This document shows positions 1 to 64,000 of a stretch of DNA of 64,000 nt, piece by piece (the stretch's first letter is position 1; every line of letters begins with the position of its first letter). This DNA comes from Leptothermofonsia sichuanensis E412 (GTDB lineage: Bacteria > Cyanobacteriota > Cyanobacteriia > Leptolyngbyales > Leptolyngbyaceae): positions 4,960,001-5,024,000 of the forward strand of contig NZ_CP072600.1 in the NCBI RefSeq assembly GCF_019891175.1. The letters are read 5' to 3'. Under the pieces are notes generated by a model. That model saw nothing but the letters and a program-made list of their open reading frames with translations. It did no database searches and was not told where the DNA came from. The position numbers and the translations under genes are program-made.

Positions 1-2
1 TG

Positions 3-371
3 TATCTCAAAAGTCAAGGATACTCGCATCAGGAAATTACCCGGTTGCTTCGGGTGACAAAACCAACGTTGTTGAGCTATCTGCGAGATTATGAAACTGG
101 GGGGATCGGCAATCTCAAAGAATTGACCTTTTATCGACCCCAGAGTGAACTGAAACAACATCAACAGACTTTGGAAGCATACTTCCGGGCAAATCCTCCA
201 AAGACCCTAGCGCAGGCTTGCGCCAAGATCGAAGAACTGACTGGTATTGTCCGTAGTCGGGAGCAAGTGAGGGTGTTTCTCAAATCGATGGGGATGCGTT
301 GTCGGCGAGTGGGGATGTTGCCCGCCAAAGCTGATGTAGAAGCGCAGGAGGAGTTCGTCAAAAAAAACTAG
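3..371 (+). CDS. IS-A transposase ORF-A (N-terminal part), 5' end outside window
   Basis: Encodes the helix-turn-helix DNA-binding half of an IS630/Tc1-type transposase. The visible part includes a winged-helix-like region (LLRVTKPTLLSYLRDYE) and ends FVKKN at a TAG just after an A8 run. A -1 shift on that run joins it to the DDE half at 461-943. The start codon lies before the window; complete copies start with MIQLSFSAEE. Confidence 0.9.
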   Translation, partial: YLKSQGYSHQEITRLLRVTKPTLLSYLRDYETGGIGNLKELTFYRPQSELKQHQQTLEAYFRANPPKTLAQACAKIEELTGIVRSREQVRVFLKSMGMRCRRVGMLPAKADVEAQEEFVKKN

Positions 372-460
372 ACCCACGACTGCAAGAGGCAAAAGCAGGT
401 CAGAGAGCCGTCTTCTTTGTCGATGCTGCCCATTTTGTTCTGGGGGCCTACTTAGGGTTT

Positions 461-943
461 TTGTGGTGCTTTGAACGCTTGTTTATCAAGTCGGGGGCAG
501 GAAGGCAACGGTTCAATGTCTTAGGGGCCCTCAACGCCGTGACTCATGCGTTAATCACCGTCACCAATGAGACTTATATCAACGCTCAAAGTGTCTGTGA
601 ATTACTGCACAAACTGGCAGCTCTGGGATTAGACATTCCGATTACGCTTGTGTTGGATAACGCTCGGTATCAGAAGTGTGCGGTTGTGATGGAGTTGGCT
701 CAATCATTGAACATTGAGTTGTTGTATCTAACGGTCTATTCTCCCAATCTCAACTTGATTGAGCGCTTGTGGAAGTTTGTCAAGAAGCAATGCTTATATT
801 CGATTTATTATGCTGACTTCTCTGCATTTAAGGAGGCGATTACTGCTTGTCTCAACCAGTGTCATACGACGTATAAACCTGAGTTAGATTCACTGTTAAC
901 CTTGCGTTTTCAGTCCTTTAAACAAGTAAAAACTATACCCTGA
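461..943 (+). CDS. IS-A transposase ORF-B (DDE catalytic half)
   Basis: DDE integrase-fold half of the IS-A transposase. The open frame reaches back to the A8 run near 365, and the first acidic residue (FFVDAAHF) lies before the TTG given as start. The second Asp is in LVLDNARYQKC and the Glu in NLNLIERLWKF. It is probably made as an ORF-A/ORF-B fusion by -1 slippage, not from its own start. Confidence 0.88.
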   Translation: MWCFERLFIKSGAGRQRFNVLGALNAVTHALITVTNETYINAQSVCELLHKLAALGLDIPITLVLDNARYQKCAVVMELAQSLNIELLYLTVYSPNLNLIERLWKFVKKQCLYSIYYADFSAFKEAITACLNQCHTTYKPELDSLLTLRFQSFKQVKTIP

Positions 944-1141
944 CAAGGTATAATCTACCCGTGCATCATGCTTCAGTCGTGCAAGCGGCAATTGAATCGG
1001 TTGGAGCCAAGGTTGTGTTTCTGCCGCCTTATTCCCCAGACCTTTCACCGATTGAACTATACTTTGCCGGGGTATAGATTTTACCCTCTAGATAAAGTAG
1101 AAATGAGGTAGACCGTTGAGTGTTGAGCACGGTGCCTCCCA

Positions 1142-1711
1142 ATGATCCAACTGAGCTTTAGTGCCGAAGAGATTGAGCAACTACATTACGAACGCTTTCA
1201 CCATCCACATCCGCGTGTGCAACAAAAAATGGAAGCGTTGTATCTCAAAAGTCAAGGATACTCGCATCAGGAAATTACCCGGTTGCTTCGGGTGACAAAA
1301 CCAACGTTGTTGAGCTATCTGCGAGATTATGAAACTGGGGGGATCGGCAATCTCAAAGAATTGACCTTTTATCGACCCCAGAGTGAACTGAAACAACATC
1401 AACAGACTTTGGAAGCATACTTCCGGGCAAATCCTCCAAAGACCCTAGCGCAGGCTTGCGCCAAGATCGAAGAACTGACTGGTATTGTCCGTAGTCGGGA
1501 GCAAGTGAGGGTGTTTCTCAAATCGATGGGGATGCGTTGTCGGCGAGTGGGGATGTTGCCCGCCAAAGCTGATGTAGAAGCGCAGGAGGAGTTCGTCAAA
1601 AAAACTAGACCCACGACTGCAAGAGGCAAAAGCAGGTCAGAGAGCCGTCTTCTTTGTCGATGCTGCCCATTTTGTTCTGGGGGCCTACTTAGGGTTTTTG
1701 TGGTGCTTTGA
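1142..1711 (+). CDS. IS-A transposase ORF-A, A7 variant (189 aa with out-of-frame tail)
   Basis: The first 155 or so residues equal ORF-A of the other copies. With seven A the frame runs past the usual TAG and adds an unrelated tail (TRPTTARGKSRS...) until 1711. The same variant occurs in the copy at 56481-57608. A -1 shift no longer reaches ORF-B, so this copy probably makes little or no full transposase unless slippage adds an A. Confidence 0.85.
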   Translation: MIQLSFSAEEIEQLHYERFHHPHPRVQQKMEALYLKSQGYSHQEITRLLRVTKPTLLSYLRDYETGGIGNLKELTFYRPQSELKQHQQTLEAYFRANPPKTLAQACAKIEELTGIVRSREQVRVFLKSMGMRCRRVGMLPAKADVEAQEEFVKKTRPTTARGKSRSESRLLCRCCPFCSGGLLRVFVVL

Positions 1712-2180
1712 ACGCTTGTTTATCAAGTCGGGGGCAGGAAGGCAACGGTTCAATGTCTTAGGGGCCCTCAACGCCGTGACTCATGCGTTAATCACCGTCA
1801 CCAATGAGACTTATATCAACGCTCAAAGTGTCTGTGAATTACTGCACAAACTGGCAGCTCTGGGATTAGACATTCCGATTACGCTTGTGTTGGATAACGC
1901 TCGGTATCAGAAGTGTGCGGTTGTGATGGAGTTGGCTCAATCATTGAACATTGAGTTGTTGTATCTAACGGTCTATTCTCCCAATCTCAACTTGATTGAG
2001 CGCTTGTGGAAGTTTGTCAAGAAGCAATGCTTATATTCGATTTATTATGCTGACTTCTCTGCATTTAAGGAGGCGATTACTGCTTGTCTCAACCAGTGTC
2101 ATACGACGTATAAACCTGAGTTAGATTCACTGTTAACCTTGCGTTTTCAGTCCTTTAAACAAGTAAAAACTATACCCTGA
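1698..2180 (+). CDS. IS-A transposase ORF-B (DDE half), copy 2
   Basis: Same protein as the ORF-B at 461-943, with the LDNAR and IERLWKF catalytic motifs. It overlaps the out-of-frame tail of ORF-A in this A7 copy. Confidence 0.87.
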   Translation: MWCFERLFIKSGAGRQRFNVLGALNAVTHALITVTNETYINAQSVCELLHKLAALGLDIPITLVLDNARYQKCAVVMELAQSLNIELLYLTVYSPNLNLIERLWKFVKKQCLYSIYYADFSAFKEAITACLNQCHTTYKPELDSLLTLRFQSFKQVKTIP

Positions 2181-2295
2181 CAAGGTATATGTTGGTCAAA
2201 ACTCAAGCAGCTCCTGCGTTCAGCCAAGGCTCGAACGCAGGAAGCGCTCGACCAAGCTTTAACCAGGATTATCAACGAGTGTATTTCTGCTGACG

Positions 2296-4674
2296 ATGCC
2301 CTTGGCTGGTTCAATCACTGTGGCTTATTCATCTGAGAACCGCTGTAACTTACAACGTTGGGTGGAAGTACAGGGGTTGATTCAGGATGCCAGAGATCAG
2401 AGCCAGGATGTGCTCAAAGTCCTGAAAACCATTGGAATTCTCAACCTGGTCACCTCAACTGGAAAGTTTCGGGCTACCCCTGAATTGGTGGCACTGGCAT
2501 TATGCGACACCCCCGCCGATGAAAAAGGACGTCGGTATTGGCAAAAGGTGATCAAAGACCTTCAGCAAAAGGGATTGATTACTCACCGCAGTCGAACCCA
2601 GGATGAATTACGAATCTGGCAAGGCTCTGATTTCGATGTGGAAACCGCCATTCAAGCGCAAATCGAGCAAACCTACAATCCTCTAGCCGATTTGTTGACC
2701 ACCATCTATCCGCTAAAACCGCTGGTTGCTCAACGCCATTACACCACAACGGGTAATCTCCGCTATTTTGAGCAGCGGTATGTGGATAGTCGGGTTGACC
2801 TGAAGGCGTTAACTGGTGCTAATTCAGGGAGTGATGGTTTGATTGCTTACTGGTTAGATACTGCGTCACCTGAATCAGTTCCAGCACGTACTGCGGATGG
2901 CAAACCACTGGTTGTGATTACAGTTGCTAATCTTGAACTTTTGCGAATGCGGAGTGAAGATTTTTGGGCACTGAAGCAGATCTGGAAAGATGCTCCTGAG
3001 TTGCAAACGGATGGCGTGGCAAAGCGAGAGGTAAGACAGCGCCTGGTCGAAGCAGAGCAACTCCTGAATGAAACCATAGCTCTAGCATTCAACTGGTCAG
3101 CACAAAAAAATACCTGCTGGATTGATGGGCAACTCACTGCCATTGAGTCTTCCAGGAGTTTTCAATCTGCGCTTTCAGACTTGTGCGATCGCACCTACTG
3201 CCAGGGCTTAGTACTCGACAATGAACTGATCAATCGCCGTGAACTGACCTCTCAGGGGGCGAAAGCACGGCGCGAATTGATTGAGGCGATGCTCAAACAC
3301 GCTGACAAGCCACGCCTGGGGTTAGCAGGCTATGGGCCGGAAGTCGCCATGTATGGTTCGGTGCTGGAAGCTACGGGAATCCATCGGCAGGAGGATGGGG
3401 TGTGGGGATTTTATCCAGCGATCGCTGATTCAGGCGTGGCAATTGTGTGGCAGGCGATCGCCCGGTTTTGCCTGGAAGCCACCGACAAGCCGCGATCGCT
3501 GGATCATCTCTATGACCAGCTTGCGATGCCTCCTTATGGAGTGAAGTCAGGAGTAATACCGCTGTTATTAGCCGCCGTGTTGCTACATTATGTCGATGAA
3601 GTTTCGATTTATAAAGATGGTACGTTTATTCCGGTGCTGGGAGCAGAACATTTTGAGCTACTGGTCAAAGATCCAGCCCGCTTTGCTGTCAAACATATTG
3701 CTGTCGTGGGAGTGCGATCGCAGGTGTTCCGGGAACTGGAGGCAATCCTCAGAAGCAGTCCCGCGAAGGGGCAACCGGGCACCCGTAATCGCACGATTTT
3801 GTCAGTTGTGAAACCATTGGTGCAGTTTGTCCGCAAGCTCCCCGCGTATACAGTGAAATCGAAGCGGCTCAGTGCTAATGCTCAAGCTGTCATTCAAACA
3901 CTGCGGCAAACCCAGGAGCCGGATGAATTACTGTTTGCGGATCTGCCCAGAGCGCTGGGTTTAGACCCAATTCGGATTGACCCGGAGCATGAAACGGCGA
4001 CGGATTCAGCAACAGCGCGACGGTTTCGGGAACAGTTGGTGCAGATCTTGCGGGAAATCCACACTGCCTACGATGCCTTGCTGCAAGACTGTGAAGCGAT
4101 GCTGTACAACGCCTTTGGGCTAAGGAGCGATCGCGATCAACTCCGATTGGATTTGCAGTTTCGGGCAAAGTACTTGCTGGGGAACTGTCTGGAGGCCAAC
4201 CTGAATCGATTTGTGCGGGCAGCAGCAGATGAAACGGTCAGCGATCGCATCTGGTTAGAGTCGCTGCTGATGATCGTGGCCGATAAACCCGCAGAAGCCT
4301 GGACGGATCAGGATGTCACGGCCTTTGAGTTAAATTTGAGTGACCTGGCGCGACGGTTCAAAAATTTGGAAGTGTTGCAAAAAGATGTTGCTGCCCAGAG
4401 TCGAAGTGGATTTGAGGCGCGACGGTTGACGGTGACTCGACCAGATGGCAGCGAAATTCACCGCATGGTCTGGATGGATCAGGAACAGCAGCAACGTCTC
4501 GATCCGCTAATTGAACGAGTTCTGGCAGAATGTCCTGACCCTCAATTACGCCAAGCTTTTCTAACTCTTCTCAGCGAGCGCGTGTTGGCAGAAACTTCGC
4601 AGCCGCCGCTGCCAATCAACCAACCATCAGCCAAGCCATCCAAAATCCAAAATCCAAAATCCAAAATGGCCTAA
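2296..4674 (+). CDS. Large accessory protein, N-terminally truncated by the IS630 insertion; possible BrxC/Dnd-type island ATPase remnant
   Basis: The 792-residue frame starts at an ATG inside the 3' end of the neighbouring transposase gene, in another frame. The native part begins about residue 17 (LQRWVEVQG), just after the transposon end, so the original N-terminus is lost. A winged-helix-like stretch follows (VLKTIGILNLV, then RYWQKVIKDLQQKGLI), the arrangement often found after a P-loop ATPase domain. No Walker motif is visible in what remains. The rest is mixed alpha/beta without a motif I can name. The C-terminal residues PSKIQNPKSKMA are encoded by a CAAAATC heptamer repeat (about 4639-4668). 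The Uma2, PAPS-reductase-like and DUF4007 neighbours suggest a DNA-modification or BREX/Dnd-like island. The family is not identified. Confidence 0.5.
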   Translation: MPLAGSITVAYSSENRCNLQRWVEVQGLIQDARDQSQDVLKVLKTIGILNLVTSTGKFRATPELVALALCDTPADEKGRRYWQKVIKDLQQKGLITHRSRTQDELRIWQGSDFDVETAIQAQIEQTYNPLADLLTTIYPLKPLVAQRHYTTTGNLRYFEQRYVDSRVDLKALTGANSGSDGLIAYWLDTASPESVPARTADGKPLVVITVANLELLRMRSEDFWALKQIWKDAPELQTDGVAKREVRQRLVEAEQLLNETIALAFNWSAQKNTCWIDGQLTAIESSRSFQSALSDLCDRTYCQGLVLDNELINRRELTSQGAKARRELIEAMLKHADKPRLGLAGYGPEVAMYGSVLEATGIHRQEDGVWGFYPAIADSGVAIVWQAIARFCLEATDKPRSLDHLYDQLAMPPYGVKSGVIPLLLAAVLLHYVDEVSIYKDGTFIPVLGAEHFELLVKDPARFAVKHIAVVGVRSQVFRELEAILRSSPAKGQPGTRNRTILSVVKPLVQFVRKLPAYTVKSKRLSANAQAVIQTLRQTQEPDELLFADLPRALGLDPIRIDPEHETATDSATARRFREQLVQILREIHTAYDALLQDCEAMLYNAFGLRSDRDQLRLDLQFRAKYLLGNCLEANLNRFVRAAADETVSDRIWLESLLMIVADKPAEAWTDQDVTAFELNLSDLARRFKNLEVLQKDVAAQSRSGFEARRLTVTRPDGSEIHRMVWMDQEQQQRLDPLIERVLAECPDPQLRQAFLTLLSERVLAETSQPPLPINQPSAKPSKIQNPKSKMA

Positions 4675-4718
4675 CCTTGCCGATAATAGAGAGGCAATCA
4701 AGCAGACGCAAACGATCT

Positions 4719-5363
4719 ATGCTCTTGGAGTTAAGACGGTTAGAGGTTCCGCCAGGGCAACGGTTGTTGTTGCGGGATGTCACCTGGCAAGAATTTGAAA
4801 CGATTCTGGACGAACTGGGGGAGCATCGCGGCGCACGTCTCGCCTATGACCAGGGCACATTGGAGATGATGATGCCGTTGCCAGAACATGAAGACGATAA
4901 GGAGATCATTGGCGATTTAATCAAAGCCCTGCTGGAAGAACTGGATATGGAATTTAGAAGCCTGGGTTCCACCACGTTTAAGAAGGCGCAGACTCAGGGT
5001 TTAGAGCCTGATCAATGTTTTTACATTCAACATGAAGCGGTCATTCGCGGCAAACGACGGATTGATTTAGCGATTGATCCACCTCCAGACCTGGCGATCG
5101 AAATTGACGTTACCTCTCGCACCCACCCCAGTATTTATGCCGCACTCGGAGTCCCCGAACTTTGGCAATTCGATCGCGGTACGTTGCAAATCAACATCCT
5201 CCGAGGCGATCGCTATGAACTGGTCGCTGAAAGTCCCAATTTTCCAGGATTGCCGTTGGCGGAGGTGCTACCCCACTATCTGGCGGAAAGTAAAACGATT
5301 GGGCGGAATCGCACCGTCAGAGCCTTTCGCCAGTGGGTCAGGGCACAGGGGGAAAGGGGCTGA
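4719..5363 (+). CDS. Uma2 family (DUF820) PD-(D/E)XK nuclease-fold protein
   Basis: About 214 residues. The start is taken at the ATG of MLLELRRLEVPPG; a TTG 42 bp upstream is also in frame. The family pattern is present: RGARLAYDQGTLEMMMPLPEHE near the N-terminus, then GKRRIDLAIDPPPDLAIEIDVTS with the Asp and the E-x-D of the restriction-endonuclease-like core, then GVPELWQFDRGTLQI. Uma2 proteins are very common in cyanobacteria, and most have no known substrate. It lies 44 bp after the large truncated gene and 52 bp before the PAPS-reductase-like gene, so it could be read with both. Whether it belongs to that system or is a passenger cannot be told. Confidence 0.88.
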   Translation: MLLELRRLEVPPGQRLLLRDVTWQEFETILDELGEHRGARLAYDQGTLEMMMPLPEHEDDKEIIGDLIKALLEELDMEFRSLGSTTFKKAQTQGLEPDQCFYIQHEAVIRGKRRIDLAIDPPPDLAIEIDVTSRTHPSIYAALGVPELWQFDRGTLQINILRGDRYELVAESPNFPGLPLAEVLPHYLAESKTIGRNRTVRAFRQWVRAQGERG

Positions 5364-5415
5364 GCGAGAGCCGGGAGTTTACCGTAATGAATGAATTTGT
5401 ATCAATATAACCAGT

Positions 5416-6228
5416 ATGGAAAACACTAATACCAACAAACAACCACGACATATTTTAGGGCTGTCAGGGGGCAAAGACAGTACCGCCCTGGCAATTCTGC
5501 TGCATCAGGAAGTGCCGCAGATGGAATATTTCTTTTGTGACACCCACCGGGAACTGCCAGAAACCTACGAGTATCTGGAGCGGATTAAAGCACGCCTGGG
5601 CATCCAGATTCACTATTTGAGTGCAGAGCGAGGATTCGATCACTGGTTAGACATCTATGGGGGAGCACTCCCTTCGCCCCAGATGCGATGGTGTACGAAG
5701 CAGCTTAAAATCAAGCCCCTGGAAGCCTTTATCGGTGACGACGAGGCGATTAGCTATGTTGGGATTCGGGCCGATGAGCATCGAGATGGCTATATTTCTA
5801 CCAGGCCTAATATCAAAGCGGTGTACCCGTTTAAGGAACGGGGGCTGGTGAAAGCAGATATTTTGCGACTGCTGGAAGAAAGCGGCATTGGGTTGCCCAA
5901 ATACTACGAGTGGCGATCGCGCTCTGGTTGCTATTTTTGCTTCTTTCAACGCAAGTATGAATGGGTGATGTTACAGGAAACCCACCCCGACCTGTTTGCC
6001 AGAGCCGTGGACTATGAAAGCCAGCACAAAGACGGCAGAACCTACACCTGGACCCAGGGCGAAACGTTGCTGGAGTTGCTAGAGCGGAAAGACCAAATTA
6101 TTGCCGATCATCACAAAGCCATGGCACGAGAGGCCCAACAAAAGCCCGATCGCCCCCTGGTGGAAGCCCTGGAAGCTATTTTGGATGAAGAGGACGACAC
6201 TTTGCCCTGTCTTGCGTGCCATCTATAA
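5416..6228 (+). CDS. PP-loop PAPS reductase/DndC-like protein
   Basis: 270 residues. The N-terminus has the PP-loop ATP-pyrophosphatase motif LGLSGGKDSTALA (about residues 15-27), then the PAPS-reductase pattern FFCDTHRELPETYEYLERIK. Cysteines occur in RWCTKQLKIKPLE, in SGCYFCFFQRKYEW and at the C-terminus (CLACHL), which could hold an Fe-S cluster as in DndC. No sulfate assimilation genes are near. The neighbours are DUF4007, Uma2, PIN and HNH genes, so a role in DNA sulfur modification or a BREX-type-4-like system is more likely than sulfate reduction. This is inference from context; no dndA, D or E, pglZ or brxL gene is in the window. Confidence 0.85.
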   Translation: MENTNTNKQPRHILGLSGGKDSTALAILLHQEVPQMEYFFCDTHRELPETYEYLERIKARLGIQIHYLSAERGFDHWLDIYGGALPSPQMRWCTKQLKIKPLEAFIGDDEAISYVGIRADEHRDGYISTRPNIKAVYPFKERGLVKADILRLLEESGIGLPKYYEWRSRSGCYFCFFQRKYEWVMLQETHPDLFARAVDYESQHKDGRTYTWTQGETLLELLERKDQIIADHHKAMAREAQQKPDRPLVEALEAILDEEDDTLPCLACHL

Positions 6229-6279
6229 GCTGAACTCACAGGATTGAGTACCGTTCGAGATGTCCATCCATGAGGCTTG

Positions 6280-6873
6280 ATGATCACCACCGCCATCCAA
6301 CCCACTCAAACCCCTCAACCTGTACGATTCACAGTACAGGACTATCACCGTTTAGTGGACCTTGGCTTTCTGGGGGAAGATGACCACATCGAGCTGATTC
6401 GGGGGGAATTGATTCAAACGGCAGCTAGAGGCACTGCCCACGAAGCTTGCATCACTCGGTTACTCAGAGCCTTAACTTTTATCATTGGCGATCGCGCCAC
6501 TCTCCAGTGCCAGTCACCCATCACTATCGCCTTTGATGGAGAGCCAGAACCAGATTTGGCAATCTTGAGGAACCGCGAGGATGATTATGAATCAGCCCAT
6601 CCAACCCCTGCGGACACGCTCCTGGTTATGGAAGTAGCGGATTCTTCGCTGGAGTACGATCGCACGGTGAAGCTGGCTCTCTATGCTGAGGCTGCCATTC
6701 CCCACTACTGGCTGTTCAATGTCATCGATCGCACGCTGGAAGCCTACAGCGAACTGGCTCAAATTACACCGGGGCAGTTTGGCTATCTGAATCGCCAGAT
6801 TGTCACGTCGTCTGGGGCGATCGCCCTGCCGATGGGAAAGCAGCCCCTTGCCCTTGCCCACGTTTTTCCTTGA
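6280..6873 (+). CDS. Uma2 family (DUF820) nuclease-fold protein
   Basis: 197 residues from the ATG that follows an in-frame TTG. The typical start of the family is seen (FTVQDYHRLVDLGFLGEDDH, then IELIRGELIQT), followed by EPEPDLAILRNREDDY and LLVMEVADSSLEYDRTVK with the E-V-x-D/S core, and PHYWLFNVIDRTLEAY. Good match in order and length. It lies 51 bp after the PAPS-reductase-like gene and 123 bp before a third Uma2 gene. No partner or substrate can be inferred. Confidence 0.9.
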   Translation: MITTAIQPTQTPQPVRFTVQDYHRLVDLGFLGEDDHIELIRGELIQTAARGTAHEACITRLLRALTFIIGDRATLQCQSPITIAFDGEPEPDLAILRNREDDYESAHPTPADTLLVMEVADSSLEYDRTVKLALYAEAAIPHYWLFNVIDRTLEAYSELAQITPGQFGYLNRQIVTSSGAIALPMGKQPLALAHVFP

Positions 6874-6996
6874 TTGACTTTTACAAAATGCTTCGAGTCC
6901 AGCCATGGTACAGGCCCAACCGCAACTTCTATCGTTTCGATAGGAGCTTATACAATGGAGGCACCGAGAATTGGTCTCAGCGGAGAGAGATCCATC

Positions 6997-7677
6997 ATGA
7001 CCCTAACGGCTCAGGAATTGGCAGACTTAATGCCCGATGCCCGTCAACTGGAGAGCGATGAACCAGAGATGGAAAGTTCGTTACACTATGCCCAGTTGGC
7101 GCTCCTGGTGGCCTGTCTGGAATGGCTGTGGCGCGATCGCACTGACTTTTTTATCGGGGCGAATCTCTCTATTTACTTCAGCCGCGACCAGCTTAAAAAG
7201 CGCGACTTTCGCGGCCCAGATTTCTTTCTCGTCACGCACACAGAGCGCAAACCCCGAAAATCTTGGGTGGTGTGGGAAGAAGGCGGGCAGTATCCTGACT
7301 TAATTATTGAGCTGTTGTCTCCCGCGACGGCCCAAATCGATCGCAGTCTGAAAAAAGCCCTTTACCAGGATCGCTTCAGAACTCCAGAGTATTTCTGGTT
7401 TTCGCCAGACACCCTGGAGTTTGAGGGCTATCGGCTAGTGGGGCAACACTATGAGGCCATCGCCCCCAACGAGATAGGCTGGCGCTGGAGTGAGGTGCTG
7501 GGGCTGTTTTTGGGGGTGCAGGATGGGCAGTTGCGCTATTTTACGGAATCAGGAGAGTTGGTGCCAACCCCGCAAGAAGCTGCGGCTCAGGCAATGGCAG
7601 AAGCAGCTCAGGCAGAGGCGCGATCACAGCGATTAGCAGAGCAGTTGAGGGCGCTGGGGGTAGAGCCAGATGCTTAG
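6997..7677 (+). CDS. Uma2 family (DUF820) nuclease-fold protein with Ala/Glu-rich tail
   Basis: Start taken at the ATG preceded by GGAGAGAG; an ATG at 6955 with AGGAG upstream is an alternative. Family motifs: FRGPDFFLVTHTERKPRKSW, PDLIIELLSPATAQIDRSLK and TPEYFWFSPDTLEFEGYRL. The C-terminus is a charged, Ala-rich segment (QAMAEAAQAEARSQRLAEQL) likely to form a helix or coiled coil, as in many cyanobacterial Uma2 proteins. The stretch 6904-6942 reads MVQAQPQLLSFR and then stops, resembling the start of yet another Uma2 gene, so an additional copy may have been lost here. Confidence 0.85.
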   Translation: MTLTAQELADLMPDARQLESDEPEMESSLHYAQLALLVACLEWLWRDRTDFFIGANLSIYFSRDQLKKRDFRGPDFFLVTHTERKPRKSWVVWEEGGQYPDLIIELLSPATAQIDRSLKKALYQDRFRTPEYFWFSPDTLEFEGYRLVGQHYEAIAPNEIGWRWSEVLGLFLGVQDGQLRYFTESGELVPTPQEAAAQAMAEAAQAEARSQRLAEQLRALGVEPDA

Positions 7678-7701
7678 GCGGTTGCAAACAAAGAGATCCT
7701 C

Positions 7702-7800
7702 AAGCAGCCCTGCACCACCTGCTGGCCCACAGCCCCACAGCCAAACCACCCTCGGCGGCGGCTCTTCGCAATACGGGAGGCAGCAATACGAGGCAGTGGG
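7702..7800 (+). pseudogene. Duplicated 5' fragment of the DUF4007 gene
   Basis: About 100 bp here align with the start of the DUF4007 gene near 8779-8870. Both encode AAL(H/R)HLLA and TAKPPSAAALRN, followed by RQW. The fragment has a small insertion (about 7772-7787) that partly repeats itself, and no continuation. It looks like a leftover of a tandem duplication or failed recombination inside the island. Confidence 0.65.
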
Positions 7801-7866
7801 CGATCGCACTTTTCTCGGCATTTAATGTCCCTGCCATAATGAAGTTATCCTGGTTTTCTCAATGCC

Positions 7867-8043
7867 ATGACCTCTGCCGCTGCTGACGATTCTTCCCCCG
7901 ATCTGGTTGCTGCCATTATGGAGCAGGTGAAATCCCTCTCCCCGGAGTACCAGCAATTTTTCCTCGACTATGTAGAATTTCTGCTGCAGAAGTACTCGCC
8001 CGCTCAAACACCCGCTGAAGAAACCGAACAACCAAGAGCCTGA
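7867..8043 (+). CDS. Small DUF2281-like protein, possible antitoxin
   Basis: 58 residues, MTSAAADDSSPDLVAAIMEQ..., containing VKSLSPEYQQFFLDYVEFLL. This is the pattern of DUF2281-type small proteins (L-P-x-x-x-Q-x-x-x-L-D-F-V-x-F-L), often antitoxins of PIN toxins. The next gene, 10 bp downstream, has the same pattern, so the two may be paralogues. No RBS is obvious. Confidence 0.55.
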   Translation: MTSAAADDSSPDLVAAIMEQVKSLSPEYQQFFLDYVEFLLQKYSPAQTPAEETEQPRA

Positions 8044-8053
8044 CCTGATAGTG

Positions 8054-8329
8054 ATGCAACTCTCCGATGCCCAAACAATCTCCCCCAAGCTTGTAGAGCT
8101 TATCCAATCGAAAGTCCAGACGCTTCCAAGAGACCAGCAACAAGCCGCACTGGACTTTCTCAAGTTTCTGCGCCAGAAGAACGAACCGCATCAACCCCGA
8201 AAGAGTCTTTGGGAGAGGATTGACGAGGCGGTTGAACGTATCCCAGACGAGGCGTGGGATAGTTCTCCAACAGATGGTTCTTATCAGCATGACCACTATC
8301 TCTACGGCACACCAAAGCGGGAGCAATGA
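8054..8329 (+). CDS. DUF2281-like antitoxin of the PIN toxin
   Basis: 91 residues from the ATG (a GTG one codon upstream is also possible). The N-terminal half has LIQSKVQTLPRDQQQAALDF followed by LKFLRQK, the DUF2281 core. The C-terminal half is charged (KSLWERIDEAVERIPDEAW), as in antitoxins whose tail wraps the toxin. The stop overlaps the start of the PIN gene as ATGA, so translation is coupled. Class is inferred from this pairing and the short motif. Confidence 0.72.
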   Translation: MQLSDAQTISPKLVELIQSKVQTLPRDQQQAALDFLKFLRQKNEPHQPRKSLWERIDEAVERIPDEAWDSSPTDGSYQHDHYLYGTPKREQ

Positions 8330-8730
8330 CAGTTTTTATTGATACGGCTTATTGGGTGGCCAGGATTGACAAACGTGATCAGTGGCGGGATAGAGCCAGG
8401 GCAGTGACACCACGACTTCTCGCCACCCCCCTGGTAACAACCGAGTTAGTACTTGTGGAGGTATTGAATTATTTCAGTGGTTATCGAGCAGAGGTGAAAC
8501 AGGAGGTTGCAGACATTGTTGCATCTGTGCTGGATGAATCAGATATCAGAGTCATCTGGCAAAGTCGAGATTTGATGAGGACGGGACTGGCACTGTACCG
8601 CGATCGCCTGGACAAGGGATACAGCCTGACCGACTGTGTTTCAATGGTGGTGATGCGCCAGGAGACGATTCAGGAGGTTCTGACCCACGACAGGCATTTT
8701 CTTCAAGAAGGATTCTCGATACTACTCTAA
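8326..8730 (+). CDS. PIN-domain ribonuclease toxin
   Basis: 134 residues. Acidic residues of the PIN active site are visible: MTVFIDTAYWVA (first Asp), TTELVLVEVLNYF (Glu), SLTDCVSMVVM (Asp) and LTHDRHFLQEG (last Asp). These proteins are Mg-dependent endoribonucleases inhibited by the protein encoded just upstream, with which it overlaps by 4 bp. The pair is a likely type II toxin-antitoxin module that helps keep the island. Confidence 0.87.
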   Translation: MTVFIDTAYWVARIDKRDQWRDRARAVTPRLLATPLVTTELVLVEVLNYFSGYRAEVKQEVADIVASVLDESDIRVIWQSRDLMRTGLALYRDRLDKGYSLTDCVSMVVMRQETIQEVLTHDRHFLQEGFSILL

Positions 8731-8750
8731 CCCCGATCGTTCCATCCCCA

Positions 8751-9689
8751 ATGTCCACGAACCCACCCCCCACCCCCCTGAAAAAAGCAGCCCTGCGCCA
8801 CCTGCTGGCCCCCAGTTCCACCGCCAAACCACCCTCGGCGGCAGCTCTTCGGAATGCGAGGCAGTGGGCTAGGGCGGCAAAGTTGCTCGATGAGCGGGGG
8901 TTGACTGCAGAAGGCAAGTTAGTTGCAACGAAAGATCCCTATCTGGAAGCAACAGTTACCGATTGGTTGATCCACTTTCATTTGAGTTCTGGCGATCGCA
9001 GTTTGTGGCAATCGTTTGTATTTGAGTTTCTGCCAGAGCATTCAGAATTTACTCAAGATGAATTGTTGAACTACTTCACGAACATATTCTCGTCAGAATC
9101 ATCTGATTCATTGCGTAAGGTCACTCAGTCAATTCTGAAAACCTACACAGATTCAGAGGCGATCGCCAAGAGTCAGTTTCTCACTCACACCCAGAAAAAC
9201 TATTCAATCGGTAATCCAGATCTGTCGAATCCTTACACGACTGGCTATTTATTGGCAAAGATTTGGGAGCGAGATTTTAAGGCGCGATCAGCAGTTTTGG
9301 TGGATGACATCTTGAATGCAGAGATGGGATTAGCTAGCATTCTAGGGATTCAAAAAGACCAGTTGCGGCAGCAGTTAGATGTTCTGGCTAGATATGACGT
9401 AATTGAGCAGCGATCGGCGAAGCCTCATCTCTCTGACACAAAACCACCGATAAAAGAGGAGGGTGAATCTTCTTATCAGGTGTATCGCTGCTGGGAGACT
9501 CCAGACGAATTACTGGAAAAAGCCTACGAAAACGATAGGGCAACACCTAACCAACCGCTGATTCAGTCTCTTAGCTCGATTTTGGACAATGATGAAGACG
9601 CGCCAGATTTTTCCAGCTTCCTGGAATGGGCAACGGGCTTTATTTCGCTGGATGGTGGGTCAAACACAATCACCAGATTAGCGTCCTGA
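8751..9689 (+). CDS. DUF4007 family protein
   Basis: 312 residues. The family signature is readable: KDPYLEATVTDWLIHFHLSS, followed by LWQSFVFEFLPE, FTQDELLNYF, and KSQFLTHTQKNYSIGNP in the middle. DUF4007 proteins are repeatedly found next to PAPS-reductase-like genes in defence islands, and here such a gene lies 2.5 kb upstream. The biochemical role is unknown; a helper in DNA sulfur modification is an inference. The gene follows the PIN toxin by 20 bp. Its 3' end runs antisense into a small gene on the other strand, and a fragment of its 5' end is duplicated at 7702-7800. Confidence 0.75.
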   Translation: MSTNPPPTPLKKAALRHLLAPSSTAKPPSAAALRNARQWARAAKLLDERGLTAEGKLVATKDPYLEATVTDWLIHFHLSSGDRSLWQSFVFEFLPEHSEFTQDELLNYFTNIFSSESSDSLRKVTQSILKTYTDSEAIAKSQFLTHTQKNYSIGNPDLSNPYTTGYLLAKIWERDFKARSAVLVDDILNAEMGLASILGIQKDQLRQQLDVLARYDVIEQRSAKPHLSDTKPPIKEEGESSYQVYRCWETPDELLEKAYENDRATPNQPLIQSLSSILDNDEDAPDFSSFLEWATGFISLDGGSNTITRLAS

Positions 9690-9817
9690 AGGTATCGCCG
9701 CAAAATGATCAGATAGTTCTCTGCATCGCCGCAACGACGAAACCGACTCATCACAACACGCTGCATATTGGGCAGTAGACGCACAACTGCCCAGACATGA
9801 AGTGGACTAGCATTCAT
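9563..9817 (-). CDS. Small conserved cyanobacterial protein, probably with altered C-terminus
   Basis: 84 residues. The first 50 or so (MNASPLHVWAVVRLLPN..., RFRRCGDAENYLIILRR, NLVIVFDP) resemble a family of short cyanobacterial proteins of unknown function. The remainder (PSSEIKPVAHSRKLEK...) comes from reading through the antisense strand of the DUF4007 gene for 127 bp. The original 3' end was probably lost when the island was joined to this site. Confidence 0.5.
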   Translation of the reverse strand: MNASPLHVWAVVRLLPNMQRVVMSRFRRCGDAENYLIILRRYLQDANLVIVFDPPSSEIKPVAHSRKLEKSGASSSLSKIELRD

Positions 9818-9907
9818 AATATTTCTTGAAATCAGCGCAAAGTTTAGCGAGACACTAGCTAAAGTGCCTCCCAAAATCGTTTAATGGAGGATGAGAAAGA
9901 ACCTCTT

Positions 9908-9964
9908 ACTAGAAAAATTTTCTAGAAAAGTGGGTAATTGTCAAGTGTTTCTAGAAAAATTTTT
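9908..9964. promoter_or_regulatory. Palindromic operator-like repeats before the XRE gene
   Basis: CTAGAAAAATTTTCTAG (9908-9924) is almost perfectly palindromic. A second copy of the half-site TTTCTAGAAAAATTTT follows at about 9947-9963, directly before the regulator's start. Repeated palindromes immediately upstream of a small XRE gene are typical autoregulatory operators. Binding by the adjacent protein is inferred. Confidence 0.5.
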
Positions 9965-9967
9965 CGG

Positions 9968-10189
9968 ATGGAGCAGGATCGACCACAACTGACCTTAAAA
10001 CAACTAAGGGAGCAAGCAGGACTCTCCCAGGAGGCTTTGGCGCGTCTGGTTGGGATTAGTAGCAAGACTGTAAGCAACTGGGAAAGAGGAACCAATGTTG
10101 CCAGCTTGACAGTTCCTCAGATGAAAGCTTTATGTGAGGCTTTGGGTGTAACCCTCTATGAATTGCCGGACGACTTTAGCTCACAGTGA
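9968..10189 (+). CDS. XRE-family transcriptional regulator
   Basis: 73 residues from ATG (MEQDRPQLTLKQLREQAGLS). A single helix-turn-helix fills the protein: LKQLREQAGLSQEALARLVG, then SSKTVSNWERG and MKALCEALGVTLYELP. It is a short Cro/C1-type repressor. Palindromes upstream suggest autoregulation, and the HNH gene starts 65 bp downstream. This layout is like the C proteins that time expression of restriction enzymes. Confidence 0.88.
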   Translation: MEQDRPQLTLKQLREQAGLSQEALARLVGISSKTVSNWERGTNVASLTVPQMKALCEALGVTLYELPDDFSSQ

Positions 10190-10254
10190 TAGCTGCCTAC
10201 TGTTTAAGGGAATTCTTGCAGTAGATATACTCATAGCCACAAGAGTAAGTTTCT

Positions 10255-11373
10255 ATGGATAGTCCATACAGTCTGCCTAATTCTGAAAGCTTGGATATCG
10301 CTACTTTTTCCAGACTGCTTGATGACACTACAAATTCTTATAAGTTTCTCTTTTTTCTATCACTGTTAGACATTCTAAGTAGTCGTTTCTTTAAAGTAAC
10401 TTCACCAATTAGCTTAAAAGATCTAGCTATTGAGATGTTGGTCAATGCCTGGTATCCCCATTCAGTATTTAGGCTGTCCTTTGGATTGCAAGATATGGTT
10501 GCGGAAAAACTAGATTCTCTAGGACTGCATTTTGATGAATCCCTATTAAAAATTACAGAAGGCAATAAAACTATTGTTCGTAAAGCGATACAAAGTAAAA
10601 ATATTGATGACAAGCTTACTAGATATGTGCCTTTTCGGTTGATACGACCTTTCTTTAAAGAATTAAGTGGATTGAAAGATCAACAAGTTAATAGCGAAGT
10701 AAAAAATGCAGCAGAGAGATTGTTTGAGGCTCGGAAACCCTTGTACAGATTCAATCAGAACGCTACAGCAATCCTAATTCATCCTGAATGGGCTTCTTAT
10801 ATTCAAATTAACTACCGGATTATTAGAGGCTGGGTTTCATGGGGTTGGCTGCAATATATGCAGAAAAAGAACCCTAACACTCCTGCAATTGTTAATAAGT
10901 TGTTTCCACCCAGGGAGCGAGAATCCTTACAGGGGCAAACTTCTTACTGGCGAACAGTTATTGAAAATTGCGAAGATTTAAGATGTATCTACTCGAACCA
11001 AATACTAGAGCTTGACGATATTTCACTTGATCACTATTTGCCCTGGTCTTTTGTGGCTCATGATCAGCTTTGGAATTTGATTCCAGTTCCTAAAAGCGTT
11101 AACTCCTCCAAGTCAGACAATATTCCTGATAATATTTACTTTGAAAGGTTTATTAAAACACAGCACACAGGACTTATCATTTTCCACAATTATAGTTCTC
11201 AAAAGAAATGGACTAACTATATCGAATCTTATTTAGTTGATTTGGGCTTTTCTAATAAAGAAGAGTTGTTGAACTTTGAAAGTCTTAGAAAACAATACGA
11301 AATAAAATTCAAGCCTTTGATTGCTCTAGCAGTTAGCCAAGGATTTGAGCCTAATTGGAGATATTCTCCCTAA
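10255..11373 (+). CDS. HNH endonuclease-domain protein
   Basis: 372 residues. The N-terminal 220 residues have no family I recognise. The C-terminal half has an HNH pattern: CIYSNQILELDDISLDHYLP, then WSFVAHDQLWNLIPVPKSVN, then SSKSDNIP. The metal-binding His follows LD, and the N-L-x-P step is typical of HNH nucleases that also carry Cys. The gene is clearly AT-richer than its neighbours and has no HIP1 site, which suggests recent acquisition. With the small regulator upstream it may be the restriction partner of the PAPS-reductase/DUF4007 genes; this link is inferred from position only. Confidence 0.75.
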   Translation: MDSPYSLPNSESLDIATFSRLLDDTTNSYKFLFFLSLLDILSSRFFKVTSPISLKDLAIEMLVNAWYPHSVFRLSFGLQDMVAEKLDSLGLHFDESLLKITEGNKTIVRKAIQSKNIDDKLTRYVPFRLIRPFFKELSGLKDQQVNSEVKNAAERLFEARKPLYRFNQNATAILIHPEWASYIQINYRIIRGWVSWGWLQYMQKKNPNTPAIVNKLFPPRERESLQGQTSYWRTVIENCEDLRCIYSNQILELDDISLDHYLPWSFVAHDQLWNLIPVPKSVNSSKSDNIPDNIYFERFIKTQHTGLIIFHNYSSQKKWTNYIESYLVDLGFSNKEELLNFESLRKQYEIKFKPLIALAVSQGFEPNWRYSP

Positions 11374-11401
11374 AGCGCATGAATTCTGTTGAGATGAAAT
11401 C

Positions 11402-11581
11402 GTGCGTTATCCCTTGGAAAAATTCGAGCGGCGCAAGTTTGTGCGGCGGCTTAAGGAACTGACGTTGCTCAAGTTTGAGTCTGCGTTGTGGAAACGCCTG
11501 ACGGCAGAAGACAAAGAAGCGCTGAGGGCGATCGCCCAGACTGCCCTGATAGAATACTATCAACGTTTAGAAGTTGGCTAA
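11402..11581 (+). CDS. Small hypothetical protein
   Basis: 59 residues from a GTG (MRYPLEKFERRKFVRRLKEL..., ending EYYQRLEVG). Rich in Arg, Lys and Leu, predicted helical, with a HIP1 site inside, unlike the HNH gene upstream. No family recognised. It may be the 3' remnant of a longer gene, since no RBS is evident. Confidence 0.4.
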   Translation: MRYPLEKFERRKFVRRLKELTLLKFESALWKRLTAEDKEALRAIAQTALIEYYQRLEVG

Positions 11582-11637
11582 AAGCATAGTTCTCGTGCAA
11601 AATTCCTAAAGATCTTCCTCAAGCTCAAGCCCTGCCG

Positions 11638-11781
11638 ATGCCTGCTAAAGATTTCTACCATGACACGGTAAAAACTGCCCTGATTAAAGACGGTTGAGTT
11701 ATTACCGACGATCCATTGCTGCTCAGAATCAGACTGCGCTCTGTATTTGTAGATTTAGATACCGATATGATGGGGGTATGA
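11638..11781 (+). pseudogene. xisH: xisH remnant (fdxN-element excision controlling factor)
   Basis: The reading MPAKDFYHDTVKTALIKDG, stop, VITDDPLLLRI..., VFVDL is the N-terminal third of XisH proteins, normally about 138 residues. The Trp codon expected after KDG is TGA, and the frame ends after another 30 codons, so the copy is dead and truncated. No xisI follows. XisH/XisI pairs are widespread accessory genes in cyanobacteria. The fragment overlaps the start of the acyltransferase gene by 4 bp. Confidence 0.75.
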
Positions 11782-13199
11782 CCCGTTTGCAACCCCGGTT
11801 AGCGTTTATTCCCCAGGACCTCAACCTGATTGTCCTGTGGCTGACTCAGAGAATCATCCCCCTTTTACTCAGGCTGCGGTTGCGATCGTGGCTTCCTTCC
11901 GGCATTTCCCATATTCAGGTCAACCACATTGAGATCCTGGTCAACCTCTACCAGCAATTTCAGGCAGGAAAGATTCGCTTTCTCATGGCCTTTCGCCACC
12001 CGGAGGTAGACGATCCGCTGTGCATGTTTTATGTTCTGTCCCGGCTTGTGCCAGAGGCCGCACGCCAGCAGGGGGTAGCCCTGAAGTTCCCCGTTCACAC
12101 CCATTTTGTCTATGACCGGGGGATGCCACTGTGGGCAGGCTGGCTACTGGGATGGTTCTTCTCTCGCCTGGGGGGAATTCCCATTCACCGGGGCAAACGT
12201 CCAGACCGGACGGGGCTGCGGGTTGCCAGGGAGTTGTTTGTCAATGGTCAACTGCCAATTGCGATCGCCCCGGAAGGAGCCACCAACGGTCATAGTGAAC
12301 TGGTCAGTCCCCTGGAACCCGGCGTTGCCCAGTTGAGTTTCTGGTGTCTGGAGGATCTGGCAAAAGCCCAGCGGCAGGAAACCGTATTCATCGTTCCCGT
12401 GAGTATCCGTTACCACTATCCCAGGCCTCCCTGGGGCAACCTGGACAAACTGCTGCGCCAACTGGAACAAGACACTGGCTTACCAACGCCCCCCCCACCC
12501 CCCGGAGCAGACCAGACCCCCTTTTTTTATAAGCGCCTGTTCCATCTTGGTGAGCATGTCCTGTCTGAGATGGAAGATTTCTATCGCCGGTTTTATCACC
12601 AGGAATTGCCAGTTCTGGATCCATCCCACTATGAAGATGAAAATGCCCTGCTGGCAGCCCGCCTGCAACGGCTGCTGAATATTGCCTTGCAGGTAGCTGA
12701 AACCTACTTTGCGATCGCGCCCCAGGGAAATTTGAGTGAACGTTGCCGTCGCATTGAAGAAGCTGGCTGGCGCTACATTTACCGGGAAGAGATTAAATCC
12801 CAGGCAGAACTGGAATCCCTGTCCCCCTTCACCCGCGGGTTGGGTGACTGGGTTGCCCAGGAAGCGGTGATCCGAATGCGCCATATGCGTCTGGTAGAAA
12901 GCTTTGTCGCGGTCACAGGCACCTATGTCAGAGAAAAGCCCTCTATTGAGCGATTGGCAGAAACCACCCTGATTCTGTTCGACATGATTGCCAGAGTTAA
13001 AGGGGAAGAACTTCCCTGCCGCCCCCGACTGGGCTGGCGACACGCCACCATCACCATTGGTAATCCCCTGTCTGTCAGCGATCGCTGGCATACCTACCAG
13101 AGCAGCCGCTCCGCCGCCAGACAGGCGGTCGCCGAACTGACCCAGGACCTGCAACGTGCGCTGGAGGCGATGGTGGAAAAGGGGGGCGTTGCTGAATAG
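11778..13199 (+). CDS. 1-acyl-glycerol-3-phosphate acyltransferase (PlsC)-like protein
   Basis: 473 residues from ATG (MTRLQPRLAFIPQDLNL). Motifs of the LPLAT superfamily: FRHPEVDDPLCMFYVLSRL, which resembles the H-x4-D catalytic motif, then GGIPIHRGK and IAIAPEGATNG, the glycerol-phosphate binding P-E-G block. A long C-terminal part (after about residue 250) is specific to cyanobacterial members. It would transfer an acyl group onto a lysolipid or related acceptor at the membrane; the exact acceptor is unknown. It stands alone between the xisH remnant and a non-coding stretch. Confidence 0.8.
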   Translation: MTRLQPRLAFIPQDLNLIVLWLTQRIIPLLLRLRLRSWLPSGISHIQVNHIEILVNLYQQFQAGKIRFLMAFRHPEVDDPLCMFYVLSRLVPEAARQQGVALKFPVHTHFVYDRGMPLWAGWLLGWFFSRLGGIPIHRGKRPDRTGLRVARELFVNGQLPIAIAPEGATNGHSELVSPLEPGVAQLSFWCLEDLAKAQRQETVFIVPVSIRYHYPRPPWGNLDKLLRQLEQDTGLPTPPPPPGADQTPFFYKRLFHLGEHVLSEMEDFYRRFYHQELPVLDPSHYEDENALLAARLQRLLNIALQVAETYFAIAPQGNLSERCRRIEEAGWRYIYREEIKSQAELESLSPFTRGLGDWVAQEAVIRMRHMRLVESFVAVTGTYVREKPSIERLAETTLILFDMIARVKGEELPCRPRLGWRHATITIGNPLSVSDRWHTYQSSRSAARQAVAELTQDLQRALEAMVEKGGVAE

Positions 13200-13530
13200 C
13201 TTTCTCAACCACTTCCCCGCAAGCGATTATGTTGAATGTCAAGCATCCAAAGAATATTTGAGGAATTCAATCAAATAGTCTTTGAGAAAATTGAAAGCAC
13301 AACAAAGTCATGTCTGACAGAAGCCATGTATCTCGCGCTCCATCGTGGCGGTTGGGCAATGCAAAAACAATTAAATACCCATCAAGCACATTTAATTTCT
13401 GCCACCCTGAAGGTGCCAGGCGCGCGGAATGCTAACGTTCCCCTTCAGCGGCGGCTAACAACTTCTATATCCCTACCGAGATTTTCCAACCGTCCGCTGC
13501 AAGGGGGTTGTTGGGCTGTATTTACTCCAC
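13200..13530. other. Non-coding stretch between convergent genes
   Basis: It begins with GTTGCTGAATAG (about 13189-13200), a word also seen at 24077 and 44206 and probably a relic of a small inverted-repeat element. A frame of 117 codons crosses the stretch but has no recognisable motif, and it runs antisense into the next gene. I see no gene here. Confidence 0.5.
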
Positions 13531-14622
13531 TTAGGACTCACTATTTTTTTCTCCCATCGAACAGCTATCTATCTTGGCAAATAATGTAATCAAGCGGTCT
13601 CTCCGATTTTCAAACCAACCGTCTTCTCCTGCCCACAGGCTACTGGGCAAATGTCCGTCAGGAATTGTCTCAGAATTGTAAGTAAAGTCTGCATTGCTAC
13701 GCCAAGACCAATTCCCATTAGCATCTTTTATCCGCCAGCCATTCTTAGTTCCGAAGATGTCTCTGTCCTTAAACGACTCCTGGAAAATCCTCTTTTGCAC
13801 GCTGAAACCAAATCTTCCTTCGCTATTTTCCCGCCAAAGCGAATCAATTGTCTCTAAGTCAGTGCAAGGAAACACTGTCAAGGTTTCTTGGTTGACTTCT
13901 GTAGAGTTAGCGACTGTTTGAATTACTTCTTTTATGACGCGGGCTGTTTCTTGATCTGCTTCGCGCCATTGTTTCTTCTTTAAGTATCTTTTCAAAGTGG
14001 CATAATCCACACCAACAGAAGATTCCATTAGGGCTTGGAATCGTTCATCCTTCCGCAACCGATCAAAGTCAGAATTAGTTTTTGCAAGCTGTTGAGATGC
14101 TTCTAGATTGAGCCTGACAGCCTCTTTCAAATTTTCGAGTGCTTGCTGAGCATAGCCAAGCTGTGATTGACAGGAAGCCTTCACATACCAACCTAAGAAG
14201 TTTTCTGAATCTATATCAATGAGCTTGTCAGCAGTCTTTATGACTTTCTCAAACTCTTGAAGATTATAAAGACATACCCCAATGCCCCACCAAGCAGAGT
14301 AATTATCCGGATCAAGTTTTAGGCTTTCTTCATAAGTTGCGATCGCCTCTTCATTTCTACCTAATCCCTGTAGAGAGTCACCAAGATTGTTCAGCGCAAT
14401 CACTAGTGTCCGATCCAGTTGGATCGCTTTAAGCAGGGTTGGTATTGCTTCCTCAAATTTTTCCAACTGATTCAAGGCGTAGCCTTTATTATTCCAGGCA
14501 AGCACTAGTCCAGGATTAGCCTGAATTGCTTGGTCATAAAATTCAATTGCTTTCTGACAGTCTGCCTCTAAATACTCATTTCCTTGGTTGTAAAAATCAA
14601 CTGCTTGATCCAGTGATTGATA
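13531..14622 (-). pseudogene. TPR-GUN4 protein gene, 5' end removed at IS-A copy 3
   Basis: The protein part ends at 13531 and the frame stays open up to the IS border at 14622 (upstream codons read QSLDQAVDFYNQGNEYLEAD). Residues 1-140 or so are TPR units (AWNNKGYALNQLEKFEEAIP, ALNNLGDSLQGLGRNEEAIA). The C-terminal 150 residues are a GUN4 domain: YATLKRYLKKKQWREADQET, LWRENSEGRFGFSVQKRIFQ, DGHLPSSLWAG. GUN4 binds porphyrins and assists Mg-chelatase, but TPR-fused GUN4 proteins in cyanobacteria may have signalling roles. The start codon and N-terminus are missing, and the sequence beyond the IS does not continue the gene. Confidence 0.85.
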
Positions 14623-14704
14623 TACTTTGCCGGGGTATAGATTTTACCCTCTAGATAAAGTAGAAATGAGGTAGACCGTTGAGTGTTGAGCACGGTGCCT
14701 CCCA

Positions 14705-15172
14705 ATGATCCAACTGAGCTTTAGTGCCGAAGAGATTGAGCAACTACATTACGAACGCTTTCACCATCCACATCCGCGTGTGCAACAAAAAATGGAAGCG
14801 TTGTATCTCAAAAGTCAAGGATACTCGCATCAGGAAATTACCCGGTTGCTTCGGGTGACAAAACCAACGTTGTTGAGCTATCTGCGAGATTATGAAACTG
14901 GGGGGATCGGCAATCTCAAAGAATTGACCTTTTATCGACCCCAGAGTGAACTGAAACAACATCAACAGACTTTGGAAGCATACTTCCGGGCAAATCCTCC
15001 AAAGACCCTAGCGCAGGCTTGCGCCAAGATCGAAGAACTGACTGGTATTGTCCGTAGTCGGGAGCAAGTGAGGGTGTTTCTCAAATCGATGGGGATGCGT
15101 TGTCGGCGAGTGGGGATGTTGCCCGCCAAAGCTGATGTAGAAGCGCAGGAGGAGTTCGTCAAAAAAAACTAG
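14705..15172 (+). CDS. IS-A transposase ORF-A, copy 3
   Basis: 155 residues, MIQLSFSAEEIEQLHYERF..., helix-turn-helix half ending FVKKN directly after the A8 run. Starts 82 bp inside the element. Confidence 0.92.
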   Translation: MIQLSFSAEEIEQLHYERFHHPHPRVQQKMEALYLKSQGYSHQEITRLLRVTKPTLLSYLRDYETGGIGNLKELTFYRPQSELKQHQQTLEAYFRANPPKTLAQACAKIEELTGIVRSREQVRVFLKSMGMRCRRVGMLPAKADVEAQEEFVKKN

Positions 15173-15261
15173 ACCCACGACTGCAAGAGGCAAAAGCAGG
15201 TCAGAGAGCCGTCTTCTTTGTCGATGCTGCCCATTTTGTTCTGGGGGCCTACTTAGGGTTT

Positions 15262-15744
15262 TTGTGGTGCTTTGAACGCTTGTTTATCAAGTCGGGGGCA
15301 GGAAGGCAACGGTTCAATGTCTTAGGGGCCCTCAACGCCGTGACTCATGCGTTAATCACCGTCACCAATGAGACTTATATCAACGCTCAAAGTGTCTGTG
15401 AATTACTGCACAAACTGGCAGCTCTGGGATTAGACATTCCGATTACGCTTGTGTTGGATAACGCTCGGTATCAGAAGTGTGCGGTTGTGATGGAGTTGGC
15501 TCAATCATTGAACATTGAGTTGTTGTATCTAACGGTCTATTCTCCCAATCTCAACTTGATTGAGCGCTTGTGGAAGTTTGTCAAGAAGCAATGCTTATAT
15601 TCGATTTATTATGCTGACTTCTCTGCATTTAAGGAGGCGATTACTGCTTGTCTCAACCAGTGTCATACGACGTATAAACCTGAGTTAGATTCACTGTTAA
15701 CCTTGCGTTTTCAGTCCTTTAAACAAGTAAAAACTATACCCTGA
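15262..15744 (+). CDS. IS-A transposase ORF-B, copy 3
   Basis: DDE half with LDNAR and NLIERLWKF, in the -1 frame relative to ORF-A. The frame is open from the A8 run near 15166, so a slippage fusion KKKLDPRLQEA is expected. Confidence 0.9.
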   Translation: MWCFERLFIKSGAGRQRFNVLGALNAVTHALITVTNETYINAQSVCELLHKLAALGLDIPITLVLDNARYQKCAVVMELAQSLNIELLYLTVYSPNLNLIERLWKFVKKQCLYSIYYADFSAFKEAITACLNQCHTTYKPELDSLLTLRFQSFKQVKTIP

Positions 15745-15768
15745 CAAGGTATATTCAGTTACAACTTG

Positions 15769-17046
15769 TCATTTACAAAAAGCCAGCATTTCGTGAGATG
15801 GTGTTTCATTCCACCAGCGATCGCCCCAGCTTGCAGACCACTGCACCTGGTCGGCGCTAAAGCGGAGCGGGTCATCATCGGGTAGAGGGGAGTGAAATGG
15901 CTCTTCCACCAGGGCAAATTCACCATTGTCGAAAGGCAGTCCACTTGCCTGCTTTCTAAGGACAACCCGCTCCCGGATGCCACGACTCGCCTGAGTTAGT
16001 GCCCGGTAGTGACAATAGGGGTTATTGCCCCGCCGATCAAAGAAGACGTGGGCAGTCCAGGTGCACCCACCACGACACAGTTCAGCGAACTCACAGGTTT
16101 TGCAGAAACCCCACAGATGGCTGGTGCCCTGGGCAGTGCCAGCGGCAAGATTGAACTTTAGTTCGTCAGTTTGCGCCACAATTTCCCTCAGGGAGCGATC
16201 GCGAATATTGCCCCCGGTATACGCTGTAGTTGGCAGGGAAGGACAACCTTTGATTGCCCCATCGGCTTCGATGCCCAGAGTTGAAAGTCCGGCAGCACAG
16301 CCCTGCCAGAAGTCCCATTCGTTTCCACCACCGCGTAACAGTCGCTCATAGGGACCGTAGTAGCCAATGTTGTTCCCTGGCTGTAATCGGACCATACCTT
16401 CTGCGGCAGCACGACGGGCAACCCGTGCCAGCATCGGATACACATCCAGCAATTCGTAAGGCTGGAGCAACCGTTCGGCATGGTCTGCCGCATTCCCCAT
16501 TGGCACCGTCAACTGGATCTGCCATGCCCTTGCCCCGGCATCCCGGATATGTTCATAAATGCAGGGAAACTCGGGTGCCGATAACCGATTGATCTGGGTA
16601 TTACAGCCAAAGGCAATACCCACCTGTTGCAGGTGCGCCATCGTCTTAAAGGCGTGTTGCCAGGAACCTTTTTTTCCGCGCAGGCGATCGTGGGTTGCTT
16701 CCAGCCCATCCACAGATACCGATACCGTTGCAATCCCCGCTGCCTTCATCCGCTGTGCCGTTTCCAGAGAAACACCAAACCCTCCCGTCGTCATACTGCA
16801 CAACATCCCTGCCCGATTAATTGCTGCGGCAATTTCCAGCCAATCTGGACGCATAAATGCCTCACCCCCAATCAGGGTTACTTCCTTAATCCCCACATCT
16901 GCCATCTGCTGTACCAGATCCAGCGCTTCCTCGGTTGAAAGTTCCTTTGTGCGAGATTGTCCGGCTCTGGAACCACAATGGCTACAGGCAAGATTACATT
17001 TCAGGGTAATTTCCCAGACGGCGTAACTGGTCCTGCGATAATTCAT
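15769..17046 (-). CDS. Radical SAM/SPASM maturase for a Nif11-type RiPP (PlpX-like)
   Basis: 425 residues. The N-terminus carries the 4Fe-4S motif CNLACSHCG (C-x3-C-x2-C), then TLIGGEAFMRPDW (GGE motif) and TTGGFGV. The C-terminal SPASM region holds further cysteines: GCPSLP, GFCKTCEFAELCRGGCTW and NPYCHY. This layout matches maturases paired with Nif11-type leader peptides, such as Pleurocapsa PlpX, which removes tyramine from an X-Y-G motif and leaves an alpha-keto-beta-amino acid. The precursor gene with two MYG motifs lies on the same strand upstream, across a 14-bp tandem repeat. No PlpY-like partner was found. The stop codon is about 17 bp from IS-A copy 3, and the gene is intact. Assignment to the splicease subgroup rests on the precursor. 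Confidence 0.88.
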   Translation of the reverse strand: MNYRRTSYAVWEITLKCNLACSHCGSRAGQSRTKELSTEEALDLVQQMADVGIKEVTLIGGEAFMRPDWLEIAAAINRAGMLCSMTTGGFGVSLETAQRMKAAGIATVSVSVDGLEATHDRLRGKKGSWQHAFKTMAHLQQVGIAFGCNTQINRLSAPEFPCIYEHIRDAGARAWQIQLTVPMGNAADHAERLLQPYELLDVYPMLARVARRAAAEGMVRLQPGNNIGYYGPYERLLRGGGNEWDFWQGCAAGLSTLGIEADGAIKGCPSLPTTAYTGGNIRDRSLREIVAQTDELKFNLAAGTAQGTSHLWGFCKTCEFAELCRGGCTWTAHVFFDRRGNNPYCHYRALTQASRGIRERVVLRKQASGLPFDNGEFALVEEPFHSPLPDDDPLRFSADQVQWSASWGDRWWNETPSHEMLAFCK

Positions 17047-17094
17047 AATAATTTGTGTTGTGGATTTGGTTATGGATGGGAAACAGGGAGAAAA

Positions 17095-17304
17095 GTGTGG
17101 AAAGTTGAGTGTGGAAAGTTGAGTGTGGAAAGTTGAGTGTGGAAAGTTGAGTGTGGAAAGTTGAGTGTGGAAAGTTGAGTGTGGAAAGTTGAGTGTGGAA
17201 AGTTGAGTGTGGAAAGTTGAGTGTGGAAAGTTGAGTGTGGAAAGTTGAGTGTGGAAAGTTGAGTGTGGAAAGTTGAGTGTGGAAAGTTGAGTGTGGAAAG
17301 TTGA
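17095..17304. repeat. Tandem array of a 14-bp unit, 15 copies
   Basis: The unit GTGTGGAAAGTTGA is repeated 15 times without visible change over 210 bp, between the RiPP maturase and its precursor gene. Perfect units suggest recent expansion by slippage. It lies about 50 bp upstream of the maturase start and so could alter that gene's expression or the distance from the precursor transcript. Confidence 0.96.
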
Positions 17305-17497
17305 GAAATTTAAGCTATTGACTTTTAAGCTACTGACTATTGATGGGGCAATGAAGCACGAAAACAGTAGGGGATAGGGCAGGTATAGCAGAGGACAGGA
17401 GAAGGACAGGGAAAAAGGAGGAACGGGATCAGGGAGTGAGCATTCTGATTTGTCCTGATCTGTATAGCTACTGACGCCATGTGCAACTTGGAAGCCA

Positions 17498-17563
17498 AGA
17501 TCCCCGGTGTCTCGTAGACTTCAATCGAATTGGCTGGCTAACTTCCTCAGACACCGGGGATCT
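17498..17563. repeat. 15-bp inverted repeat with 36-bp loop
   Basis: Left arm AGATCCCCGGTGTCT (17498-17512) and right arm AGACACCGGGGATCT (17549-17563) are perfect complements. It lies downstream of the precursor gene on the minus strand, where it could protect or terminate the short precursor mRNA. It may also be a dispersed palindromic repeat. No T run follows. Apart from the 14-bp array and this repeat, I see nothing in 17047-17674. Confidence 0.7.
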
Positions 17564-17674
17564 GGAGATTGTCGCACTTCGCATTACTGCTATACCTGAT
17601 GCCAGGCGTGAGGTATGAGATGTCAGGAAGGAAAGACCGCTTTAACTTGTCCCCCTGTCCCTTCTATAATTTGT

Positions 17675-18040
17675 CTACAGATCGCTAGAAACGATGACAC
17701 CGTACATGGGCTGAACTGGAGGCATAATGGGCTTAATTGGGCGGATGGGCCACCAGATGACGCCGTACATGGGTTGAACAATAGGTTGAGTGCCAATATA
17801 TCCACCAAATACGACCGACAGTTCAGCTTCAGTCAGGTCGTCAAACTGTCCCTGTTCCTTCTCTTCCAGTACTTGAATTGCAGCAGACTCAAATTCTTCT
17901 TTAGAAAAGCTGTAACCAGCATTGGCTAAAAACTGTGTGCGCTCTTCAGCCGCAGTATTTTCCAGTTGAGATCTGAAACTCTGGTCTTTGGCTAACTTTA
18001 CCAAAAACTCTTTTACCTTTTCTACGATTCCAGCAGACAT
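17675..18040 (-). CDS. Nif11-type RiPP precursor with two MYG motifs (candidate spliceotide precursor)
   Basis: 121 residues from ATG, with GGAGG 5 bp upstream. Residues 1 to about 80 are a Nif11-like leader (MSAGIVEKVKEFLVKLAKDQ..., FLANAGYSFSKEEFE) ending LTEAELSVVFGG, the usual double-Gly cleavage site. The core has about 41 residues: YIGTQPIV, then QPMYGVI, then WWPIRPIKPIMPPV, then QPMYGVI again and VSSDL. The M-Y-G tripeptide occurs twice, in identical seven-residue blocks. In the Pleurocapsa plp system a radical SAM enzyme excises the Tyr-derived part at such X-Y-G sites. The matching enzyme is encoded downstream (15769-17046). An IS3 element inserted 184 bp upstream may have displaced the promoter. 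Confidence 0.9.
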   Translation of the reverse strand: MSAGIVEKVKEFLVKLAKDQSFRSQLENTAAEERTQFLANAGYSFSKEEFESAAIQVLEEKEQGQFDDLTEAELSVVFGGYIGTQPIVQPMYGVIWWPIRPIKPIMPPVQPMYGVIVSSDL

Positions 18041-18303
18041 TTTTGCCTCCAACTGTCAGAAAACTGAAAATAGAAAACTGAAAAATTTTCCAAAACCGCT
18101 CAGGTTTGGAAAACTTGTCTACAAATATCTGAGAAATGATGACTATAGTTCAAGCCAATAAAGGCTTTTATTGAGACATATTCTGGTGACTTATGTCTTA
18201 TTTTTTCCTGATACCAGTTTATGATGTACCCCGAAAACTAGACAGAGGAATAAGATAGAGTCGCTGCCCGCAGAACCAGTCGAACTACGGAGACAATCAA
18301 GGT

Positions 18304-18594
18304 ATGCAGCGCAAACAACACAGTGCAGAATTCAAAGCCAAGGTCGCTATCGAAGCGATCAAAGGACTGAAAACGGTGAACGAACTGGCAACCGAACACG
18401 GGGTACATCCGACGCAGATCCACCAGTGGAAGAAACAAGTCCTTGACGAACTGCCCGGCATCTTCTCATCCCGGCGTGCCCAAAGCCAGAAGGAACAGGA
18501 GGACTTAACGGCAAGCCTGTATCAGCAGATTGGGCAACTCAAAGTCGAGTTGGACTGGTTGAAAAAAAAATCTGGCATTGTCGCTCGATCATAA
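18304..18594 (+). CDS. IS3 transposase OrfA
   Basis: 96 residues with an N-terminal helix-turn-helix (HSAEFKAKVAIEAIKGLKTV, HGVHPTQIHQWKK) and a C-terminal leucine-zipper-like stretch. The frame ends shortly after a G-A9 run at 18561-18570, the probable -1 slippage site joining it to OrfB. Confidence 0.92.
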   Translation: MQRKQHSAEFKAKVAIEAIKGLKTVNELATEHGVHPTQIHQWKKQVLDELPGIFSSRRAQSQKEQEDLTASLYQQIGQLKVELDWLKKKSGIVARS

Positions 18595-19450
18595 ACGCCA
18601 ACTGGTGGAGCCAAATCATTCCGACATTAGTGTGGCACGTCAATGCGAATTGCTCGATTTAGCCCGCTCCAGTTGGTACTACAAGCCCGTTGCCGTAGAC
18701 GCTTACGAGTTGCATCTGATGAATCTGATTGATGCTCAGTACACCAAAACGCCGTTTTATGGCATTCGCCGCATGACAGCGTGGCTGAGAACGCAGGGCG
18801 AAGTAGTCAATCATAAGCGGGTAGCACGAATGATGCGGCAAATGGGCATCGAAGCGATTTATCCTCGTCCCCGCACGACGATTCCTGCGGATAATGCACG
18901 ACGTTATCCCTATCTGCTCAAAGGATTGACGATTGATGCGCCGAATTTAGTTTGGAGTACTGACATTACCTATATTCGGCTTGCCAGGGGCTTTGTGTAT
19001 CTCGTTGCGATCATTGATTGGTACAGTCGCTATGTTCTCTCGTGGCAGTTGTCTAACACAATGGATATCCACTTCTGCCTGGTGGCACTGGAACAAGCCT
19101 TACAACTCGGACAGCCTGTGATCTTCAACTCCGACCAGGGCAGCCAGTTCACAAGCCATCCGTTCACGAGCTACCTGGAAAGCAGGGATATTCGGATCTC
19201 TCACGATGGCAAAGGACGAGCGTTCGACAACATCTTTATCGAACGGCTTTGGCGCAGTGTCAAATATGAGGAGGTGTATCTCAAAGATTATTCAACGGTC
19301 GCGGTTGCGATGGAGGGATTGGGGAACTACTTCGAGTTTTACAATCATCAGCGGTTACATCAGGCGTTGAATTATCAAGTGCCATCCGCAGTGCATTTCA
19401 GTACAGGAGATGATAACTATGTATTAGAGCAAACACAAAAGAACAAATGA
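18578..19450 (+). CDS. IS3 transposase OrfB (DDE integrase)
   Basis: 290 residues, rve integrase core: WSTDITYIRL (first Asp), FNSDQGSQFTS (second Asp) and FDNIFIERLWRSVKYEEVYL (Glu), followed by NHQRLHQALNYQVP. It is in the -1 frame relative to OrfA and intact, so the element looks functional. Confidence 0.93.
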   Translation: MSLDHKRQLVEPNHSDISVARQCELLDLARSSWYYKPVAVDAYELHLMNLIDAQYTKTPFYGIRRMTAWLRTQGEVVNHKRVARMMRQMGIEAIYPRPRTTIPADNARRYPYLLKGLTIDAPNLVWSTDITYIRLARGFVYLVAIIDWYSRYVLSWQLSNTMDIHFCLVALEQALQLGQPVIFNSDQGSQFTSHPFTSYLESRDIRISHDGKGRAFDNIFIERLWRSVKYEEVYLKDYSTVAVAMEGLGNYFEFYNHQRLHQALNYQVPSAVHFSTGDDNYVLEQTQKNK

Positions 19451-19687
19451 ACCAGGAGGAGATTCTATCTTAAAGTTTTATGTTTGCTGTCTAGACAATG
19501 GGGTACACTTTAGTTCAATAAAGAGGTATAATTTATACTTTTCAAACATATTCAAACCAAACTTGAGCAGTTCAAGTTCGGTATACGGCGCTCAGGGATC
19601 TGTACGGAAATAAAATACTGGGGCAAAGAGCTGGTTCAAATACTATTTCACAAATCTATTTCACAAATCCAGGGCAGACGAGATCTC

Positions 19688-20416
19688 TTAGTTTCCTTTA
19701 TTTCCACAAGTCGAGTCCACCACCACCTCCTCCAACAACTGACTCAGGCTCAGGAGGCGATCGCGATCTAGTAACTCAATATGGGACCCATTGATCGCAA
19801 TTATCCCTTCATGGCTGAGTCGATAAAATGCCCTGGAAAGCGTTGATGGAATTGTGCCCAGGGCAGCGGCTAACTGACTTTTGCTCAAGTCCAACTCTAC
19901 AGTGCGGGGACTGTCTGTGCGTTCACTCAAATTCAACAGGTAAGTTGCCAGCCGCTGGGGCACCTCCTTAAATGACAGCTCTTCAATGAGCTTACTTAAG
20001 TTGCGGGCGTGCTGAGACAGGCTAATAAGCATGTTAATTGCAATATCAGGAGATTGGTAAAGCAACTCCAGAAAGACGAACCGTGAAAAAAAGACCACTT
20101 CTGAGGGTTCCAGGGCAGCGGCGGATGCTGGAAAAGCTTTGCCATCCAAAGCGGGTACTTCTGCAAAATGTTCTCCAGCCTTGAACAGATGCAGAATTTG
20201 CTCTTTGCCATTGACGGATAGCTTAAAGACTTTTACCCGCCCTGTTTTTACCACAAAGAAACCTGTGGCTTCACTACCTTGCTGGAAGATTAATTCCCCT
20301 CTCCGAAACGTTTTCAATTGAGCAATTTGGGCAATGGCTAGAAGTTGAGACTGATCTAACCCACGAAAGATTTGCGTTGTCTTTAGCCAGTTTGCCAAAG
20401 AAGTTTCGGCGTACAT
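19688..20416 (-). CDS. Crp/Fnr-family regulator, probably NO-responsive (Dnr/NnrR-like)
   Basis: 242 residues from ATG with AGGA upstream; a TTG seven codons earlier is in frame. N-terminal cyclic-nucleotide-binding-like beta roll (IFRGLDQSQLLAIAQ, FRRGELIFQQGSEATGFFVV, KAGEHFAEVPAL), then a helix-turn-helix at the C-terminus (LSKSQLAAALGTIPSTLSRA). It lacks the N-terminal Cys cluster of Fnr, as Dnr and NnrR do. It is divergent from the NO reductase gene, with a TTGAC-N4-GTCAA palindrome in the shared intergenic region. Control of that gene by NO is therefore a reasonable inference. Confidence 0.85.
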   Translation of the reverse strand: MYAETSLANWLKTTQIFRGLDQSQLLAIAQIAQLKTFRRGELIFQQGSEATGFFVVKTGRVKVFKLSVNGKEQILHLFKAGEHFAEVPALDGKAFPASAAALEPSEVVFFSRFVFLELLYQSPDIAINMLISLSQHARNLSKLIEELSFKEVPQRLATYLLNLSERTDSPRTVELDLSKSQLAAALGTIPSTLSRAFYRLSHEGIIAINGSHIELLDRDRLLSLSQLLEEVVVDSTCGNKGN

Positions 20417-20586
20417 AGATCCTGCCACTTCAGTCAAGGTTGAAGATAAATCTCATGTCTATTTGACCAATAGTCACTCCTGAATAAATTTAATAAATTT
20501 ACAGTTGCACGTTGTCCAGGAGCAATTTCATTTTTGCTAATCAGCCTGGCTCAAGATCTGAAAATAAGCATTTCTTAAGGGATGAC

Positions 20587-20600
20587 TTGACTTAAGTCAA
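20587..20600. promoter_or_regulatory. Dnr/Fnr-type palindrome TTGACTTAAGTCAA
   Basis: A perfect 14-bp palindrome, TTGAC-N4-GTCAA, matching the half-sites of Fnr/Dnr boxes (TTGAT-N4-ATCAA). It lies between the divergent Crp/Fnr regulator (start 20416) and norB (start 20730). The remaining 313 bp of the intergenic region hold no gene. Confidence 0.72.
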
Positions 20601-20729
20601 TGTAAATACAGTGCTACCTGCCTAAGCTGAGGGAAAGGATCCAGCCATCCAAATAGCATTCCAACAAATGCTGACCTAATTAATTTCTCCGGTTTAGATC
20701 CTGTTACTGGATGTTCAAAACCCATAATT

Positions 20730-23023
20730 ATGGCAAATCCAACTTTTGATATAGCGGTGACCACCCGCAAGCCGTCGTGGCAGATGAGCCTCCCAGCATG
20801 GTTGGTGCTCATTTGTGTGGTCACCTTCACCGTCTTGATTTCGGCAGGGGCAGCGATTTACAAAAATGCACCGCCCATCCCTGCAACAATTGTTTCTCCA
20901 CAACAAGAAATCATCCTGACTCAAGAGCGGATTCAGTCGGGGCAAGAAACCTATCTGGCTCGCGGTGGGCAACACATTGGCAGCATTTGGGGACACGGCA
21001 GCTATCTTGCCCCTGACTGGACAGCGGATGTGTTGCACCGCTGGGGACTGGCAACGGCGGGGATGTTATATATAACGGCGATCCCAATTTCAATCAAGCG
21101 GATTGGGAAGCTCTATCGGCGAGCGATCGCGCTCTGTTGCAGGTGAGACTGCGGGATGAATTTAAGACCAATCGCTATGATTCTGAAACCGGCACCCTGC
21201 GGCTGACCGCTGCGCAAACTAACGGCTTACAAAAAGTCTTTGAAGATTATCAGATCTTGCTGTCTCAGGGGTCAGCCGTGCATTCGATTCCCAGTGGCTG
21301 GTTTATCGATGCGGGGCAAATTCGGGATGTGACGGCATTTTTTAGCTGGACGGCCTGGGCCGCCGCCGCAAACCGACCCAATGCGCCGTTTTCCTATACA
21401 GCAAACTGGCCCCACGATGACCTGATTGGCAACCAGCCTCCGGCGCAGTTTCTGATCTGGTCAATTGTGTCGGTGATTGTGCTGATTGCAGCGATCGCCC
21501 TGTTCCTGTTTGTCTATCTCACCCAGGAAGACTCAGAAGGAATCCAGACCGTAGCCGCGCGCCCGGCGATTCGTCTGGCGACCCCAAGCCAGCGGGTTAC
21601 AACCCTATTTTTTGGCGTAGCCATGACTCTGTTTTTGGTGCAGATTTTAATGGGTATGGTGACAGCGCACTATGCAGTAGAAGGAGAAGGCTTCTACGGC
21701 GTGCCTATTCAGCGCTATCTGCCCTATGCCGCTTCGCGCACCTGGCATTTGCAACTGGCAGTGTTTTGGATTGCTACTTGCTGGCTGGCGGCAGGTTTGT
21801 ACTTTGGACCTCGTTTTGGCAAGCATGAACCCAAGTTCCAAGCCTGGGGTAATGGCGGGTTGCTGGTGGCATTAGCGGTCGTCGTCGTTGGTTCCCTGAT
21901 TGGTACCTGGGCTGGTATACAGGGCTATCTGGGTGATAAAAGCTTTTGGTTTGGGCACCAGGGCTATGAATATGTCGAACTGGGTCGTCTCTGGCAACTG
22001 TTGTTAATTGGCGGCATGGTGTTCTGGCTATGGCTCATGTTTCGCGCCCTGCGTCCAGCCCTGCAAGCCGAAGGCAGCAAAACCGGACTGAATCACTTCT
22101 TTCTCTATAGCGCCATCACCATTCCGCTGTTCTATGCATCGGGGTTGATGTATACCAACCATACACCCCTGAGCGTGGCAGAATACTGGCGCTGGTGGGT
22201 AGTGCATCTGTGGGTCGAAGGCTTTTTTGAGGTATTTGCCACCGTGGCGATCGCCTATCTCTGTAGCGAACTCGGATTCCTCAAGCGATCCTCCGCACTA
22301 CGAGCGACTTATCTGACCACGATTCTCTATTTGGGCAGTGGGGTGATTGGTACTCTGCATCACCTTTACTTTGCAGGAACTCCAGTATTTATTACGGCGA
22401 TGGGGGCAGTGGCTTCAGCCCTGGAGGTGGTGCCTCTGACGCTGATTGGCTTTGAAGTTGTGAAATCTCTCAAACTCTCCCAGGAAGCTCAGGGATTTTA
22501 TCGAATGCCGCTCAAGTTCTTTATTGCCACCTGTTTCTGGAATTTGGTGGGAGCAGGCGTGTTTGGCTTCTTGATCAATCCGCCGATTGTCCTCTACTAC
22601 TCTCAGGGACTCAACACCACGCCGATCCATGCGCACTCGGCATTGTATGGCGTGTATGGTTCCCTGGCGATCGCCCTGATGCTGTTTGCTCTGCGAGAAA
22701 TCACCCCGGATCGTGCCTGGGATGAGAAAAATCTCAACTTCTCCTTCTGGTGGATTAATAGCGGACTGGTGCTAATGATGGTCACAGGGCTGATTCCCAA
22801 CGGGTTTTACCAACTGGTGCAGTCGGTCAATCACGGCACCTGGTACGCTCGCAGCGCCGCGGTGATTAGCTCCCCCTGGATGCAGTGGACAGTCTGGCTG
22901 CGCATCCCTGGCGATATTGTCTTCTCGGTGGGGGCAATTATGCTGGTCTATTGCGTTGGACGAGCCGCGATCGGCATCTTTCACCAGCCTGCGCAGAAAC
23001 AGCCGGGGGAGGTGGCTGGGTAA
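20730..23023 (+). pseudogene. norB: Quinol-dependent nitric oxide reductase (qNor), frameshifted
   Basis: Two frames together encode a complete qNor of about 764 residues. The first part (from 20730) has an N-terminal TM helix and IWGHGSYLAPDWTADVLHRW. At 21067-21074 a (TA)4 run replaces the (TA)3 needed to read GMLYNGDPNFNQADWEALS, and translation leaves the frame. The rest (from about 21080) has the membrane domain with the conserved His blocks ASRTWHLQLAVFWIATC, WWVVHLWVEGFFEVFA and TLHHLYFAGTP. Function: 2 NO to N2O with quinol as donor, in the cytoplasmic membrane. All else looks intact, so the lesion is recent, a phase-variation switch or a sequencing error. Confidence 0.88.
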
Positions 23024-23179
23024 GGGAGTAGAAGGGGTGAGTGGGGAAACAGGTGGGTTGACACTGGATTAACACAATTTTGCCCCCTTCCTTCCACCCT
23101 CACTCCTTCCACCCTCACTCCTTCACCCTCGCCCCTTCACCCTTTCCCTTTTTTTCCTTCACCCATCTAGAGGTACCCT

Positions 23180-23896
23180 ATGGCTACCGTTCAACTTCAT
23201 GACACCGTTGGCAACATTGTTCGTGATCATCCCGCTTTAGCCCGTCTGTTTGAACAATCCAGGGTAGATTACTGCTGTGGCGGTCAAAAGACTTTAGCAG
23301 AAGCCTGCATTCAGCGCGGTCTGGATCCGCAGACATTTCTGGCTCAGTTGAAGGAGGCTGCCATCGCAGAACCTTTGCCAGCAGTCAACCTGGTAGCATT
23401 ATCCCTAAGCGAACTCACCGATCACATTGAGCAAGTTCACCACGCCTATCTTAAAACCGAACTACCTCGTCTCGAAAACTTAATCACAAAAGTTGCCAGA
23501 GTCCACGGGGACAAAGACTCTCGATTGACTCAGGTGCGAGATATTTTTCTGTCCCTTTCCCAGGAACTCACCACACACTTGATGAAAGAGGAGCAGATCT
23601 TGTTCCCCATGATGCGGCAACTAGAAACCCAGGAAACCATACCAACTTTCCACTGCGGCAGCATCGCTAATCCTATTAATCAGATGACCCTGGAACATGA
23701 TACGGCTGGAACTGCCCTCGTCCAGTTGCGCCAGCTTACGGATGATTACACTCCACCTGGCTGGGCTTGTAATACTTATCGTGTATTGCTCGATGCTTTG
23801 CTCACCTTTGAGCAAGATATGCACCAGCATGTCCACAAGGAAAATAATGTGCTGTTTCCTAAGGCGATCGCCCTGGAGCAACTGAAAAGGGATTGA
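23180..23896 (+). CDS. ric: Di-iron Fe-S cluster repair protein RIC (YtfE/ScdA)
   Basis: 238 residues. N-terminal ScdA_N domain with VDYCCGGQKTL, the CC-G-G signature, then a hemerythrin-like di-iron domain: HIEQVHHAYLKTELPRL, THLMKEEQILFPMM, MTLEHDTAGTALVQLR, DMHQHVHKENNVLFPKA. His and Glu residues in these blocks bind the two irons. RIC repairs Fe-S clusters damaged by NO or oxidants, and its place behind the NO reductase gene fits a NO-defence unit. The 156-bp gap before it contains a C/T-rich low-complexity tract (about 23085-23165). Confidence 0.93.
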   Translation: MATVQLHDTVGNIVRDHPALARLFEQSRVDYCCGGQKTLAEACIQRGLDPQTFLAQLKEAAIAEPLPAVNLVALSLSELTDHIEQVHHAYLKTELPRLENLITKVARVHGDKDSRLTQVRDIFLSLSQELTTHLMKEEQILFPMMRQLETQETIPTFHCGSIANPINQMTLEHDTAGTALVQLRQLTDDYTPPGWACNTYRVLLDALLTFEQDMHQHVHKENNVLFPKAIALEQLKRD

Positions 23897-24072
23897 CCTT
23901 ACCCCAGTACAGGAAGGCAGTACACCATGAGCTGCGTTCACCTCCAATGATGAAAGCGAGACTTTCTACCTGGAAGGCAGAGAGGTTCTGCCGTTCAGAA
24001 ATAGGGGAGTTATTTCCGCCGATGAGTACTCGTCAGGACTTCACAGCGAACATTTTGCTCCAGTGAATTAAA

Positions 24073-24175
24073 GGAGGTTGCTGAATAGCTGTATGAATTG
24101 AAATAGATTTCAATTCATACAACATTTCAATTCATACAATCTTGTAATTCATCCCCAGAGTCAGCAACCCCACCA
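24073..24175. repeat. Small inverted-repeat element (MITE-like)
   Basis: The ends read GGTTGCTGAATAG on the left and, reverse-complemented, GGGTTGCTGACTC on the right. Inside is a hairpin GTATGAATTGAAA-TAGA-TTTCAATTCATAC (24091-24120) followed by another copy of ATTTCAATTCATACAA. The word GTTGCTGAATAG also occurs at about 13189 and 44206. The region 23897-24072 holds no gene I can support. Confidence 0.6.
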
Positions 24176-24232
24176 ATTAAAGTGACTGGTGATGAAGTGG
24201 TACATCATTCATCCATCAATCCATTTTTAGCT

Positions 24233-24679
24233 ATGCTATTCAAACTTCTGGTGATTCTGCATACTCTAGGGGCTACCGTCTGGACAGGCGGTCATCTGGT
24301 GCTGGCAATCACAGTACTCCCCCCAGCATTACAAAACCGCGACCCAGATCCCATTCATCAATTTGAGGAACACTTCGAGGGCTTTGGGTTAACAGCACTG
24401 GTGCTCCAGGTCATTACAGGTCTGTGGCTTACCGGGATCTATTTCCCCGGTCTTCAGAATTTCTGGAGGTTTGATTCGTTTCTGTCGGTCTACATTGCCA
24501 TCAAACTCGGCTTGCTGCTGGGAACATTGGCACTGGCCATTCATGCTCGCTTCTTCATTATCCCAAAGCTAACAAAGGAAACCATAATTCCCCTGGCTTA
24601 CCACATTGTCGGGGTCACCACTCTGGCTGTTTTGTTTGTAATTTTTGGGGCAGGCATTCGCCTGGGAGGACTCCCCTGA
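24233..24679 (+). CDS. CopD-family-like four-helix membrane protein
   Basis: 148 residues from the ATG of MLFKLLVILHTLGATVWTGG; a GTG 51 bp upstream is in frame, but the hydrophobic first helix begins at the ATG. Four predicted membrane helices with a pattern seen in CopD-type proteins (LHTLGATVWTGGHLVLAI in helix 1, GLWLTGIYFPG in the first loop, IPLAYHIVGVTTLAVLFVIF in the last helix). His residues in helices 1, 3 and 4 could bind a metal or heme. Between RIC and YwiC-like genes, it probably belongs to the NO group. Function unknown. Confidence 0.6.
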   Translation: MLFKLLVILHTLGATVWTGGHLVLAITVLPPALQNRDPDPIHQFEEHFEGFGLTALVLQVITGLWLTGIYFPGLQNFWRFDSFLSVYIAIKLGLLLGTLALAIHARFFIIPKLTKETIIPLAYHIVGVTTLAVLFVIFGAGIRLGGLP

Positions 24680-24725
24680 TGCCCACCCTCTGTCCAAAAC
24701 AATAAATTTAGAGAGAACTTATGCC

Positions 24726-25571
24726 ATGACCCTTTCCAGAGCCAATTCTCCTTCAGAACATCCATCTCCTCAACCGCAAAAGAGTCCTTCAGCCCATGCT
24801 TCAGCCTGGTATCGTCCCACAGTTTCTCCTGAGCATGGCGTCTATATTGTGCTGCTGGTCTCATTTCTGATAGGGGCGGCGGCGGCCCAACGCTGGACAC
24901 TGACCACCACTCTGGCATTTATTTGTGCCTTGGCTGGATTTCAGTCCGAGCATCCCCTCGTCCTGCAAATCAAACAACGTCGTAGCTGGAAGCCTCAATT
25001 GTTGCTGTGGGGCGGACTCTATGGGGGACTGGCTCTGGGGCTGGCTGTGTATCTGTATCTTCAGGTGCCAGGTTTGCTCTGGCTGTATGGGGGGGCGATC
25101 GCCACTTTAGCGATCGATGCCCTATCGGTTTTTTACCGCCAGCAAAAATCCTTTGTTAACGAACTGCTAACCTTCGCCGCGATTTGCCTGTCTGCTCCCT
25201 TCGCCTATGTAGCCACCACGGGAACCTGGACGAATATGCTGCTGGGGTTATGGTTATTGAACACGCTGTTTTTTGGTAGTTCCATCTTTACGGTTAAGCT
25301 GCGTAAACCCAAGACCGCATCGCTGGTGCCCGGCGTGATCTATCATGCGATCGCCCCACTGATCGTCCTGGGACTCTGGTATGGTGGCTGGCTAGCCCCA
25401 ATGACTGCCCTGGCTTTTGTTGTGGTGCTACTCAAATTTGGCTTCATCCTGGTCAGACAAAACTGGTATCGAACCACCGCCATTGGAAATGTGGCGCTGA
25501 TCGAAACCCTCTCAGCGCTGCTGTTTCTGGCGATCGCTGCCGTTTCCCTCCTCCCCGCCCGTCTGATGTAA
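24726..25571 (+). CDS. YwiC-like integral membrane protein
   Basis: 281 residues from ATG. The family start motif is present after a 35-residue cytoplasmic tail: SPEHGVYIVLLVSFLIGAA, followed by about seven further hydrophobic helices (LLLWGGLYGGLALGLAVYLY, TNMLLGLWLLNTLFFGSSIF). Its relative YwiC of Bacillus lies beside fnr and nitrate-respiration genes, and here the gene follows NO genes. The function is not known. It is 46 bp from the preceding gene, so co-transcription is likely. Confidence 0.78.
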   Translation: MTLSRANSPSEHPSPQPQKSPSAHASAWYRPTVSPEHGVYIVLLVSFLIGAAAAQRWTLTTTLAFICALAGFQSEHPLVLQIKQRRSWKPQLLLWGGLYGGLALGLAVYLYLQVPGLLWLYGGAIATLAIDALSVFYRQQKSFVNELLTFAAICLSAPFAYVATTGTWTNMLLGLWLLNTLFFGSSIFTVKLRKPKTASLVPGVIYHAIAPLIVLGLWYGGWLAPMTALAFVVVLLKFGFILVRQNWYRTTAIGNVALIETLSALLFLAIAAVSLLPARLM

Positions 25572-25681
25572 ATGGTATCGTTCCCGGTAACCGGAGTTTT
25601 AAGGCATCCAGGAGTTGGTTGATACCGCCCGGCGATCGCGCAACAATAGATGTAACGAACGTTTACGAATTCTCTTTAGAA

Positions 25682-26965
25682 ATGACGCTGGATTCGCTGG
25701 TCACTCCGTCCATTTCCCAGGCTGCGACGCAAACTGAAGTTCAGGCTCAGATGGCTCCACAAAAATCCATTGACTATGACCTGGTGATTGTGGGAGGGGG
25801 TCTGGTTGGCCTGACCCTTGCCTGTGCCCTCAAGGATTCTGGCTTGCAAATTGCGGTGGTGGAAGCGAAACCGGAATCGGCGGCGGTTGCCAGAGGGCAG
25901 GCTTATCATATTAATTTGCTGGCCAGCCAGATTTTTCAGGGAATTGGGGTGTGGGACACCATGCGCCCGGACGTCAATCCCATCGAGCAAATTCGCCTTT
26001 CGGATGCGGGGTATGGAGGGGTAGTGCAGTTCTGCCAACAGGATCTGAATACAGATGTGCTGGGGTATGTGGCAGAGCATCGCGTTTTGCTGAAAGCCTT
26101 ACAGAACTTTCTGAATCAGTGCTCCAACGTGACTTACCTGTGTCCAGCGGAACTGGTGGATGTCGTTTACGGTGCAGAGACCGTTGAGTTGAAGCTAAGA
26201 CAGGCGGGTGACTGTCAGCAGGTGCGTGCTCGTCTGCTGGTTGCCGCCGATGGAGCGCGATCGCCGATTCGGCAGCAGGCGGGCATTGCGACCCGTGGCT
26301 GGCAATACTGGCAGTCCTGTGTGGTTGCCTTCATTCAGCCAGAAAAGTCCCATCAAAATGTAGCCTATGAGCGGTTTCAGCCAGAAGGTCCATTCGCTAT
26401 TTTGCCCTTACCGAATAACCTCTGTCGGATTGTCTGGACGGCTCCCCGTGCTGAGGCAGAGTCCATTCTTGCCCTGGATGAGGCGCAATTTCTTACAGAA
26501 CTGAAGCGGCGTTACGGGGACCAGATGGGGGACCTTTCCCTGGTGGGCGATCGCTATCTGTTTAATGTGCAGTTGATGCATAGTAGCCGCTATACGCTGC
26601 CCCGTCTGGCGCTGATTGGGGACGCAGCTCACTGTTGCCATCCGGTGGGTGGGCAGGGTGTGAATCTGGGGATTCGGGATGGGGCGGCACTGGCAGAAAT
26701 TTTGCAAGCCGCGCATCAACAGGGTCAAGACATTGGCGATCTGGCCGTGCTCAGACAGTATGAGCGCTGGCGTAAGGTCGAAAACCTGACTATCCTGGGT
26801 TTTACAGATCTCCTGAATCGTCTGTTTTCCAACCGGTTTTTGCCGTTATTGCTTTTACGTCGTCTGGGGCTATTGGTAATGCAAACGGTGCCACCAGTGA
26901 AGGTCATCGCCCTGCGGTTGATGACGGGGTTGCTGGGGCGTCCGCCAGCCCTGGTTCAGCGATGA
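25682..26965 (+). CDS. UbiH/COQ6-type FAD-dependent hydroxylase
   Basis: 427 residues from ATG (MTLDSLVTPSISQ); a TTG 63 bp upstream is in frame. FAD-binding motifs in order: YDLVIVGGGLVGLTLACAL (GxGxxG dinucleotide fold), then LLVAADGARSPIRQQAG (DG motif) and RLALIGDAAHCCHPVGGQG (GD motif). Homologues hydroxylate the aromatic ring of ubiquinone. In cyanobacteria the substrate is uncertain, with a quinone or carotenoid-like ring being possible. It stands alone, before an ABC ATPase on the same strand. Confidence 0.85.
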   Translation: MTLDSLVTPSISQAATQTEVQAQMAPQKSIDYDLVIVGGGLVGLTLACALKDSGLQIAVVEAKPESAAVARGQAYHINLLASQIFQGIGVWDTMRPDVNPIEQIRLSDAGYGGVVQFCQQDLNTDVLGYVAEHRVLLKALQNFLNQCSNVTYLCPAELVDVVYGAETVELKLRQAGDCQQVRARLLVAADGARSPIRQQAGIATRGWQYWQSCVVAFIQPEKSHQNVAYERFQPEGPFAILPLPNNLCRIVWTAPRAEAESILALDEAQFLTELKRRYGDQMGDLSLVGDRYLFNVQLMHSSRYTLPRLALIGDAAHCCHPVGGQGVNLGIRDGAALAEILQAAHQQGQDIGDLAVLRQYERWRKVENLTILGFTDLLNRLFSNRFLPLLLLRRLGLLVMQTVPPVKVIALRLMTGLLGRPPALVQR

Positions 26966-27005
26966 GCGGTAGACTGGGACAGCAGTCTTCCCGTGGAGTC
27001 CAGTT

Positions 27006-27893
27006 GTGCTAAAAATTGAACGGCTGAAGAAGACTTACGGCAATCAGCCAGTGTTGCAGGATTTGAGTCTGGCGATCGCGCCCGGTGAAATTTACGGGTT
27101 ATTGGGACCCAATGGGGCAGGCAAAACCACAACGATTAATATTCTCTGCCATTTGCTGCGGGCGGATGGCGGCACAGTTGAAATTAACGGGCAGCCTATT
27201 TCGGAACGGACAAAGCAGGTGATTGGGGTCGCCCCTCAGGAAAATCTGCTTTACCGAACGCTGACCTGTGAGGAAAATCTCAGCTTTTTTGCCAGTCTCT
27301 ATGGTTTAAGTGGGCGGCAGAAACGGCAGCAAGTGCAGATTTGCCTGGAAATGGTAGGTTTGACTGAGTGGGCGAAATGTCCAGCAGAAAGTCTGAGTGG
27401 TGGGATGCAGCGACGGCTGAGTCTGGCGATCGCCCTGATTCACCAACCTGAATTCCTGATTCTGGATGAACCGACGACTGGCTTAGATCTGGAAGCCCGG
27501 TACGACGTGTGGGAGTGGATCCGGCAACAGCAACAGGAGGGCATTACCATCCTGCTCACGACTCACCTGCTGGATGAAGCAGAACGGCTGTGCCAGCGGA
27601 TTGGAATTCTGAAGCAGGGGCGGCTGCTGGCACAGGGCACCCTGGAAGAACTGCGCCAGTGGATCCCTGCCCAGGAAGTCATTCTGGTCAAGACCGGAGC
27701 AGAGGAGCGGGCGATCGCCCGTGCCCGGGAACTGGGCTTTACCCATCGCCACTATGGCAACGAGCTTGCCTTCTGGATACCCCAATCCCTTGAATTGAAG
27801 GATATTCTCGACCGGTTTGACGGCATCCCAATTGACTCGATCGCTCGCCAGCCAGTCAAACTGGAACACATTTATTTAGAAGTGACCCGTTAG
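27006..27893 (+). CDS. ABC transporter ATP-binding protein (DrrA/CcmA-type exporter)
   Basis: 295 residues from GTG with GGAG 10 bp upstream. Walker A LGPNGAGKTTTINIL, Q-loop GVAPQENLLY, signature SLSGGMQRRLSLAIAL, Walker B FLILDEPTTGLD and switch His in ILLTTHLLDEAERL. The length and the C-terminal DUF4162-like part (LEELRQWIPAQEVILVK) fit ABC-2 type export ATPases. No permease gene is adjacent, since the next gene is convergent, so its partner must lie elsewhere. Confidence 0.92.
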   Translation: MLKIERLKKTYGNQPVLQDLSLAIAPGEIYGLLGPNGAGKTTTINILCHLLRADGGTVEINGQPISERTKQVIGVAPQENLLYRTLTCEENLSFFASLYGLSGRQKRQQVQICLEMVGLTEWAKCPAESLSGGMQRRLSLAIALIHQPEFLILDEPTTGLDLEARYDVWEWIRQQQQEGITILLTTHLLDEAERLCQRIGILKQGRLLAQGTLEELRQWIPAQEVILVKTGAEERAIARARELGFTHRHYGNELAFWIPQSLELKDILDRFDGIPIDSIARQPVKLEHIYLEVTR

Positions 27894-27933
27894 AAGTGAC
27901 CCATTGAAGAGGGCGCTGATCCAGGCTACCGGC

Positions 27934-30201
27934 TTAACGCCGCTGTTTCAGGACATACAAACGCCGTTTGAGATACCCCAGATCGGGAGCCTCCCTACCG
28001 TAACGCCAGCGGACATAGGCTTCAGAAATTTCTGTGATCACCGTCGCTCGCTTTGCAGGCTGGTGTTCCCAGGATTGTCTGGCATACTCCAGGGGAGTGT
28101 CAGCCGGGTGCTTGCGGAAACCACGGGCTGCCTGCCAGTCCAGCATTTGACGATAGAGCCGTTCCATTGGAGCAAGTTGTGACAACCATCGCTGATAACG
28201 CCAGCCGCGCCAGCCTTTCCAGGTGAGCCAGCCGAAAAACCCCAGGGCGATCGCCCCAATTAATCCTGTAAATAAACCAACCCAGCCGCGGGTCAATAGC
28301 TGATACAACCAGGTAATGCCGCCAATCACCATCCCAAACAGGAAGCTAAACAGACGACTGATTCCACTCGTCAGGGGCGTGGGCAACCAGCCCGCCACCC
28401 ATTGCCAGAACTGTTGCAGGACGCTAAACGTCTGATCTTCTTCAATCGAGGGGGGAATTAATTCATGCCCCGGAATCGGGTCAAAGGCAAACCAACCAAA
28501 GCGGGGGAAAAACACCTCTGTGACCGCGTAGGCATCAGTGTTGCGGACCACATACAAACCAGTGAAGGGGTTGAATTCACCGGCAGCAAACCCAACGGCC
28601 ATTCGCGCCGGGATGCCAATTGAGCGCAACATGATGGTCAGTGTGGTTGAAAAGTGGTCAGGATAGCCCCCTTTGTATTTGAACAGAAACGCCTCGACCA
28701 GGTCTTCATCTGGCTTCAGGAAAGGTAACTCTGGTTGGAGGGAGTACCGTTGCTTCAATGCTTGTGCCAGAAACAGTGCCTTCTCGTAGGCGGACGTAAT
28801 GGGGCGGGGAGAAGTTGCCAGCAACTCTTCCGTCTGCTTCCGAATTTTGGCCGTTATCGGGGAGGGGACTTCCAGGTAATATTTGCGAATGGTGTTGGAG
28901 TAGTTAGTGGGAGCCTGTTGCAGGCGGGTGCGATCGCGGTAGGGCACCTCCGAAATGACCGTGTAGGTTAATCCCTCCAGGAGTCCCAGGGGCGATCGCA
29001 AATTACCCTCCGGATCAAGCGCAACCTGTTGGGTTGGAAAAAATAGTTCCTTGGGCTGCATCAGGGACGGGATCAGGTTTGGCAGTTCTGACACCACCGT
29101 ATAGGTCTGCACCACTTCGCGGGTGCGGTTCAGGGTGGGTGGTCGGGGTAAGAAAAACTGATAGGACCAGCCGGGACGAGTGACCGTCTCTGTCTCGTCA
29201 TTGCGGGAAATTTCCCAGCCCTGTCCCAGATATCGGTCAAACGCCAGCACCCGCCAAAATCCCTCTGCCTGCGACCGCACCCGCAGCACCACCTTTGGCT
29301 TCATGGTGCCCCGCAGGTTTTGGTTGATGCGATTGTTAAAGCCGTAGTAAAAATCCTCATCCAGTTCGCCGGGTCCCATGCCCTCATTGCCCCGGTTACC
29401 CCCGACTCCATTTCCTTTGGTCGCGTCCCCCTGCCTGACATAACCTGGATTAATAATCTGGGAGTTATCATCAAATATTTCCTGGCGGGGAGCGCTGACT
29501 GGGAAGGTTCTGATCTGGTAGCCGGGTAACCGGGGCAGACAGGCAAAAATTACCAGTCCCAGGGCCAGCGTCACCACCAGAAAGGTTCCCAGACGCCTGG
29601 GGGAAAGCCCCGCCTGCTTCAATGGGGAGCGGTGGAGGGTTCCCAGTAGCCCCAGGCGGGAGCGATAATCCAACACCAAGACCGGCAGTGCGATCGCCAG
29701 AAATAATAGCAGCAGCAGCCCAAAAGTCATTGTCTGACTCAAGGTACTGGCAACTCCAATCAGGATCAGCCCGATCGCCATCGAGTAACCCAGATCCTTC
29801 CGGCGTGGCAGGTCAAAGCTGTGCAGTACCTGAAGTTGCACCAGGAGTTCTGCCAGCACCAGGCGAGTGTCATTTAACTCTGCCCGCAGCCCTACAAAAA
29901 ATGCTGCCAGCGCCAGCAGCATCCCAATTGCAATTAAAAACTTTGCTGCAATATTTTTTTGGTGCCGGCGATACCAGCTCCAGTAAGCACCCACCATACT
30001 GAGGGGTATCGCCCAGACACTCATTGATGTAGATGCCGCCACATCGGTTGCCACAATGCCAACCAGCACCATCGCCTGTGCCAGCACCCGCAGCCAGATC
30101 GACTCTTCAGTTTCAGGCGGTGGTTGGGCTTCCATTCGCTGCCACCAGCGACCCACAATAGGCAGCGATCGGATTCGCTCTGCTTGCAATAAACCAGACA
30201 T
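27934..30201 (-). CDS. TgpA-type DUF3488/transglutaminase-like membrane protein lacking catalytic residues
   Basis: 755 residues. The N-terminal 200 residues contain several TM helices (DUF3488), then an extracytoplasmic transglutaminase-like domain (about 450-590) and a C-terminal TM plus DUF4129-like tail (FRKHPADTPLEYARQSWEH). In active family members the core has a Cys in G-x-C-x-x-F and a His in D-A-H-A. Here the sequence is KGGYPDHFSTTLTIM and NTDAYAVTEVFFPRFGWFAF, so Cys is Pro and His is Tyr. The fold is kept (GIPARMAVGFAAGEFNPFTG), which suggests a structural or binding role. It has a HIP1-rich context and no partner gene; the 3' end faces the ABC ATPase gene 40 bp away. Confidence 0.87.
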   Translation of the reverse strand: MSGLLQAERIRSLPIVGRWWQRMEAQPPPETEESIWLRVLAQAMVLVGIVATDVAASTSMSVWAIPLSMVGAYWSWYRRHQKNIAAKFLIAIGMLLALAAFFVGLRAELNDTRLVLAELLVQLQVLHSFDLPRRKDLGYSMAIGLILIGVASTLSQTMTFGLLLLLFLAIALPVLVLDYRSRLGLLGTLHRSPLKQAGLSPRRLGTFLVVTLALGLVIFACLPRLPGYQIRTFPVSAPRQEIFDDNSQIINPGYVRQGDATKGNGVGGNRGNEGMGPGELDEDFYYGFNNRINQNLRGTMKPKVVLRVRSQAEGFWRVLAFDRYLGQGWEISRNDETETVTRPGWSYQFFLPRPPTLNRTREVVQTYTVVSELPNLIPSLMQPKELFFPTQQVALDPEGNLRSPLGLLEGLTYTVISEVPYRDRTRLQQAPTNYSNTIRKYYLEVPSPITAKIRKQTEELLATSPRPITSAYEKALFLAQALKQRYSLQPELPFLKPDEDLVEAFLFKYKGGYPDHFSTTLTIMLRSIGIPARMAVGFAAGEFNPFTGLYVVRNTDAYAVTEVFFPRFGWFAFDPIPGHELIPPSIEEDQTFSVLQQFWQWVAGWLPTPLTSGISRLFSFLFGMVIGGITWLYQLLTRGWVGLFTGLIGAIALGFFGWLTWKGWRGWRYQRWLSQLAPMERLYRQMLDWQAARGFRKHPADTPLEYARQSWEHQPAKRATVITEISEAYVRWRYGREAPDLGYLKRRLYVLKQRR

Positions 30202-30292
30202 TCGGTAGCGCCAGGATAAGGGATTTTCCTACTGCCATACTACCCACAATCCAGTCTGGTTAACGCGCTCCCGTCCTACTAACGCTATGTGC

Positions 30293-30399
30293 TAGTGGTT
30301 TGTCAACTTTGTAGTTGTGCGTAGTTGTGAGTCTGGGAGAAAGAAGGGGTTATTATTTTGGGGTTTTCAGCCCGCAAAATAATTCTTGACAGACCACTA
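30293..30399. repeat. MITE with ends related to IS-B
   Basis: A 103-bp non-coding unit (30295-30397) between TA dinucleotides. Terminal repeats GTGGTTTGTCAA and, as reverse complement, GTGGTCTGTCAA. The ends extend as TGTCAACTTTGT on the left and TGTCAAGAATT on the right, nearly the same as the two ends of IS-B (GTAGTCTGTCAACTTTG and GTAGCTTGTCAAGAAAG). It is therefore probably mobilised by an IS-B-like transposase. Confidence 0.75.
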
Positions 30400-30498
30400 C
30401 GCTGCCAGGCAGGTTTTGAAGGGGTTGAAACCCTTCAAAACTCCATAAATTGAGTTTTCTGGGTTTAGATAACTAGGCAAAGTTCCTTTGGTGAACTA

Positions 30499-31584
30499 CT
30501 AATGTTCAAGGATTCGGACGGCAAACAGGACCGGAGTCGGGTCTTTTTCAGTCAGACGCACTTCCAGAGCATAGGTCTGGTTGGGTTGAATATCATTCAG
30601 CTCTACGTTTAGGGGACCCGCTGTTGAACGTTCAGCAGCGGCTTGCAGCCCATTTCCACGGAGCAGTAGACTGCCACCACAGGGCAGATTTCCCTGAAGG
30701 CGCAGGTTAGAAGCTGGAGCTTGATAGCCAGCCATTAACGTCAGCGCACCTAATTCTGTCAACCACTGACGCTCGATGTGAGGTTGGTGAGCAGAAAGGG
30801 TGAGAGTCAGGGATGTCAGGATTTCCCGTGCTGCCAGCAGGGACAAAACCATTTGCTGGGGCGGAACGGCAACCTCATAGCTGGAGGGGAAGTTTGCCCC
30901 AGTCGCAGGAGCCGCCGTTTTGTCAGACCGGACAGGGGAGGTCATCACCAGTCCGGCTAACTGATTTAATGCCGAAGAGTGACCGGGGAAGAGTTCTTCC
31001 ACCACACGCACCAGCTTGGCACCCTCTAACAGGGAAGACTGCACCACATCCTGACAGCGATGGAACAGCTGCGTCAGAACTTTTTCCGGCATTGGTACGG
31101 GCAGGTTCAGGGTCTTGAGCTGGTTGCTCCAGATCCAGGCAGGAACTCTCTGATTCCCCGCCGCGGAAGCCAGGACGGGGGTATCTTCAGGAGTCGTTTC
31201 AGAGGCGATCGCCGCGTAGGAATCCGTCTCTGTTTCATAATCGTGAATCTCTGTTTCCCAGGGGAACAAAGGTGGATTCCGTTGAATCTCGGTTTGTAGA
31301 CGATGTTTCAACAGGGAGTAAAAACGGTCTTTCACGGCAGGTATTTCTCCAGGTTTGAATAGGGATTCCCCACGGGGGGGAATAGTCTCAGATTCATGAT
31401 GGTTGGAGGTTTCAGAGGATGCATCCTGCGGAAGGTTTGATTGGAAGAAGTCTGGGCTGGGATCGCCCTCAACTTCATAAAGCTCCTGGCTGATTGCCGC
31501 CACATCTGCAATGGATGCATCAGGAATCAGATCTTGCAGGAGCTGTAACAGTTTTCTCTGGAGAACCTCTGAGTCATCATGCAT
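30499..31584 (-). CDS. patU: PatU-like protein (PatU5-PatU3 type), partner of HetZ
   Basis: 361 residues. The N-terminus (LQRKLLQLLQDLIPDASIAD, VAAISQELYEVEG) and a C-terminal beta-rich part (NLRLQGNLPCGGSLLLRGNG, LNVELNDIQPNQTYALEV) flank an acidic, low-complexity middle. It lies 53 bp downstream of hetZ on the same strand. In Nostoc-type genomes patU, or the split patU5/patU3, follows hetZ, which is the main ground for this call. PatU3 represses heterocyst differentiation in Anabaena. Whether this organism makes heterocysts cannot be told from the window. Confidence 0.72.
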   Translation of the reverse strand: MHDDSEVLQRKLLQLLQDLIPDASIADVAAISQELYEVEGDPSPDFFQSNLPQDASSETSNHHESETIPPRGESLFKPGEIPAVKDRFYSLLKHRLQTEIQRNPPLFPWETEIHDYETETDSYAAIASETTPEDTPVLASAAGNQRVPAWIWSNQLKTLNLPVPMPEKVLTQLFHRCQDVVQSSLLEGAKLVRVVEELFPGHSSALNQLAGLVMTSPVRSDKTAAPATGANFPSSYEVAVPPQQMVLSLLAAREILTSLTLTLSAHQPHIERQWLTELGALTLMAGYQAPASNLRLQGNLPCGGSLLLRGNGLQAAAERSTAGPLNVELNDIQPNQTYALEVRLTEKDPTPVLFAVRILEH

Positions 31585-31637
31585 GGTTTATAGACTCCTA
31601 ATTCGTTGGTAGATGCACATGCTCCGGACAGTAAAGG

Positions 31638-32786
31638 TTACGAATTTCCATCATTCCGAATTTCCCAGGCTTTTTCCAAAATCTTGAACCACTGTTTACG
31701 AACCTGACTCACCGTGCTGTTCAATGCCTGGGCGATCGCTGCATCGGTTAACCCCTGTTGCTTCCGCTCAAGGATTTGAGTCTGTGGAGCATCTAACCGG
31801 GCAGTAAATATCTGCCAGCGCTCTGGAGTCAGCCCCAAGTTATTCGTCAGGTCAACCTCCAGCCACTGATGCACCAGTTCCCACTGGTGGGACAGGGCAA
31901 ACCGGATCAGGTGATACTTAAACCGTTGTTGCAAATAGTCCCGTTCTCGGGGAGTTAATTCCAAAATGGCCTCAATCTCACTGGCTGGCAGGTCTTGCAG
32001 CCGCAGCACAAAATACTTCACGCAGTCCTGCTGGTTGCGCTCTTCCAGATAAGTAATCAATTCATCAATAACCGTCTGCCGCAGGTTGTCTTCGGTGGGT
32101 TCCGGCTCCTGGGCCACCATTTGCTCCCGCACCTGCTGAATAGATGCGGCATTCCACTGGTTGTCCGTCTCGCTGGCAGCTCCTTCGGCTGCCCGCTCAA
32201 TGTCAACGGGCGTTTCAATCGGCTGCTGTTGAGAAAATGTCTGGGCGCGTAAAATAATCAACTGCTGATTGCGGTGCCCTGGCAGTGGAATGCGGCGCTT
32301 GCCATAACGTTCGGTAAATGCCATCCATTCCGCCAGCTCCAGCATTGTGGTGGGCTGATAGGTAGAGGGCAACTGGGTTTCCCGACGGAATGCATTGAGT
32401 GCCTCCATATAAAAGTTCTGGAGGAAGTCCTCAATCATTGTTAACCGAGCCTGGTAGCCAGACTGGGTGTGGGGAGGAGTAATGTAGCGATAAACAACTG
32501 CACTCAAGTTACTGTGCAGCTCAACCCTGCCCCTGACGGAACCCAGTTTATAGTAATGAATGCAGTGGTGTAGCCGATGCTTTGCCAGTGCTGTTGCCCA
32601 GGATTCCACTTCGCCAGAGGCTTGAATTCGCTTACTTTCTGAGCAAATGCGGCTGACTTCTCTGAAAATGCGGGTTGCCACGTCCTGGCAGTTCTGCTCA
32701 GAGGCGTTGGTTGACAGTCTTAACTCGTTGAATACCAGTTGAAATGTTGGCTCCACGCTCTGGCAGATATCCCCCACAGCTTTCAA
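31638..32786 (-). CDS. hetZ: HetZ-type regulator of filament differentiation
   Basis: 382 residues. N-terminal part characteristic of HetZ (ICQSVEPTFQLVFNELRLST, NASEQNCQDVATRIFREV, ESWATALAKHRLHHCIHYYK), then LEVDLTNNLGLTPERWQIF and a C-terminal sigma-factor-like HTH (KQQGLTDAAIAQALNSTVSQ, VRKQWFKILEKAWEIRN). HetZ is a DNA-binding transcription factor needed early in heterocyst formation. It is also conserved in filamentous species without heterocysts. The adjacent patU-like gene supports the call. The 224 bp upstream hold no gene. Confidence 0.8.
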   Translation of the reverse strand: MKAVGDICQSVEPTFQLVFNELRLSTNASEQNCQDVATRIFREVSRICSESKRIQASGEVESWATALAKHRLHHCIHYYKLGSVRGRVELHSNLSAVVYRYITPPHTQSGYQARLTMIEDFLQNFYMEALNAFRRETQLPSTYQPTTMLELAEWMAFTERYGKRRIPLPGHRNQQLIILRAQTFSQQQPIETPVDIERAAEGAASETDNQWNAASIQQVREQMVAQEPEPTEDNLRQTVIDELITYLEERNQQDCVKYFVLRLQDLPASEIEAILELTPRERDYLQQRFKYHLIRFALSHQWELVHQWLEVDLTNNLGLTPERWQIFTARLDAPQTQILERKQQGLTDAAIAQALNSTVSQVRKQWFKILEKAWEIRNDGNS

Positions 32787-33010
32787 ACCTAAAAAAGTAC
32801 GACAGGAATTAATGGCACTTCCCTCAATTGTGACAACAATATTGACCAGGCGTCCAGATAAATTTAACCCAGTTCTTTGGATCCATTCCTCTCATGGGCT
32901 GCCAGAAATAGAACTGGTCTTCCAGGGTTTCTAACCAGGAAAATTTTGATCGCTTTTGCGCCCCAAGAGGAAAGATAAAGTCATCAATATACTTAAGGAC
33001 TGTGATTGAG

Positions 33011-33499
33011 ATGAACTTAGATCAACTGGATCAACAAATTCAATTGCTGATAGAAAACGCTCCTCAGGATGGAACAACTCCAGAGCTGGTTGCAGCGATC
33101 GCGCCTGTCCTTAAGCAATTGGCTGGAAGACTCCGCCATTCACAATATTACATCCCCCAAACGGTAGATCAGGAATGGGCAATTACAGTGTTAGGAAATA
33201 CCACCCAACCGGATGAAGAAAAACCCGTGATTTATGCCTATTCCACCCTCAAAGATGTATCTCACGGTCCCTACCTGATGCAGGATCCTCTGATGATGGC
33301 GCTGCCGGTTCCAGTTACCCATATCCTGTTCCAGATGCTGGTGATGGAGACAGTCTACAGTGCCATTTTTTTTGAAACCCCTGGCAACCTGAATTTTGGC
33401 ACGGAAATTCAACGTCAGGAACTAATGGATCTGACGCAGGCGCACCTGCTGCAAAGCCATCCAGTTAGAGGGGCGACCCTGCCACCGGATATTGCTTGA
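33011..33499 (+). CDS. Conserved cyanobacterial protein of unknown function
   Basis: 162 residues from ATG (MNLDQLDQQIQLLIENAPQD); a GTG three codons upstream is an alternative. Soluble, acidic, no membrane helix. Conserved-looking blocks are LRHSQYYIPQTVDQEWAITV and VIYAYSTLKDVSHGPYLMQD. It is convergent with egtB (stop codons 37 bp apart) and divergent from hetZ. I do not recognise a family. Confidence 0.72.
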   Translation: MNLDQLDQQIQLLIENAPQDGTTPELVAAIAPVLKQLAGRLRHSQYYIPQTVDQEWAITVLGNTTQPDEEKPVIYAYSTLKDVSHGPYLMQDPLMMALPVPVTHILFQMLVMETVYSAIFFETPGNLNFGTEIQRQELMDLTQAHLLQSHPVRGATLPPDIA

Positions 33500-33536
33500 G
33501 GTTAGAGACAGGCATTCGAAACGGTTGCGCTCAGGT

Positions 33537-34904
33537 TTATTCAGCACCACCCTCGTCCCCTGCTGCACACCGAAATCCCGCCAAAATCTGGCGGACCTGG
33601 GGATGATACCAGTTGCGGAATGATGCCCGCAGTGCCCAGGGGCGTGTAGCCCAACTGCCACCTCTTAACACCCGGTGTTGATGGTCAAAATAAACCTGGG
33701 AGTAACCCCGATAGGGGTAAGGTTCAAATCCTTCATAGCCAGCAAACCAGGAAGACGTCCACTCCCAGACATTACCCAGCATGTCATAGCAGCCAGCAGG
33801 ACTTTTGCCAGCGGGATAGTGTGTCACCGGGGTGGTCTGCCCAATCTGATGACTGTGATTGCATCGCTCAGACCCTGATCCGACCTCCTCCCGGAGGGCA
33901 GGCTCGGCTGGAGTGGGTTCTGGATGCCAGCGAGCAGCTTTTTCCCACTCCAATTCAGTGGGTAGGCGTTTTCCTGCAAAACGAGCATAGGCGTCAGCTT
34001 CATACCAACTGACTCCACAGACTGGATGGTCGTCCCATTCAGGATCCCCTTTCCAGTAAAGGGGCTGACTGACTTGAGCCGATTGTAACCATTCCCATCC
34101 GGCGGCTGACCACCAGCACGCCTGTTGATAGCCCCCTGCTTCCATAAACAGGCGGTACTGCCCACAGGTGACGGGATAGCGATCGATCCAGTAAGAATCC
34201 AGGTAAACCACATGGGCTGGACGTTCATTGTCCAGGGCATCCATTGAGGCACTGCCACAGGTGAAGTCGCCCGCCGGGATGAATACCATGTCAGGAAGGG
34301 GGGAGGGGGGAGGAGAGAGAAAAGAGGAGGGAGGGGGGGGGAGAGAGGAGAAAGGAAAGAGGGAGGAGTCCTGTATTCTGAGTAGTTCCAGCACGATCGC
34401 GATCGTCTCTGCGTGCTGGCTTTCATGTTGCAGCAGAAACCGCCATAGCCTTTCCTCTTGCTCAAGGGGAGCAACTTCCAGATACCTGAATACCGCTTCT
34501 CTGATTCGGGCTAAATACGCCTGAATTTCTTCCAGAGACGGCAGCTTCACCCGTTCTGCTTTGGGTAAACCATCTGCTGCAAACAGACGGCGATACTGGG
34601 GGAACTGGCAGGGTTGCCCGGCACAGTGTTCCAACAGCCAGAGAGATTCAGTATAGGCAATGTGTCCCAGGTGCCAGCCAATGGGGCTGAAATCAGCATG
34701 AGCCTGACGGGTCAGTGTGTCGTGGTCAATCCCTTCAAAAAGATCAAGGGTCAACTGGCGACACTGAAGCATCTCCTTGTAAATCTGAGAGCGGCGGCTG
34801 GCAGCGGATGGTAAGGGCTGCGCGGCGCAGGCAGAAAAGGACGGCACAGAGCGTCCTTTAACAGGAGTGGATTGAAAGGGGTTGGATCTGGATGTTGAGG
34901 TCAT
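33537..34904 (-). CDS. egtB: EgtB-like iron-dependent sulfoxide synthase
   Basis: 455 residues: N-terminal DinB-like domain with iron-ligand histidines (GWHLGHIAYTESLWLLEHCA, LLQHESQHAETIAIVLELLR; H-x3-H), then a formylglycine-generating-enzyme domain (MVFIPAGDFTCGS, YPVTCGQYRLFMEAGGYQQA, RLPTELEWEKAARW, VLRGGSWATRPWALRASFRN). It joins gamma-glutamylcysteine or cysteine to hercynine in ergothioneine synthesis. A SenA (selenoneine) role cannot be excluded. The linker between the domains is a Ser/Pro/Phe tract encoded by a G/A-rich repeat at 34290-34365. The start lies inside the 3' end of egtC (47-bp overlap). No egtD is seen nearby. Confidence 0.85.
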   Translation of the reverse strand: MTSTSRSNPFQSTPVKGRSVPSFSACAAQPLPSAASRRSQIYKEMLQCRQLTLDLFEGIDHDTLTRQAHADFSPIGWHLGHIAYTESLWLLEHCAGQPCQFPQYRRLFAADGLPKAERVKLPSLEEIQAYLARIREAVFRYLEVAPLEQEERLWRFLLQHESQHAETIAIVLELLRIQDSSLFPFSSLPPPPSSFLSPPPSPLPDMVFIPAGDFTCGSASMDALDNERPAHVVYLDSYWIDRYPVTCGQYRLFMEAGGYQQACWWSAAGWEWLQSAQVSQPLYWKGDPEWDDHPVCGVSWYEADAYARFAGKRLPTELEWEKAARWHPEPTPAEPALREEVGSGSERCNHSHQIGQTTPVTHYPAGKSPAGCYDMLGNVWEWTSSWFAGYEGFEPYPYRGYSQVYFDHQHRVLRGGSWATRPWALRASFRNWYHPQVRQILAGFRCAAGDEGGAE

Positions 34905-35661
34905 GGTGAACCATCAGGAGGCTGTGTTCGGGAAAGGGAGTCCAGTTACCTGGAAAAAGTGGTTCGGAGGCAATCAGCACAGCCTGGGGCAGGAGGGGAT
35001 CGTCCCGCAACCAGTAGAGAGAGGGAACAGCCGATCGCCTGGAAAACCGGGACGCCACAAGCTGCTGCCCATCACTGAAGACCAGGTTGGCAGCAAAGCT
35101 CACCGCCTGGTCTGCCGCCAGGGTGTCCAGAATCACCAGGGCACGCCTGAGTGCCTCAGCCAGAGGCAGTCCTGGGGAAACTTCCAGTTCATGGATTACC
35201 AGAGCAAACAGATGTTCTGAGTCCGTACTGCCACCAATCGCCTGATATGCCCTGTCGCTCAGGCGATCGCGGATAGGACGGTACAGAGTTTCTCGAAAGT
35301 TGGCAATAAAGCCATTATGAATACCTAAGATGAGACGATGCTGAAAAGGCTGGCAATTGCTCAAATCGACTGCCTGACCAGCGGTTGCACTGCGGACATT
35401 GGCCAGCACACAACCTGATTCTATGTAACGGGTGAGGCTGGGCAGGTTGACATCACTCCAGATTGGTTGTGTGTTTTTGTAGGTGAAGGGGGCAGTCACT
35501 TTCTGGGGATGGTACCAGCCAATGCCAAAACCATCGGCATTGAGTAGCCCTGCGGTCATTTCGCGGGGCTGGTAGCTTTGGACGACCAGGGAGTGTTCGG
35601 GTTTGGTCAGCAGTCGATCCAGTTCAACGGCAGGACCCAGATAGCCCAGCAAGCGGCACAT
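34858..35661 (-). CDS. egtC: EgtC-like class II glutamine amidotransferase
   Basis: 267 residues when started at the ATG directly before Cys (MCRLLGYLGPAVELDRLLTK). The Cys exposed after Met removal is the Ntn-type nucleophile, so the longer in-frame start is unlikely. Typical blocks: NADGFGIGWYHP, ANVRSATAGQAVDLSNCQPF, LILGIHNGFIANFRETLY and GGSTDSEHLFALVIHELE. It would remove the gamma-glutamyl group from the EgtB product. The overlap with egtB indicates one transcription unit, egtC-egtB. Confidence 0.87.
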   Translation of the reverse strand: MCRLLGYLGPAVELDRLLTKPEHSLVVQSYQPREMTAGLLNADGFGIGWYHPQKVTAPFTYKNTQPIWSDVNLPSLTRYIESGCVLANVRSATAGQAVDLSNCQPFQHRLILGIHNGFIANFRETLYRPIRDRLSDRAYQAIGGSTDSEHLFALVIHELEVSPGLPLAEALRRALVILDTLAADQAVSFAANLVFSDGQQLVASRFSRRSAVPSLYWLRDDPLLPQAVLIASEPLFPGNWTPFPEHSLLMVHHDLNIQIQPLSIHSC

Positions 35662-35931
35662 ACAGCAGGTAATCTCCCAAACATAGTGGTTGTGGAGATT
35701 GTAACTGGTTGCGATCGCCAATTGCCTGAAACCACCCTTTCCGGCGGATGGCTAATGCCAGCGGAGGGTTAATTTTCTGCTGATGGCTAGAGGACTGAAT
35801 CATCAGAACTTTTTAACAATAGGATAATCCTTAAATTTATCCGCTAAAACGAAATCATTGAGTTCGGTTAACCCTACCTCCCTGGGGAGAAGTTACCCTA
35901 TTTACGAAAGTGTAAGATTTCCACTAGATTC

Positions 35932-35959
35932 TTGACTGTGGTTCATGATTTGATACAAT
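35932..35959 (+). promoter_or_regulatory. Sigma-70-type promoter of the glycosyltransferase genes
   Basis: TTGACT (35932-35937) and TACAAT (35954-35959) with a 16-bp spacer, about 87 bp before the ATG at 36047. The best promoter-like sequence in the 385-bp gap 35662-36046, which otherwise holds no gene. Confidence 0.55.
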
Positions 35960-36046
35960 ACGCAACTTCAGTTGTGCAAGGGATTGAATGAGCCAGATCG
36001 GACCGGAGTCCATTTTCCCTGCCACTCATCATCTAGGAGGTTTACC

Positions 36047-37135
36047 ATGCGGATTGCTCAGATTGCCCCTCTATGGGAGCGGGTTCCGCCTCCCGCCTAT
36101 GGCGGTGTAGAACTGGTCGTCGGGCACTTAACAGATGAGCTTGTTCGCCGGGGGCATGATGTCACGCTGTTCGCATCGGGGGATTCTATTACCCTCGCCA
36201 AGCTTGAGTCGGTCTATCCCCGCGCGATTCGGTTAGATCCGACGGTCAAGGAATACAGCATTTACGAAATGCTCGAACTGAGCAGAGTTTATGAGCGGGC
36301 AGCAGAATTTGATATCATCCATTCCCATGTGGGCTGCGCGGCTCTGCCTTATGCGGCTTTAGTGAAAACCCCAACAGTTCACACGTTGCATGGGGTTTTT
36401 ACACCCGACAATGAGAAGCTCTATACCCATGCCCGTCAGCAGCCCTATGTCAGTATTTCCAATGCTCAACGAGAACCCCGGTTGGGGCTGAACTGTGTTG
36501 CCACCGTTTACAACGGGATTGAGCCATCCCGATATGTTTTCCATCCCAAACCCAGCGATCCACCTTACCTGGCATTTCTGGGGCGGCTGTCTCCTGAGAA
36601 AGGCCCCCATCTGGCGATTGAAATTGCCAAACAGGCAGGCTGGCAGTTGAAGCTGGCAGGGAAGGTGGATAAGGTTGACCAGACGTATTTTGAGCAATCC
36701 ATCAAGCCTCACATTGATGGTGAGCAAATTATTTACCTGGGTGAAGCGAACCATGAGCAGAAGAGTGTGTTGATGGGTAATGCCGTTGCCACTCTGTTTC
36801 CCATCACCTGGCGGGAACCGTTTGGGCTGGTGATGATTGAATCCATGGCCACTGGCACCCCGGTGATTGCAATGGAGTTAGGTTCAACCTCGGAAATCAT
36901 TGCCCACGGGAAGTCCGGATTCCTTTGCCATAGCGTTGAAGAGTGCGTCAGCGCGATCGCTGAAGCTGCCCGGCTTGATCGCCTTGCCTGCCGCGAACAC
37001 GTGATTCAGAACTTTAGTGTTCAACAGATGGTGGATGGCTATGAAGCAGTGTATCAACAAATTTTGGCAGAACGGTTCAGTCGAAATGGTCAGGTTTACG
37101 AGTTTGCAGGTTCAGTAAGTCAGCGTCATGAGTAA
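36047..37135 (+). CDS. GT4-family glycosyltransferase
   Basis: 362 residues from ATG with the RBS TAGGAGG 7 bp upstream. GT-B fold: N-terminal MRIAQIAPLWERVPPPAYGG, followed by VELVVGHLTDELVRRGHDVT, and a donor-binding C-terminal half with YLAFLGRLSPEKGPHLAIEI, TWREPFGLVMIESMATGTPV and E-x7-E. Donor and acceptor are unknown. A terminator-like hairpin separates it from a second GT4 gene 51 bp downstream; the pair may act on a common glycoside such as a compatible solute or glycolipid. Confidence 0.88.
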   Translation: MRIAQIAPLWERVPPPAYGGVELVVGHLTDELVRRGHDVTLFASGDSITLAKLESVYPRAIRLDPTVKEYSIYEMLELSRVYERAAEFDIIHSHVGCAALPYAALVKTPTVHTLHGVFTPDNEKLYTHARQQPYVSISNAQREPRLGLNCVATVYNGIEPSRYVFHPKPSDPPYLAFLGRLSPEKGPHLAIEIAKQAGWQLKLAGKVDKVDQTYFEQSIKPHIDGEQIIYLGEANHEQKSVLMGNAVATLFPITWREPFGLVMIESMATGTPVIAMELGSTSEIIAHGKSGFLCHSVEECVSAIAEAARLDRLACREHVIQNFSVQQMVDGYEAVYQQILAERFSRNGQVYEFAGSVSQRHE

Positions 37136-37137
37136 CC

Positions 37138-37165
37138 AGGTGGAGCACGAGCGTCCACCTTTTTT
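37138..37165 (+). terminator. Rho-independent terminator-like hairpin between the GT genes
   Basis: AGGTGGA (37138-37144) pairs with TCCACCT (37154-37160), followed by a run of T. It starts 3 bp after the stop of the first GT gene, and could attenuate transcription into the second. Confidence 0.65.
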
Positions 37166-37186
37166 ATGAGGTTATGAGGTAAGAAG

Positions 37187-38644
37187 ATGACAAACTTTAA
37201 TAAAACCCACTCCGTTGGATCGACGGCGACTTCAGTCAAGTCTCCCTATGTGTCTCCCTGTCGGGTTGTCCCGAACCGGCAGGCGATTGCCCTCATCTCG
37301 GACCACGGCGATCCGGCTGCTGAGATTGGCAAAGAGGAGGCTGGTGGCCAAAATGTCTATGTCCGCCGGGTTGGGGAAGCGCTGGCAAAACTGGGCTGGC
37401 AGGTAGATATGTTTACCCGCAAGACCCGCGAAGACGATCCAGCGATTGTGCAGCATTCCCCTCATTGCCGAACGATCCGCCTTGTTGCAGGCCCCCAGGA
37501 ATTCATTCCCCGTGACCAGTTGTTTCAATACATGCCCGAATTTGTGGCAGCCTTTCAGAAATTTCAGAGCAAGGAAGGTTCCAACTATCCCCTCATCCAT
37601 ACCAATTACTGGATGTCTGCCTGGGTAGGGTTGCAACTGAAGCAACAGAGCAATATTCAACTGGTTCACACCTATCATTCCCTGGGAGCCGTGAAGTACC
37701 AGGCAGTGAAAATGCGTCCGGCGATCGCCGATACCCGTCTGGCGGTTGAGCGGCAAATTCTGGAGCAGGCAAACTGCATTGTGGCGACCAGCCCTCAAGA
37801 AGAAGCAGACCTTCGTTCCCTGGTTTCAGAGCAGGGACAGATCGAAGTCATCCCCTGCGGTACAGACGTTGACAACTTCCATACCATCCCCAAAGTTGAA
37901 GCGCGGGCAAAACTGGGATTCAAACTGAATGAGTCAATTGTTCTCTATGTCGGTCGATTTGACCCCCGCAAGGGAATTGAAACCTTAGTCCGTGCCTTTG
38001 CCCAATTAAAGCAGGGCACCGGGGATCCGGGATCCGGGTCAGTTACCCCCTATTCCCTGACTCATGCTGCACACCCCGACAATTTGCGTCTGGTGATTGT
38101 GGGGGGAAGTGACCCTGATCATTCTGACGGACAGGAGCGAAACCGGATTGAAGCGATTGTGAAGGAATTGGGAATTGCTGACCAGACAGATTTTGTCGGT
38201 CGAGTGGGGCATGACCTTTTGCCGCTCTACTACACCGCCGCAGATGTGTGTGTCATCCCCAGCCACTATGAGCCATTTGGACTGGTGGCGATCGAGGCAA
38301 TGGCTTGTGGAACGCCAGTCGTTGCTTCCGATGTCGGTGGTTTGAAGTTCACAGTTGTCCCGGAAGAAACTGGACTGCTGGTGCCACCGACTCACATCGA
38401 TGGCTTTGCGGAAGCCATCGATCGAATTTTGTCTGATGAGTTGTGGGCCAGGAAACTGAGACGGCAGGCTTCCCTGCGGGTGCAGCAAAACTTTAGCTGG
38501 ACGGGGGTGGCTGCCCGCCTGAGTGACCTGTATCGCCGCTTACTGGCACAGTCCATTTCTAGCGAAATATTCTCAGGCAACCAGAAGCTGATCCGTCCAG
38601 AAGCCCCTGCTTATGTTAAGCGGGCAACGGTGGCATCGGCTTAA
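37187..38644 (+). CDS. GT4-family glycosyltransferase, sucrose-phosphate-synthase-like
   Basis: 485 residues from ATG. N-terminal motif IALISDHGDPAAEIGKEEAG, then GQNVYVRRVGEALAKLG, typical of the SPS-like GT4 subgroup. The C-terminal donor site has VLYVGRFDPRKGIETLVRAF, LVIVGGSDPDHSDGQERNRI and PSHYEPFGLVAIEAMACGTP. Likely uses a nucleotide sugar such as UDP- or GDP-hexose. No phosphatase gene is adjacent, so sucrose synthesis is only one option. The DNA at 38020-38050 contains a short duplicated GGATCCGGG. Confidence 0.87.
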   Translation: MTNFNKTHSVGSTATSVKSPYVSPCRVVPNRQAIALISDHGDPAAEIGKEEAGGQNVYVRRVGEALAKLGWQVDMFTRKTREDDPAIVQHSPHCRTIRLVAGPQEFIPRDQLFQYMPEFVAAFQKFQSKEGSNYPLIHTNYWMSAWVGLQLKQQSNIQLVHTYHSLGAVKYQAVKMRPAIADTRLAVERQILEQANCIVATSPQEEADLRSLVSEQGQIEVIPCGTDVDNFHTIPKVEARAKLGFKLNESIVLYVGRFDPRKGIETLVRAFAQLKQGTGDPGSGSVTPYSLTHAAHPDNLRLVIVGGSDPDHSDGQERNRIEAIVKELGIADQTDFVGRVGHDLLPLYYTAADVCVIPSHYEPFGLVAIEAMACGTPVVASDVGGLKFTVVPEETGLLVPPTHIDGFAEAIDRILSDELWARKLRRQASLRVQQNFSWTGVAARLSDLYRRLLAQSISSEIFSGNQKLIRPEAPAYVKRATVASA

Positions 38645-38811
38645 AGTGGGACAGGTCTGGCATTGACAGTTGACAGTTGAAGGTTAAGAGTTAGAAGGCG
38701 GCATCAGGTAAGGGGCTGCAACTAAATAATGTCCCTGCTCGGAGGATGTGTCAGGCGATCGCCGTAACGCATCGCAGGTATTTTATCTTCGTGCAGACCC
38801 TAAAGGATAAA

Positions 38812-38832
38812 AGGGGAGGAACTACCTCCCCT
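38812..38832 (-). terminator. Terminator after moaC
   Basis: On the minus strand AGGGGAGG, a short loop and CCTCCCCT are followed by TTTTAT. The hairpin starts directly at the moaC stop codon. Confidence 0.7.
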
Positions 38833-39392
38833 CACTCCTTCCTCCTCCAGTCCCCTGATTTTCCGCCCAATTTGCTGACCAGGCGAATCTGCTCAATCTG
38901 AATGGATTTTTCCAGTGCTTTCGCCATGTCATACAGGGTCAGGGCTGCCACCGAAACAGCCGTCAGCGCCTCCATTTCCACTCCAGTTTCCGCCTTCGTT
39001 TTGACCTCTGCCCGAATCCGATAGCCGGGCAGATCAGCATCAGGGAATAACTGCACCTCCACTTTCTGTAACGGCAATGGATGACAGAGTGGAATCAGTT
39101 GAGCGGTTTGTTTTGCTGCCATGATGCCAGCCAGCCTTGCCGTTCCCAAAACATCGCCTTTGGGAGCATTGCCTGCTGCGATCGCCTCAAAGGTCTCCCT
39201 TAACATACGTACCTGCCCTTCAGCCACCGCCCGGCGAACCGTCTGGGCCTTAGCAGAAACATCTACCATCTGTGCCTGCCCCTGAGCATCGAGATGGGAC
39301 AGGGAAAAAGAGGGAGATGCTAGGCCAGCCAATGCTAGCTGCTTATCCTGCCCCTGTCCTTGAGAAAAGAACGGATCAGAAATTTGTGACAT
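38832..39392 (-). CDS. moaC: Cyclic pyranopterin monophosphate synthase MoaC
   Basis: 186 residues, slightly longer than usual because of an N-terminal extension ([20 protein letters not shown]). Core motifs: [66 protein letters not shown] and [12 protein letters not shown]. It acts with MoaA in the first step of molybdenum cofactor synthesis in the cytoplasm. No other moa gene is adjacent; tRNA-Arg lies 34 bp upstream on the other strand. Confidence 0.96.
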
Positions 39393-39426
39393 TGAAACAA
39401 GTTGTGATAGGATGAAGGTCTTGTGA

Positions 39427-39500
39427 GGGCTTGTAGCTCAGTGGACTAGAGCACGTGGCTACGGACCACGGTGTCGGGGGTTCGAATCCCTCCTAGCCCG
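39427..39500 (+). tRNA. tRNA-Arg (anticodon ACG)
   Basis: 74 nt. Cloverleaf: acceptor GGGCTTG/CTAGCCC (one T-T mismatch), D arm with AGCTC, anticodon stem CGTGG/CCACG around loop CTACGGA with anticodon ACG, and T arm GGGGGTTCGAATCCCTC. Discriminator G; CCA is not encoded. Confidence 0.95.
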
Positions 39501-39536
39501 TTTTCAAAAACGTCAAATTGGTTACTCATCAAGCAG

Positions 39537-39568
39537 TCCTGTCAAGCTTTACGGTCTGGCAGGATTTT
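39537..39568 (+). terminator. Terminator-like hairpin after tRNA-Arg
   Basis: TCCTGTCA pairs with TGGCAGGA (one G-T pair) around a 12-nt loop, followed by TTTT. It lies 36 bp after the tRNA. Confidence 0.6.
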
Positions 39569-39642
39569 AGTATGAATCGCCTTCTTTATGAGGATTGTAG
39601 ATTCAATAAAGTAAACTTGAAAATTTATTGAAAACTTAGAAT

Positions 39643-39704
39643 TTACCACAGAGGCACAGAGAACACAGAGTTATTCCTTTGTGCCCTCGGTGTGTCTGTG
39701 GTAA
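39643..39704. repeat. Dispersed inverted repeat (ACCACAGAGGCACAGAG type)
   Basis: TTACCACAGAGGCACAGAGA on the left and, in reverse complement, TTACCACAGACACACCGAGG on the right form a long imperfect hairpin. A half copy occurs at about 46727-46760 (CTCCGTGCCTCTGTGGT), and a related word near 42555. These are widespread repeats in cyanobacteria with no known function. Confidence 0.7.
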
Positions 39705-39763
39705 AGCTTAAGGGTATAGAGTCCTCAGGTCTGAGCAGTAGAAAACCTGGCCCTTCAAGTGTT

Positions 39764-40870
39764 TCAGGCAAGTGCCGAGGCTTTTGGGCGGGCAAAAATC
39801 ATTCTTCCGGCTGAGGTTTGCAAAGCACTGGTCACAATAACCTGTAGCTCACCTCCGACGTAATTACGGCCATCTTCCACAACGACCATCGTGCCATCAT
39901 CCAGATAACCAATCCCTTGAGCCGGTTCTTTCCCCTCCTTGAGAATTTTTAAGTCAAGGCTATCGCCAGGAATGTAAGTTGGACGAACGGCTTGAGCCAG
40001 TTCATTGATATTCAAAACGGTTACTTTCTGTAAGCTGGCAACCTTATTCAGGTTGTAATCATTGGTCAGCAAGGTGGCGTTGATCTCCTGAGCCAGCCGA
40101 ATCAGTTTGGCATCGACGGTTGTCACATCATCGTAATCCGCCGGGTGAATCAGAATCCGATCCGGGTAGGTTTCTTTCATGCGATTGAGAATATCCAGCC
40201 CGCGCCGACCTCGGACCCGTTTCTGGTCATTGGATGCATCCGCAACCTGCTGCAATTCCGCCAGGATAAACTGTGGGACCAGGATCTGACCTTCCAGAAA
40301 GCCCGTATTCAGCAGTTCTTCGATGCGACCGTCAATAATGCAACTGGTATCCAGGACTTTTGTAGAGGCTGGTTTGAGGGTTCCTTCTGCCAGGAGCAGG
40401 GTTTCCACCGTATGGGGATTGATCAGCCGTAGCAGGGTGCGCCCGTGCACATCTGCCAGGGTAACCCCCGAAAAAGCAAACATGACACTGCCGACAACGG
40501 CTGCCAGGGGCTTGATGAACGAGAATTCGCTCGGGATCGGGAGCAGGAAAATGGGAGCCAGGATCAGGTTTGCGACCAACAAGCCAAGAACCATGCCAAC
40601 AGCACGACTCAGCAAAATGTCCGCTGGCATCGTGCGAAACTGCCGCTCTAACCGACGGTAACTGGTTTGAACCACCAGACCGAGGGCAAGCCCAATCAGT
40701 GCCCCAAAGCCAGCCGTCACCCAGCGTAGCCCCTCTTCGTTAGTGACCTGCTGTAAAGCACTGCTTGGGAGTTCTTCGATACCATGAAAACCGATCCCCG
40801 CCCCTGCTAGGATGAATGAGATGATAATGATTGCATCAAGCATAAATTCAGGTTGGTTGGGGGGACTCAT
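39764..40870 (-). CDS. Membrane-anchored PIN-TRAM domain protein (YacL-like)
   Basis: 368 residues. N-terminal half has four TM helices (AIIIISFILAGAGIGFHGIE, GLRWVTAGFGALIGLALGLV). The PIN domain follows with acidic residues in VLDTSCIIDGRIEELLNTG, FILAELQQVAD, TTVDAKLIRLAQ and LLTNDYNLNKVA. A C-terminal TRAM-like domain is at GDSLDLKILKEGKEPAQGIG. The family is found in Gram-positive bacteria and cyanobacteria, and its RNase target is unknown. The start could also be the ATG nine codons later (MLDAIIII). Confidence 0.88.
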   Translation of the reverse strand: MSPPNQPEFMLDAIIIISFILAGAGIGFHGIEELPSSALQQVTNEEGLRWVTAGFGALIGLALGLVVQTSYRRLERQFRTMPADILLSRAVGMVLGLLVANLILAPIFLLPIPSEFSFIKPLAAVVGSVMFAFSGVTLADVHGRTLLRLINPHTVETLLLAEGTLKPASTKVLDTSCIIDGRIEELLNTGFLEGQILVPQFILAELQQVADASNDQKRVRGRRGLDILNRMKETYPDRILIHPADYDDVTTVDAKLIRLAQEINATLLTNDYNLNKVASLQKVTVLNINELAQAVRPTYIPGDSLDLKILKEGKEPAQGIGYLDDGTMVVVEDGRNYVGGELQVIVTSALQTSAGRMIFARPKASALA

Positions 40871-41103
40871 TTCAATCTTAAAGACTATCCGAAAAGCCGT
40901 AAGTGGCTGAACCGGGTAATAGTCCCAGGAAGTTGTCGGACAGACTTTCCATCAGACTAAACCTGACTGAGATTGAAAACGTGCCAAGCTGATAGGGAGC
41001 CAGTCGAACTGTGCTATGCAGCCAGCGATGAATAATCGATGAATAGGATGAACTGGCTTCGCGGTCAGGCTGGCATGACCTTATTATACTCCTCGTCTTC
41101 ATA

Positions 41104-42474
41104 ATGCCTTTGGCTAAAGCATTCTCTGGAAAAGCGGTTGCTCCTTCAGAAACACCCATATCAGCACCCATATCAGCTTATATTCATATTCCGTTTTGCC
41201 GACGGCGTTGTTACTACTGCGATTTTCCGATCTCGGTGGTCGGGGATAAGCCGCTGGTCAGGCAACAGGGAGCGGATGGGAAACTGCCCGTGCGGATGAA
41301 TGGCAGTCATTCAGCAACGATCGCCCAATACATTGAAATCCTGTGTCGAGAGATTTACCTGACGCCATCCCGGGGCAGTTTGCTGGAAACCGTTTTCCTG
41401 GGGGGAGGAACTCCTTCTCTGCTTTCTGTGGCACAACTGGACAGTATTCTGGCAGCCCTGAGTCAGCAATTTGGCATCAGTTCCGCTGCCGAAATTTCAA
41501 TGGAAATTGATCCCGCCACGTTTGATCTGGAGCAACTTCAGGGCTATCGCGCTGTCGGGGTAAATCGGGTCAGTTTAGGGGTGCAGGCATTTCAGCCGCA
41601 ATTGCTGGCTGCCTGTGGGCGATCGCATACAGTCGAGGACATTTATCAGGCAATCGACCTGATTCACCAGGCAGGCTTCCAGAATGTCAGCCTGGATCTG
41701 ATCTCTGGTCTGCCCCACCAAACCCTGGAACACTGGCAAGATTCCCTGGCACAGGCGATCGCCCTTGCTCCCACCCACCTTTCCTGCTATGACCTGACCG
41801 TTGAAGCCGGTACCCCCTTTAGCCGCCAGTACAAACCGGGAGTCAGTCCCCTTCCTTCCGATGACACCACGGCTGCCATGTACCGGCTTGCTCAGAAAAC
41901 ACTCACCACTGCCGGATATGACCACTACGAAATCTCAAACTACGCAAAATCGGGCTATCAGTGTCGTCATAACCGCGTTTACTGGGAGAATCGCCCTTTT
42001 TACGGATTTGGTATGGGTGCAACCAGTTATTTAGACGGCGATCGCTTTGCCAGACCCCGGAAAACACGAGAGTACTACGATTGGGTAAGGGAACGGGAGG
42101 AGAAAAGGACAAAGGATACCAATTCACGAACAATCAACAGCCAACAACTCTCAACTGCCACCATCCCTCCTGCTTCCTCCTACCCTCCTACCCCAGACCT
42201 TCTTCTGGATACGCTCATGCTGGGGTTGAGGCTGGCGGAGGGGCTGAGTCTGGCTGATCTGGAGGAGAAATTTGGACAGGCAGTCCTGGAGAGAATTTGG
42301 GTTTGTTTGCGCCCCCATTACCAGAAGGGCTGGGTCAGGATGCAACCCGATTTAGAATTCACCGATTTCCAATCAGAGCAGCTCCCCCCAAACGGGCGCA
42401 TTCAACTCACAGACCCGGAAGGGTTTCTCTTTTCAAACATTATTCTGATTGACCTGTTCCAGGAACTGTCTTGA
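41104..42474 (+). CDS. hemW: HemW-like radical SAM heme chaperone
   Basis: 456 residues. Radical SAM motif YIHIPFCRRRCYYCDFPIS (C-x3-C-x2-C, with a further C as in HemW). Then TVFLGGGTPSLLS, VNRVSLGVQAFQPQLLAACG, SLDLISGLPHQTLEHWQDSL and the C-terminal HemW domain (ISNYAKSGYQCRHNRVYWEN). It lacks the first Cys of true HemN. HemW carries heme to respiratory proteins, and annotation as coproporphyrinogen dehydrogenase is usually wrong. Insertions near residues 40-60 and 330-350 are low-complexity and typical of cyanobacteria. Confidence 0.9.
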   Translation: MPLAKAFSGKAVAPSETPISAPISAYIHIPFCRRRCYYCDFPISVVGDKPLVRQQGADGKLPVRMNGSHSATIAQYIEILCREIYLTPSRGSLLETVFLGGGTPSLLSVAQLDSILAALSQQFGISSAAEISMEIDPATFDLEQLQGYRAVGVNRVSLGVQAFQPQLLAACGRSHTVEDIYQAIDLIHQAGFQNVSLDLISGLPHQTLEHWQDSLAQAIALAPTHLSCYDLTVEAGTPFSRQYKPGVSPLPSDDTTAAMYRLAQKTLTTAGYDHYEISNYAKSGYQCRHNRVYWENRPFYGFGMGATSYLDGDRFARPRKTREYYDWVREREEKRTKDTNSRTINSQQLSTATIPPASSYPPTPDLLLDTLMLGLRLAEGLSLADLEEKFGQAVLERIWVCLRPHYQKGWVRMQPDLEFTDFQSEQLPPNGRIQLTDPEGFLFSNIILIDLFQELS

Positions 42475-42633
42475 GGAATGTAAATTGTTTTTTGATTTAC
42501 TGATTCTTGATTTTTAGATGTCGTCCTGAAACCGAACCACAAAGAACACCAGAAGCTTGCTTTGTGTCCTTTGTGCCTTTGGGGTGAGTTTTACAGGTTA
42601 TGACATCCTCGATCTTAAGAGCCGATCCAATAA

Positions 42634-42717
42634 GCCCCGTCTGTTAAAGCTCAGCATCAAGGATGAAGGATCAAGGATGAAGATTCGACAGGCCCCGTCT
42701 GCTAAAGCTCAGCATCA
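42634..42717. repeat. Direct duplication of a 26-bp word
   Basis: GCCCCGTCTGTTAAAGCTCA (42634-) and GCCCCGTCTGCTAAAGCTCA (42692-), each followed by GCATCA, differ by one base and are 58 bp apart. The gap holds GGATGAAGGATCAAGGATGA repeats. The surrounding gap 42475-42761 holds no gene. Confidence 0.6.
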
Positions 42718-42761
42718 GACTCGGAGCAGTTTGGCTCGGCTGTTTCGTCACACTCTATTTA

Positions 42762-44045
42762 CTATTTACTGGGTCCTTCCATTCCTGCCAGTAGTTGGGG
42801 GAGATACCAGATCTGCTGATCGGTGGCAACTTCGCCTTCTTTGACGTAGACCGTACCATCTTGAAGAGTAAGAGGACCTTTGTAGAGGTTGATGCTGCCA
42901 TCTCCCATCCCTTTGATAAATTCATCCATGTATTTTTTCCGGTCTCCCAGGGCTTTACCTGGCAGGAACCCAATCATGGAATCTGGCCCATTAATATCTT
43001 TCCAGTTCGGTCCCAGCCAGACGAATTCATCCGGCTTTTGACCATTCATTGCCTTCTTGACAGCATCGGTGTACGGCAATGCCCAGTTGTAGTAAGAAAC
43101 GCCGAGGCAAATATCAGGAGCAAAGTCACAACCCGATTTCAAATCATAGTGGACGTATTTGACCGGCTTGCCTGCATCTGCCGCCTTTTTCCCTTGAACG
43201 GCGGCTTCTGGGGTATCAATCCCTGACATCACCACATCGTATCCGCCATTGTAGTAGTCGTCTGCCACTTTGGTGGGGTCAAGGGTTTTACCGGGGATAT
43301 TGAACCAGAAACCAATCCAGGTGACCTTAAACTGAAGGTCTTCCGGCTTTTTCTTGAGGTAGTTTTCCCAGCAGTATCGGGCACCCAGGTAAGCGGCGGA
43401 GGTGTAACGCCGGGTTTCATCGTTAATCAGGGGTCCAAGATAACCAATTCTGCCCGTTTCGGTACCCAGCGCAGCCGCACAGCCAGCCATCATTTTGCCG
43501 TATTCCATCCGACCCATGATGTTAATCAGATTGGGTTGATTCTTGTAGTTCTTCCCCTCCTTCCAGGAGTAATCTCCGGAGGCATGGATAATGAAAACTT
43601 CAGGATGCTTTTTAGCGGCTTCAAGGGCGTCATCCTTAAAATCATCGGAGTTGAAGATAACCATCTTTGCCCCTTTAGCGATCAGGTCATCAGCTACCTG
43701 AATGCCGGTTACATTGGGGCGATCAGCCGGATTTACTTTATCGACATATTCAAACTTAATCTTCAAGTCTTCAGCCACCTGCTGCATTCCTTCATAGTGA
43801 GCCTGGTTCCAACCGCCATCGTTTCTGGGACCAACGATGACCATCCCAACGGTAAAATCACTACCCTGTGCTTGAGGCGAAGGAGATGGGGTGGGGGGTG
43901 GACTGCTGCATGAACTGAGGATCGCACCCAGGGCGGCAATGGACCAGAAGCGCTTGAAGCACAGCCAGGGGCGATGGACAGAAGCGGTACTCTGGTTAAA
44001 AGACTTGCTCATGGACGTGTCAGAAGGCTTGAAAGGGATGTTCAT
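42762..44045 (-). CDS. BMP-family ABC transporter substrate-binding lipoprotein
   Basis: 427 residues. N-terminal positively charged stretch, hydrophobic segment and lipobox (ALGAILSSCSS), so it is a lipoprotein; the linker PPPTPSPSPQAQ follows. The mature part matches Med/BmpA-type proteins: FTVGMVIVGPRNDGGWNQAH, ADDLIAKGAKMVIFNSDDFK, GRMEYGKMMAGCAAALGTET, YLGARYCWENYLKK, YDVVMSGIDTPEAAVQG. Such proteins bind nucleosides or similar small molecules. No transporter membrane or ATPase genes are adjacent. Start at 44045 gives a long signal region; the ATG 33 bp downstream (MSKSFNQS) is an alternative. Confidence 0.87.
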   Translation of the reverse strand: MNIPFKPSDTSMSKSFNQSTASVHRPWLCFKRFWSIAALGAILSSCSSPPPTPSPSPQAQGSDFTVGMVIVGPRNDGGWNQAHYEGMQQVAEDLKIKFEYVDKVNPADRPNVTGIQVADDLIAKGAKMVIFNSDDFKDDALEAAKKHPEVFIIHASGDYSWKEGKNYKNQPNLINIMGRMEYGKMMAGCAAALGTETGRIGYLGPLINDETRRYTSAAYLGARYCWENYLKKKPEDLQFKVTWIGFWFNIPGKTLDPTKVADDYYNGGYDVVMSGIDTPEAAVQGKKAADAGKPVKYVHYDLKSGCDFAPDICLGVSYYNWALPYTDAVKKAMNGQKPDEFVWLGPNWKDINGPDSMIGFLPGKALGDRKKYMDEFIKGMGDGSINLYKGPLTLQDGTVYVKEGEVATDQQIWYLPQLLAGMEGPSK

Positions 44046-44241
44046 GGTTCACTACTCAATACCACACGCAATTCAGCCTGGCCAGGAATGCCCTTAAAAG
44101 TTAAAAGCTCTCCTGAAGGCAATTCACTGAAATTCTTTGCTTTTCCATTAATGGCGATCGCATCCCTCAGAAAAGTATCCGAAGTGACATTGCCTGTGAT
44201 GTTGCTGAATAGTGGTGTGAATTAAATTATTGCCTGCCCCC

Positions 44242-44607
44242 TTACATCAGTGGGCGAATCGGTGGCTGTGAAGCTGGCATCCCAGTCGGGCCAAAAATGG
44301 GAGTGGGGTCAAGTCCCGTGATTTGCTGAAACTGTTCAGGAGCGATCGCACTCACGATTTCCTGCCCTTCCCAGGCTTTTAAGTGTTCCTGAACTTTAGT
44401 AAGAAATCGACACCCTTTTGCCATGGGCACTTGCAGCCAGCTATCTACCAACACTTCTACCAGTGCCAGTTCAATTAAAGGGGCCGAATAGGCACGCAGT
44501 AAGTCTTCCAGACTCGAATTGAACGTTTCCGCTTCATTCCCCTCTAGCTGGTAGCTGCTCACAATATGCTTCACCCGTTGCCGGCTCAATTGCTCTCCAA
44601 GTTCCAT
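44242..44607 (-). CDS. Conserved cyanobacterial hypothetical protein
   Basis: 121 residues, MELGEQLSRQRVKHIVSSYQ. Soluble and helical; blocks LIELALVEVLVDSWLQVPMA and IAPEQFQQITGLDPTPIFGP. I recognise no family. The gap before it (44046-44241) contains GTTGCTGAATAG at about 44206, the word that bounds a small element at 24073. Confidence 0.65.
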   Translation of the reverse strand: MELGEQLSRQRVKHIVSSYQLEGNEAETFNSSLEDLLRAYSAPLIELALVEVLVDSWLQVPMAKGCRFLTKVQEHLKAWEGQEIVSAIAPEQFQQITGLDPTPIFGPTGMPASQPPIRPLM

Positions 44608-44753
44608 TGGGACCTCAGTTCTGAAGTGAGAATTCCATCCGTTCTAAATCTGGCACAGACGAATTCATCCTCGGTTTCAGTGATCACCAACCCGGCTGGC
44701 AAATCCGTCCGTATAGATATAGTACCTTTCGACTCTTTAATGGGGGATGCACC

Positions 44754-45866
44754 CTATTGCATCCCTGGTTCTGATTTACAGGTTTCTAAATCAATCACAA
44801 CAGCCTGCAACTCCTTTGCCTTTTCTTCAGGCAGCGCATCGTTGACAAACATTCCGGCTGCCAGTTCTGTACCCGCCAGGTATTTCAGCCTGTCAGATGT
44901 GCGGTAGGGGGGATAAAACTCCGCATGGAGATGAAATTCAGGGTGGGGTTGATGGTCTGTAGGAGCTTGATACCATGCCATCAAATAGGGAAAGGGACGG
45001 TTCCACAAACCATCGTATTTAAGTATGACGGTCTTCAGTGCTTTAGCCAGACTCCACCGTTGTTCCGGGCTGAGATCAACCAGTCCTGGGGTGGGTTGAA
45101 TGGGAGCCAGCCAGACTTCGTAAGGGTAACGGGCACAGACCGGGACAACGGCGATCGCATGGGAATCGAGATACACAATCCGTTGATTCTCGGTGATTTC
45201 CTGTTGAATAAGATGGTGCAATAATCCCTGCTGGTGTTCCTGATAATAGGTCTGCTGTTGCTGAAGCATCCGCGCAGGGACTGGGGGCACAAAGGGATAG
45301 GCATAGATCTGCCCATGGGGATGGTGCAAAGTCACACCCACTTCGACGCCTTTGTTTTCAAATGGAAGGACGTATTGAATCTGGGAAATTTCTCCCAGGC
45401 GGCGTGTGCGATCGCCCCAGACCTGTAACAGTAGATCCAGATGGCTGAGTTCCAGAGATCCCAGGGATGCCCTGGGATCTTGGGTGAAGACAACCACCTC
45501 ACAGGCTCCATTTGCAGGCAGCGTATCGACGATCAGGTCAGGCGGTTTGAATGCCTCCAGGGTCATGGAGGGGAAGCGGTTGTCAAACACCGCAATGTCA
45601 TAGTGCCCCTGGGGAAGCTCCGTTGGGAACTGGAGAGTGCTGGTTGGAGCAAGAGGATTATACTCCGGCGGCGGCATGAAAGTTCGCTCCTGCCGATGAC
45701 TGGCGTAAGCGACCCACTCTCCCCGTAAGGGATGCCAGCGGAGATGGGGATTTGCCATCACTGGCTGATTCTCAGGGCTGGGAGCTTGAATCCCATCTGT
45801 AATAGGGCTGCGGCTGTAGAGAGTCAGTTTGCGCCCATCGGGTTTGAGCAGGTGCTGGCAATACAT
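44754..45866 (-). CDS. galT: Galactose-1-phosphate uridylyltransferase
   Basis: 370 residues from the ATG of MYCQHLLKPDGRKLTLYSRS; a longer frame starts at 46007, but the extra 47 residues are atypical. HIT-superfamily features: VFDNRFPSMTLEAF, the nucleophile motif VGVTLHHPHGQIYAYPFVPP (H-P-H), and EFHLHAEFYPPYR at the metal/phosphate site. It converts galactose-1-phosphate and UDP-glucose to glucose-1-phosphate and UDP-galactose. No galK or galE is adjacent. Upstream, an 11-bp word (CTGGCAGATAA) is repeated twice near the start. Confidence 0.92.
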   Translation of the reverse strand: MYCQHLLKPDGRKLTLYSRSPITDGIQAPSPENQPVMANPHLRWHPLRGEWVAYASHRQERTFMPPPEYNPLAPTSTLQFPTELPQGHYDIAVFDNRFPSMTLEAFKPPDLIVDTLPANGACEVVVFTQDPRASLGSLELSHLDLLLQVWGDRTRRLGEISQIQYVLPFENKGVEVGVTLHHPHGQIYAYPFVPPVPARMLQQQQTYYQEHQQGLLHHLIQQEITENQRIVYLDSHAIAVVPVCARYPYEVWLAPIQPTPGLVDLSPEQRWSLAKALKTVILKYDGLWNRPFPYLMAWYQAPTDHQPHPEFHLHAEFYPPYRTSDRLKYLAGTELAAGMFVNDALPEEKAKELQAVVIDLETCKSEPGMQ

Positions 45867-46104
45867 ACTGGCAGATAACTCTGGCAGATAACTGAGTTGG
45901 GGAATGGGGAGTCGGCTACTGTCCCCGCGTAGACTGGGCAAGAGATTGGACCGGGCAATCCTAAACCATCCCTCAAGCCCCGCCCTTTCCTTCCACGAAT
46001 CCCCCAATGGATTTGGTTGGTTCTCAATTGAGAAAGGTACCTTACGCCTTTGGAAAGGGCTATAGTTCCTATTTCAAATAGGTTTCTAAATAGTTAAGGA
46101 AGCC

Positions 46105-46395
46105 TTAAAGAAACTCCTGGACCAGAACATAGGGCTGAACGATTAAGGCATTAAACCGTTTAGATTGATTCAGGTTCCAGCTTGCCAGTTCGGCTGAGGA
46201 TGGCTTGTGAATCAGTGCTTCGTCTATCCATCGTTGAACACAAAGCACATCGTCATTCGCGATCGCAACCCCAACATCCACCAGATTGAGCGTTTGCTCG
46301 ACCACAATCACCGAATCGCGCCGGGCATGGGGAGCCAGCCAGTTCCATTCAGCTTCATCTAGCGCTTCAGCCAGGGTTGCTCTTAAGTCACTCAT
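46105..46395 (-). CDS. DUF2288 family protein
   Basis: 96 residues: MSDLRATLAEALDEAEWNWL, then VIVVEQTLNLVDVGVAIAND, WIDEALIHKPSSAELASWNL and the C-terminal FNALIVQPYVLVQEF. This order is typical of DUF2288, small cyanobacterial and proteobacterial proteins of unknown function. Short and soluble. Confidence 0.8.
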   Translation of the reverse strand: MSDLRATLAEALDEAEWNWLAPHARRDSVIVVEQTLNLVDVGVAIANDDVLCVQRWIDEALIHKPSSAELASWNLNQSKRFNALIVQPYVLVQEFL

Positions 46396-46796
46396 GAGAG
46401 GGGGTGGGTGGTAAAAATGAAGGGCAAAAAGTCAAGGGGGCAGAAGTTAAAACCCCATAGTTAAAACCCCATACAACCCTGGACACAGTCAGCTATCATC
46501 AGCTCCAGTTCAGAGCTAATTCTAGCTTACGGTTTTCTATCCATTCCATCCACCCATTCCACCCTCTATAGCAGTCCTAAATCAGTTGTGAAAGTGAGAG
46601 GCTTTGTGAGACAGGATTCCTGGGGAATTCTTTCTCACAAACCAGATAAGATGGCTATATTTCTGACGCGGTGATACTGAATAGCCTTCTGAATTGAAAA
46701 GCTTCCATCCAGAAGGCATGAGGCAAAAAACGTCTCTGTGTTCTCCGTGCCTCTGTGGTGCAATCCTGAACCTTTCAGTTTATTTAATTCGCGCCC
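46396..46796. other. Non-coding stretch with repeat relics
   Basis: It contains a duplicated AGTTAAAACCCCATA (about 46447-46470) and a stretch CTGAATAGCCTTCTGAATTG with a later CCAGAAGGCAT, which may fold back. Part of the ACCACAGAGGCAC repeat is present too (about 46727-46760). No gene is supported on either strand. Confidence 0.5.
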
Positions 46797-47453
46797 CTAA
46801 GCAGAACAGGGCAGATTGTAAAGGGCTTTGATGTAGCTGGCTGAGATATTCCCTGGACCATAAACTCCAGGCAGTGTTGAGAGCGTGCGGGAATTGAGCA
46901 CAACTACACTGGGTCCGGTTTCAGGTTGACTGGTTGACCCCAGACGACGATATTGCGATCGCGCAACCGCAACCGTCTGGGGTAGTACCCCGGCCAGCAA
47001 CGCCAGCACTTCATCCGATAGACAGGCTAAAACGAGGTCCCCAAAAAAGGCTTCCAACCCAGAGAACAGCTTTTCTACCCGCTGCACCGGATCGGAGTGG
47101 TCCGTAATTTTTTGCAGCCAGCGCATCCATTGAATTCTGCGGCTGTAGGCACGCTGCCGTTCTTCGTGGGAAACCAGTTCAACAATTTCAGGGGAACCAA
47201 TGGCAATCATCACAACGCATTCAAAATCAACCAGCGTCCCCACGGCTGCACCGGGACCGGCAAATTCGGCGTGGAAAGGTTTACACAAAATTAAGCCACT
47301 CCGTTTATGCTCGCTGACAGCCAGTAGAGGAGTGGATTCCGTCGTCGTGATCAGGTTTTCTGCCATTGCGGCGTGAGAGATTAAAGTATCCACACGGTTA
47401 TCCAGGAAGTCTTGCGCGTGCTGAGAGACACGGACGGCTATCCGTGACCTCAT
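46797..47453 (-). CDS. Conserved cyanobacterial hypothetical protein
   Basis: 218 residues. Blocks: MRSRIAVRVSQHAQDFLDNR, VDFECVVMIAIGSPEIVELV, RAYSRRIQWMRWLQKITDHS, and the C-terminal TLPGVYGPGNISASYIKALY. Soluble, mixed alpha/beta. Position next to rnpB gives no hint of function. The family is not recognised, but the coding character (HIP1 use, even composition) is good. Confidence 0.7.
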   Translation of the reverse strand: MRSRIAVRVSQHAQDFLDNRVDTLISHAAMAENLITTTESTPLLAVSEHKRSGLILCKPFHAEFAGPGAAVGTLVDFECVVMIAIGSPEIVELVSHEERQRAYSRRIQWMRWLQKITDHSDPVQRVEKLFSGLEAFFGDLVLACLSDEVLALLAGVLPQTVAVARSQYRRLGSTSQPETGPSVVVLNSRTLSTLPGVYGPGNISASYIKALYNLPCSA

Positions 47454-47589
47454 CCTAATGCAGGTTCACGATTTTGCAAGAATTTATTCCCCCAGCTTTG
47501 TCGAATCTATATAGAGGTTGATCCCAACACAAAAGTTTGATAAATCCCAGGACTGAACGTTCGATCTGATTGGTCAGTTGGGAGCAGGG

Positions 47590-48058
47590 AAAGAGCAGGA
47601 CATAAGCCGGGTTCTGTTCTTCTCAATGCAGTACATGAGAAGGGCGATTATCTATCTGGGACGTTTGTTACCAAACGCCTCGAGCGGACGCACAGGAGCA
47701 GGTGCTCTACCCCTGCAAGGAACCGGTAAAAGACCAACCGTGGTTCCATCTGCCTTGCTTCCGACCGGGGTTTACCGAGCCAGCACCTCTCGATGCTGCT
47801 GGTGCGCTCTTACCGCACCTTTGCACCCTTACCTGAGTAGGGTATCGGGGTTTGGGTATCGGGTATCGGGTTTAACCGCTTCCCGGCCCTGTCCCCGGTT
47901 CCCCATCTTTCGGCGGTATGTTTCTGTGGCACTCTCCTCGCGGTCACCCGCACTGGGCGTTACCCAGCAAGTCTGGTCTTTCGGAAGCCCGGACTTTCCT
48001 CAAGTTGCTGGGGTTTCCCTCAACAACCTGCAATCGCCTGCGCCTACTCTTCCCAGAT
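47590..48058 (-). ncRNA. rnpB: RNase P RNA (class A)
   Basis: Read on the minus strand it has the conserved core of bacterial RNase P RNA: GAGGAAAGTCCGGGCTTCC near the 5' end (about 47985-48003), CACAGAAACATACCGCC (about 47917-47935), and AACCCGGCTTATGTCC near the 3' end (about 47598-47614). Complementary ends and the GGGTAACGCCC hairpin are present. A loop near 47837-47873 is filled with repeats of GGGTATCGG, a cyanobacterial short-repeat insertion. The RNA cleaves the 5' leader of pre-tRNAs with the RnpA protein. Ends are accurate to about 10-15 bp. Confidence 0.94.
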
Positions 48059-48120
48059 CCAGTCTAGTGTAGCTGGGGGAAATCGGTATCCAGTTGAGAA
48101 GAGGAACCCAGGGAGCAACG

Positions 48121-48819
48121 TTACTTTTTGGGATTCCAAGGTAACCCCACCGTCCAGGGGTATTTATTCAGGATGAATTTGCACAGGACGTAGAACCGTT
48201 CTCCGCCTAATGCGCGAGTGGGTCCTACCAAACGAAATGCCAGGTTCAAGAAAAATTCCAGTTCGATCGCCCGTTGCATAAATTTTTCGTATTTTTTTTT
48301 GTCTGCTTTGAAGTCAATCAGCGGTTTGTTCACTTCAAACACCAGATTCAGGGGAGAATCTTTCTCTTTTTCCTGTTTGCGCTGGAGTAAATCTTCGGCG
48401 GTGATCTTCTCTTTTAATGTGGTGTTAGGGGTAACCGTGCTGAAGACCTGGGTTTGAAACAGGTCTGTTGTGACGCCAGGCATGAGCCGGGTGACCCGGC
48501 GCGATCGCCCCCCCAAATCGGTTAAGGTGCTGTAGTCCCAATCCACATAAATGGAATGATTATTCGATTTATTGGTGATATGAATTTCCAGTTGTTTCAG
48601 CTTATCAAACTCATAACGTTTATCGAATTTAAAGCTGATTCCAATCACATCCTCCAGTTTTTGTTCATCATCCAGCTTTTTCTCAGACAATAGTTTTTTG
48701 AGCGCATCTTCGTCCACCCGAATACTGAATTCATCATCAAATGACTTAATAATTTGCCATAGAAAGTAAGCAATACACAGCAAATAAGCTGTCAGGATAA
48801 TGGGATCTACCGGATTCAT
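48121..48819 (-). CDS. Membrane-anchored hypothetical protein downstream of corA
   Basis: 232 residues. One N-terminal TM helix (IILTAYLLCIAYFLWQIIK), then a soluble, charged domain (RYEFDKLKQLEIHITNKSNN, YVDWDYSTLTDLGGRSRRVT) that may form a beta-sandwich. The start overlaps the corA stop by 4 bp (ATGA), so it is coupled to the Mg transporter. No family recognised. Confidence 0.72.
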   Translation of the reverse strand: MNPVDPIILTAYLLCIAYFLWQIIKSFDDEFSIRVDEDALKKLLSEKKLDDEQKLEDVIGISFKFDKRYEFDKLKQLEIHITNKSNNHSIYVDWDYSTLTDLGGRSRRVTRLMPGVTTDLFQTQVFSTVTPNTTLKEKITAEDLLQRKQEKEKDSPLNLVFEVNKPLIDFKADKKKYEKFMQRAIELEFFLNLAFRLVGPTRALGGERFYVLCKFILNKYPWTVGLPWNPKK

Positions 48820-50048
48820 TTGTGACGCAATGCATTGATAAATTTCCGAATCGGAGCTTCTTGATACTCCTCTTTCACAGTCATTGTCGAAAAATTTTCA
48901 AACCATCCCCTGCGCCAGAAAAAGAAGATGAGCACAATGGCAATGATGAACATTGAAGCAATGCAGATAGGATACCCCCAGTAAGCATACAGTTCAGGCA
49001 TATTGAAGGGGGACTTTTCGGGGTCAAAATTCATCCCATAGACCCCGGCAATGAAGGTCAGGGGGATAAAGATGGAGGACATGACGGTCAGAAACTTCAT
49101 CACTTCATTCATTTTGTTACTGACGGAGGACAGGTATACATCCATCAAACTAGAGGATAGTTCTCGGTATGTTTCCACCATGTCTAGAACCTGAACTGTG
49201 TGGTCGTAGCAGTCTCGCAGGTAGATGCGGACATCGTTACTAATCAGGGTGTTGCTGTCTCGAATCAGGGCGTTGATGGAATCTCGTTGGGGCCAGATTG
49301 CTCGTCGCAAAGTTAATAGATCACGTTTGAGTTCATGAATTCTTTCCAGAGTTTTACGGGTTGGGTTGGATACCACCTCATCTTCCAGTTCCTCAATCTT
49401 TTCGCCGTAGGTTTCTAACACCGGGAAAAACCCATCAATGATTGAATCCAGCAGAGCGTAAATCAGATAATCGGTGCCATGCTTCCGAATGGACCCTTTA
49501 CTCAGGCGAATTCGTTCGCGAATCGGTCCAAAAGCGTCGTATTCTGGCTCTTCCTGGACCGTCAGCAGGTAGTGCTTTGCCAGAATAAAGCTGACCTGCT
49601 CACTGATAAACCCATCTCCATTTCGATTTGGCGTGACCATGCGGGCAATCACCAGTAGCTGATCCCCATATTCTTCGACCTTTGGGCGCTGGGGCACATT
49701 GACCACATCCTCTAACACAAGTGGGTGGAGGTTAAAAACTTTGCCGATTCGCTGTAAAACGTTTTCGCTCCCCAGTCCCTGTACGTCTACCCAGGAAACG
49801 GATTCCGTATCAAGGTAAGGGGCACACTCTTCAGGGGTTGCAATTTCTGTGCGGATGGCTTTCGCTTCGCTGTAGTCAATCAGTACAATGACGGGTGGTT
49901 CAGCATCTGAAGCGATCGCCAGCGTACCGGGTACACTCCCAGGTTGATCATAGAAGTAATCGACATAGGATTCCTCTTCTTCTATTTCGGCTTCCAGGAC
50001 ATGATTGGTAGGCGGCACTTCGGACAGATTGGAACGATTGTCTGACAT
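48816..50048 (-). CDS. corA: CorA-type magnesium/cobalt channel
   Basis: 410 residues. A long cytoplasmic N-terminal funnel (VQGLGSENVLQRIGKVFNLH, PLVLEDVVNVPQRPKVEEY), the long stalk helix, then two TM helices at the C-terminus with the selectivity motif AGVYGMNF (G-M-N). The tail is basic (RRGWFENFSTMTVKEEYQE). It mediates Mg2+ (or Co2+) uptake as a homopentamer. Forms a two-gene operon with the membrane protein gene downstream. Confidence 0.95.
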   Translation of the reverse strand: MSDNRSNLSEVPPTNHVLEAEIEEEESYVDYFYDQPGSVPGTLAIASDAEPPVIVLIDYSEAKAIRTEIATPEECAPYLDTESVSWVDVQGLGSENVLQRIGKVFNLHPLVLEDVVNVPQRPKVEEYGDQLLVIARMVTPNRNGDGFISEQVSFILAKHYLLTVQEEPEYDAFGPIRERIRLSKGSIRKHGTDYLIYALLDSIIDGFFPVLETYGEKIEELEDEVVSNPTRKTLERIHELKRDLLTLRRAIWPQRDSINALIRDSNTLISNDVRIYLRDCYDHTVQVLDMVETYRELSSSLMDVYLSSVSNKMNEVMKFLTVMSSIFIPLTFIAGVYGMNFDPEKSPFNMPELYAYWGYPICIASMFIIAIVLIFFFWRRGWFENFSTMTVKEEYQEAPIRKFINALRHK

Positions 50049-50423
50049 TCAGATGCTACCTCGTGGTTTTCAAAGGAGTCTGTCTCACCAATGTAATCGA
50101 CAACATTAGCAGATGGTTTGTAAAATACTGTGTTGTTTCAGGCGACCCAGAGGGGGAAAACTTATGGATACAAGGTCAGGTATCAAGGAATGCAATGAAT
50201 TAAGCCAGATACGATCGCTCAGATCTCCAACTTCTCGAAGAAGTTGGAGATCTTTAACCTCTGACGTCAGTGCCATTCAGGTATAAAGTTCTGTAAACAA
50301 CTCTGCCCTGAAAGGGAGGATGAATCTGCCAGAGGACTGAGGCAAACGCTGGGGGAAAACTGGCAGTTTTGAGTATAGAAAAACACGTTGATATTAATCA
50401 GTATACTTTCGAGGCAGTGGAGG
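50049..50423. other. Non-coding stretch with a strong hairpin
   Basis: The 375 bp between corA and the next gene hold no open frame of note. AGATCTCCAACTTCT (50221-50235) and AGAAGTTGGAGATCT (50239-50253) form a 15-bp perfect stem with a 3-nt loop, followed by TTTAAC. It could be a terminator or a dispersed repeat. Confidence 0.6.
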
Positions 50424-51041
50424 ATGACGGCTATACAGCGTTACGAGAAAAAAACAGCCGAGATGATGCGATCGCCCGCCGAAGTACGGATGGAAGAAGA
50501 ACGGATGCGGGATATTTTGCTACTTCTGGATAGTCTTTTTAGACGAGAGGAAACCTCTGCCAAGCTGATTCTCAACTGTCTATATGACATTGGTTCAGTA
50601 AATTTGATTAATCACAAGTTTCGTTCCCGTCCAGTGAATCAGTTGATGAAGTGGATTGCTCGATTCTCGAAGCCGGTCTTTAGTGTGGTAGCGCTGCGAT
50701 GGGTCAAGCAGAACTCGCCGCAATTGATTGCCCACTGGATGCATTCCAAGGTCACCTTTGAGGATCCAGAACATACCCCAGAAGCTGCGGTAGTTGAAGC
50801 AGAAATTGCTGCAACCAGCACCTCAGAGGAGTTGGCAACCTGTGCGAGGGAGATTCTGCGGCTGCGATCGCAGGTCAGAACGCTCACAGCGCTGTTAATC
50901 GGGGTAACCGTGTCCCTGGGTAGTGTGGTTGTCTGGTCCACCTGGAGGACGCAAGAAAGTTTCTGGCGACCAATCAGTCAACCAGGGGTTACGGCTGTGC
51001 CAGCATCTGGCAATCGGCTTGCTCCTGGCAAGCACAGATGA
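50424..51041 (+). CDS. Hypothetical protein with one C-terminal membrane helix
   Basis: 205 residues from ATG (MTAIQRYEKKTAEMMRSPAE). N-terminal region helical and charged (RMRDILLLLDSLFRREETSA), middle with Ala/Glu-rich segment (EAAVVEAEIAATSTSEELAT), then a TM helix (ALLIGVTVSLGSVVVWSTW). The basic N-terminus probably faces the cytoplasm. No family recognised. Confidence 0.65.
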   Translation: MTAIQRYEKKTAEMMRSPAEVRMEEERMRDILLLLDSLFRREETSAKLILNCLYDIGSVNLINHKFRSRPVNQLMKWIARFSKPVFSVVALRWVKQNSPQLIAHWMHSKVTFEDPEHTPEAAVVEAEIAATSTSEELATCAREILRLRSQVRTLTALLIGVTVSLGSVVVWSTWRTQESFWRPISQPGVTAVPASGNRLAPGKHR

Positions 51042-51054
51042 TATAGCAGGGGAC

Positions 51055-51165
51055 AGGGGAAGAGGGAGGAGAGAGGAAAGAGGAGAGAGGAAAGAGGAGA
51101 GAGGAGAGAGGAAAGAGGAGAGAGAAGAGAGAAGAGAGAAGAGAGAAGAGAGGAGGGAGGAATGG
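51055..51165. repeat. G/A-rich microsatellite
   Basis: About 110 bp of GAGAGGAAAGAG-like units on the plus strand. The same type of tract is coding in egtB (34290-34365). No gene is supported within 51042-51356. Confidence 0.85.
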
Positions 51166-51205
51166 GAGGTGAAGGTTACTATACTGTGTCAGCCAACAAT
51201 CTTTG

Positions 51206-51253
51206 GTTTGTAGTGCCAACTTCAGTTGGCTTGCTGAGGCAAGCACTACAAAC
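51206..51253. repeat. Inverted repeat GTTTGTAGTGC
   Basis: GTTTGTAGTGC (51206-51216) and GCACTACAAAC (51243-51253) are perfect complements, with the inner CCAACTTCAGTTGG forming a second stem. Palindromic repeat of the type often scattered in cyanobacterial genomes. A heptamer run (CAAATCC/CAAAATC) follows at about 51319-51340. Confidence 0.7.
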
Positions 51254-51356
51254 AATTCCCTGACAAAGTATAAATTTCTGACTCCTGATTTCTGCCTCCT
51301 GACTTCTGCTATAGAATCGCAAATCCAAAATCCAAAATGGCATCCAGTTTCAGCCA

Positions 51357-51910
51357 TTAGAACAATCGGATTTGAATTTCATCTCCCCTACCCAGTTTCG
51401 GTCTGGCCTGGGCTTCAACAGCGATTTGCGCTTCTGGTACCAGTGAACGCACAATGCCCATCACGGAATCAAGTTTTGCGGCTCCCTGCTCGGTATAAAG
51501 CACTTGCACCATGCCGGGAGAAAACCGTTCTGCTGGCCTTACCTCTGTCAGATCGGTATTGATGGTTTTAGTCCAGATTCCAGCATTAGTCAGAGCCTGG
51601 CCGAGTTCTCTTGCCTGCCTGGTGCGTTGATCGCGATACAGGACACACACAGAACAGCGCGCAGCCGGGTTAACTGTTGGAGCCGGAGGGACGGCTGGCA
51701 GCGGAGAGGATGGAGATGGTTCAGATTCCACCGGCAAGGTTGATGGAACAGATTCTGCGGCAATTGAGTCAGGCTCTGGCGGAGCAGAGCAGGAGCGGGT
51801 GAAGTTGGCACCCACCCAGGCCTCTGTGAATGTATTGCCAGGGGATAATCGATGCTGGATTGAAGGCAGATCTACTTTTAACCAACCCGATGCCTCTTCA
51901 ACACCAGATA
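51357..51910 (-). pseudogene. Secreted or envelope-type protein gene, 5' end lost at IS-A copy 4
   Basis: The frame runs open from the IS border (…GVEEASGWLKVDLPSIQ, HRLSPGNTFTEAWV) to 51357. A Ser/Pro-rich linker (VESEPSPSSPLPAVPPAPTV) leads to a compact C-terminal domain, CSVCVLYRDQRTRQARELGQ, LTNAGIWTKTINTDL, VQVLYTEQGAAKLDSVMGIV and EIQIRLF. That domain recalls LytR_C or similar envelope modules. The N-terminus, which would show a signal or membrane helix, is missing and is not found beyond the IS. Confidence 0.6.
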
Positions 51911-51992
51911 TACTTTGCCGGGGTATAGATTTTACCCTCTAGATAAAGTAGAAATGAGGTAGACCGTTGAGTGTTGAGCACGGTGCCTCCCA

Positions 51993-52460
51993 ATGATCCA
52001 ACTGAGCTTTAGTGCCGAAGAGATTGAGCAACTACATTACGAACGCTTTCACCATCCACATCCGCGTGTGCAACAAAAAATGGAAGCGTTGTATCTCAAA
52101 AGTCAAGGATACTCGCATCAGGAAATTACCCGGTTGCTTCGGGTGACAAAACCAACGTTGTTGAGCTATCTGCGAGATTATGAAACTGGGGGGATCGGCA
52201 ATCTCAAAGAATTGACCTTTTATCGACCCCAGAGTGAACTGAAACAACATCAACAGACTTTGGAAGCATACTTCCGGGCAAATCCTCCAAAGACCCTAGC
52301 GCAGGCTTGCGCCAAGATCGAAGAACTGACTGGTATTGTCCGTAGTCGGGAGCAAGTGAGGGTGTTTCTCAAATCGATGGGGATGCGTTGTCGGCGAGTG
52401 GGGATGTTGCCCGCCAAAGCTGATGTAGAAGCGCAGGAGGAGTTCGTCAAAAAAAACTAG
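51993..52460 (+). CDS. IS-A transposase ORF-A, copy 4
   Basis: 155 residues identical to the other A8 copies, ending FVKKN at the TAG. IS-B follows directly. Confidence 0.9.
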   Translation: MIQLSFSAEEIEQLHYERFHHPHPRVQQKMEALYLKSQGYSHQEITRLLRVTKPTLLSYLRDYETGGIGNLKELTFYRPQSELKQHQQTLEAYFRANPPKTLAQACAKIEELTGIVRSREQVRVFLKSMGMRCRRVGMLPAKADVEAQEEFVKKN

Positions 52461-52467
52461 TAGCTTG

Positions 52468-53146
52468 TCAAGAAAGAATTGAGGGATAGAGTCGCTTAAG
52501 TTTGATGCGAGCATCTTCAGTCGTAAATTGCCAATCAATGGTGCGAGATTGATCATTTCTGCGTTCTTCCCAAGCAGCAATTTCCCGTTTCAACGTATCT
52601 TGATCTGGGATGCGACGATCCAAGCACTGACGGGCTAAAACACTGAGTTCAATTTCTGCCATGTTAAGCCAACTGCCATGTTTTGGTGTGTAATGAATCT
52701 CTAATTTGTCTAGAATCCGCTTGGCTTCTTGAGGTGCAAACGTCTCATACAAGGCAGATGGGTCATGAATATTGAGTTGGTCATGCACGATGGTAATCCA
52801 TTCGGCATCGGGGTAACGCACATCCACCAGATATTTCATTTGTTTGGCATAGTCTTGTTTGGTGCGCCGTTCAGTGACTTCTACATGCCGCCATCCAGCT
52901 AAGGGTTCAGAAATCATGAAGAGATTACAGACCCCATTGCGTTCATATTCATAGTCATAGCGCTTCGGTTGACCGGGTTGGGGGGGGGGGAACTTGCGTT
53001 TCGAGGACTAATTGTTTGCTGGTTTCATCGAAACAAACGACCGGGTAGCGCGGGTCATAAGGGCGTGTATAAACGCTCAAAACATCTTCCATGTAGTAAA
53101 CAAACTCGCCATTGGACTTCGGCGGAATTACCCAGCATTCCTGCAA
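52468..53146 (-). pseudogene. IS-B transposase ORF-B, frameshifted by a G-run change
   Basis: DDE half (CFDETSKQLVLETQV, IVHDQLNIHDPSALYE, HGSWLNMAEIELSVL). In this copy the G run near 52980 is 2 bp shorter than in the copy at 59812, so after QVP the frame is lost (stop after PPPPTRSTEAL) and resumes later. This copy is probably inactive. Confidence 0.88.
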
Positions 53147-53604
53147 CCAGGGTTTGAGTTCGTTTTTTTCAGCGTTTGCCGCACGGTTTCATGCGAAATG
53201 CTCTCTACATATCCCAACTCAACCAGTTGGTCTGCTAACAGGCGAACGCTCCATTTCCCTTGTCCTTCAGGAGTCTCGGCACACGCCAGCGCAATCAAAT
53301 GCGCTTCTTGTTCGCCATCGAGTAAGCGGGGCTTGGTTCGACTTGGAGTTTGACGCCCTAAGGCAGCCTCTAAACTCTGTGCAACAAAGCGTTGCCGGAC
53401 TCGTTCAATCGTAGATACCCTAATATCGAGTGCATCACTGATATCTTGATCCCGCCAACCGCCGCCTTCCTGGTTGATGTCAGCTTTCAGCAAAATTCGA
53501 GCATGATTGAGTTTATAAACGGATGTTTTTCCGGTTGTTGTCAGACTTTCTAAAGTCTCCCGCTCTTCACAGCTAAGGGCTACGATGTATCTCTTTTGGG
53601 GCAT
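53128..53604 (-). CDS. IS-B transposase ORF-A
   Basis: 158 residues, MPQKRYIVALSCEERETLES, with a helix-turn-helix (RDQDISDALDIRVSTIERVR). It ends in an A7 run (LKKTNSNPGC...) where a -1 shift gives the fusion KNELKPWLQECW with ORF-B. Confidence 0.9.
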   Translation of the reverse strand: MPQKRYIVALSCEERETLESLTTTGKTSVYKLNHARILLKADINQEGGGWRDQDISDALDIRVSTIERVRQRFVAQSLEAALGRQTPSRTKPRLLDGEQEAHLIALACAETPEGQGKWSVRLLADQLVELGYVESISHETVRQTLKKTNSNPGCRNAG

Positions 53605-53765
53605 GGTTGGTAAGAGGTATCTGCCTCTCCATTCTCCCCTAATCTATCCATCAAAACAAAGTTGACAGACTACTAGACCCACGACTGCAAGAGGCAAAAG
53701 CAGGTCAGAGAGCCGTCTTCTTTGTCGATGCTGCCCATTTTGTTCTGGGGGCCTACTTAGGGTTT

Positions 53766-54248
53766 TTGTGGTGCTTTGAACGCTTGTTTATCAAGTCGGG
53801 GGCAGGAAGGCAACGGTTCAATGTCTTAGGGGCCCTCAACGCCGTGACTCATGCGTTAATCACCGTCACCAATGAGACTTATATCAACGCTCAAAGTGTC
53901 TGTGAATTACTGCACAAACTGGCAGCTCTGGGATTAGACATTCCGATTACGCTTGTGTTGGATAACGCTCGGTATCAGAAGTGTGCGGTTGTGATGGAGT
54001 TGGCTCAATCATTGAACATTGAGTTGTTGTATCTAACGGTCTATTCTCCCAATCTCAACTTGATTGAGCGCTTGTGGAAGTTTGTCAAGAAGCAATGCTT
54101 ATATTCGATTTATTATGCTGACTTCTCTGCATTTAAGGAGGCGATTACTGCTTGTCTCAACCAGTGTCATACGACGTATAAACCTGAGTTAGATTCACTG
54201 TTAACCTTGCGTTTTCAGTCCTTTAAACAAGTAAAAACTATACCCTGA
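53766..54248 (+). CDS. IS-A transposase ORF-B, copy 4
   Basis: Same DDE half as in the other copies. Its link to ORF-A is cut by IS-B. Confidence 0.88.
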   Translation: MWCFERLFIKSGAGRQRFNVLGALNAVTHALITVTNETYINAQSVCELLHKLAALGLDIPITLVLDNARYQKCAVVMELAQSLNIELLYLTVYSPNLNLIERLWKFVKKQCLYSIYYADFSAFKEAITACLNQCHTTYKPELDSLLTLRFQSFKQVKTIP

Positions 54249-54275
54249 CAAGGTATAGTCAAGGAGAGGCGTTTC

Positions 54276-54965
54276 ATGATCTGGTTTATCAGTCTGGTTG
54301 GGCTGTTGCTGCTGATTTGTGTAATAAATGCCATCAAATTTGAGTGGGACCACTCAGAACCTGACCCATTGGCTCAATCAAGACAGCGTTGGCAGCAACA
54401 ACGCGATCGCACGCAGCGCATTCTGACTCAAGGTAGTCCCCAATCCCTGGAGGAATACCTGGAAATTTTCCCCGATGCCTGCCCTCGTTGCGGCGGACGG
54501 CACCTTTACGAAAGCCTTGCCATTCGACGGTCTTTTATCACCCCACTGCTCAGAAACCGCAAACCAAAGCGCTCCTGGGTTTGTACTCGTTGCGGACACA
54601 ACAATTTCGCTAACAAACCTGTGCAACCTTTGCAAAACCTCCGGTTGGTCACTTCTCCATATCTGTCGGCAGAAGCAGCCCAAACCATTCCGGAGTGGCC
54701 CTGGGAGCATCCCCCGGTGGTTCCAGTTTATCTGCACAACGACAACGCGACGACGATGGAATTTGTCGTGGAAGTGCTGGAGCAGGTGTTTGAACTGCCG
54801 AAGGATCTGGCGATTGCATGCATGATTTATACCCACCAACTGGGGCGAAATTTTGTCATTGCCCTGCCCTTTGAGGAAGCTCAGAAGAAAGTTGCGATCG
54901 CTCACCAGCGTAGTGCAGCAAAAAACTATCCCCTGCACTTTACTGTTGAAAATAAGTGGACATAA
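54276..54965 (+). CDS. Membrane-anchored zinc-ribbon ClpS-like protein
   Basis: 229 residues from ATG with AGGAGAGG upstream. Domains in order: N-terminal TM helix (MIWFISLVGLLLLICVINAI), a zinc-ribbon-like part with two Cys pairs (ACPRCGGRHLYE, SWVCTRCGHNNF), and a C-terminal ClpS-like domain (VVPVYLHNDNATTMEFVVEV, LEQVFELPKDLAIACMIYTH, QLGRNFVIALPFEEAQKKVA). ClpS binds N-end-rule substrates and hands them to ClpC or ClpA; the H-N-D-N-x-T motif is kept. A membrane-bound, Zn-binding form would be unusual. It begins 20 bp after IS-A. Confidence 0.8.
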   Translation: MIWFISLVGLLLLICVINAIKFEWDHSEPDPLAQSRQRWQQQRDRTQRILTQGSPQSLEEYLEIFPDACPRCGGRHLYESLAIRRSFITPLLRNRKPKRSWVCTRCGHNNFANKPVQPLQNLRLVTSPYLSAEAAQTIPEWPWEHPPVVPVYLHNDNATTMEFVVEVLEQVFELPKDLAIACMIYTHQLGRNFVIALPFEEAQKKVAIAHQRSAAKNYPLHFTVENKWT

Positions 54966-55219
54966 AATCTAAATTCATGAGAATACCCAGGAGGTTGTCT
55001 GTTGAGGCAATGGTTTGAGTGTTATCTGTGGTTGCAGAAGCACCCAGAAGATAGTTGGTGAGAGCAGTAGCGAAGAGCGACCCTTGCAGGATCTGCAAAG
55101 CAGCACAGTCATTGCAGAAACGCTTAGGAGGCGATCAGTAGGCTAGTGTGGGGGGCAATCGGTAAGTTCAGCTACACTAAGAGTCAAACTCCTTTAACTC
55201 ATTTCGCCGGTGGTTGCCC

Positions 55220-55432
55220 ATGAAAATTACCCTCAATCTTGATGAAACCCTTGTGAACGAAGCACTCCAACTCACTAACGTTGCTACGCAGGAAGAACTC
55301 ATCAACCTTGCGCTACAAGAACTGGTGCGATCGCGTCGTAGGAAAAACCTGCTCGATTTAGCAGGAAAAATTCAGTTTGCCACGGATTTTGATTACAAAG
55401 CTCTGCGCGAAACTCGTCATGTTGCTGATTGA
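55220..55432 (+). CDS. vapB: VapB-like antitoxin (DUF2191)
   Basis: 70 residues from ATG: MKITLNLDETLVNEALQLTN, then INLALQELVRSRRRKNLLDL, a ribbon-helix-helix typical of VapB-type antitoxins. The 3' end overlaps the PIN gene by 14 bp. A type II toxin-antitoxin module is inferred. Confidence 0.85.
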   Translation: MKITLNLDETLVNEALQLTNVATQEELINLALQELVRSRRRKNLLDLAGKIQFATDFDYKALRETRHVAD

Positions 55433-55817
55433 TACCTCTGTTTGGATCAGCGTCTTCCGCGATCGTAGTGGTCAGGTTCGCCAGCAGCTTGAAGCTCTGA
55501 TTACCAATCGAGAAGTTTTACTCACTCGATTCACTCAGCTTGAACTGCTTCAAGGTAGCTTGAACGAGCAAGAATGGGATCTCCTTGCCACTTACCTCGA
55601 AACACAAAATTACGCTGAGCTGACTAATCAGTCTTGGCAAGCAGCAGCCCGCATCTACTTTGATCTACGCCGCCAAGGACTTACCGTTCGTAGCCCAATC
55701 GATTGCTGTATTGCTCAAGTAGCACTAGAAAACAATTTACTTCTAATTCACAACGATCGTGACTTTGAAACCATTGCCCAAGTGCGTCCCCTTCAAAATC
55801 TTCGTTTTCAGCCTTGA
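55419..55817 (+). CDS. vapC: VapC-like PIN toxin
   Basis: 132 residues from ATG. PIN residues: MLLIDTSVWISVFRD (first Asp), TRFTQLELLQG (Glu), VRSPIDCCIAQVALE (Asp), LLIHNDRDFETIAQV (Asp). Endoribonuclease, usually against tRNA or rRNA, neutralised by the protein of the overlapping upstream gene. Confidence 0.88.
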   Translation: MLLIDTSVWISVFRDRSGQVRQQLEALITNREVLLTRFTQLELLQGSLNEQEWDLLATYLETQNYAELTNQSWQAAARIYFDLRRQGLTVRSPIDCCIAQVALENNLLLIHNDRDFETIAQVRPLQNLRFQP

Positions 55818-56487
55818 ACCCTCTTCGTACTTAGAGGTTATCGGTAATGAATTAATCGAGGTGCCCTAAACCTCAGTACAGGACAAAACTTGTCAATTGA
55901 GGCACACAGAGGGTTGAAAACTTAGGCGGGAAGGGGTTTCCTAGGAATAACAACAAACCAACGAAACCCCCATGCAACAGATTACCGAATTTCGCCAAGT
56001 TTTGCAGCCCCTCCTCGGTTGGCATGGTGCGCGGCTGGCATTTGTGGCTCAATTTCTGATCGCCCTGCTACGAACCCGTACGGTGAATCTGAGCGAATTG
56101 GCTGCTAGCTTTTGTGGTTCCGCCCAAATTCCGTCGAACTACAAGCGTCTCCAGCGCTTCTTTAGCGACTTTGATCTCGATTATGCGGCGATTGCCCGTG
56201 CCGTGGTCTGCCTGATGGGGATCCCGCAGCCTTGGGTGCTCGCCATAGACCGCACCGAATGGAGCTTTGGCGGTAGCGTTTTCAACATTCTCACCCTGGG
56301 CATTTGCCATCAGGGTATTTCCTTTCCGGTGGTGTTTCTGATGCTGGACAACCGCGGCAATTCCAACACCCAAGAGCGCATCGATTTGCTCAACGAATTC
56401 TTCACGATTTTTGGCGAGGATGTCCGCCTGCGGTGCCTGACGAGCGACCGCGAATTTGTTGGGCGGGAGTGGATTGGCTATACCTTG

Positions 56488-56970
56488 TCAGGGTATAGTT
56501 TTTACTTGTTTAAAGGACTGAAAACGCAAGGTTAACAGTGAATCTAACTCAGGTTTATACGTCGTATGACACTGGTTGAGACAAGCAGTAATCGCCTCCT
56601 TAAATGCAGAGAAGTCAGCATAATAAATCGAATATAAGCATTGCTTCTTGACAAACTTCCACAAGCGCTCAATCAAGTTGAGATTGGGAGAATAGACCGT
56701 TAGATACAACAACTCAATGTTCAATGATTGAGCCAACTCCATCACAACCGCACACTTCTGATACCGAGCGTTATCCAACACAAGCGTAATCGGAATGTCT
56801 AATCCCAGAGCTGCCAGTTTGTGCAGTAATTCACAGACACTTTGAGCGTTGATATAAGTCTCATTGGTGACGGTGATTAACGCATGAGTCACGGCGTTGA
56901 GGGCCCCTAAGACATTGAACCGTTGCCTTCCTGCCCCCGACTTGATAAACAAGCGTTCAAAGCACCACAA
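56488..56970 (-). CDS. IS-A transposase ORF-B, copy 5
   Basis: Same DDE half (LDNAR, NLIERLWKF) as in the other copies, on the minus strand, overlapping the tail of the A7-type ORF-A. Confidence 0.88.
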   Translation of the reverse strand: MWCFERLFIKSGAGRQRFNVLGALNAVTHALITVTNETYINAQSVCELLHKLAALGLDIPITLVLDNARYQKCAVVMELAQSLNIELLYLTVYSPNLNLIERLWKFVKKQCLYSIYYADFSAFKEAITACLNQCHTTYKPELDSLLTLRFQSFKQVKTIP

Positions 56971-57526
56971 AAACCCTAAGTAGGCCCCCAGAACAAAATG
57001 GGCAGCATCGACAAAGAAGACGGCTCTCTGACCTGCTTTTGCCTCTTGCAGTCGTGGGTCTAGTTTTTTTGACGAACTCCTCCTGCGCTTCTACATCAGC
57101 TTTGGCGGGCAACATCCCCACTCGCCGACAACGCATCCCCATCGATTTGAGAAACACCCTCACTTGCTCCCGACTACGGACAATACCAGTCAGTTCTTCG
57201 ATCTTGGCGCAAGCCTGCGCTAGGGTCTTTGGAGGATTTGCCCGGAAGTATGCTTCCAAAGTCTGTTGATGTTGTTTCAGTTCACTCTGGGGTCGATAAA
57301 AGGTCAATTCTTTGAGATTGCCGATCCCCCCAGTTTCATAATCTCGCAGATAGCTCAACAACGTTGGTTTTGTCACCCGAAGCAACCGGGTAATTTCCTG
57401 ATGCGAGTATCCTTGACTTTTGAGATACAACGCTTCCATTTTTTGTTGCACACGCGGATGTGGATGGTGAAAGCGTTCGTAATGTAGTTGCTCAATCTCT
57501 TCGGCACTAAAGCTCAGTTGGATCAT
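56957..57526 (-). CDS. IS-A transposase ORF-A, copy 5 (A7, 189 aa)
   Basis: Same as the ORF-A at 1142-1711: normal for about 155 residues, then the out-of-frame tail caused by the missing A. Confidence 0.85.
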   Translation of the reverse strand: MIQLSFSAEEIEQLHYERFHHPHPRVQQKMEALYLKSQGYSHQEITRLLRVTKPTLLSYLRDYETGGIGNLKELTFYRPQSELKQHQQTLEAYFRANPPKTLAQACAKIEELTGIVRSREQVRVFLKSMGMRCRRVGMLPAKADVEAQEEFVKKTRPTTARGKSRSESRLLCRCCPFCSGGLLRVFVVL

Positions 57527-57979
57527 TGGGAGGCACCGTGCTCAACACTCAACGGTCTACCTCATTTCTACTTTATCTAGAGGGTAAAATCTATACCCCG
57601 GCAAAGTATATTTGCTCGAAGATGAGCCAATCCCGTTTCGGGGGCGGATTCGCGAAACTGAAACGCTCAGTGATGGCAGCAAAGCCCTGAATGGCCGCGT
57701 CCTCTTTGCCGATCTCAAAGCGGGTGAAACCAAGATTTTACGCAAACGCCGTCAAGTGTGGGGACATTGGGTGTATGTCGTTGGTCTGCGGCTTGACACC
57801 CAGGAATTACTGATTTTGGTCACCAACCATTCACCCCATTCAGCCCTCAAAGATTACGCCCTGCGGTGGAATTTAGAAACCCTGTTCGGTGCGTTCAAAA
57901 CTCGGGGCTTCTGCCTCGAAGCGACCCATTTTATTGATGACTACCGAGTCCGCAAGCTCTTTGGGGTTATTGTCAAATC

Positions 57980-59368
57980 TGGTGTACGAGGGTGAATTAA
58001 GCAGCGTCCTGACTGGTTCCTAAATCGGGTTGTTGATCTACGCGAATGCCATCTTTGAATTTGACTCCTTCAATCACCTCCGCTAATCGCTTAAAACCTC
58101 GAATCCGTAACCTAAGTGCTACGCACACGCTACGCGAACGCTTCTGAGCACTCTGCACCAGCTTGAACACCAACGATAGGATGCTGTCCTGGGAAACACA
58201 GCCTCGTGTCTTATCGGTCCTTAAACGGACAGTGGCAAAGGTTGATTCAATTGGATTGGTGGTGCGAAGATGCACCCAATGCTCAGCCGGAAAATCATAG
58301 AACGCCAACAGTGCCTCCCGGTCTTTGACTAAACAGTCCACGGCTTTGGGGTATTTGGCTTCATAGGTTTTGACAAAACGGTCGAACGCCTTGTTTGCCT
58401 CGTCCTTCGTCGCGGCAAGATAGATTTCGTGTAGGGCAGATTTCGCCTGCGGTTGCTGCGTTTTGGGGAGTTTGTTAAGCACATTGGCAGTTTTATGCAC
58501 CCAGCAGCGTTGGGGTTTAGTCGTGGGAAAACCCTGTGCCAATGCCTTCCAAAACCCTAATGCGCCATCCCCAACTGCCAGTTCCGGTGCCACTTTGAGT
58601 CCCTGGTCTTGCAAGCGCAGTAATAACGGCTTCCAACTTAACTCGGATTCGCGAAAGCCTGCTTCCAGTCCCAGTAATTCCTTGACTCCAGTGTCCGTCA
58701 CCCCGATGGTCACCAGAATGCACTGGCGGTCATTTTCGTTGCGGATGTTGAAGTACATGCCGTCCGCCCACAGATACACGTACCGCTTACCCGCTAAAGA
58801 TCGCTTTTGCCATTGTTGATGTTCTTCAAGCCATTTCGCTTTGAGGCGACTAATCGTACTGGCTGATAGCCCTTGGGCTTGGGCACCGAGCAATGATGCC
58901 AGTGCCTCTGAAAAATCCCCGGTGGATATGCCTTTAAGATACAGCCAGGGTAACACCTCTTCCACGCTTTGAGCGCGTTTCAGATACGGCGGCAATAATG
59001 AGGAATTGAATTTGATGCCGCTATGGGTGCGATCTCGCACTTTCGGCACTTGAATTTCAACTTCCCCCACCCCGGTGACAATCGTGCGTTCCGGCAGATA
59101 GCCGTTGCGAACCACAGCCTTGCGTCCCTGCTCGTCTTTGAGGTCTTTGTATTGAGCTAAAAACTCTTGCAACTCTGCCTCCACTACTTCGGCAATGATC
59201 TGGCGAGCGCCGTTACGAACCAGTTCCGTCAAGGCATCTCGAAACGATGCCGATGATTCTCCAGCTTGAAATGCAATAAGATTGTCCTTACTCATGGTGT
59301 ATCCTCGTCTGGTCTTTTTTTCCTTATCCAGCAGGATACGCCCTTTCTTCTCCTTTGCTCATACACCA
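57980..59368 (-). mobile_element. IS256-family insertion sequence
   Basis: About 1390 bp. Left end TGGTGTACGAG (57980) and right end, as reverse complement, TGGTGTATGAG (to 59368) form a short inverted repeat. I see no 8-bp target duplication, only a shared CAAAT near both borders, which is too short to accept. The IS4 gene on the left does not resume on the right, so a deletion probably accompanied or followed insertion. Confidence 0.78.
57997..59295 (-). CDS. IS256-family (Mutator-type) transposase
   Basis: 432 residues. Motifs of the family: VVEAELQEFLAQYKDLKDEQ, YLWADGMYFNIRNENDRQC (first Asp), AVGDGALGFWKALAQGFPTT (second Asp; followed by KPQRCWVHKTANVLNKLP) and HWVHLRTTNPIESTFATVRL (Glu). 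Near the C-terminus SAQKR is followed by RSVCVALRLR before the usual IRGFKRLAEVIEGVKF. This in-frame insertion is encoded by about 58112-58143, a GCTACGC-type short repeat. Confidence 0.93.
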   Translation of the reverse strand: MSKDNLIAFQAGESSASFRDALTELVRNGARQIIAEVVEAELQEFLAQYKDLKDEQGRKAVVRNGYLPERTIVTGVGEVEIQVPKVRDRTHSGIKFNSSLLPPYLKRAQSVEEVLPWLYLKGISTGDFSEALASLLGAQAQGLSASTISRLKAKWLEEHQQWQKRSLAGKRYVYLWADGMYFNIRNENDRQCILVTIGVTDTGVKELLGLEAGFRESELSWKPLLLRLQDQGLKVAPELAVGDGALGFWKALAQGFPTTKPQRCWVHKTANVLNKLPKTQQPQAKSALHEIYLAATKDEANKAFDRFVKTYEAKYPKAVDCLVKDREALLAFYDFPAEHWVHLRTTNPIESTFATVRLRTDKTRGCVSQDSILSLVFKLVQSAQKRSRSVCVALRLRIRGFKRLAEVIEGVKFKDGIRVDQQPDLGTSQDAA

Positions 59369-59410
59369 CAAATAAACATAGCTCTAGAATCTTAAAAGCT
59401 TAGAGCTCAG

Positions 59411-59809
59411 ATGCGTCTTAAAATCAACGACAATCTGTTTCTGATTCAGCAAGTTATTAAGTCAACAGAAAAGGTACCCGACCCAGCTCCTACAAATCAT
59501 CTATGGATTGTGGACCGGTCTGGAAGCATGACGTACCTACTTCCCGAGCTGGTGGAAGACTTGAAGTTTCAGGTTGACAGCATCAAATTGCCAAGCATCA
59601 CGAATACATCTCGAATAGTCGAAAAGACTTCCACTTTAAGACCGCTCATCATTTATGCGACCAGGGGCAGACTATATTTGCTGAGGATTTGAATCTCAAA
59701 GCCATGTCAGCCGGGATGCTATGTAAGCATACGCTGGATGCAGGGTTTGGGCAGTTTCTAAGCATTCTGGAGTATGTGAGCTTCAAGCGAGGCGCATACG
59801 GTAATGTTC
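59411..59809 (+). pseudogene. Chimera of a vWA-domain gene start and a TnpB fragment, cut by IS-B
   Basis: Codons 1 to about 59 encode MRLKINDNLFLIQQVIKSTE and HLWIVDRSGSMTYLLPELVE, a von Willebrand A domain with the MIDAS motif DRSGSM. From about 59590, in another frame, follows a TnpB (IS605/IS607 OrfB) fragment: AKHHEYISNSRKDFHFKTAH, TIFAEDLNLKAMSAGM, LDAGFGQFLSILEYVSFKRG. Its E-D-L-N motif is the second RuvC element. The vWA frame runs on to a stop at 59692 (93 residues). IS-B interrupts at the CTAG 59809-59812, and nothing TnpB-like follows it. Confidence 0.8.
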
Positions 59810-59819
59810 TAGTAGCTTG

Positions 59820-60500
59820 TCAAGAAAGAATTGAGGGATAGAGTCGCTTAAGTTTGATGCGAGCATCTTCAGTCGTAAATTGCCAATCAATGGTGCGAGA
59901 TTGATCATTTCTGCGTTCTTCCCAAGCAGCAATTTCCCGTTTCAACGTATCTTGATCTGGGATGCGACGATCCAAGCACTGACGGGCTAAAACACTGAGT
60001 TCAATTTCTGCCATGTTAAGCCAACTGCCATGTTTTGGTGTGTAATGAATCTCTAATTTGTCTAGAATCCGCTTGGCTTCTTGAGGTGCAAACGTCTCAT
60101 ACAAGGCAGATGGGTCATGAATATTGAGTTGGTCATGCACGATGGTAATCCATTCGGCATCGGGGTAACGCACATCCACCAGATATTTCATTTGTTTGGC
60201 ATAGTCTTGTTTGGTGCGCCGTTCAGTGACTTCTACATGCCGCCATCCAGCTAAGGGTTCAGAAATCATGAAGAGATTACAGACCCCATTGCGTTCATAT
60301 TCATAGTCATAGCGCTTCGGTTGACCGGGTTGGGGGGGGAGGGGAACTTGCGTTTCGAGGACTAATTGTTTGCTGGTTTCATCGAAACAAACGACCGGGT
60401 AGCGCGGGTCATAAGGGCGTGTATAAACGCTCAAAACATCTTCCATGTAGTAAACAAACTCGCCATTGGACTTCGGCGGAATTACCCAGCATTCCTGCAA
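59820..60500 (-). CDS. IS-B transposase ORF-B (DDE half)
   Basis: 226 residues, MQECWVIPPKSNGEFVYYME; DDE motifs CFDETSKQ (Asp), IVHDQLNIHDPSALYE (Asp) and LNMAEIELSVLARQCLDRRI (Glu). Translated mainly as a fusion with ORF-A by -1 slippage at the A7 run. Confidence 0.9.
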   Translation of the reverse strand: MQECWVIPPKSNGEFVYYMEDVLSVYTRPYDPRYPVVCFDETSKQLVLETQVPLPPQPGQPKRYDYEYERNGVCNLFMISEPLAGWRHVEVTERRTKQDYAKQMKYLVDVRYPDAEWITIVHDQLNIHDPSALYETFAPQEAKRILDKLEIHYTPKHGSWLNMAEIELSVLARQCLDRRIPDQDTLKREIAAWEERRNDQSRTIDWQFTTEDARIKLKRLYPSILS

Positions 60501-60958
60501 CCAGGGTTTGAGTTCGTTTTTTTCAGCGTTTGCCGCACGGTTTCATGCGAAATGCTCTCTACATATCCCAACTCAACCAGTTGGTCTGCTAACAGGCGAA
60601 CGCTCCATTTCCCTTGTCCTTCAGGAGTCTCGGCACACGCCAGCGCAATCAAATGCGCTTCTTGTTCGCCATCGAGTAAGCGGGGCTTGGTTCGACTTGG
60701 AGTTTGACGCCCTAAGGCAGCCTCTAAACTCTGTGCAACAAAGCGTTGCCGGACTCGTTCAATCGTAGATACCCTAATATCGAGTGCATCACTGATATCT
60801 TGATCCCGCCAACCGCCGCCTTCCTGGTTGATGTCAGCTTTCAGCAAAATTCGAGCATGATTGAGTTTATAAACGGATGTTTTTCCGGTTGTTGTCAGAC
60901 TTTCTAAAGTCTCCCGCTCTTCACAGCTAAGGGCTACGATGTATCTCTTTTGGGGCAT
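60482..60958 (-). CDS. IS-B transposase ORF-A
   Basis: 158 residues, same as the ORF-A at 53128-53604. Contains the HTH and ends just after the A7 slip site. Confidence 0.92.
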   Translation of the reverse strand: MPQKRYIVALSCEERETLESLTTTGKTSVYKLNHARILLKADINQEGGGWRDQDISDALDIRVSTIERVRQRFVAQSLEAALGRQTPSRTKPRLLDGEQEAHLIALACAETPEGQGKWSVRLLADQLVELGYVESISHETVRQTLKKTNSNPGCRNAG

Positions 60959-61092
60959 GGTTGGTAAGAGGTATCTGCCTCTCCATTCTCCCCTAATCTA
61001 TCCATCAAAACAAAGTTGACAGACTACTAGGTCAGATGGCGAAACAATAACTTATAAGGCAGATAGCCCGTTACCAGTAATTATTTGATTAA

Positions 61093-61620
61093 TTATTTGA
61101 TTTCGACCAGGTTCGCTACAAAGTTGCGTCCCCCATCATGCTTGAAGCCAGCGATCGGTAACGGCATCGGATTTTGCCACCCACTGGGGGATACGCGCAA
61201 CCACTCTAATGGAACTTCAGCAACCAGGTAGGCTTTTTCGCCTGCATTGGCAGGAACCGCTAAAGAGAACTTACATCCCAGACCAATGTGGTTACCCGTT
61301 GCCTGGACAGTGACCGGAGCGTAGCTATCCGGAAATCGGGATCTGGCGGGTTGCCCAGGGACGCGGACAGTTACATAGTTGGGGTCACTCTGCCGCAGAG
61401 TCACCTTGAACTGATTACACTTGACTGGACCATACGCTTTGAGAATTTGGTCAGGGTTTTTAGCCGTAATGGTGCCACTAATGGTGGTTCGGATGTTGAC
61501 ATTTTTAGGTACATCCAGATTTGGAGATAAATTACCAGGACTGGGGATCGGTTGGGCTTGCGCTGCCATTGGTAGCAGGGTCGTTAAGGCAAGCAGCAGG
61601 GGCAAACTATTCACGTTCAT
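61093..61620 (-). CDS. Secreted hypothetical protein
   Basis: 175 residues. Signal peptide MNVNSLPLLLALTTLLPMAAQAQ, cleaved near AQA-QP. The mature part is likely all-beta (NIRTTISGTITAKNPDQILK, CNQFKVTLRQSDPNYVTVRV, LVAEVPLEWLRVSPSGWQNP). Two Cys (VKCNQ, GLGCK) may form a disulfide. No family recognised. Periplasmic or extracellular. Confidence 0.78.
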   Translation of the reverse strand: MNVNSLPLLLALTTLLPMAAQAQPIPSPGNLSPNLDVPKNVNIRTTISGTITAKNPDQILKAYGPVKCNQFKVTLRQSDPNYVTVRVPGQPARSRFPDSYAPVTVQATGNHIGLGCKFSLAVPANAGEKAYLVAEVPLEWLRVSPSGWQNPMPLPIAGFKHDGGRNFVANLVEIK

Positions 61621-61867
61621 ACAGGCTCCTGAATTGTAGTGTTAGGTTAGTTGTGAGTACAACTTCTGACAGTCTTTAACTACAGCCTCTGTGCTCTCTA
61701 TTTTTTAGAGTTGTTTAAAGCTATTGACCTGTTAAGGTGTAAATTTGATGAATATAACAGGTTCTTAGAGCATCAGGTCAGAATTCCAAGAAATCGGATT
61801 TCTTGTGAGAAAGGTAGAAGAAATCCGATTGCCATATCAGTGTTCTAGGGGCTATCCGTTGAGCATC

Positions 61868-63151
61868 TTATTTCATCACTTCACGAACAGCCTCAGCAAT
61901 ATCGGTAGCATAGTTCCCGTTGTAGCGGGAGTTAATCACAACCCCCACGGTGATTCCATTGTTGAAGGTGAAGACCCAGGTATTGATCTCGCCGTTGTTC
62001 CATCTGGCAGGGTGCCAGCCGCCGTGCCCCCAACCTTCCAGACCTTCCCCAAAATTACGCCAGAACAGACCCAGATTTTCGCTGCGCATCTGATCGACTG
62101 TACTTTGCGGCAAGATTTTCTCAGTAAAACTTAGCGTATGCATAAACCGCGCCAGCTCATCCGCAGAGAGATTCCAGCCCTGCGAGCCACAACGCAATGT
62201 CATGTCTCCCCAGTCAATACCGGGTTTCAGGTTGTCCCAGTCGTAATTGCCAGCAAAATACGCACCAGTATCGTCGCCATTATCCTTGACTGACTCATAG
62301 CTAAGGGCTGGACTGGAGGCTGGGGCTTTACAGGTTGCATAAGGAATACCAGCGGAATTCAGTACCATCCGATTGACAATGACTTCATATTGCTTAGCAT
62401 AGTCCTCTTCGGTTTTCGGTTGGCTACCATAGATGCGGGGCAGAATGATGCGCATCAATGCATAGTTTTCATTGGCGTATTTATATACCTTGTTGGCCGG
62501 AGTAATCCCATCGGCAACGCATTTCTTCAAACCGTCAAAGCTGATATTGCAGCCGTTTCCGCTGCGAATGCCACTGGTGTGGCTTAACAGTTCACGGATA
62601 GTAATGGCCTTAAAGTTGGAGCCTAAAGTCCAGTCAGCGGGTAAATACTTTGAAGCTGATTCATCCAGACTAATCCCTTTGCTGGCCATTACTCGCAACA
62701 TTGCTGCGGCTGTAATCGGTTTGCTGACACTAGCGGTTGTGATGCGATCTGTCACTGCCATTGCCCGCTGATTACTGTCAGGGGGAGACTTGCGGGCAAA
62801 ACCACCGGTAGCCGTGGTCTTGACACCTGAGGCGGTCATAATGGTGACCGCATAGCCCACAGATTTGCCATCCATCCGTTTTTTAATCCCTTGGGCGATC
62901 GCTGTAGCGGCCAGAGACTCTTGGATTTTGGGGGTGATTCTCTGCCACCCCTTCGCACCACCCGGGCGTTTTTGACCAGATAGGGGCACTCCAGGCATCA
63001 TCACCGCTGGGTAACGGCTCAAGTCGGCATCGACAAGAGTCCCGGCAGGAACCCGCAGGACAGGAGCGTCAGGATTTGCCCCTGCTACCGAGGTGGTGCC
63101 CAGAGCGACTAGAATACAGGGCAGAGAGAGCCATTTCCGCAAGATTTCCAT
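61868..63151 (-). CDS. Secreted class-C beta-lactamase-fold serine hydrolase
   Basis: 427 residues with a signal peptide (MEILRKWLSLPCILVALGTT...). Penicillin-binding/class-C motifs: TTASVSKPITAAAML (S-x-x-K), KYANENYALM (Y-x-N) and GWGHGGWHPARW (H-x-G near the C-terminus). Preceded by GGFARKSPPDSNQRAMAVTD. Four Cys may form disulfides, for example NGCNISFDGLKKC. Role is a periplasmic or secreted esterase/peptidase; the true substrate is unknown and antibiotic resistance should not be assumed. Confidence 0.9.
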   Translation of the reverse strand: MEILRKWLSLPCILVALGTTSVAGANPDAPVLRVPAGTLVDADLSRYPAVMMPGVPLSGQKRPGGAKGWQRITPKIQESLAATAIAQGIKKRMDGKSVGYAVTIMTASGVKTTATGGFARKSPPDSNQRAMAVTDRITTASVSKPITAAAMLRVMASKGISLDESASKYLPADWTLGSNFKAITIRELLSHTSGIRSGNGCNISFDGLKKCVADGITPANKVYKYANENYALMRIILPRIYGSQPKTEEDYAKQYEVIVNRMVLNSAGIPYATCKAPASSPALSYESVKDNGDDTGAYFAGNYDWDNLKPGIDWGDMTLRCGSQGWNLSADELARFMHTLSFTEKILPQSTVDQMRSENLGLFWRNFGEGLEGWGHGGWHPARWNNGEINTWVFTFNNGITVGVVINSRYNGNYATDIAEAVREVMK

Positions 63152-63330
63152 ATTTCTAGCACCTCTAATGTAACTGATATAACTGTTTTAACTACGTGAT
63201 TGTAGAGGCAGCCCAAGTATTTTTTGGTGATATTTATCACTGCACACAAGCCATTGCCGATCAGGATAGAAGGAGAAGAAATTTAAATTTTTTGGTGTGG
63301 GAAAGGTACCGGGGAAATTGCTGCTTTAAA

Positions 63331-63360
63331 GAAAAATCCTGGCTGAATGTTCAGCCAGGA
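63331..63360 (-). terminator. Terminator of the hli operon
   Basis: TCCTGGCTGAA-TG/CA-TTCAGCCAGGA forms an 11-bp stem. On the minus strand it is followed by TTTTTC. It lies about 108 bp after the stop of the LilA-like gene. The gap 63152-63468 holds no gene. Confidence 0.75.
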
Positions 63361-63468
63361 ATCTATAACCCTTTTTAAGGTTGTGAGGTTACCTCACTCA
63401 ATTGATGAGAAATGATAAGAAACACTTTATCTGCATTAGTTCGACTGGACGGAAACCGTCGCGATCGC

Positions 63469-63714
63469 CTATGCCAGGACATTGCTGAACAATACAGCCC
63501 ATAACACCCCAGCGGTCGCGATCGCCAGCAACAGGTTGGTAAAGAAGCGACCAGCCTCTGCATTAAAGCCCAGTGCCTTATCCTCCTGCCCGGCTGTGAA
63601 AAACAAAGACCAGGCCTGATTTGCACTGATCACCTCGGAGTGAGCATTGAACTCCGGTCTGAAGACAACCGGACCAATCAGATACTTGTTTGGAAAATCA
63701 AAGTCCGTTTTCAT
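63469..63714 (-). CDS. LilA-like small membrane protein of the hli operon
   Basis: 81 residues from ATG with GGAGGGG upstream. N-terminal soluble part (MKTDFDFPNKYLIGPVVFRP, SEVISANQAWSLFFTAGQED) and one C-terminal TM helix (GRFFTNLLLAIATAGVLWAV). In Synechocystis an hli gene (scpD) is co-transcribed with lilA; this order suggests a similar light-stress role. It starts 61 bp after hli. The lilA identity is a proposal. Confidence 0.6.
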   Translation of the reverse strand: MKTDFDFPNKYLIGPVVFRPEFNAHSEVISANQAWSLFFTAGQEDKALGFNAEAGRFFTNLLLAIATAGVLWAVLFSNVLA

Positions 63715-63774
63715 GAGAATCCCCTCCAAAATTACGTTACGTTTACTCGTCCAAACCTTATCGCCAGGCAAAAC

Positions 63775-63984
63775 CTACAGCCCCGTCAGCCAGCCAATCA
63801 CCCCATGCCCGGTGACCGCTTCCAGGATCAAGGCTGCAACAAAACCAATCATGGCCAGGCGTCCATTCAGCTTCTCAGCATGTTCATTGAAGCCAAACCG
63901 CTGAGCCTCATCCACATACATTCTGGGTTCGACGGCATAGACATTGGCGCGTCCACCTTCTTCCATCACCTGTCCACGAACCAT
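63775..63984 (-). CDS. hli: High-light-inducible protein (Hli/Scp)
   Basis: 69 residues from ATG with AAAAGGAGA at a good distance. The single TM helix carries the chlorophyll-binding motif FNEHAEKLNGRLAMIGFVAA (E-x2-N-G-R-x-A-M-I-G-F). Hli proteins protect photosystem II assembly and store or quench chlorophyll under high light or stress in the thylakoid. First gene of a two-gene operon with the LilA-like gene; its promoter lies outside the window. Confidence 0.95.
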   Translation of the reverse strand: MVRGQVMEEGGRANVYAVEPRMYVDEAQRFGFNEHAEKLNGRLAMIGFVAALILEAVTGHGVIGWLTGL

Positions 63985-64000
63985 AGCGTTATCTCCTTTT

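What the first reader, a model, noticed from the sequence alone, without database searches (positions are those of the whole stretch)
15769..18040. Candidate spliceotide (MYG-type) RiPP pathway
Seen: a Nif11-type leader ending VVFGG, a core with QPMYGVI twice, and a radical SAM/SPASM gene on the same strand. Known: in the Pleurocapsa plp system (PlpA, PlpX, PlpY) the enzyme removes tyramine at an X-Y-G site and leaves an alpha-keto-beta-amino acid. Inference: two Met-derived alpha-keto-beta residues in one short, Pro-rich, aromatic core (WWPIRPIKPIMPPV between them). No PlpY-like gene and no transporter or protease gene are visible, so the cluster is minimal or split.
Basis: partly seen in the sequence, partly recalled or inferred. 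Interest (0 to 1): 0.92.

Follow-up and report, generated by a model that had tools for sequence, protein, structure and literature searches.

The report
Peptide-splicing gene pair missing its partner
A cyanobacterium carries the genes for a small peptide and an enzyme expected to cut pieces out of its backbone, a known but unusual chemistry; the usual third gene is gone, apparently lost to a jumping DNA element, so the pathway may be recently broken.

Summary
Window 17675-18040(-) encodes a Nif11-leader precursor with two QPMYGVI repeats; 15769-17046(-) encodes a TIGR04103 radical SAM/SPASM maturase (817.7 bits, cut-off 725). Such maturases are over the cut-off in 21 of 386 cyanobacterial genomes. 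In 76 of 79 named loci they sit beside Nif11 ORFs with YG cores; the residue before YG is Leu or Met in 156 of 213 sites. A locus that is very probably the Pleurocapsa plp prototype has the same parts. So this is a member of the known spliceotide (PlpA/PlpX) kind. What is unusual is the missing partner: a small plpY-like gene follows the maturase in 79 of 79 named loci, but is absent here and from the whole genome, while the same search finds it in 4 of 4 held-out genomes. An IS630-like element with 41 near-full-length copies lies 15 bp after the maturase stop, with a seemingly truncated TPR-GUN4 gene on its other side. Best reading: a recent IS-associated deletion removed plpY, leaving an otherwise intact, probably crippled splicease system. 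A splicease working without PlpY is not excluded. No chemistry was tested.

The parts
17675..18040 (-). Precursor peptide gene (PlpA-like, 121 aa): Nif11-type leader and 41-aa core
   Evidence: homologues next to related maturases
17801..18040 (-). Nif11-type leader, residues 1-80, ends VVFGG
   Evidence: TIGR03798 36 bits (cut-off 32.3); position computed
17756..17776 (-). First splice motif QPMYGVI
   Evidence: motif statistics
17693..17713 (-). Second splice motif QPMYGVI
   Evidence: motif statistics
15769..17046 (-). Radical SAM/SPASM maturase (PlpX-like, TIGR04103), 425 aa; CxxxCxxC and 7-Cys SPASM set present
14621..15753 (+). IS630-like insertion sequence (name from recalled features) with TA at both ends; transposase in two frames (HTH, then DDE_3); occupies the place where relatives have plpY
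   Evidence: 43 matches in own genome; ends; HTH and DDE_3
13531..14620 (-). TPR-GUN4 gene on the far side of the IS, apparently lacking its 5' end
   Evidence: truncation is inferred, GTG 14505 could be a start
17047..17674 (.). 628-bp precursor-maturase spacer (154 bp in the same-genus relative), with a 14-bp tandem array at 17094-17305
18225..19507 (+). IS3-like element 184 bp upstream of the precursor start; ends set by eye from TGTACCCC/GGGGTACA
   Evidence: transposase domains

Best explanation
This is a spliceotide-type RiPP locus: precursor (PlpA-like) plus splicease (PlpX-like), shared with the same-genus relative. [quoted passage not shown] The 41-residue core would then be cut off after GG. 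In this strain plpY was recently lost, most likely by an IS-associated deletion that also trimmed a TPR-GUN4 gene. The remaining pair looks intact but probably makes little or no spliced product. Shown here: gene identity, conserved catalytic Cys, motif conservation, absence of plpY in the assembly, IS at the junction. Inferred: the chemistry in this strain, its need for PlpY, the deletion route and its recency.
For: Maturase 817.7 bits to TIGR04103, cut-off 725. 168 of 169 columns invariant in 82 relatives and 12 of 12 conserved Cys columns are kept; 90% identity to the same-genus protein, 76% to the probable Pleurocapsa PlpX. Nif11-like ORFs with YG in 76 of 79 loci. plpY-like ORF in 79 of 79 named loci and in 23 of 29 loci; the six without are the window and five loci with distant maturases below the cut-off. 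No plpY in the own genome, while 4 of 4 held-out genomes, and the same-genus one, match at 1.1e-11 or better. IS end 15 bp after the maturase stop, TA at both ends, similar inverted ends; 43 matches in the genome, 41 near full length, all printed as 100% identical. Low dN/dS against the relative: 0.062/1.46 for the maturase, 0.104/1.17 for the precursor. PlpX is reported to work with PlpY (passages of PMC11002830, and PMC10373908).
Against: No chemistry was tested. I saw no passage saying that PlpY is strictly required. Low dN/dS mostly reflects time before a recent loss, and dS is near saturation. The window branch is longer than the relative's (0.095 against 0.053), and DNA similarity to the relative stops at 15805, 36 bp before the stop codon, so the last dozen residues may be altered, though this tail varies across the family. 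An assembly error at a ~40-copy repeat could have dropped plpY. The deletion route is not shown: the intact arrangement was not found, and the relative has its cluster in another genomic place.
Confidence: 0.75

Rival explanations
1. The pathway is active without PlpY: this maturase needs no partner, or another cellular protein takes its place.
For: Maturase and precursor are open and conserved (168 of 169 invariant columns kept; low dN/dS). The genome has six C39-peptidase matches that could process and export a product in trans.
Against: plpY is kept in 79 of 79 related loci, which argues that it matters. The maturase carries no fused PlpY-like stretch: no PlpY match in the window better than E 0.2. 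The IS copies are printed as 100% identical, so the loss looks recent and intact genes are expected anyway.
Confidence: 0.12
2. plpY is present in the organism and missing only from the assembly, because of a misjoin or collapse at the multi-copy IS.
For: The junction lies exactly at a repeat with 43 matches in the genome.
Against: The genome is one contig of 6.43 Mb, listed as 100% complete; a misjoin alone would leave plpY elsewhere, and none is found.
Confidence: 0.1
3. The maturase is another kind of radical SAM/SPASM RiPP enzyme (sactipeptide, PqqE-like, GDL-motif trio) and the MYG repeats are incidental.
For: Weaker matches to TIGR03913 (421.5 bits), StsB (96.2) and PqqE (85.8).
Against: All three are far below their cut-offs (591.75, 625, 381.35). 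The core has no Cys. YG cores go with this maturase across the family.
Confidence: 0.03

Closest known systems
Spliceotide system plp of Pleurocapsa sp. PCC 7319 (PlpA precursors, PlpX, PlpY); probable copy found here as L214
   Same: TIGR04103 maturase (824.4 bits there, 817.7 here), Nif11-leader precursors with M-Y-G or L-Y-G sites, maturase encoded after the precursor on the same strand.
   Different: Here no plpY, and no PoyD-type epimerase or NHLP precursor between the flanking IS elements; one precursor with two M-Y-G sites instead of two precursors with one site each.
plp-like locus of Leptolyngbyaceae cyanobacterium HOT.MB2.61 (L064 = L094), same genus
   Same: Precursor with QPMYGVI and QPLYGVI and nearly the same aromatic, Pro-rich spacer between them; maturase 90% identical.
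   Different: plpY present (7187-7411), gene spacer 154 bp instead of 628 bp, next to an MFS and a GAPDH-like gene (names from the translations).
TIGR03913 GDL-motif peptide-associated radical SAM/SPASM maturases
   Same: Nearest other curated family by score.
   Different: 421.5 bits against a cut-off of 591.75; not a member.

Membership tests
Spliceotide system (PlpX-type splicease) | Maturase over the TIGR04103 rSAM_nif11_3 cut-off | tested here: met
   817.7 bits, cut-off 725. The prototype PlpX is placed in IPR026482 by PMC11002830 (passage); that this entry equals TIGR04103 was not checked, but the probable plp maturase scores 824.4 bits.
Spliceotide system (PlpX-type splicease) | CxxxCxxC and SPASM cysteines intact | tested here: met
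   C17, C21, C24; C250-x12-G-x4-C268; C315-x2-C318-x5-C324-x3-C328...C345. The SPASM pattern is recalled.
Spliceotide system (PlpX-type splicease) | Precursor with Nif11 or NHLP leader ending in GG | tested here: met
   TIGR03798 36 bits (cut-off 32.3), VVFGG
Spliceotide system (PlpX-type splicease) | x-Y-G site in the core | tested here: met
   two M-Y-G sites
Spliceotide system (PlpX-type splicease) | PlpY partner encoded nearby | tested here: not met
   absent from window and genome; present in 79 of 79 named loci
Spliceotide system (PlpX-type splicease) | Loss of 135.07 Da per site, alpha-keto-beta-amino residue | not testable with these tools
   needs co-expression and mass spectrometry
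Spliceotide system (PlpX-type splicease) | Maturase groups with PlpX | tested here: met
   window, the 79 named rows and L214-L217 form one 84-row group against five distant TIGR04103 relatives, SH-aLRT 99, quick tree only, midpoint root. No rows of other radical SAM classes were in the tree; L214 as PCC 7319 is inferred.
Spliceotide system (PlpX-type splicease) | Leader protease/exporter | tested here: inconclusive
   six C39-peptidase matches in the genome, none beside the cluster
Sactipeptide or PqqE-like maturase | Score over the curated cut-off | tested here: not met
   StsB 96.2 of 625, SkfB 85.2 of 300, PqqE 85.8 of 381.35
GDL-motif trio (TIGR03913) | Score over the curated cut-off | tested here: not met
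   421.5 of 591.75

The most novel reading that the evidence does not exclude
The maturase of this strain splices its precursor without PlpY, or with a substitute, so that a natural splicease has become independent of a partner otherwise kept in each of the 79 related named loci examined.
Probability: 0.12. Interest if true: 0.6.

Novelty: new member of a known kind. Interest (0 to 1): 0.35.

Why it matters
Splicing tyramine out of a peptide backbone is unusual chemistry with use in protein labelling (PMC10533398, passages). This locus adds a precursor with two M-Y-G sites and a maturase 76% identical to the probable PlpX. If the assembly is right it is also a natural plpY deletion: expressing its maturase with and without a relative's PlpY asks directly how far PlpX needs its partner. 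The plpY-like gene has no NCBIfam match (two members tested) and no Pfam match (one tested), so ordinary annotation may overlook both its presence and its loss.

Tried and rejected
Tried: plpY elsewhere in the genome ('split cluster'): not found. plpY left beside the genes that follow it in the same-genus relative: those genes are at 414-417 kb in this genome, directly followed by an Acr3-like gene, with no room for plpY (Acr3 is my naming from the translation). Other Nif11 precursors as substrates: two at 840-841 kb have no YG; around the match at 2609259 my listing, limited to ORFs with GG or YG, showed no Nif11-like ORF. Identifying L214 as PCC 7319 by the published mass of tagged PlpA3-M5G failed: none of ten guessed tags fitted. 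AlphaFold2 of the maturase was poor (mean pLDDT 59.6), so no fold search was made. The careful tree did not finish; only the quick one was used. A solved PlpX structure: none among 12 chains matched; the best is SkfB. The repeat finder saw no inverted repeat in 14400-15900, though the imperfect IS ends show. Dropped before counts: the 79 named loci are the best 80 of 132 confirmed relatives; of 63 first-look IS candidates 40 were scored.

Full report
What is there. Window 17675-18040(-) encodes a 121-residue precursor: Nif11-type leader ending VVFGG and a 41-residue core with QPMYGVI twice. Window 15769-17046(-) encodes a 425-residue radical SAM/SPASM protein. NCBIfam names it nif11-class peptide radical SAM maturase 3, TIGR04103, 817.7 bits against a cut-off of 725; the next family, TIGR03913, scores 421.5 against 591.75, and the sactipeptide and PqqE models are far below their cut-offs.

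How common. Of 386 genomes drawn from the phylum, 21 (this one included) have a match over the TIGR04103 cut-off. Of 58 genomes in the search of relatives (own included), two are over the cut-off, this one and a same-genus one; a third (G010) has the maturase split over two frames. A scan of named genomes gave 132 confirmed relatives, of which 79 distinct loci were kept, cyanobacterial by title, some from the same genome. These 79 were not scored against TIGR04103.

Neighbours. Of the 79 named loci, 77 have a Nif11-like ORF within 6 kb of the maturase start and 76 have one with YG beyond residue 60; 121 of 125 such ORFs carry YG. Of 213 YG sites, the residue before YG is Leu in 97 and Met in 59, and the commonest context is QPLYGV (47). 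A small ORF with the pattern LPRSAW...AKKALD lies downstream of the maturase on the same strand (from 150 bases before to 1500 after its end, model E up to 0.01) in 79 of 79. The model was built from 23 loci, some from the same genomes as the 79. It also found the gene in four loci outside its training set: L214 (56 aa), L215, L216 and L217. Among the 29 loci it is missing only in the window and in five loci with distant maturases below the cut-off, at E up to 10, found no further ORF there.

The prototype. L214 (genome G445 of 7.4 Mb, same family as the genome of Hyella patelloides) holds a PoyD-type epimerase (617.8 bits, cut-off 325), an NHLP precursor (89 bits, cut-off 50.9), two Nif11 precursors, one with MYG at core residue 5 and one with LYG, a TIGR04103 maturase (824.4 bits) and the small ORF. 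This fits the plp cluster of Pleurocapsa sp. PCC 7319 as described in PMC11002830 (passage) and PMC10533398 (passages: MYG and LYG sites, and an M5G mutant of PlpA3). The small ORF is then PlpY. One review calls it a truncated RRE; PMC12710340 says it is too small for the RRE fold (passage). AlphaFold2 of the L094 copy (mean pLDDT 69.0, pTM 0.39) gives a long helix, residues 39-69, confident at 41-60, a short helix before it, and low confidence over residues 1-30.

The missing partner. The own genome has no match to PlpY at E up to 10 with a 23-row and a 39-row alignment. In the second search 4 of 4 genomes left out of the alignment, and the same-genus genome (whose copy is a row of it), matched at 1.4e-20 to 1.1e-11. 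In six frames of the window the best score is E 0.2 at 62938-63156; the one weak hit near the locus, 14406-14471(-), has E 8.3. Where plpY should be, 15 bp after the maturase stop, lies a 1133-bp element (14621-15753, both TA included) with similar inverted ends and a transposase in two frames, HTH then DDE_3, here called IS630-like from recalled features. The genome has 43 matches to it, 41 of them near full length, all printed as 100% identical. On its other side is a TPR-GUN4 gene whose frame runs into the IS. Joining the flanks shows that frame open back to the maturase stop codon; before GTG 14505 it holds no ATG, GTG or TTG. Both flanking units thus look truncated, which fits a deletion at the IS better than a simple insertion. 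This is inference: GTG 14505 could be the true start, and an assembly misjoin is a rival. An IS3-like element lies upstream (18225-19507).

State of the remaining genes. Against the same-genus relative, dN/dS is 0.062/1.46 for the maturase and 0.104/1.17 for the precursor. The window maturase keeps 168 of 169 columns invariant in 82 relatives, the same number as the same-genus protein, and 12 of 12 conserved Cys columns. It has three residues, where the same-genus protein has the commonest one, that are seen in no other relative (the reverse count is one), one inserted Met and three extra C-terminal residues. Its branch is longer, 0.095 against 0.053, and DNA similarity to the relative stops 36 bp before the stop codon. 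So there is no clear decay, as expected if the loss is recent, but the tail may be altered.

How it works. [quoted passage not shown] For this locus that step is inferred. The genome has six C39-peptidase matches that might cut and export the product in trans. Whether PlpX can work alone I could not read: the original papers are not held. Richter 2024 I know from a reference list, Morinaka 2018 and Scott 2022 from citations and recall.

Novelty. A new member of a known kind, with an apparent natural loss of plpY. I found no paper on such a loss; the searches were (only the last names insertion sequences), in an open-licence library.

Noticed in passing
window 17094-17305: 15.1 perfect copies of a 14-bp unit (AGTGTGGAAAGTTG) between precursor and maturase; exact copies occur nowhere else in the window.
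   Followed up: partly
window 17498-17512 and 17549-17563: A perfect 15-bp inverted repeat (AGATCCCCGGTGTCT / AGACACCGGGGATCT) in the same spacer; no other exact copy in the window. Terminator or small mobile repeat; not tested.
   Followed up: no
whole genome G000: 41 near-full-length copies of one IS630-like element, printed as 100% identical, a sign of a recent burst of transposition.
   Followed up: partly
L087-L091 (G058, G096, G086, G090): Distant maturases, 435-635 bits to TIGR04103 (below cut-off) and, in the four tested, below the TIGR03913 cut-off too, with no Nif11 precursor or plpY found on their contig stretches (3.2-12 kb); possibly a separate family.
   Followed up: partly
L065 (G010): Same-family relative whose maturase and precursor are each split over two frames while plpY is intact; decay or sequencing error.
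   Followed up: no
L141, L148 (Rhizonema): In these loci the listed Nif11 YG precursor lies downstream of the maturase instead of upstream.
   Followed up: no
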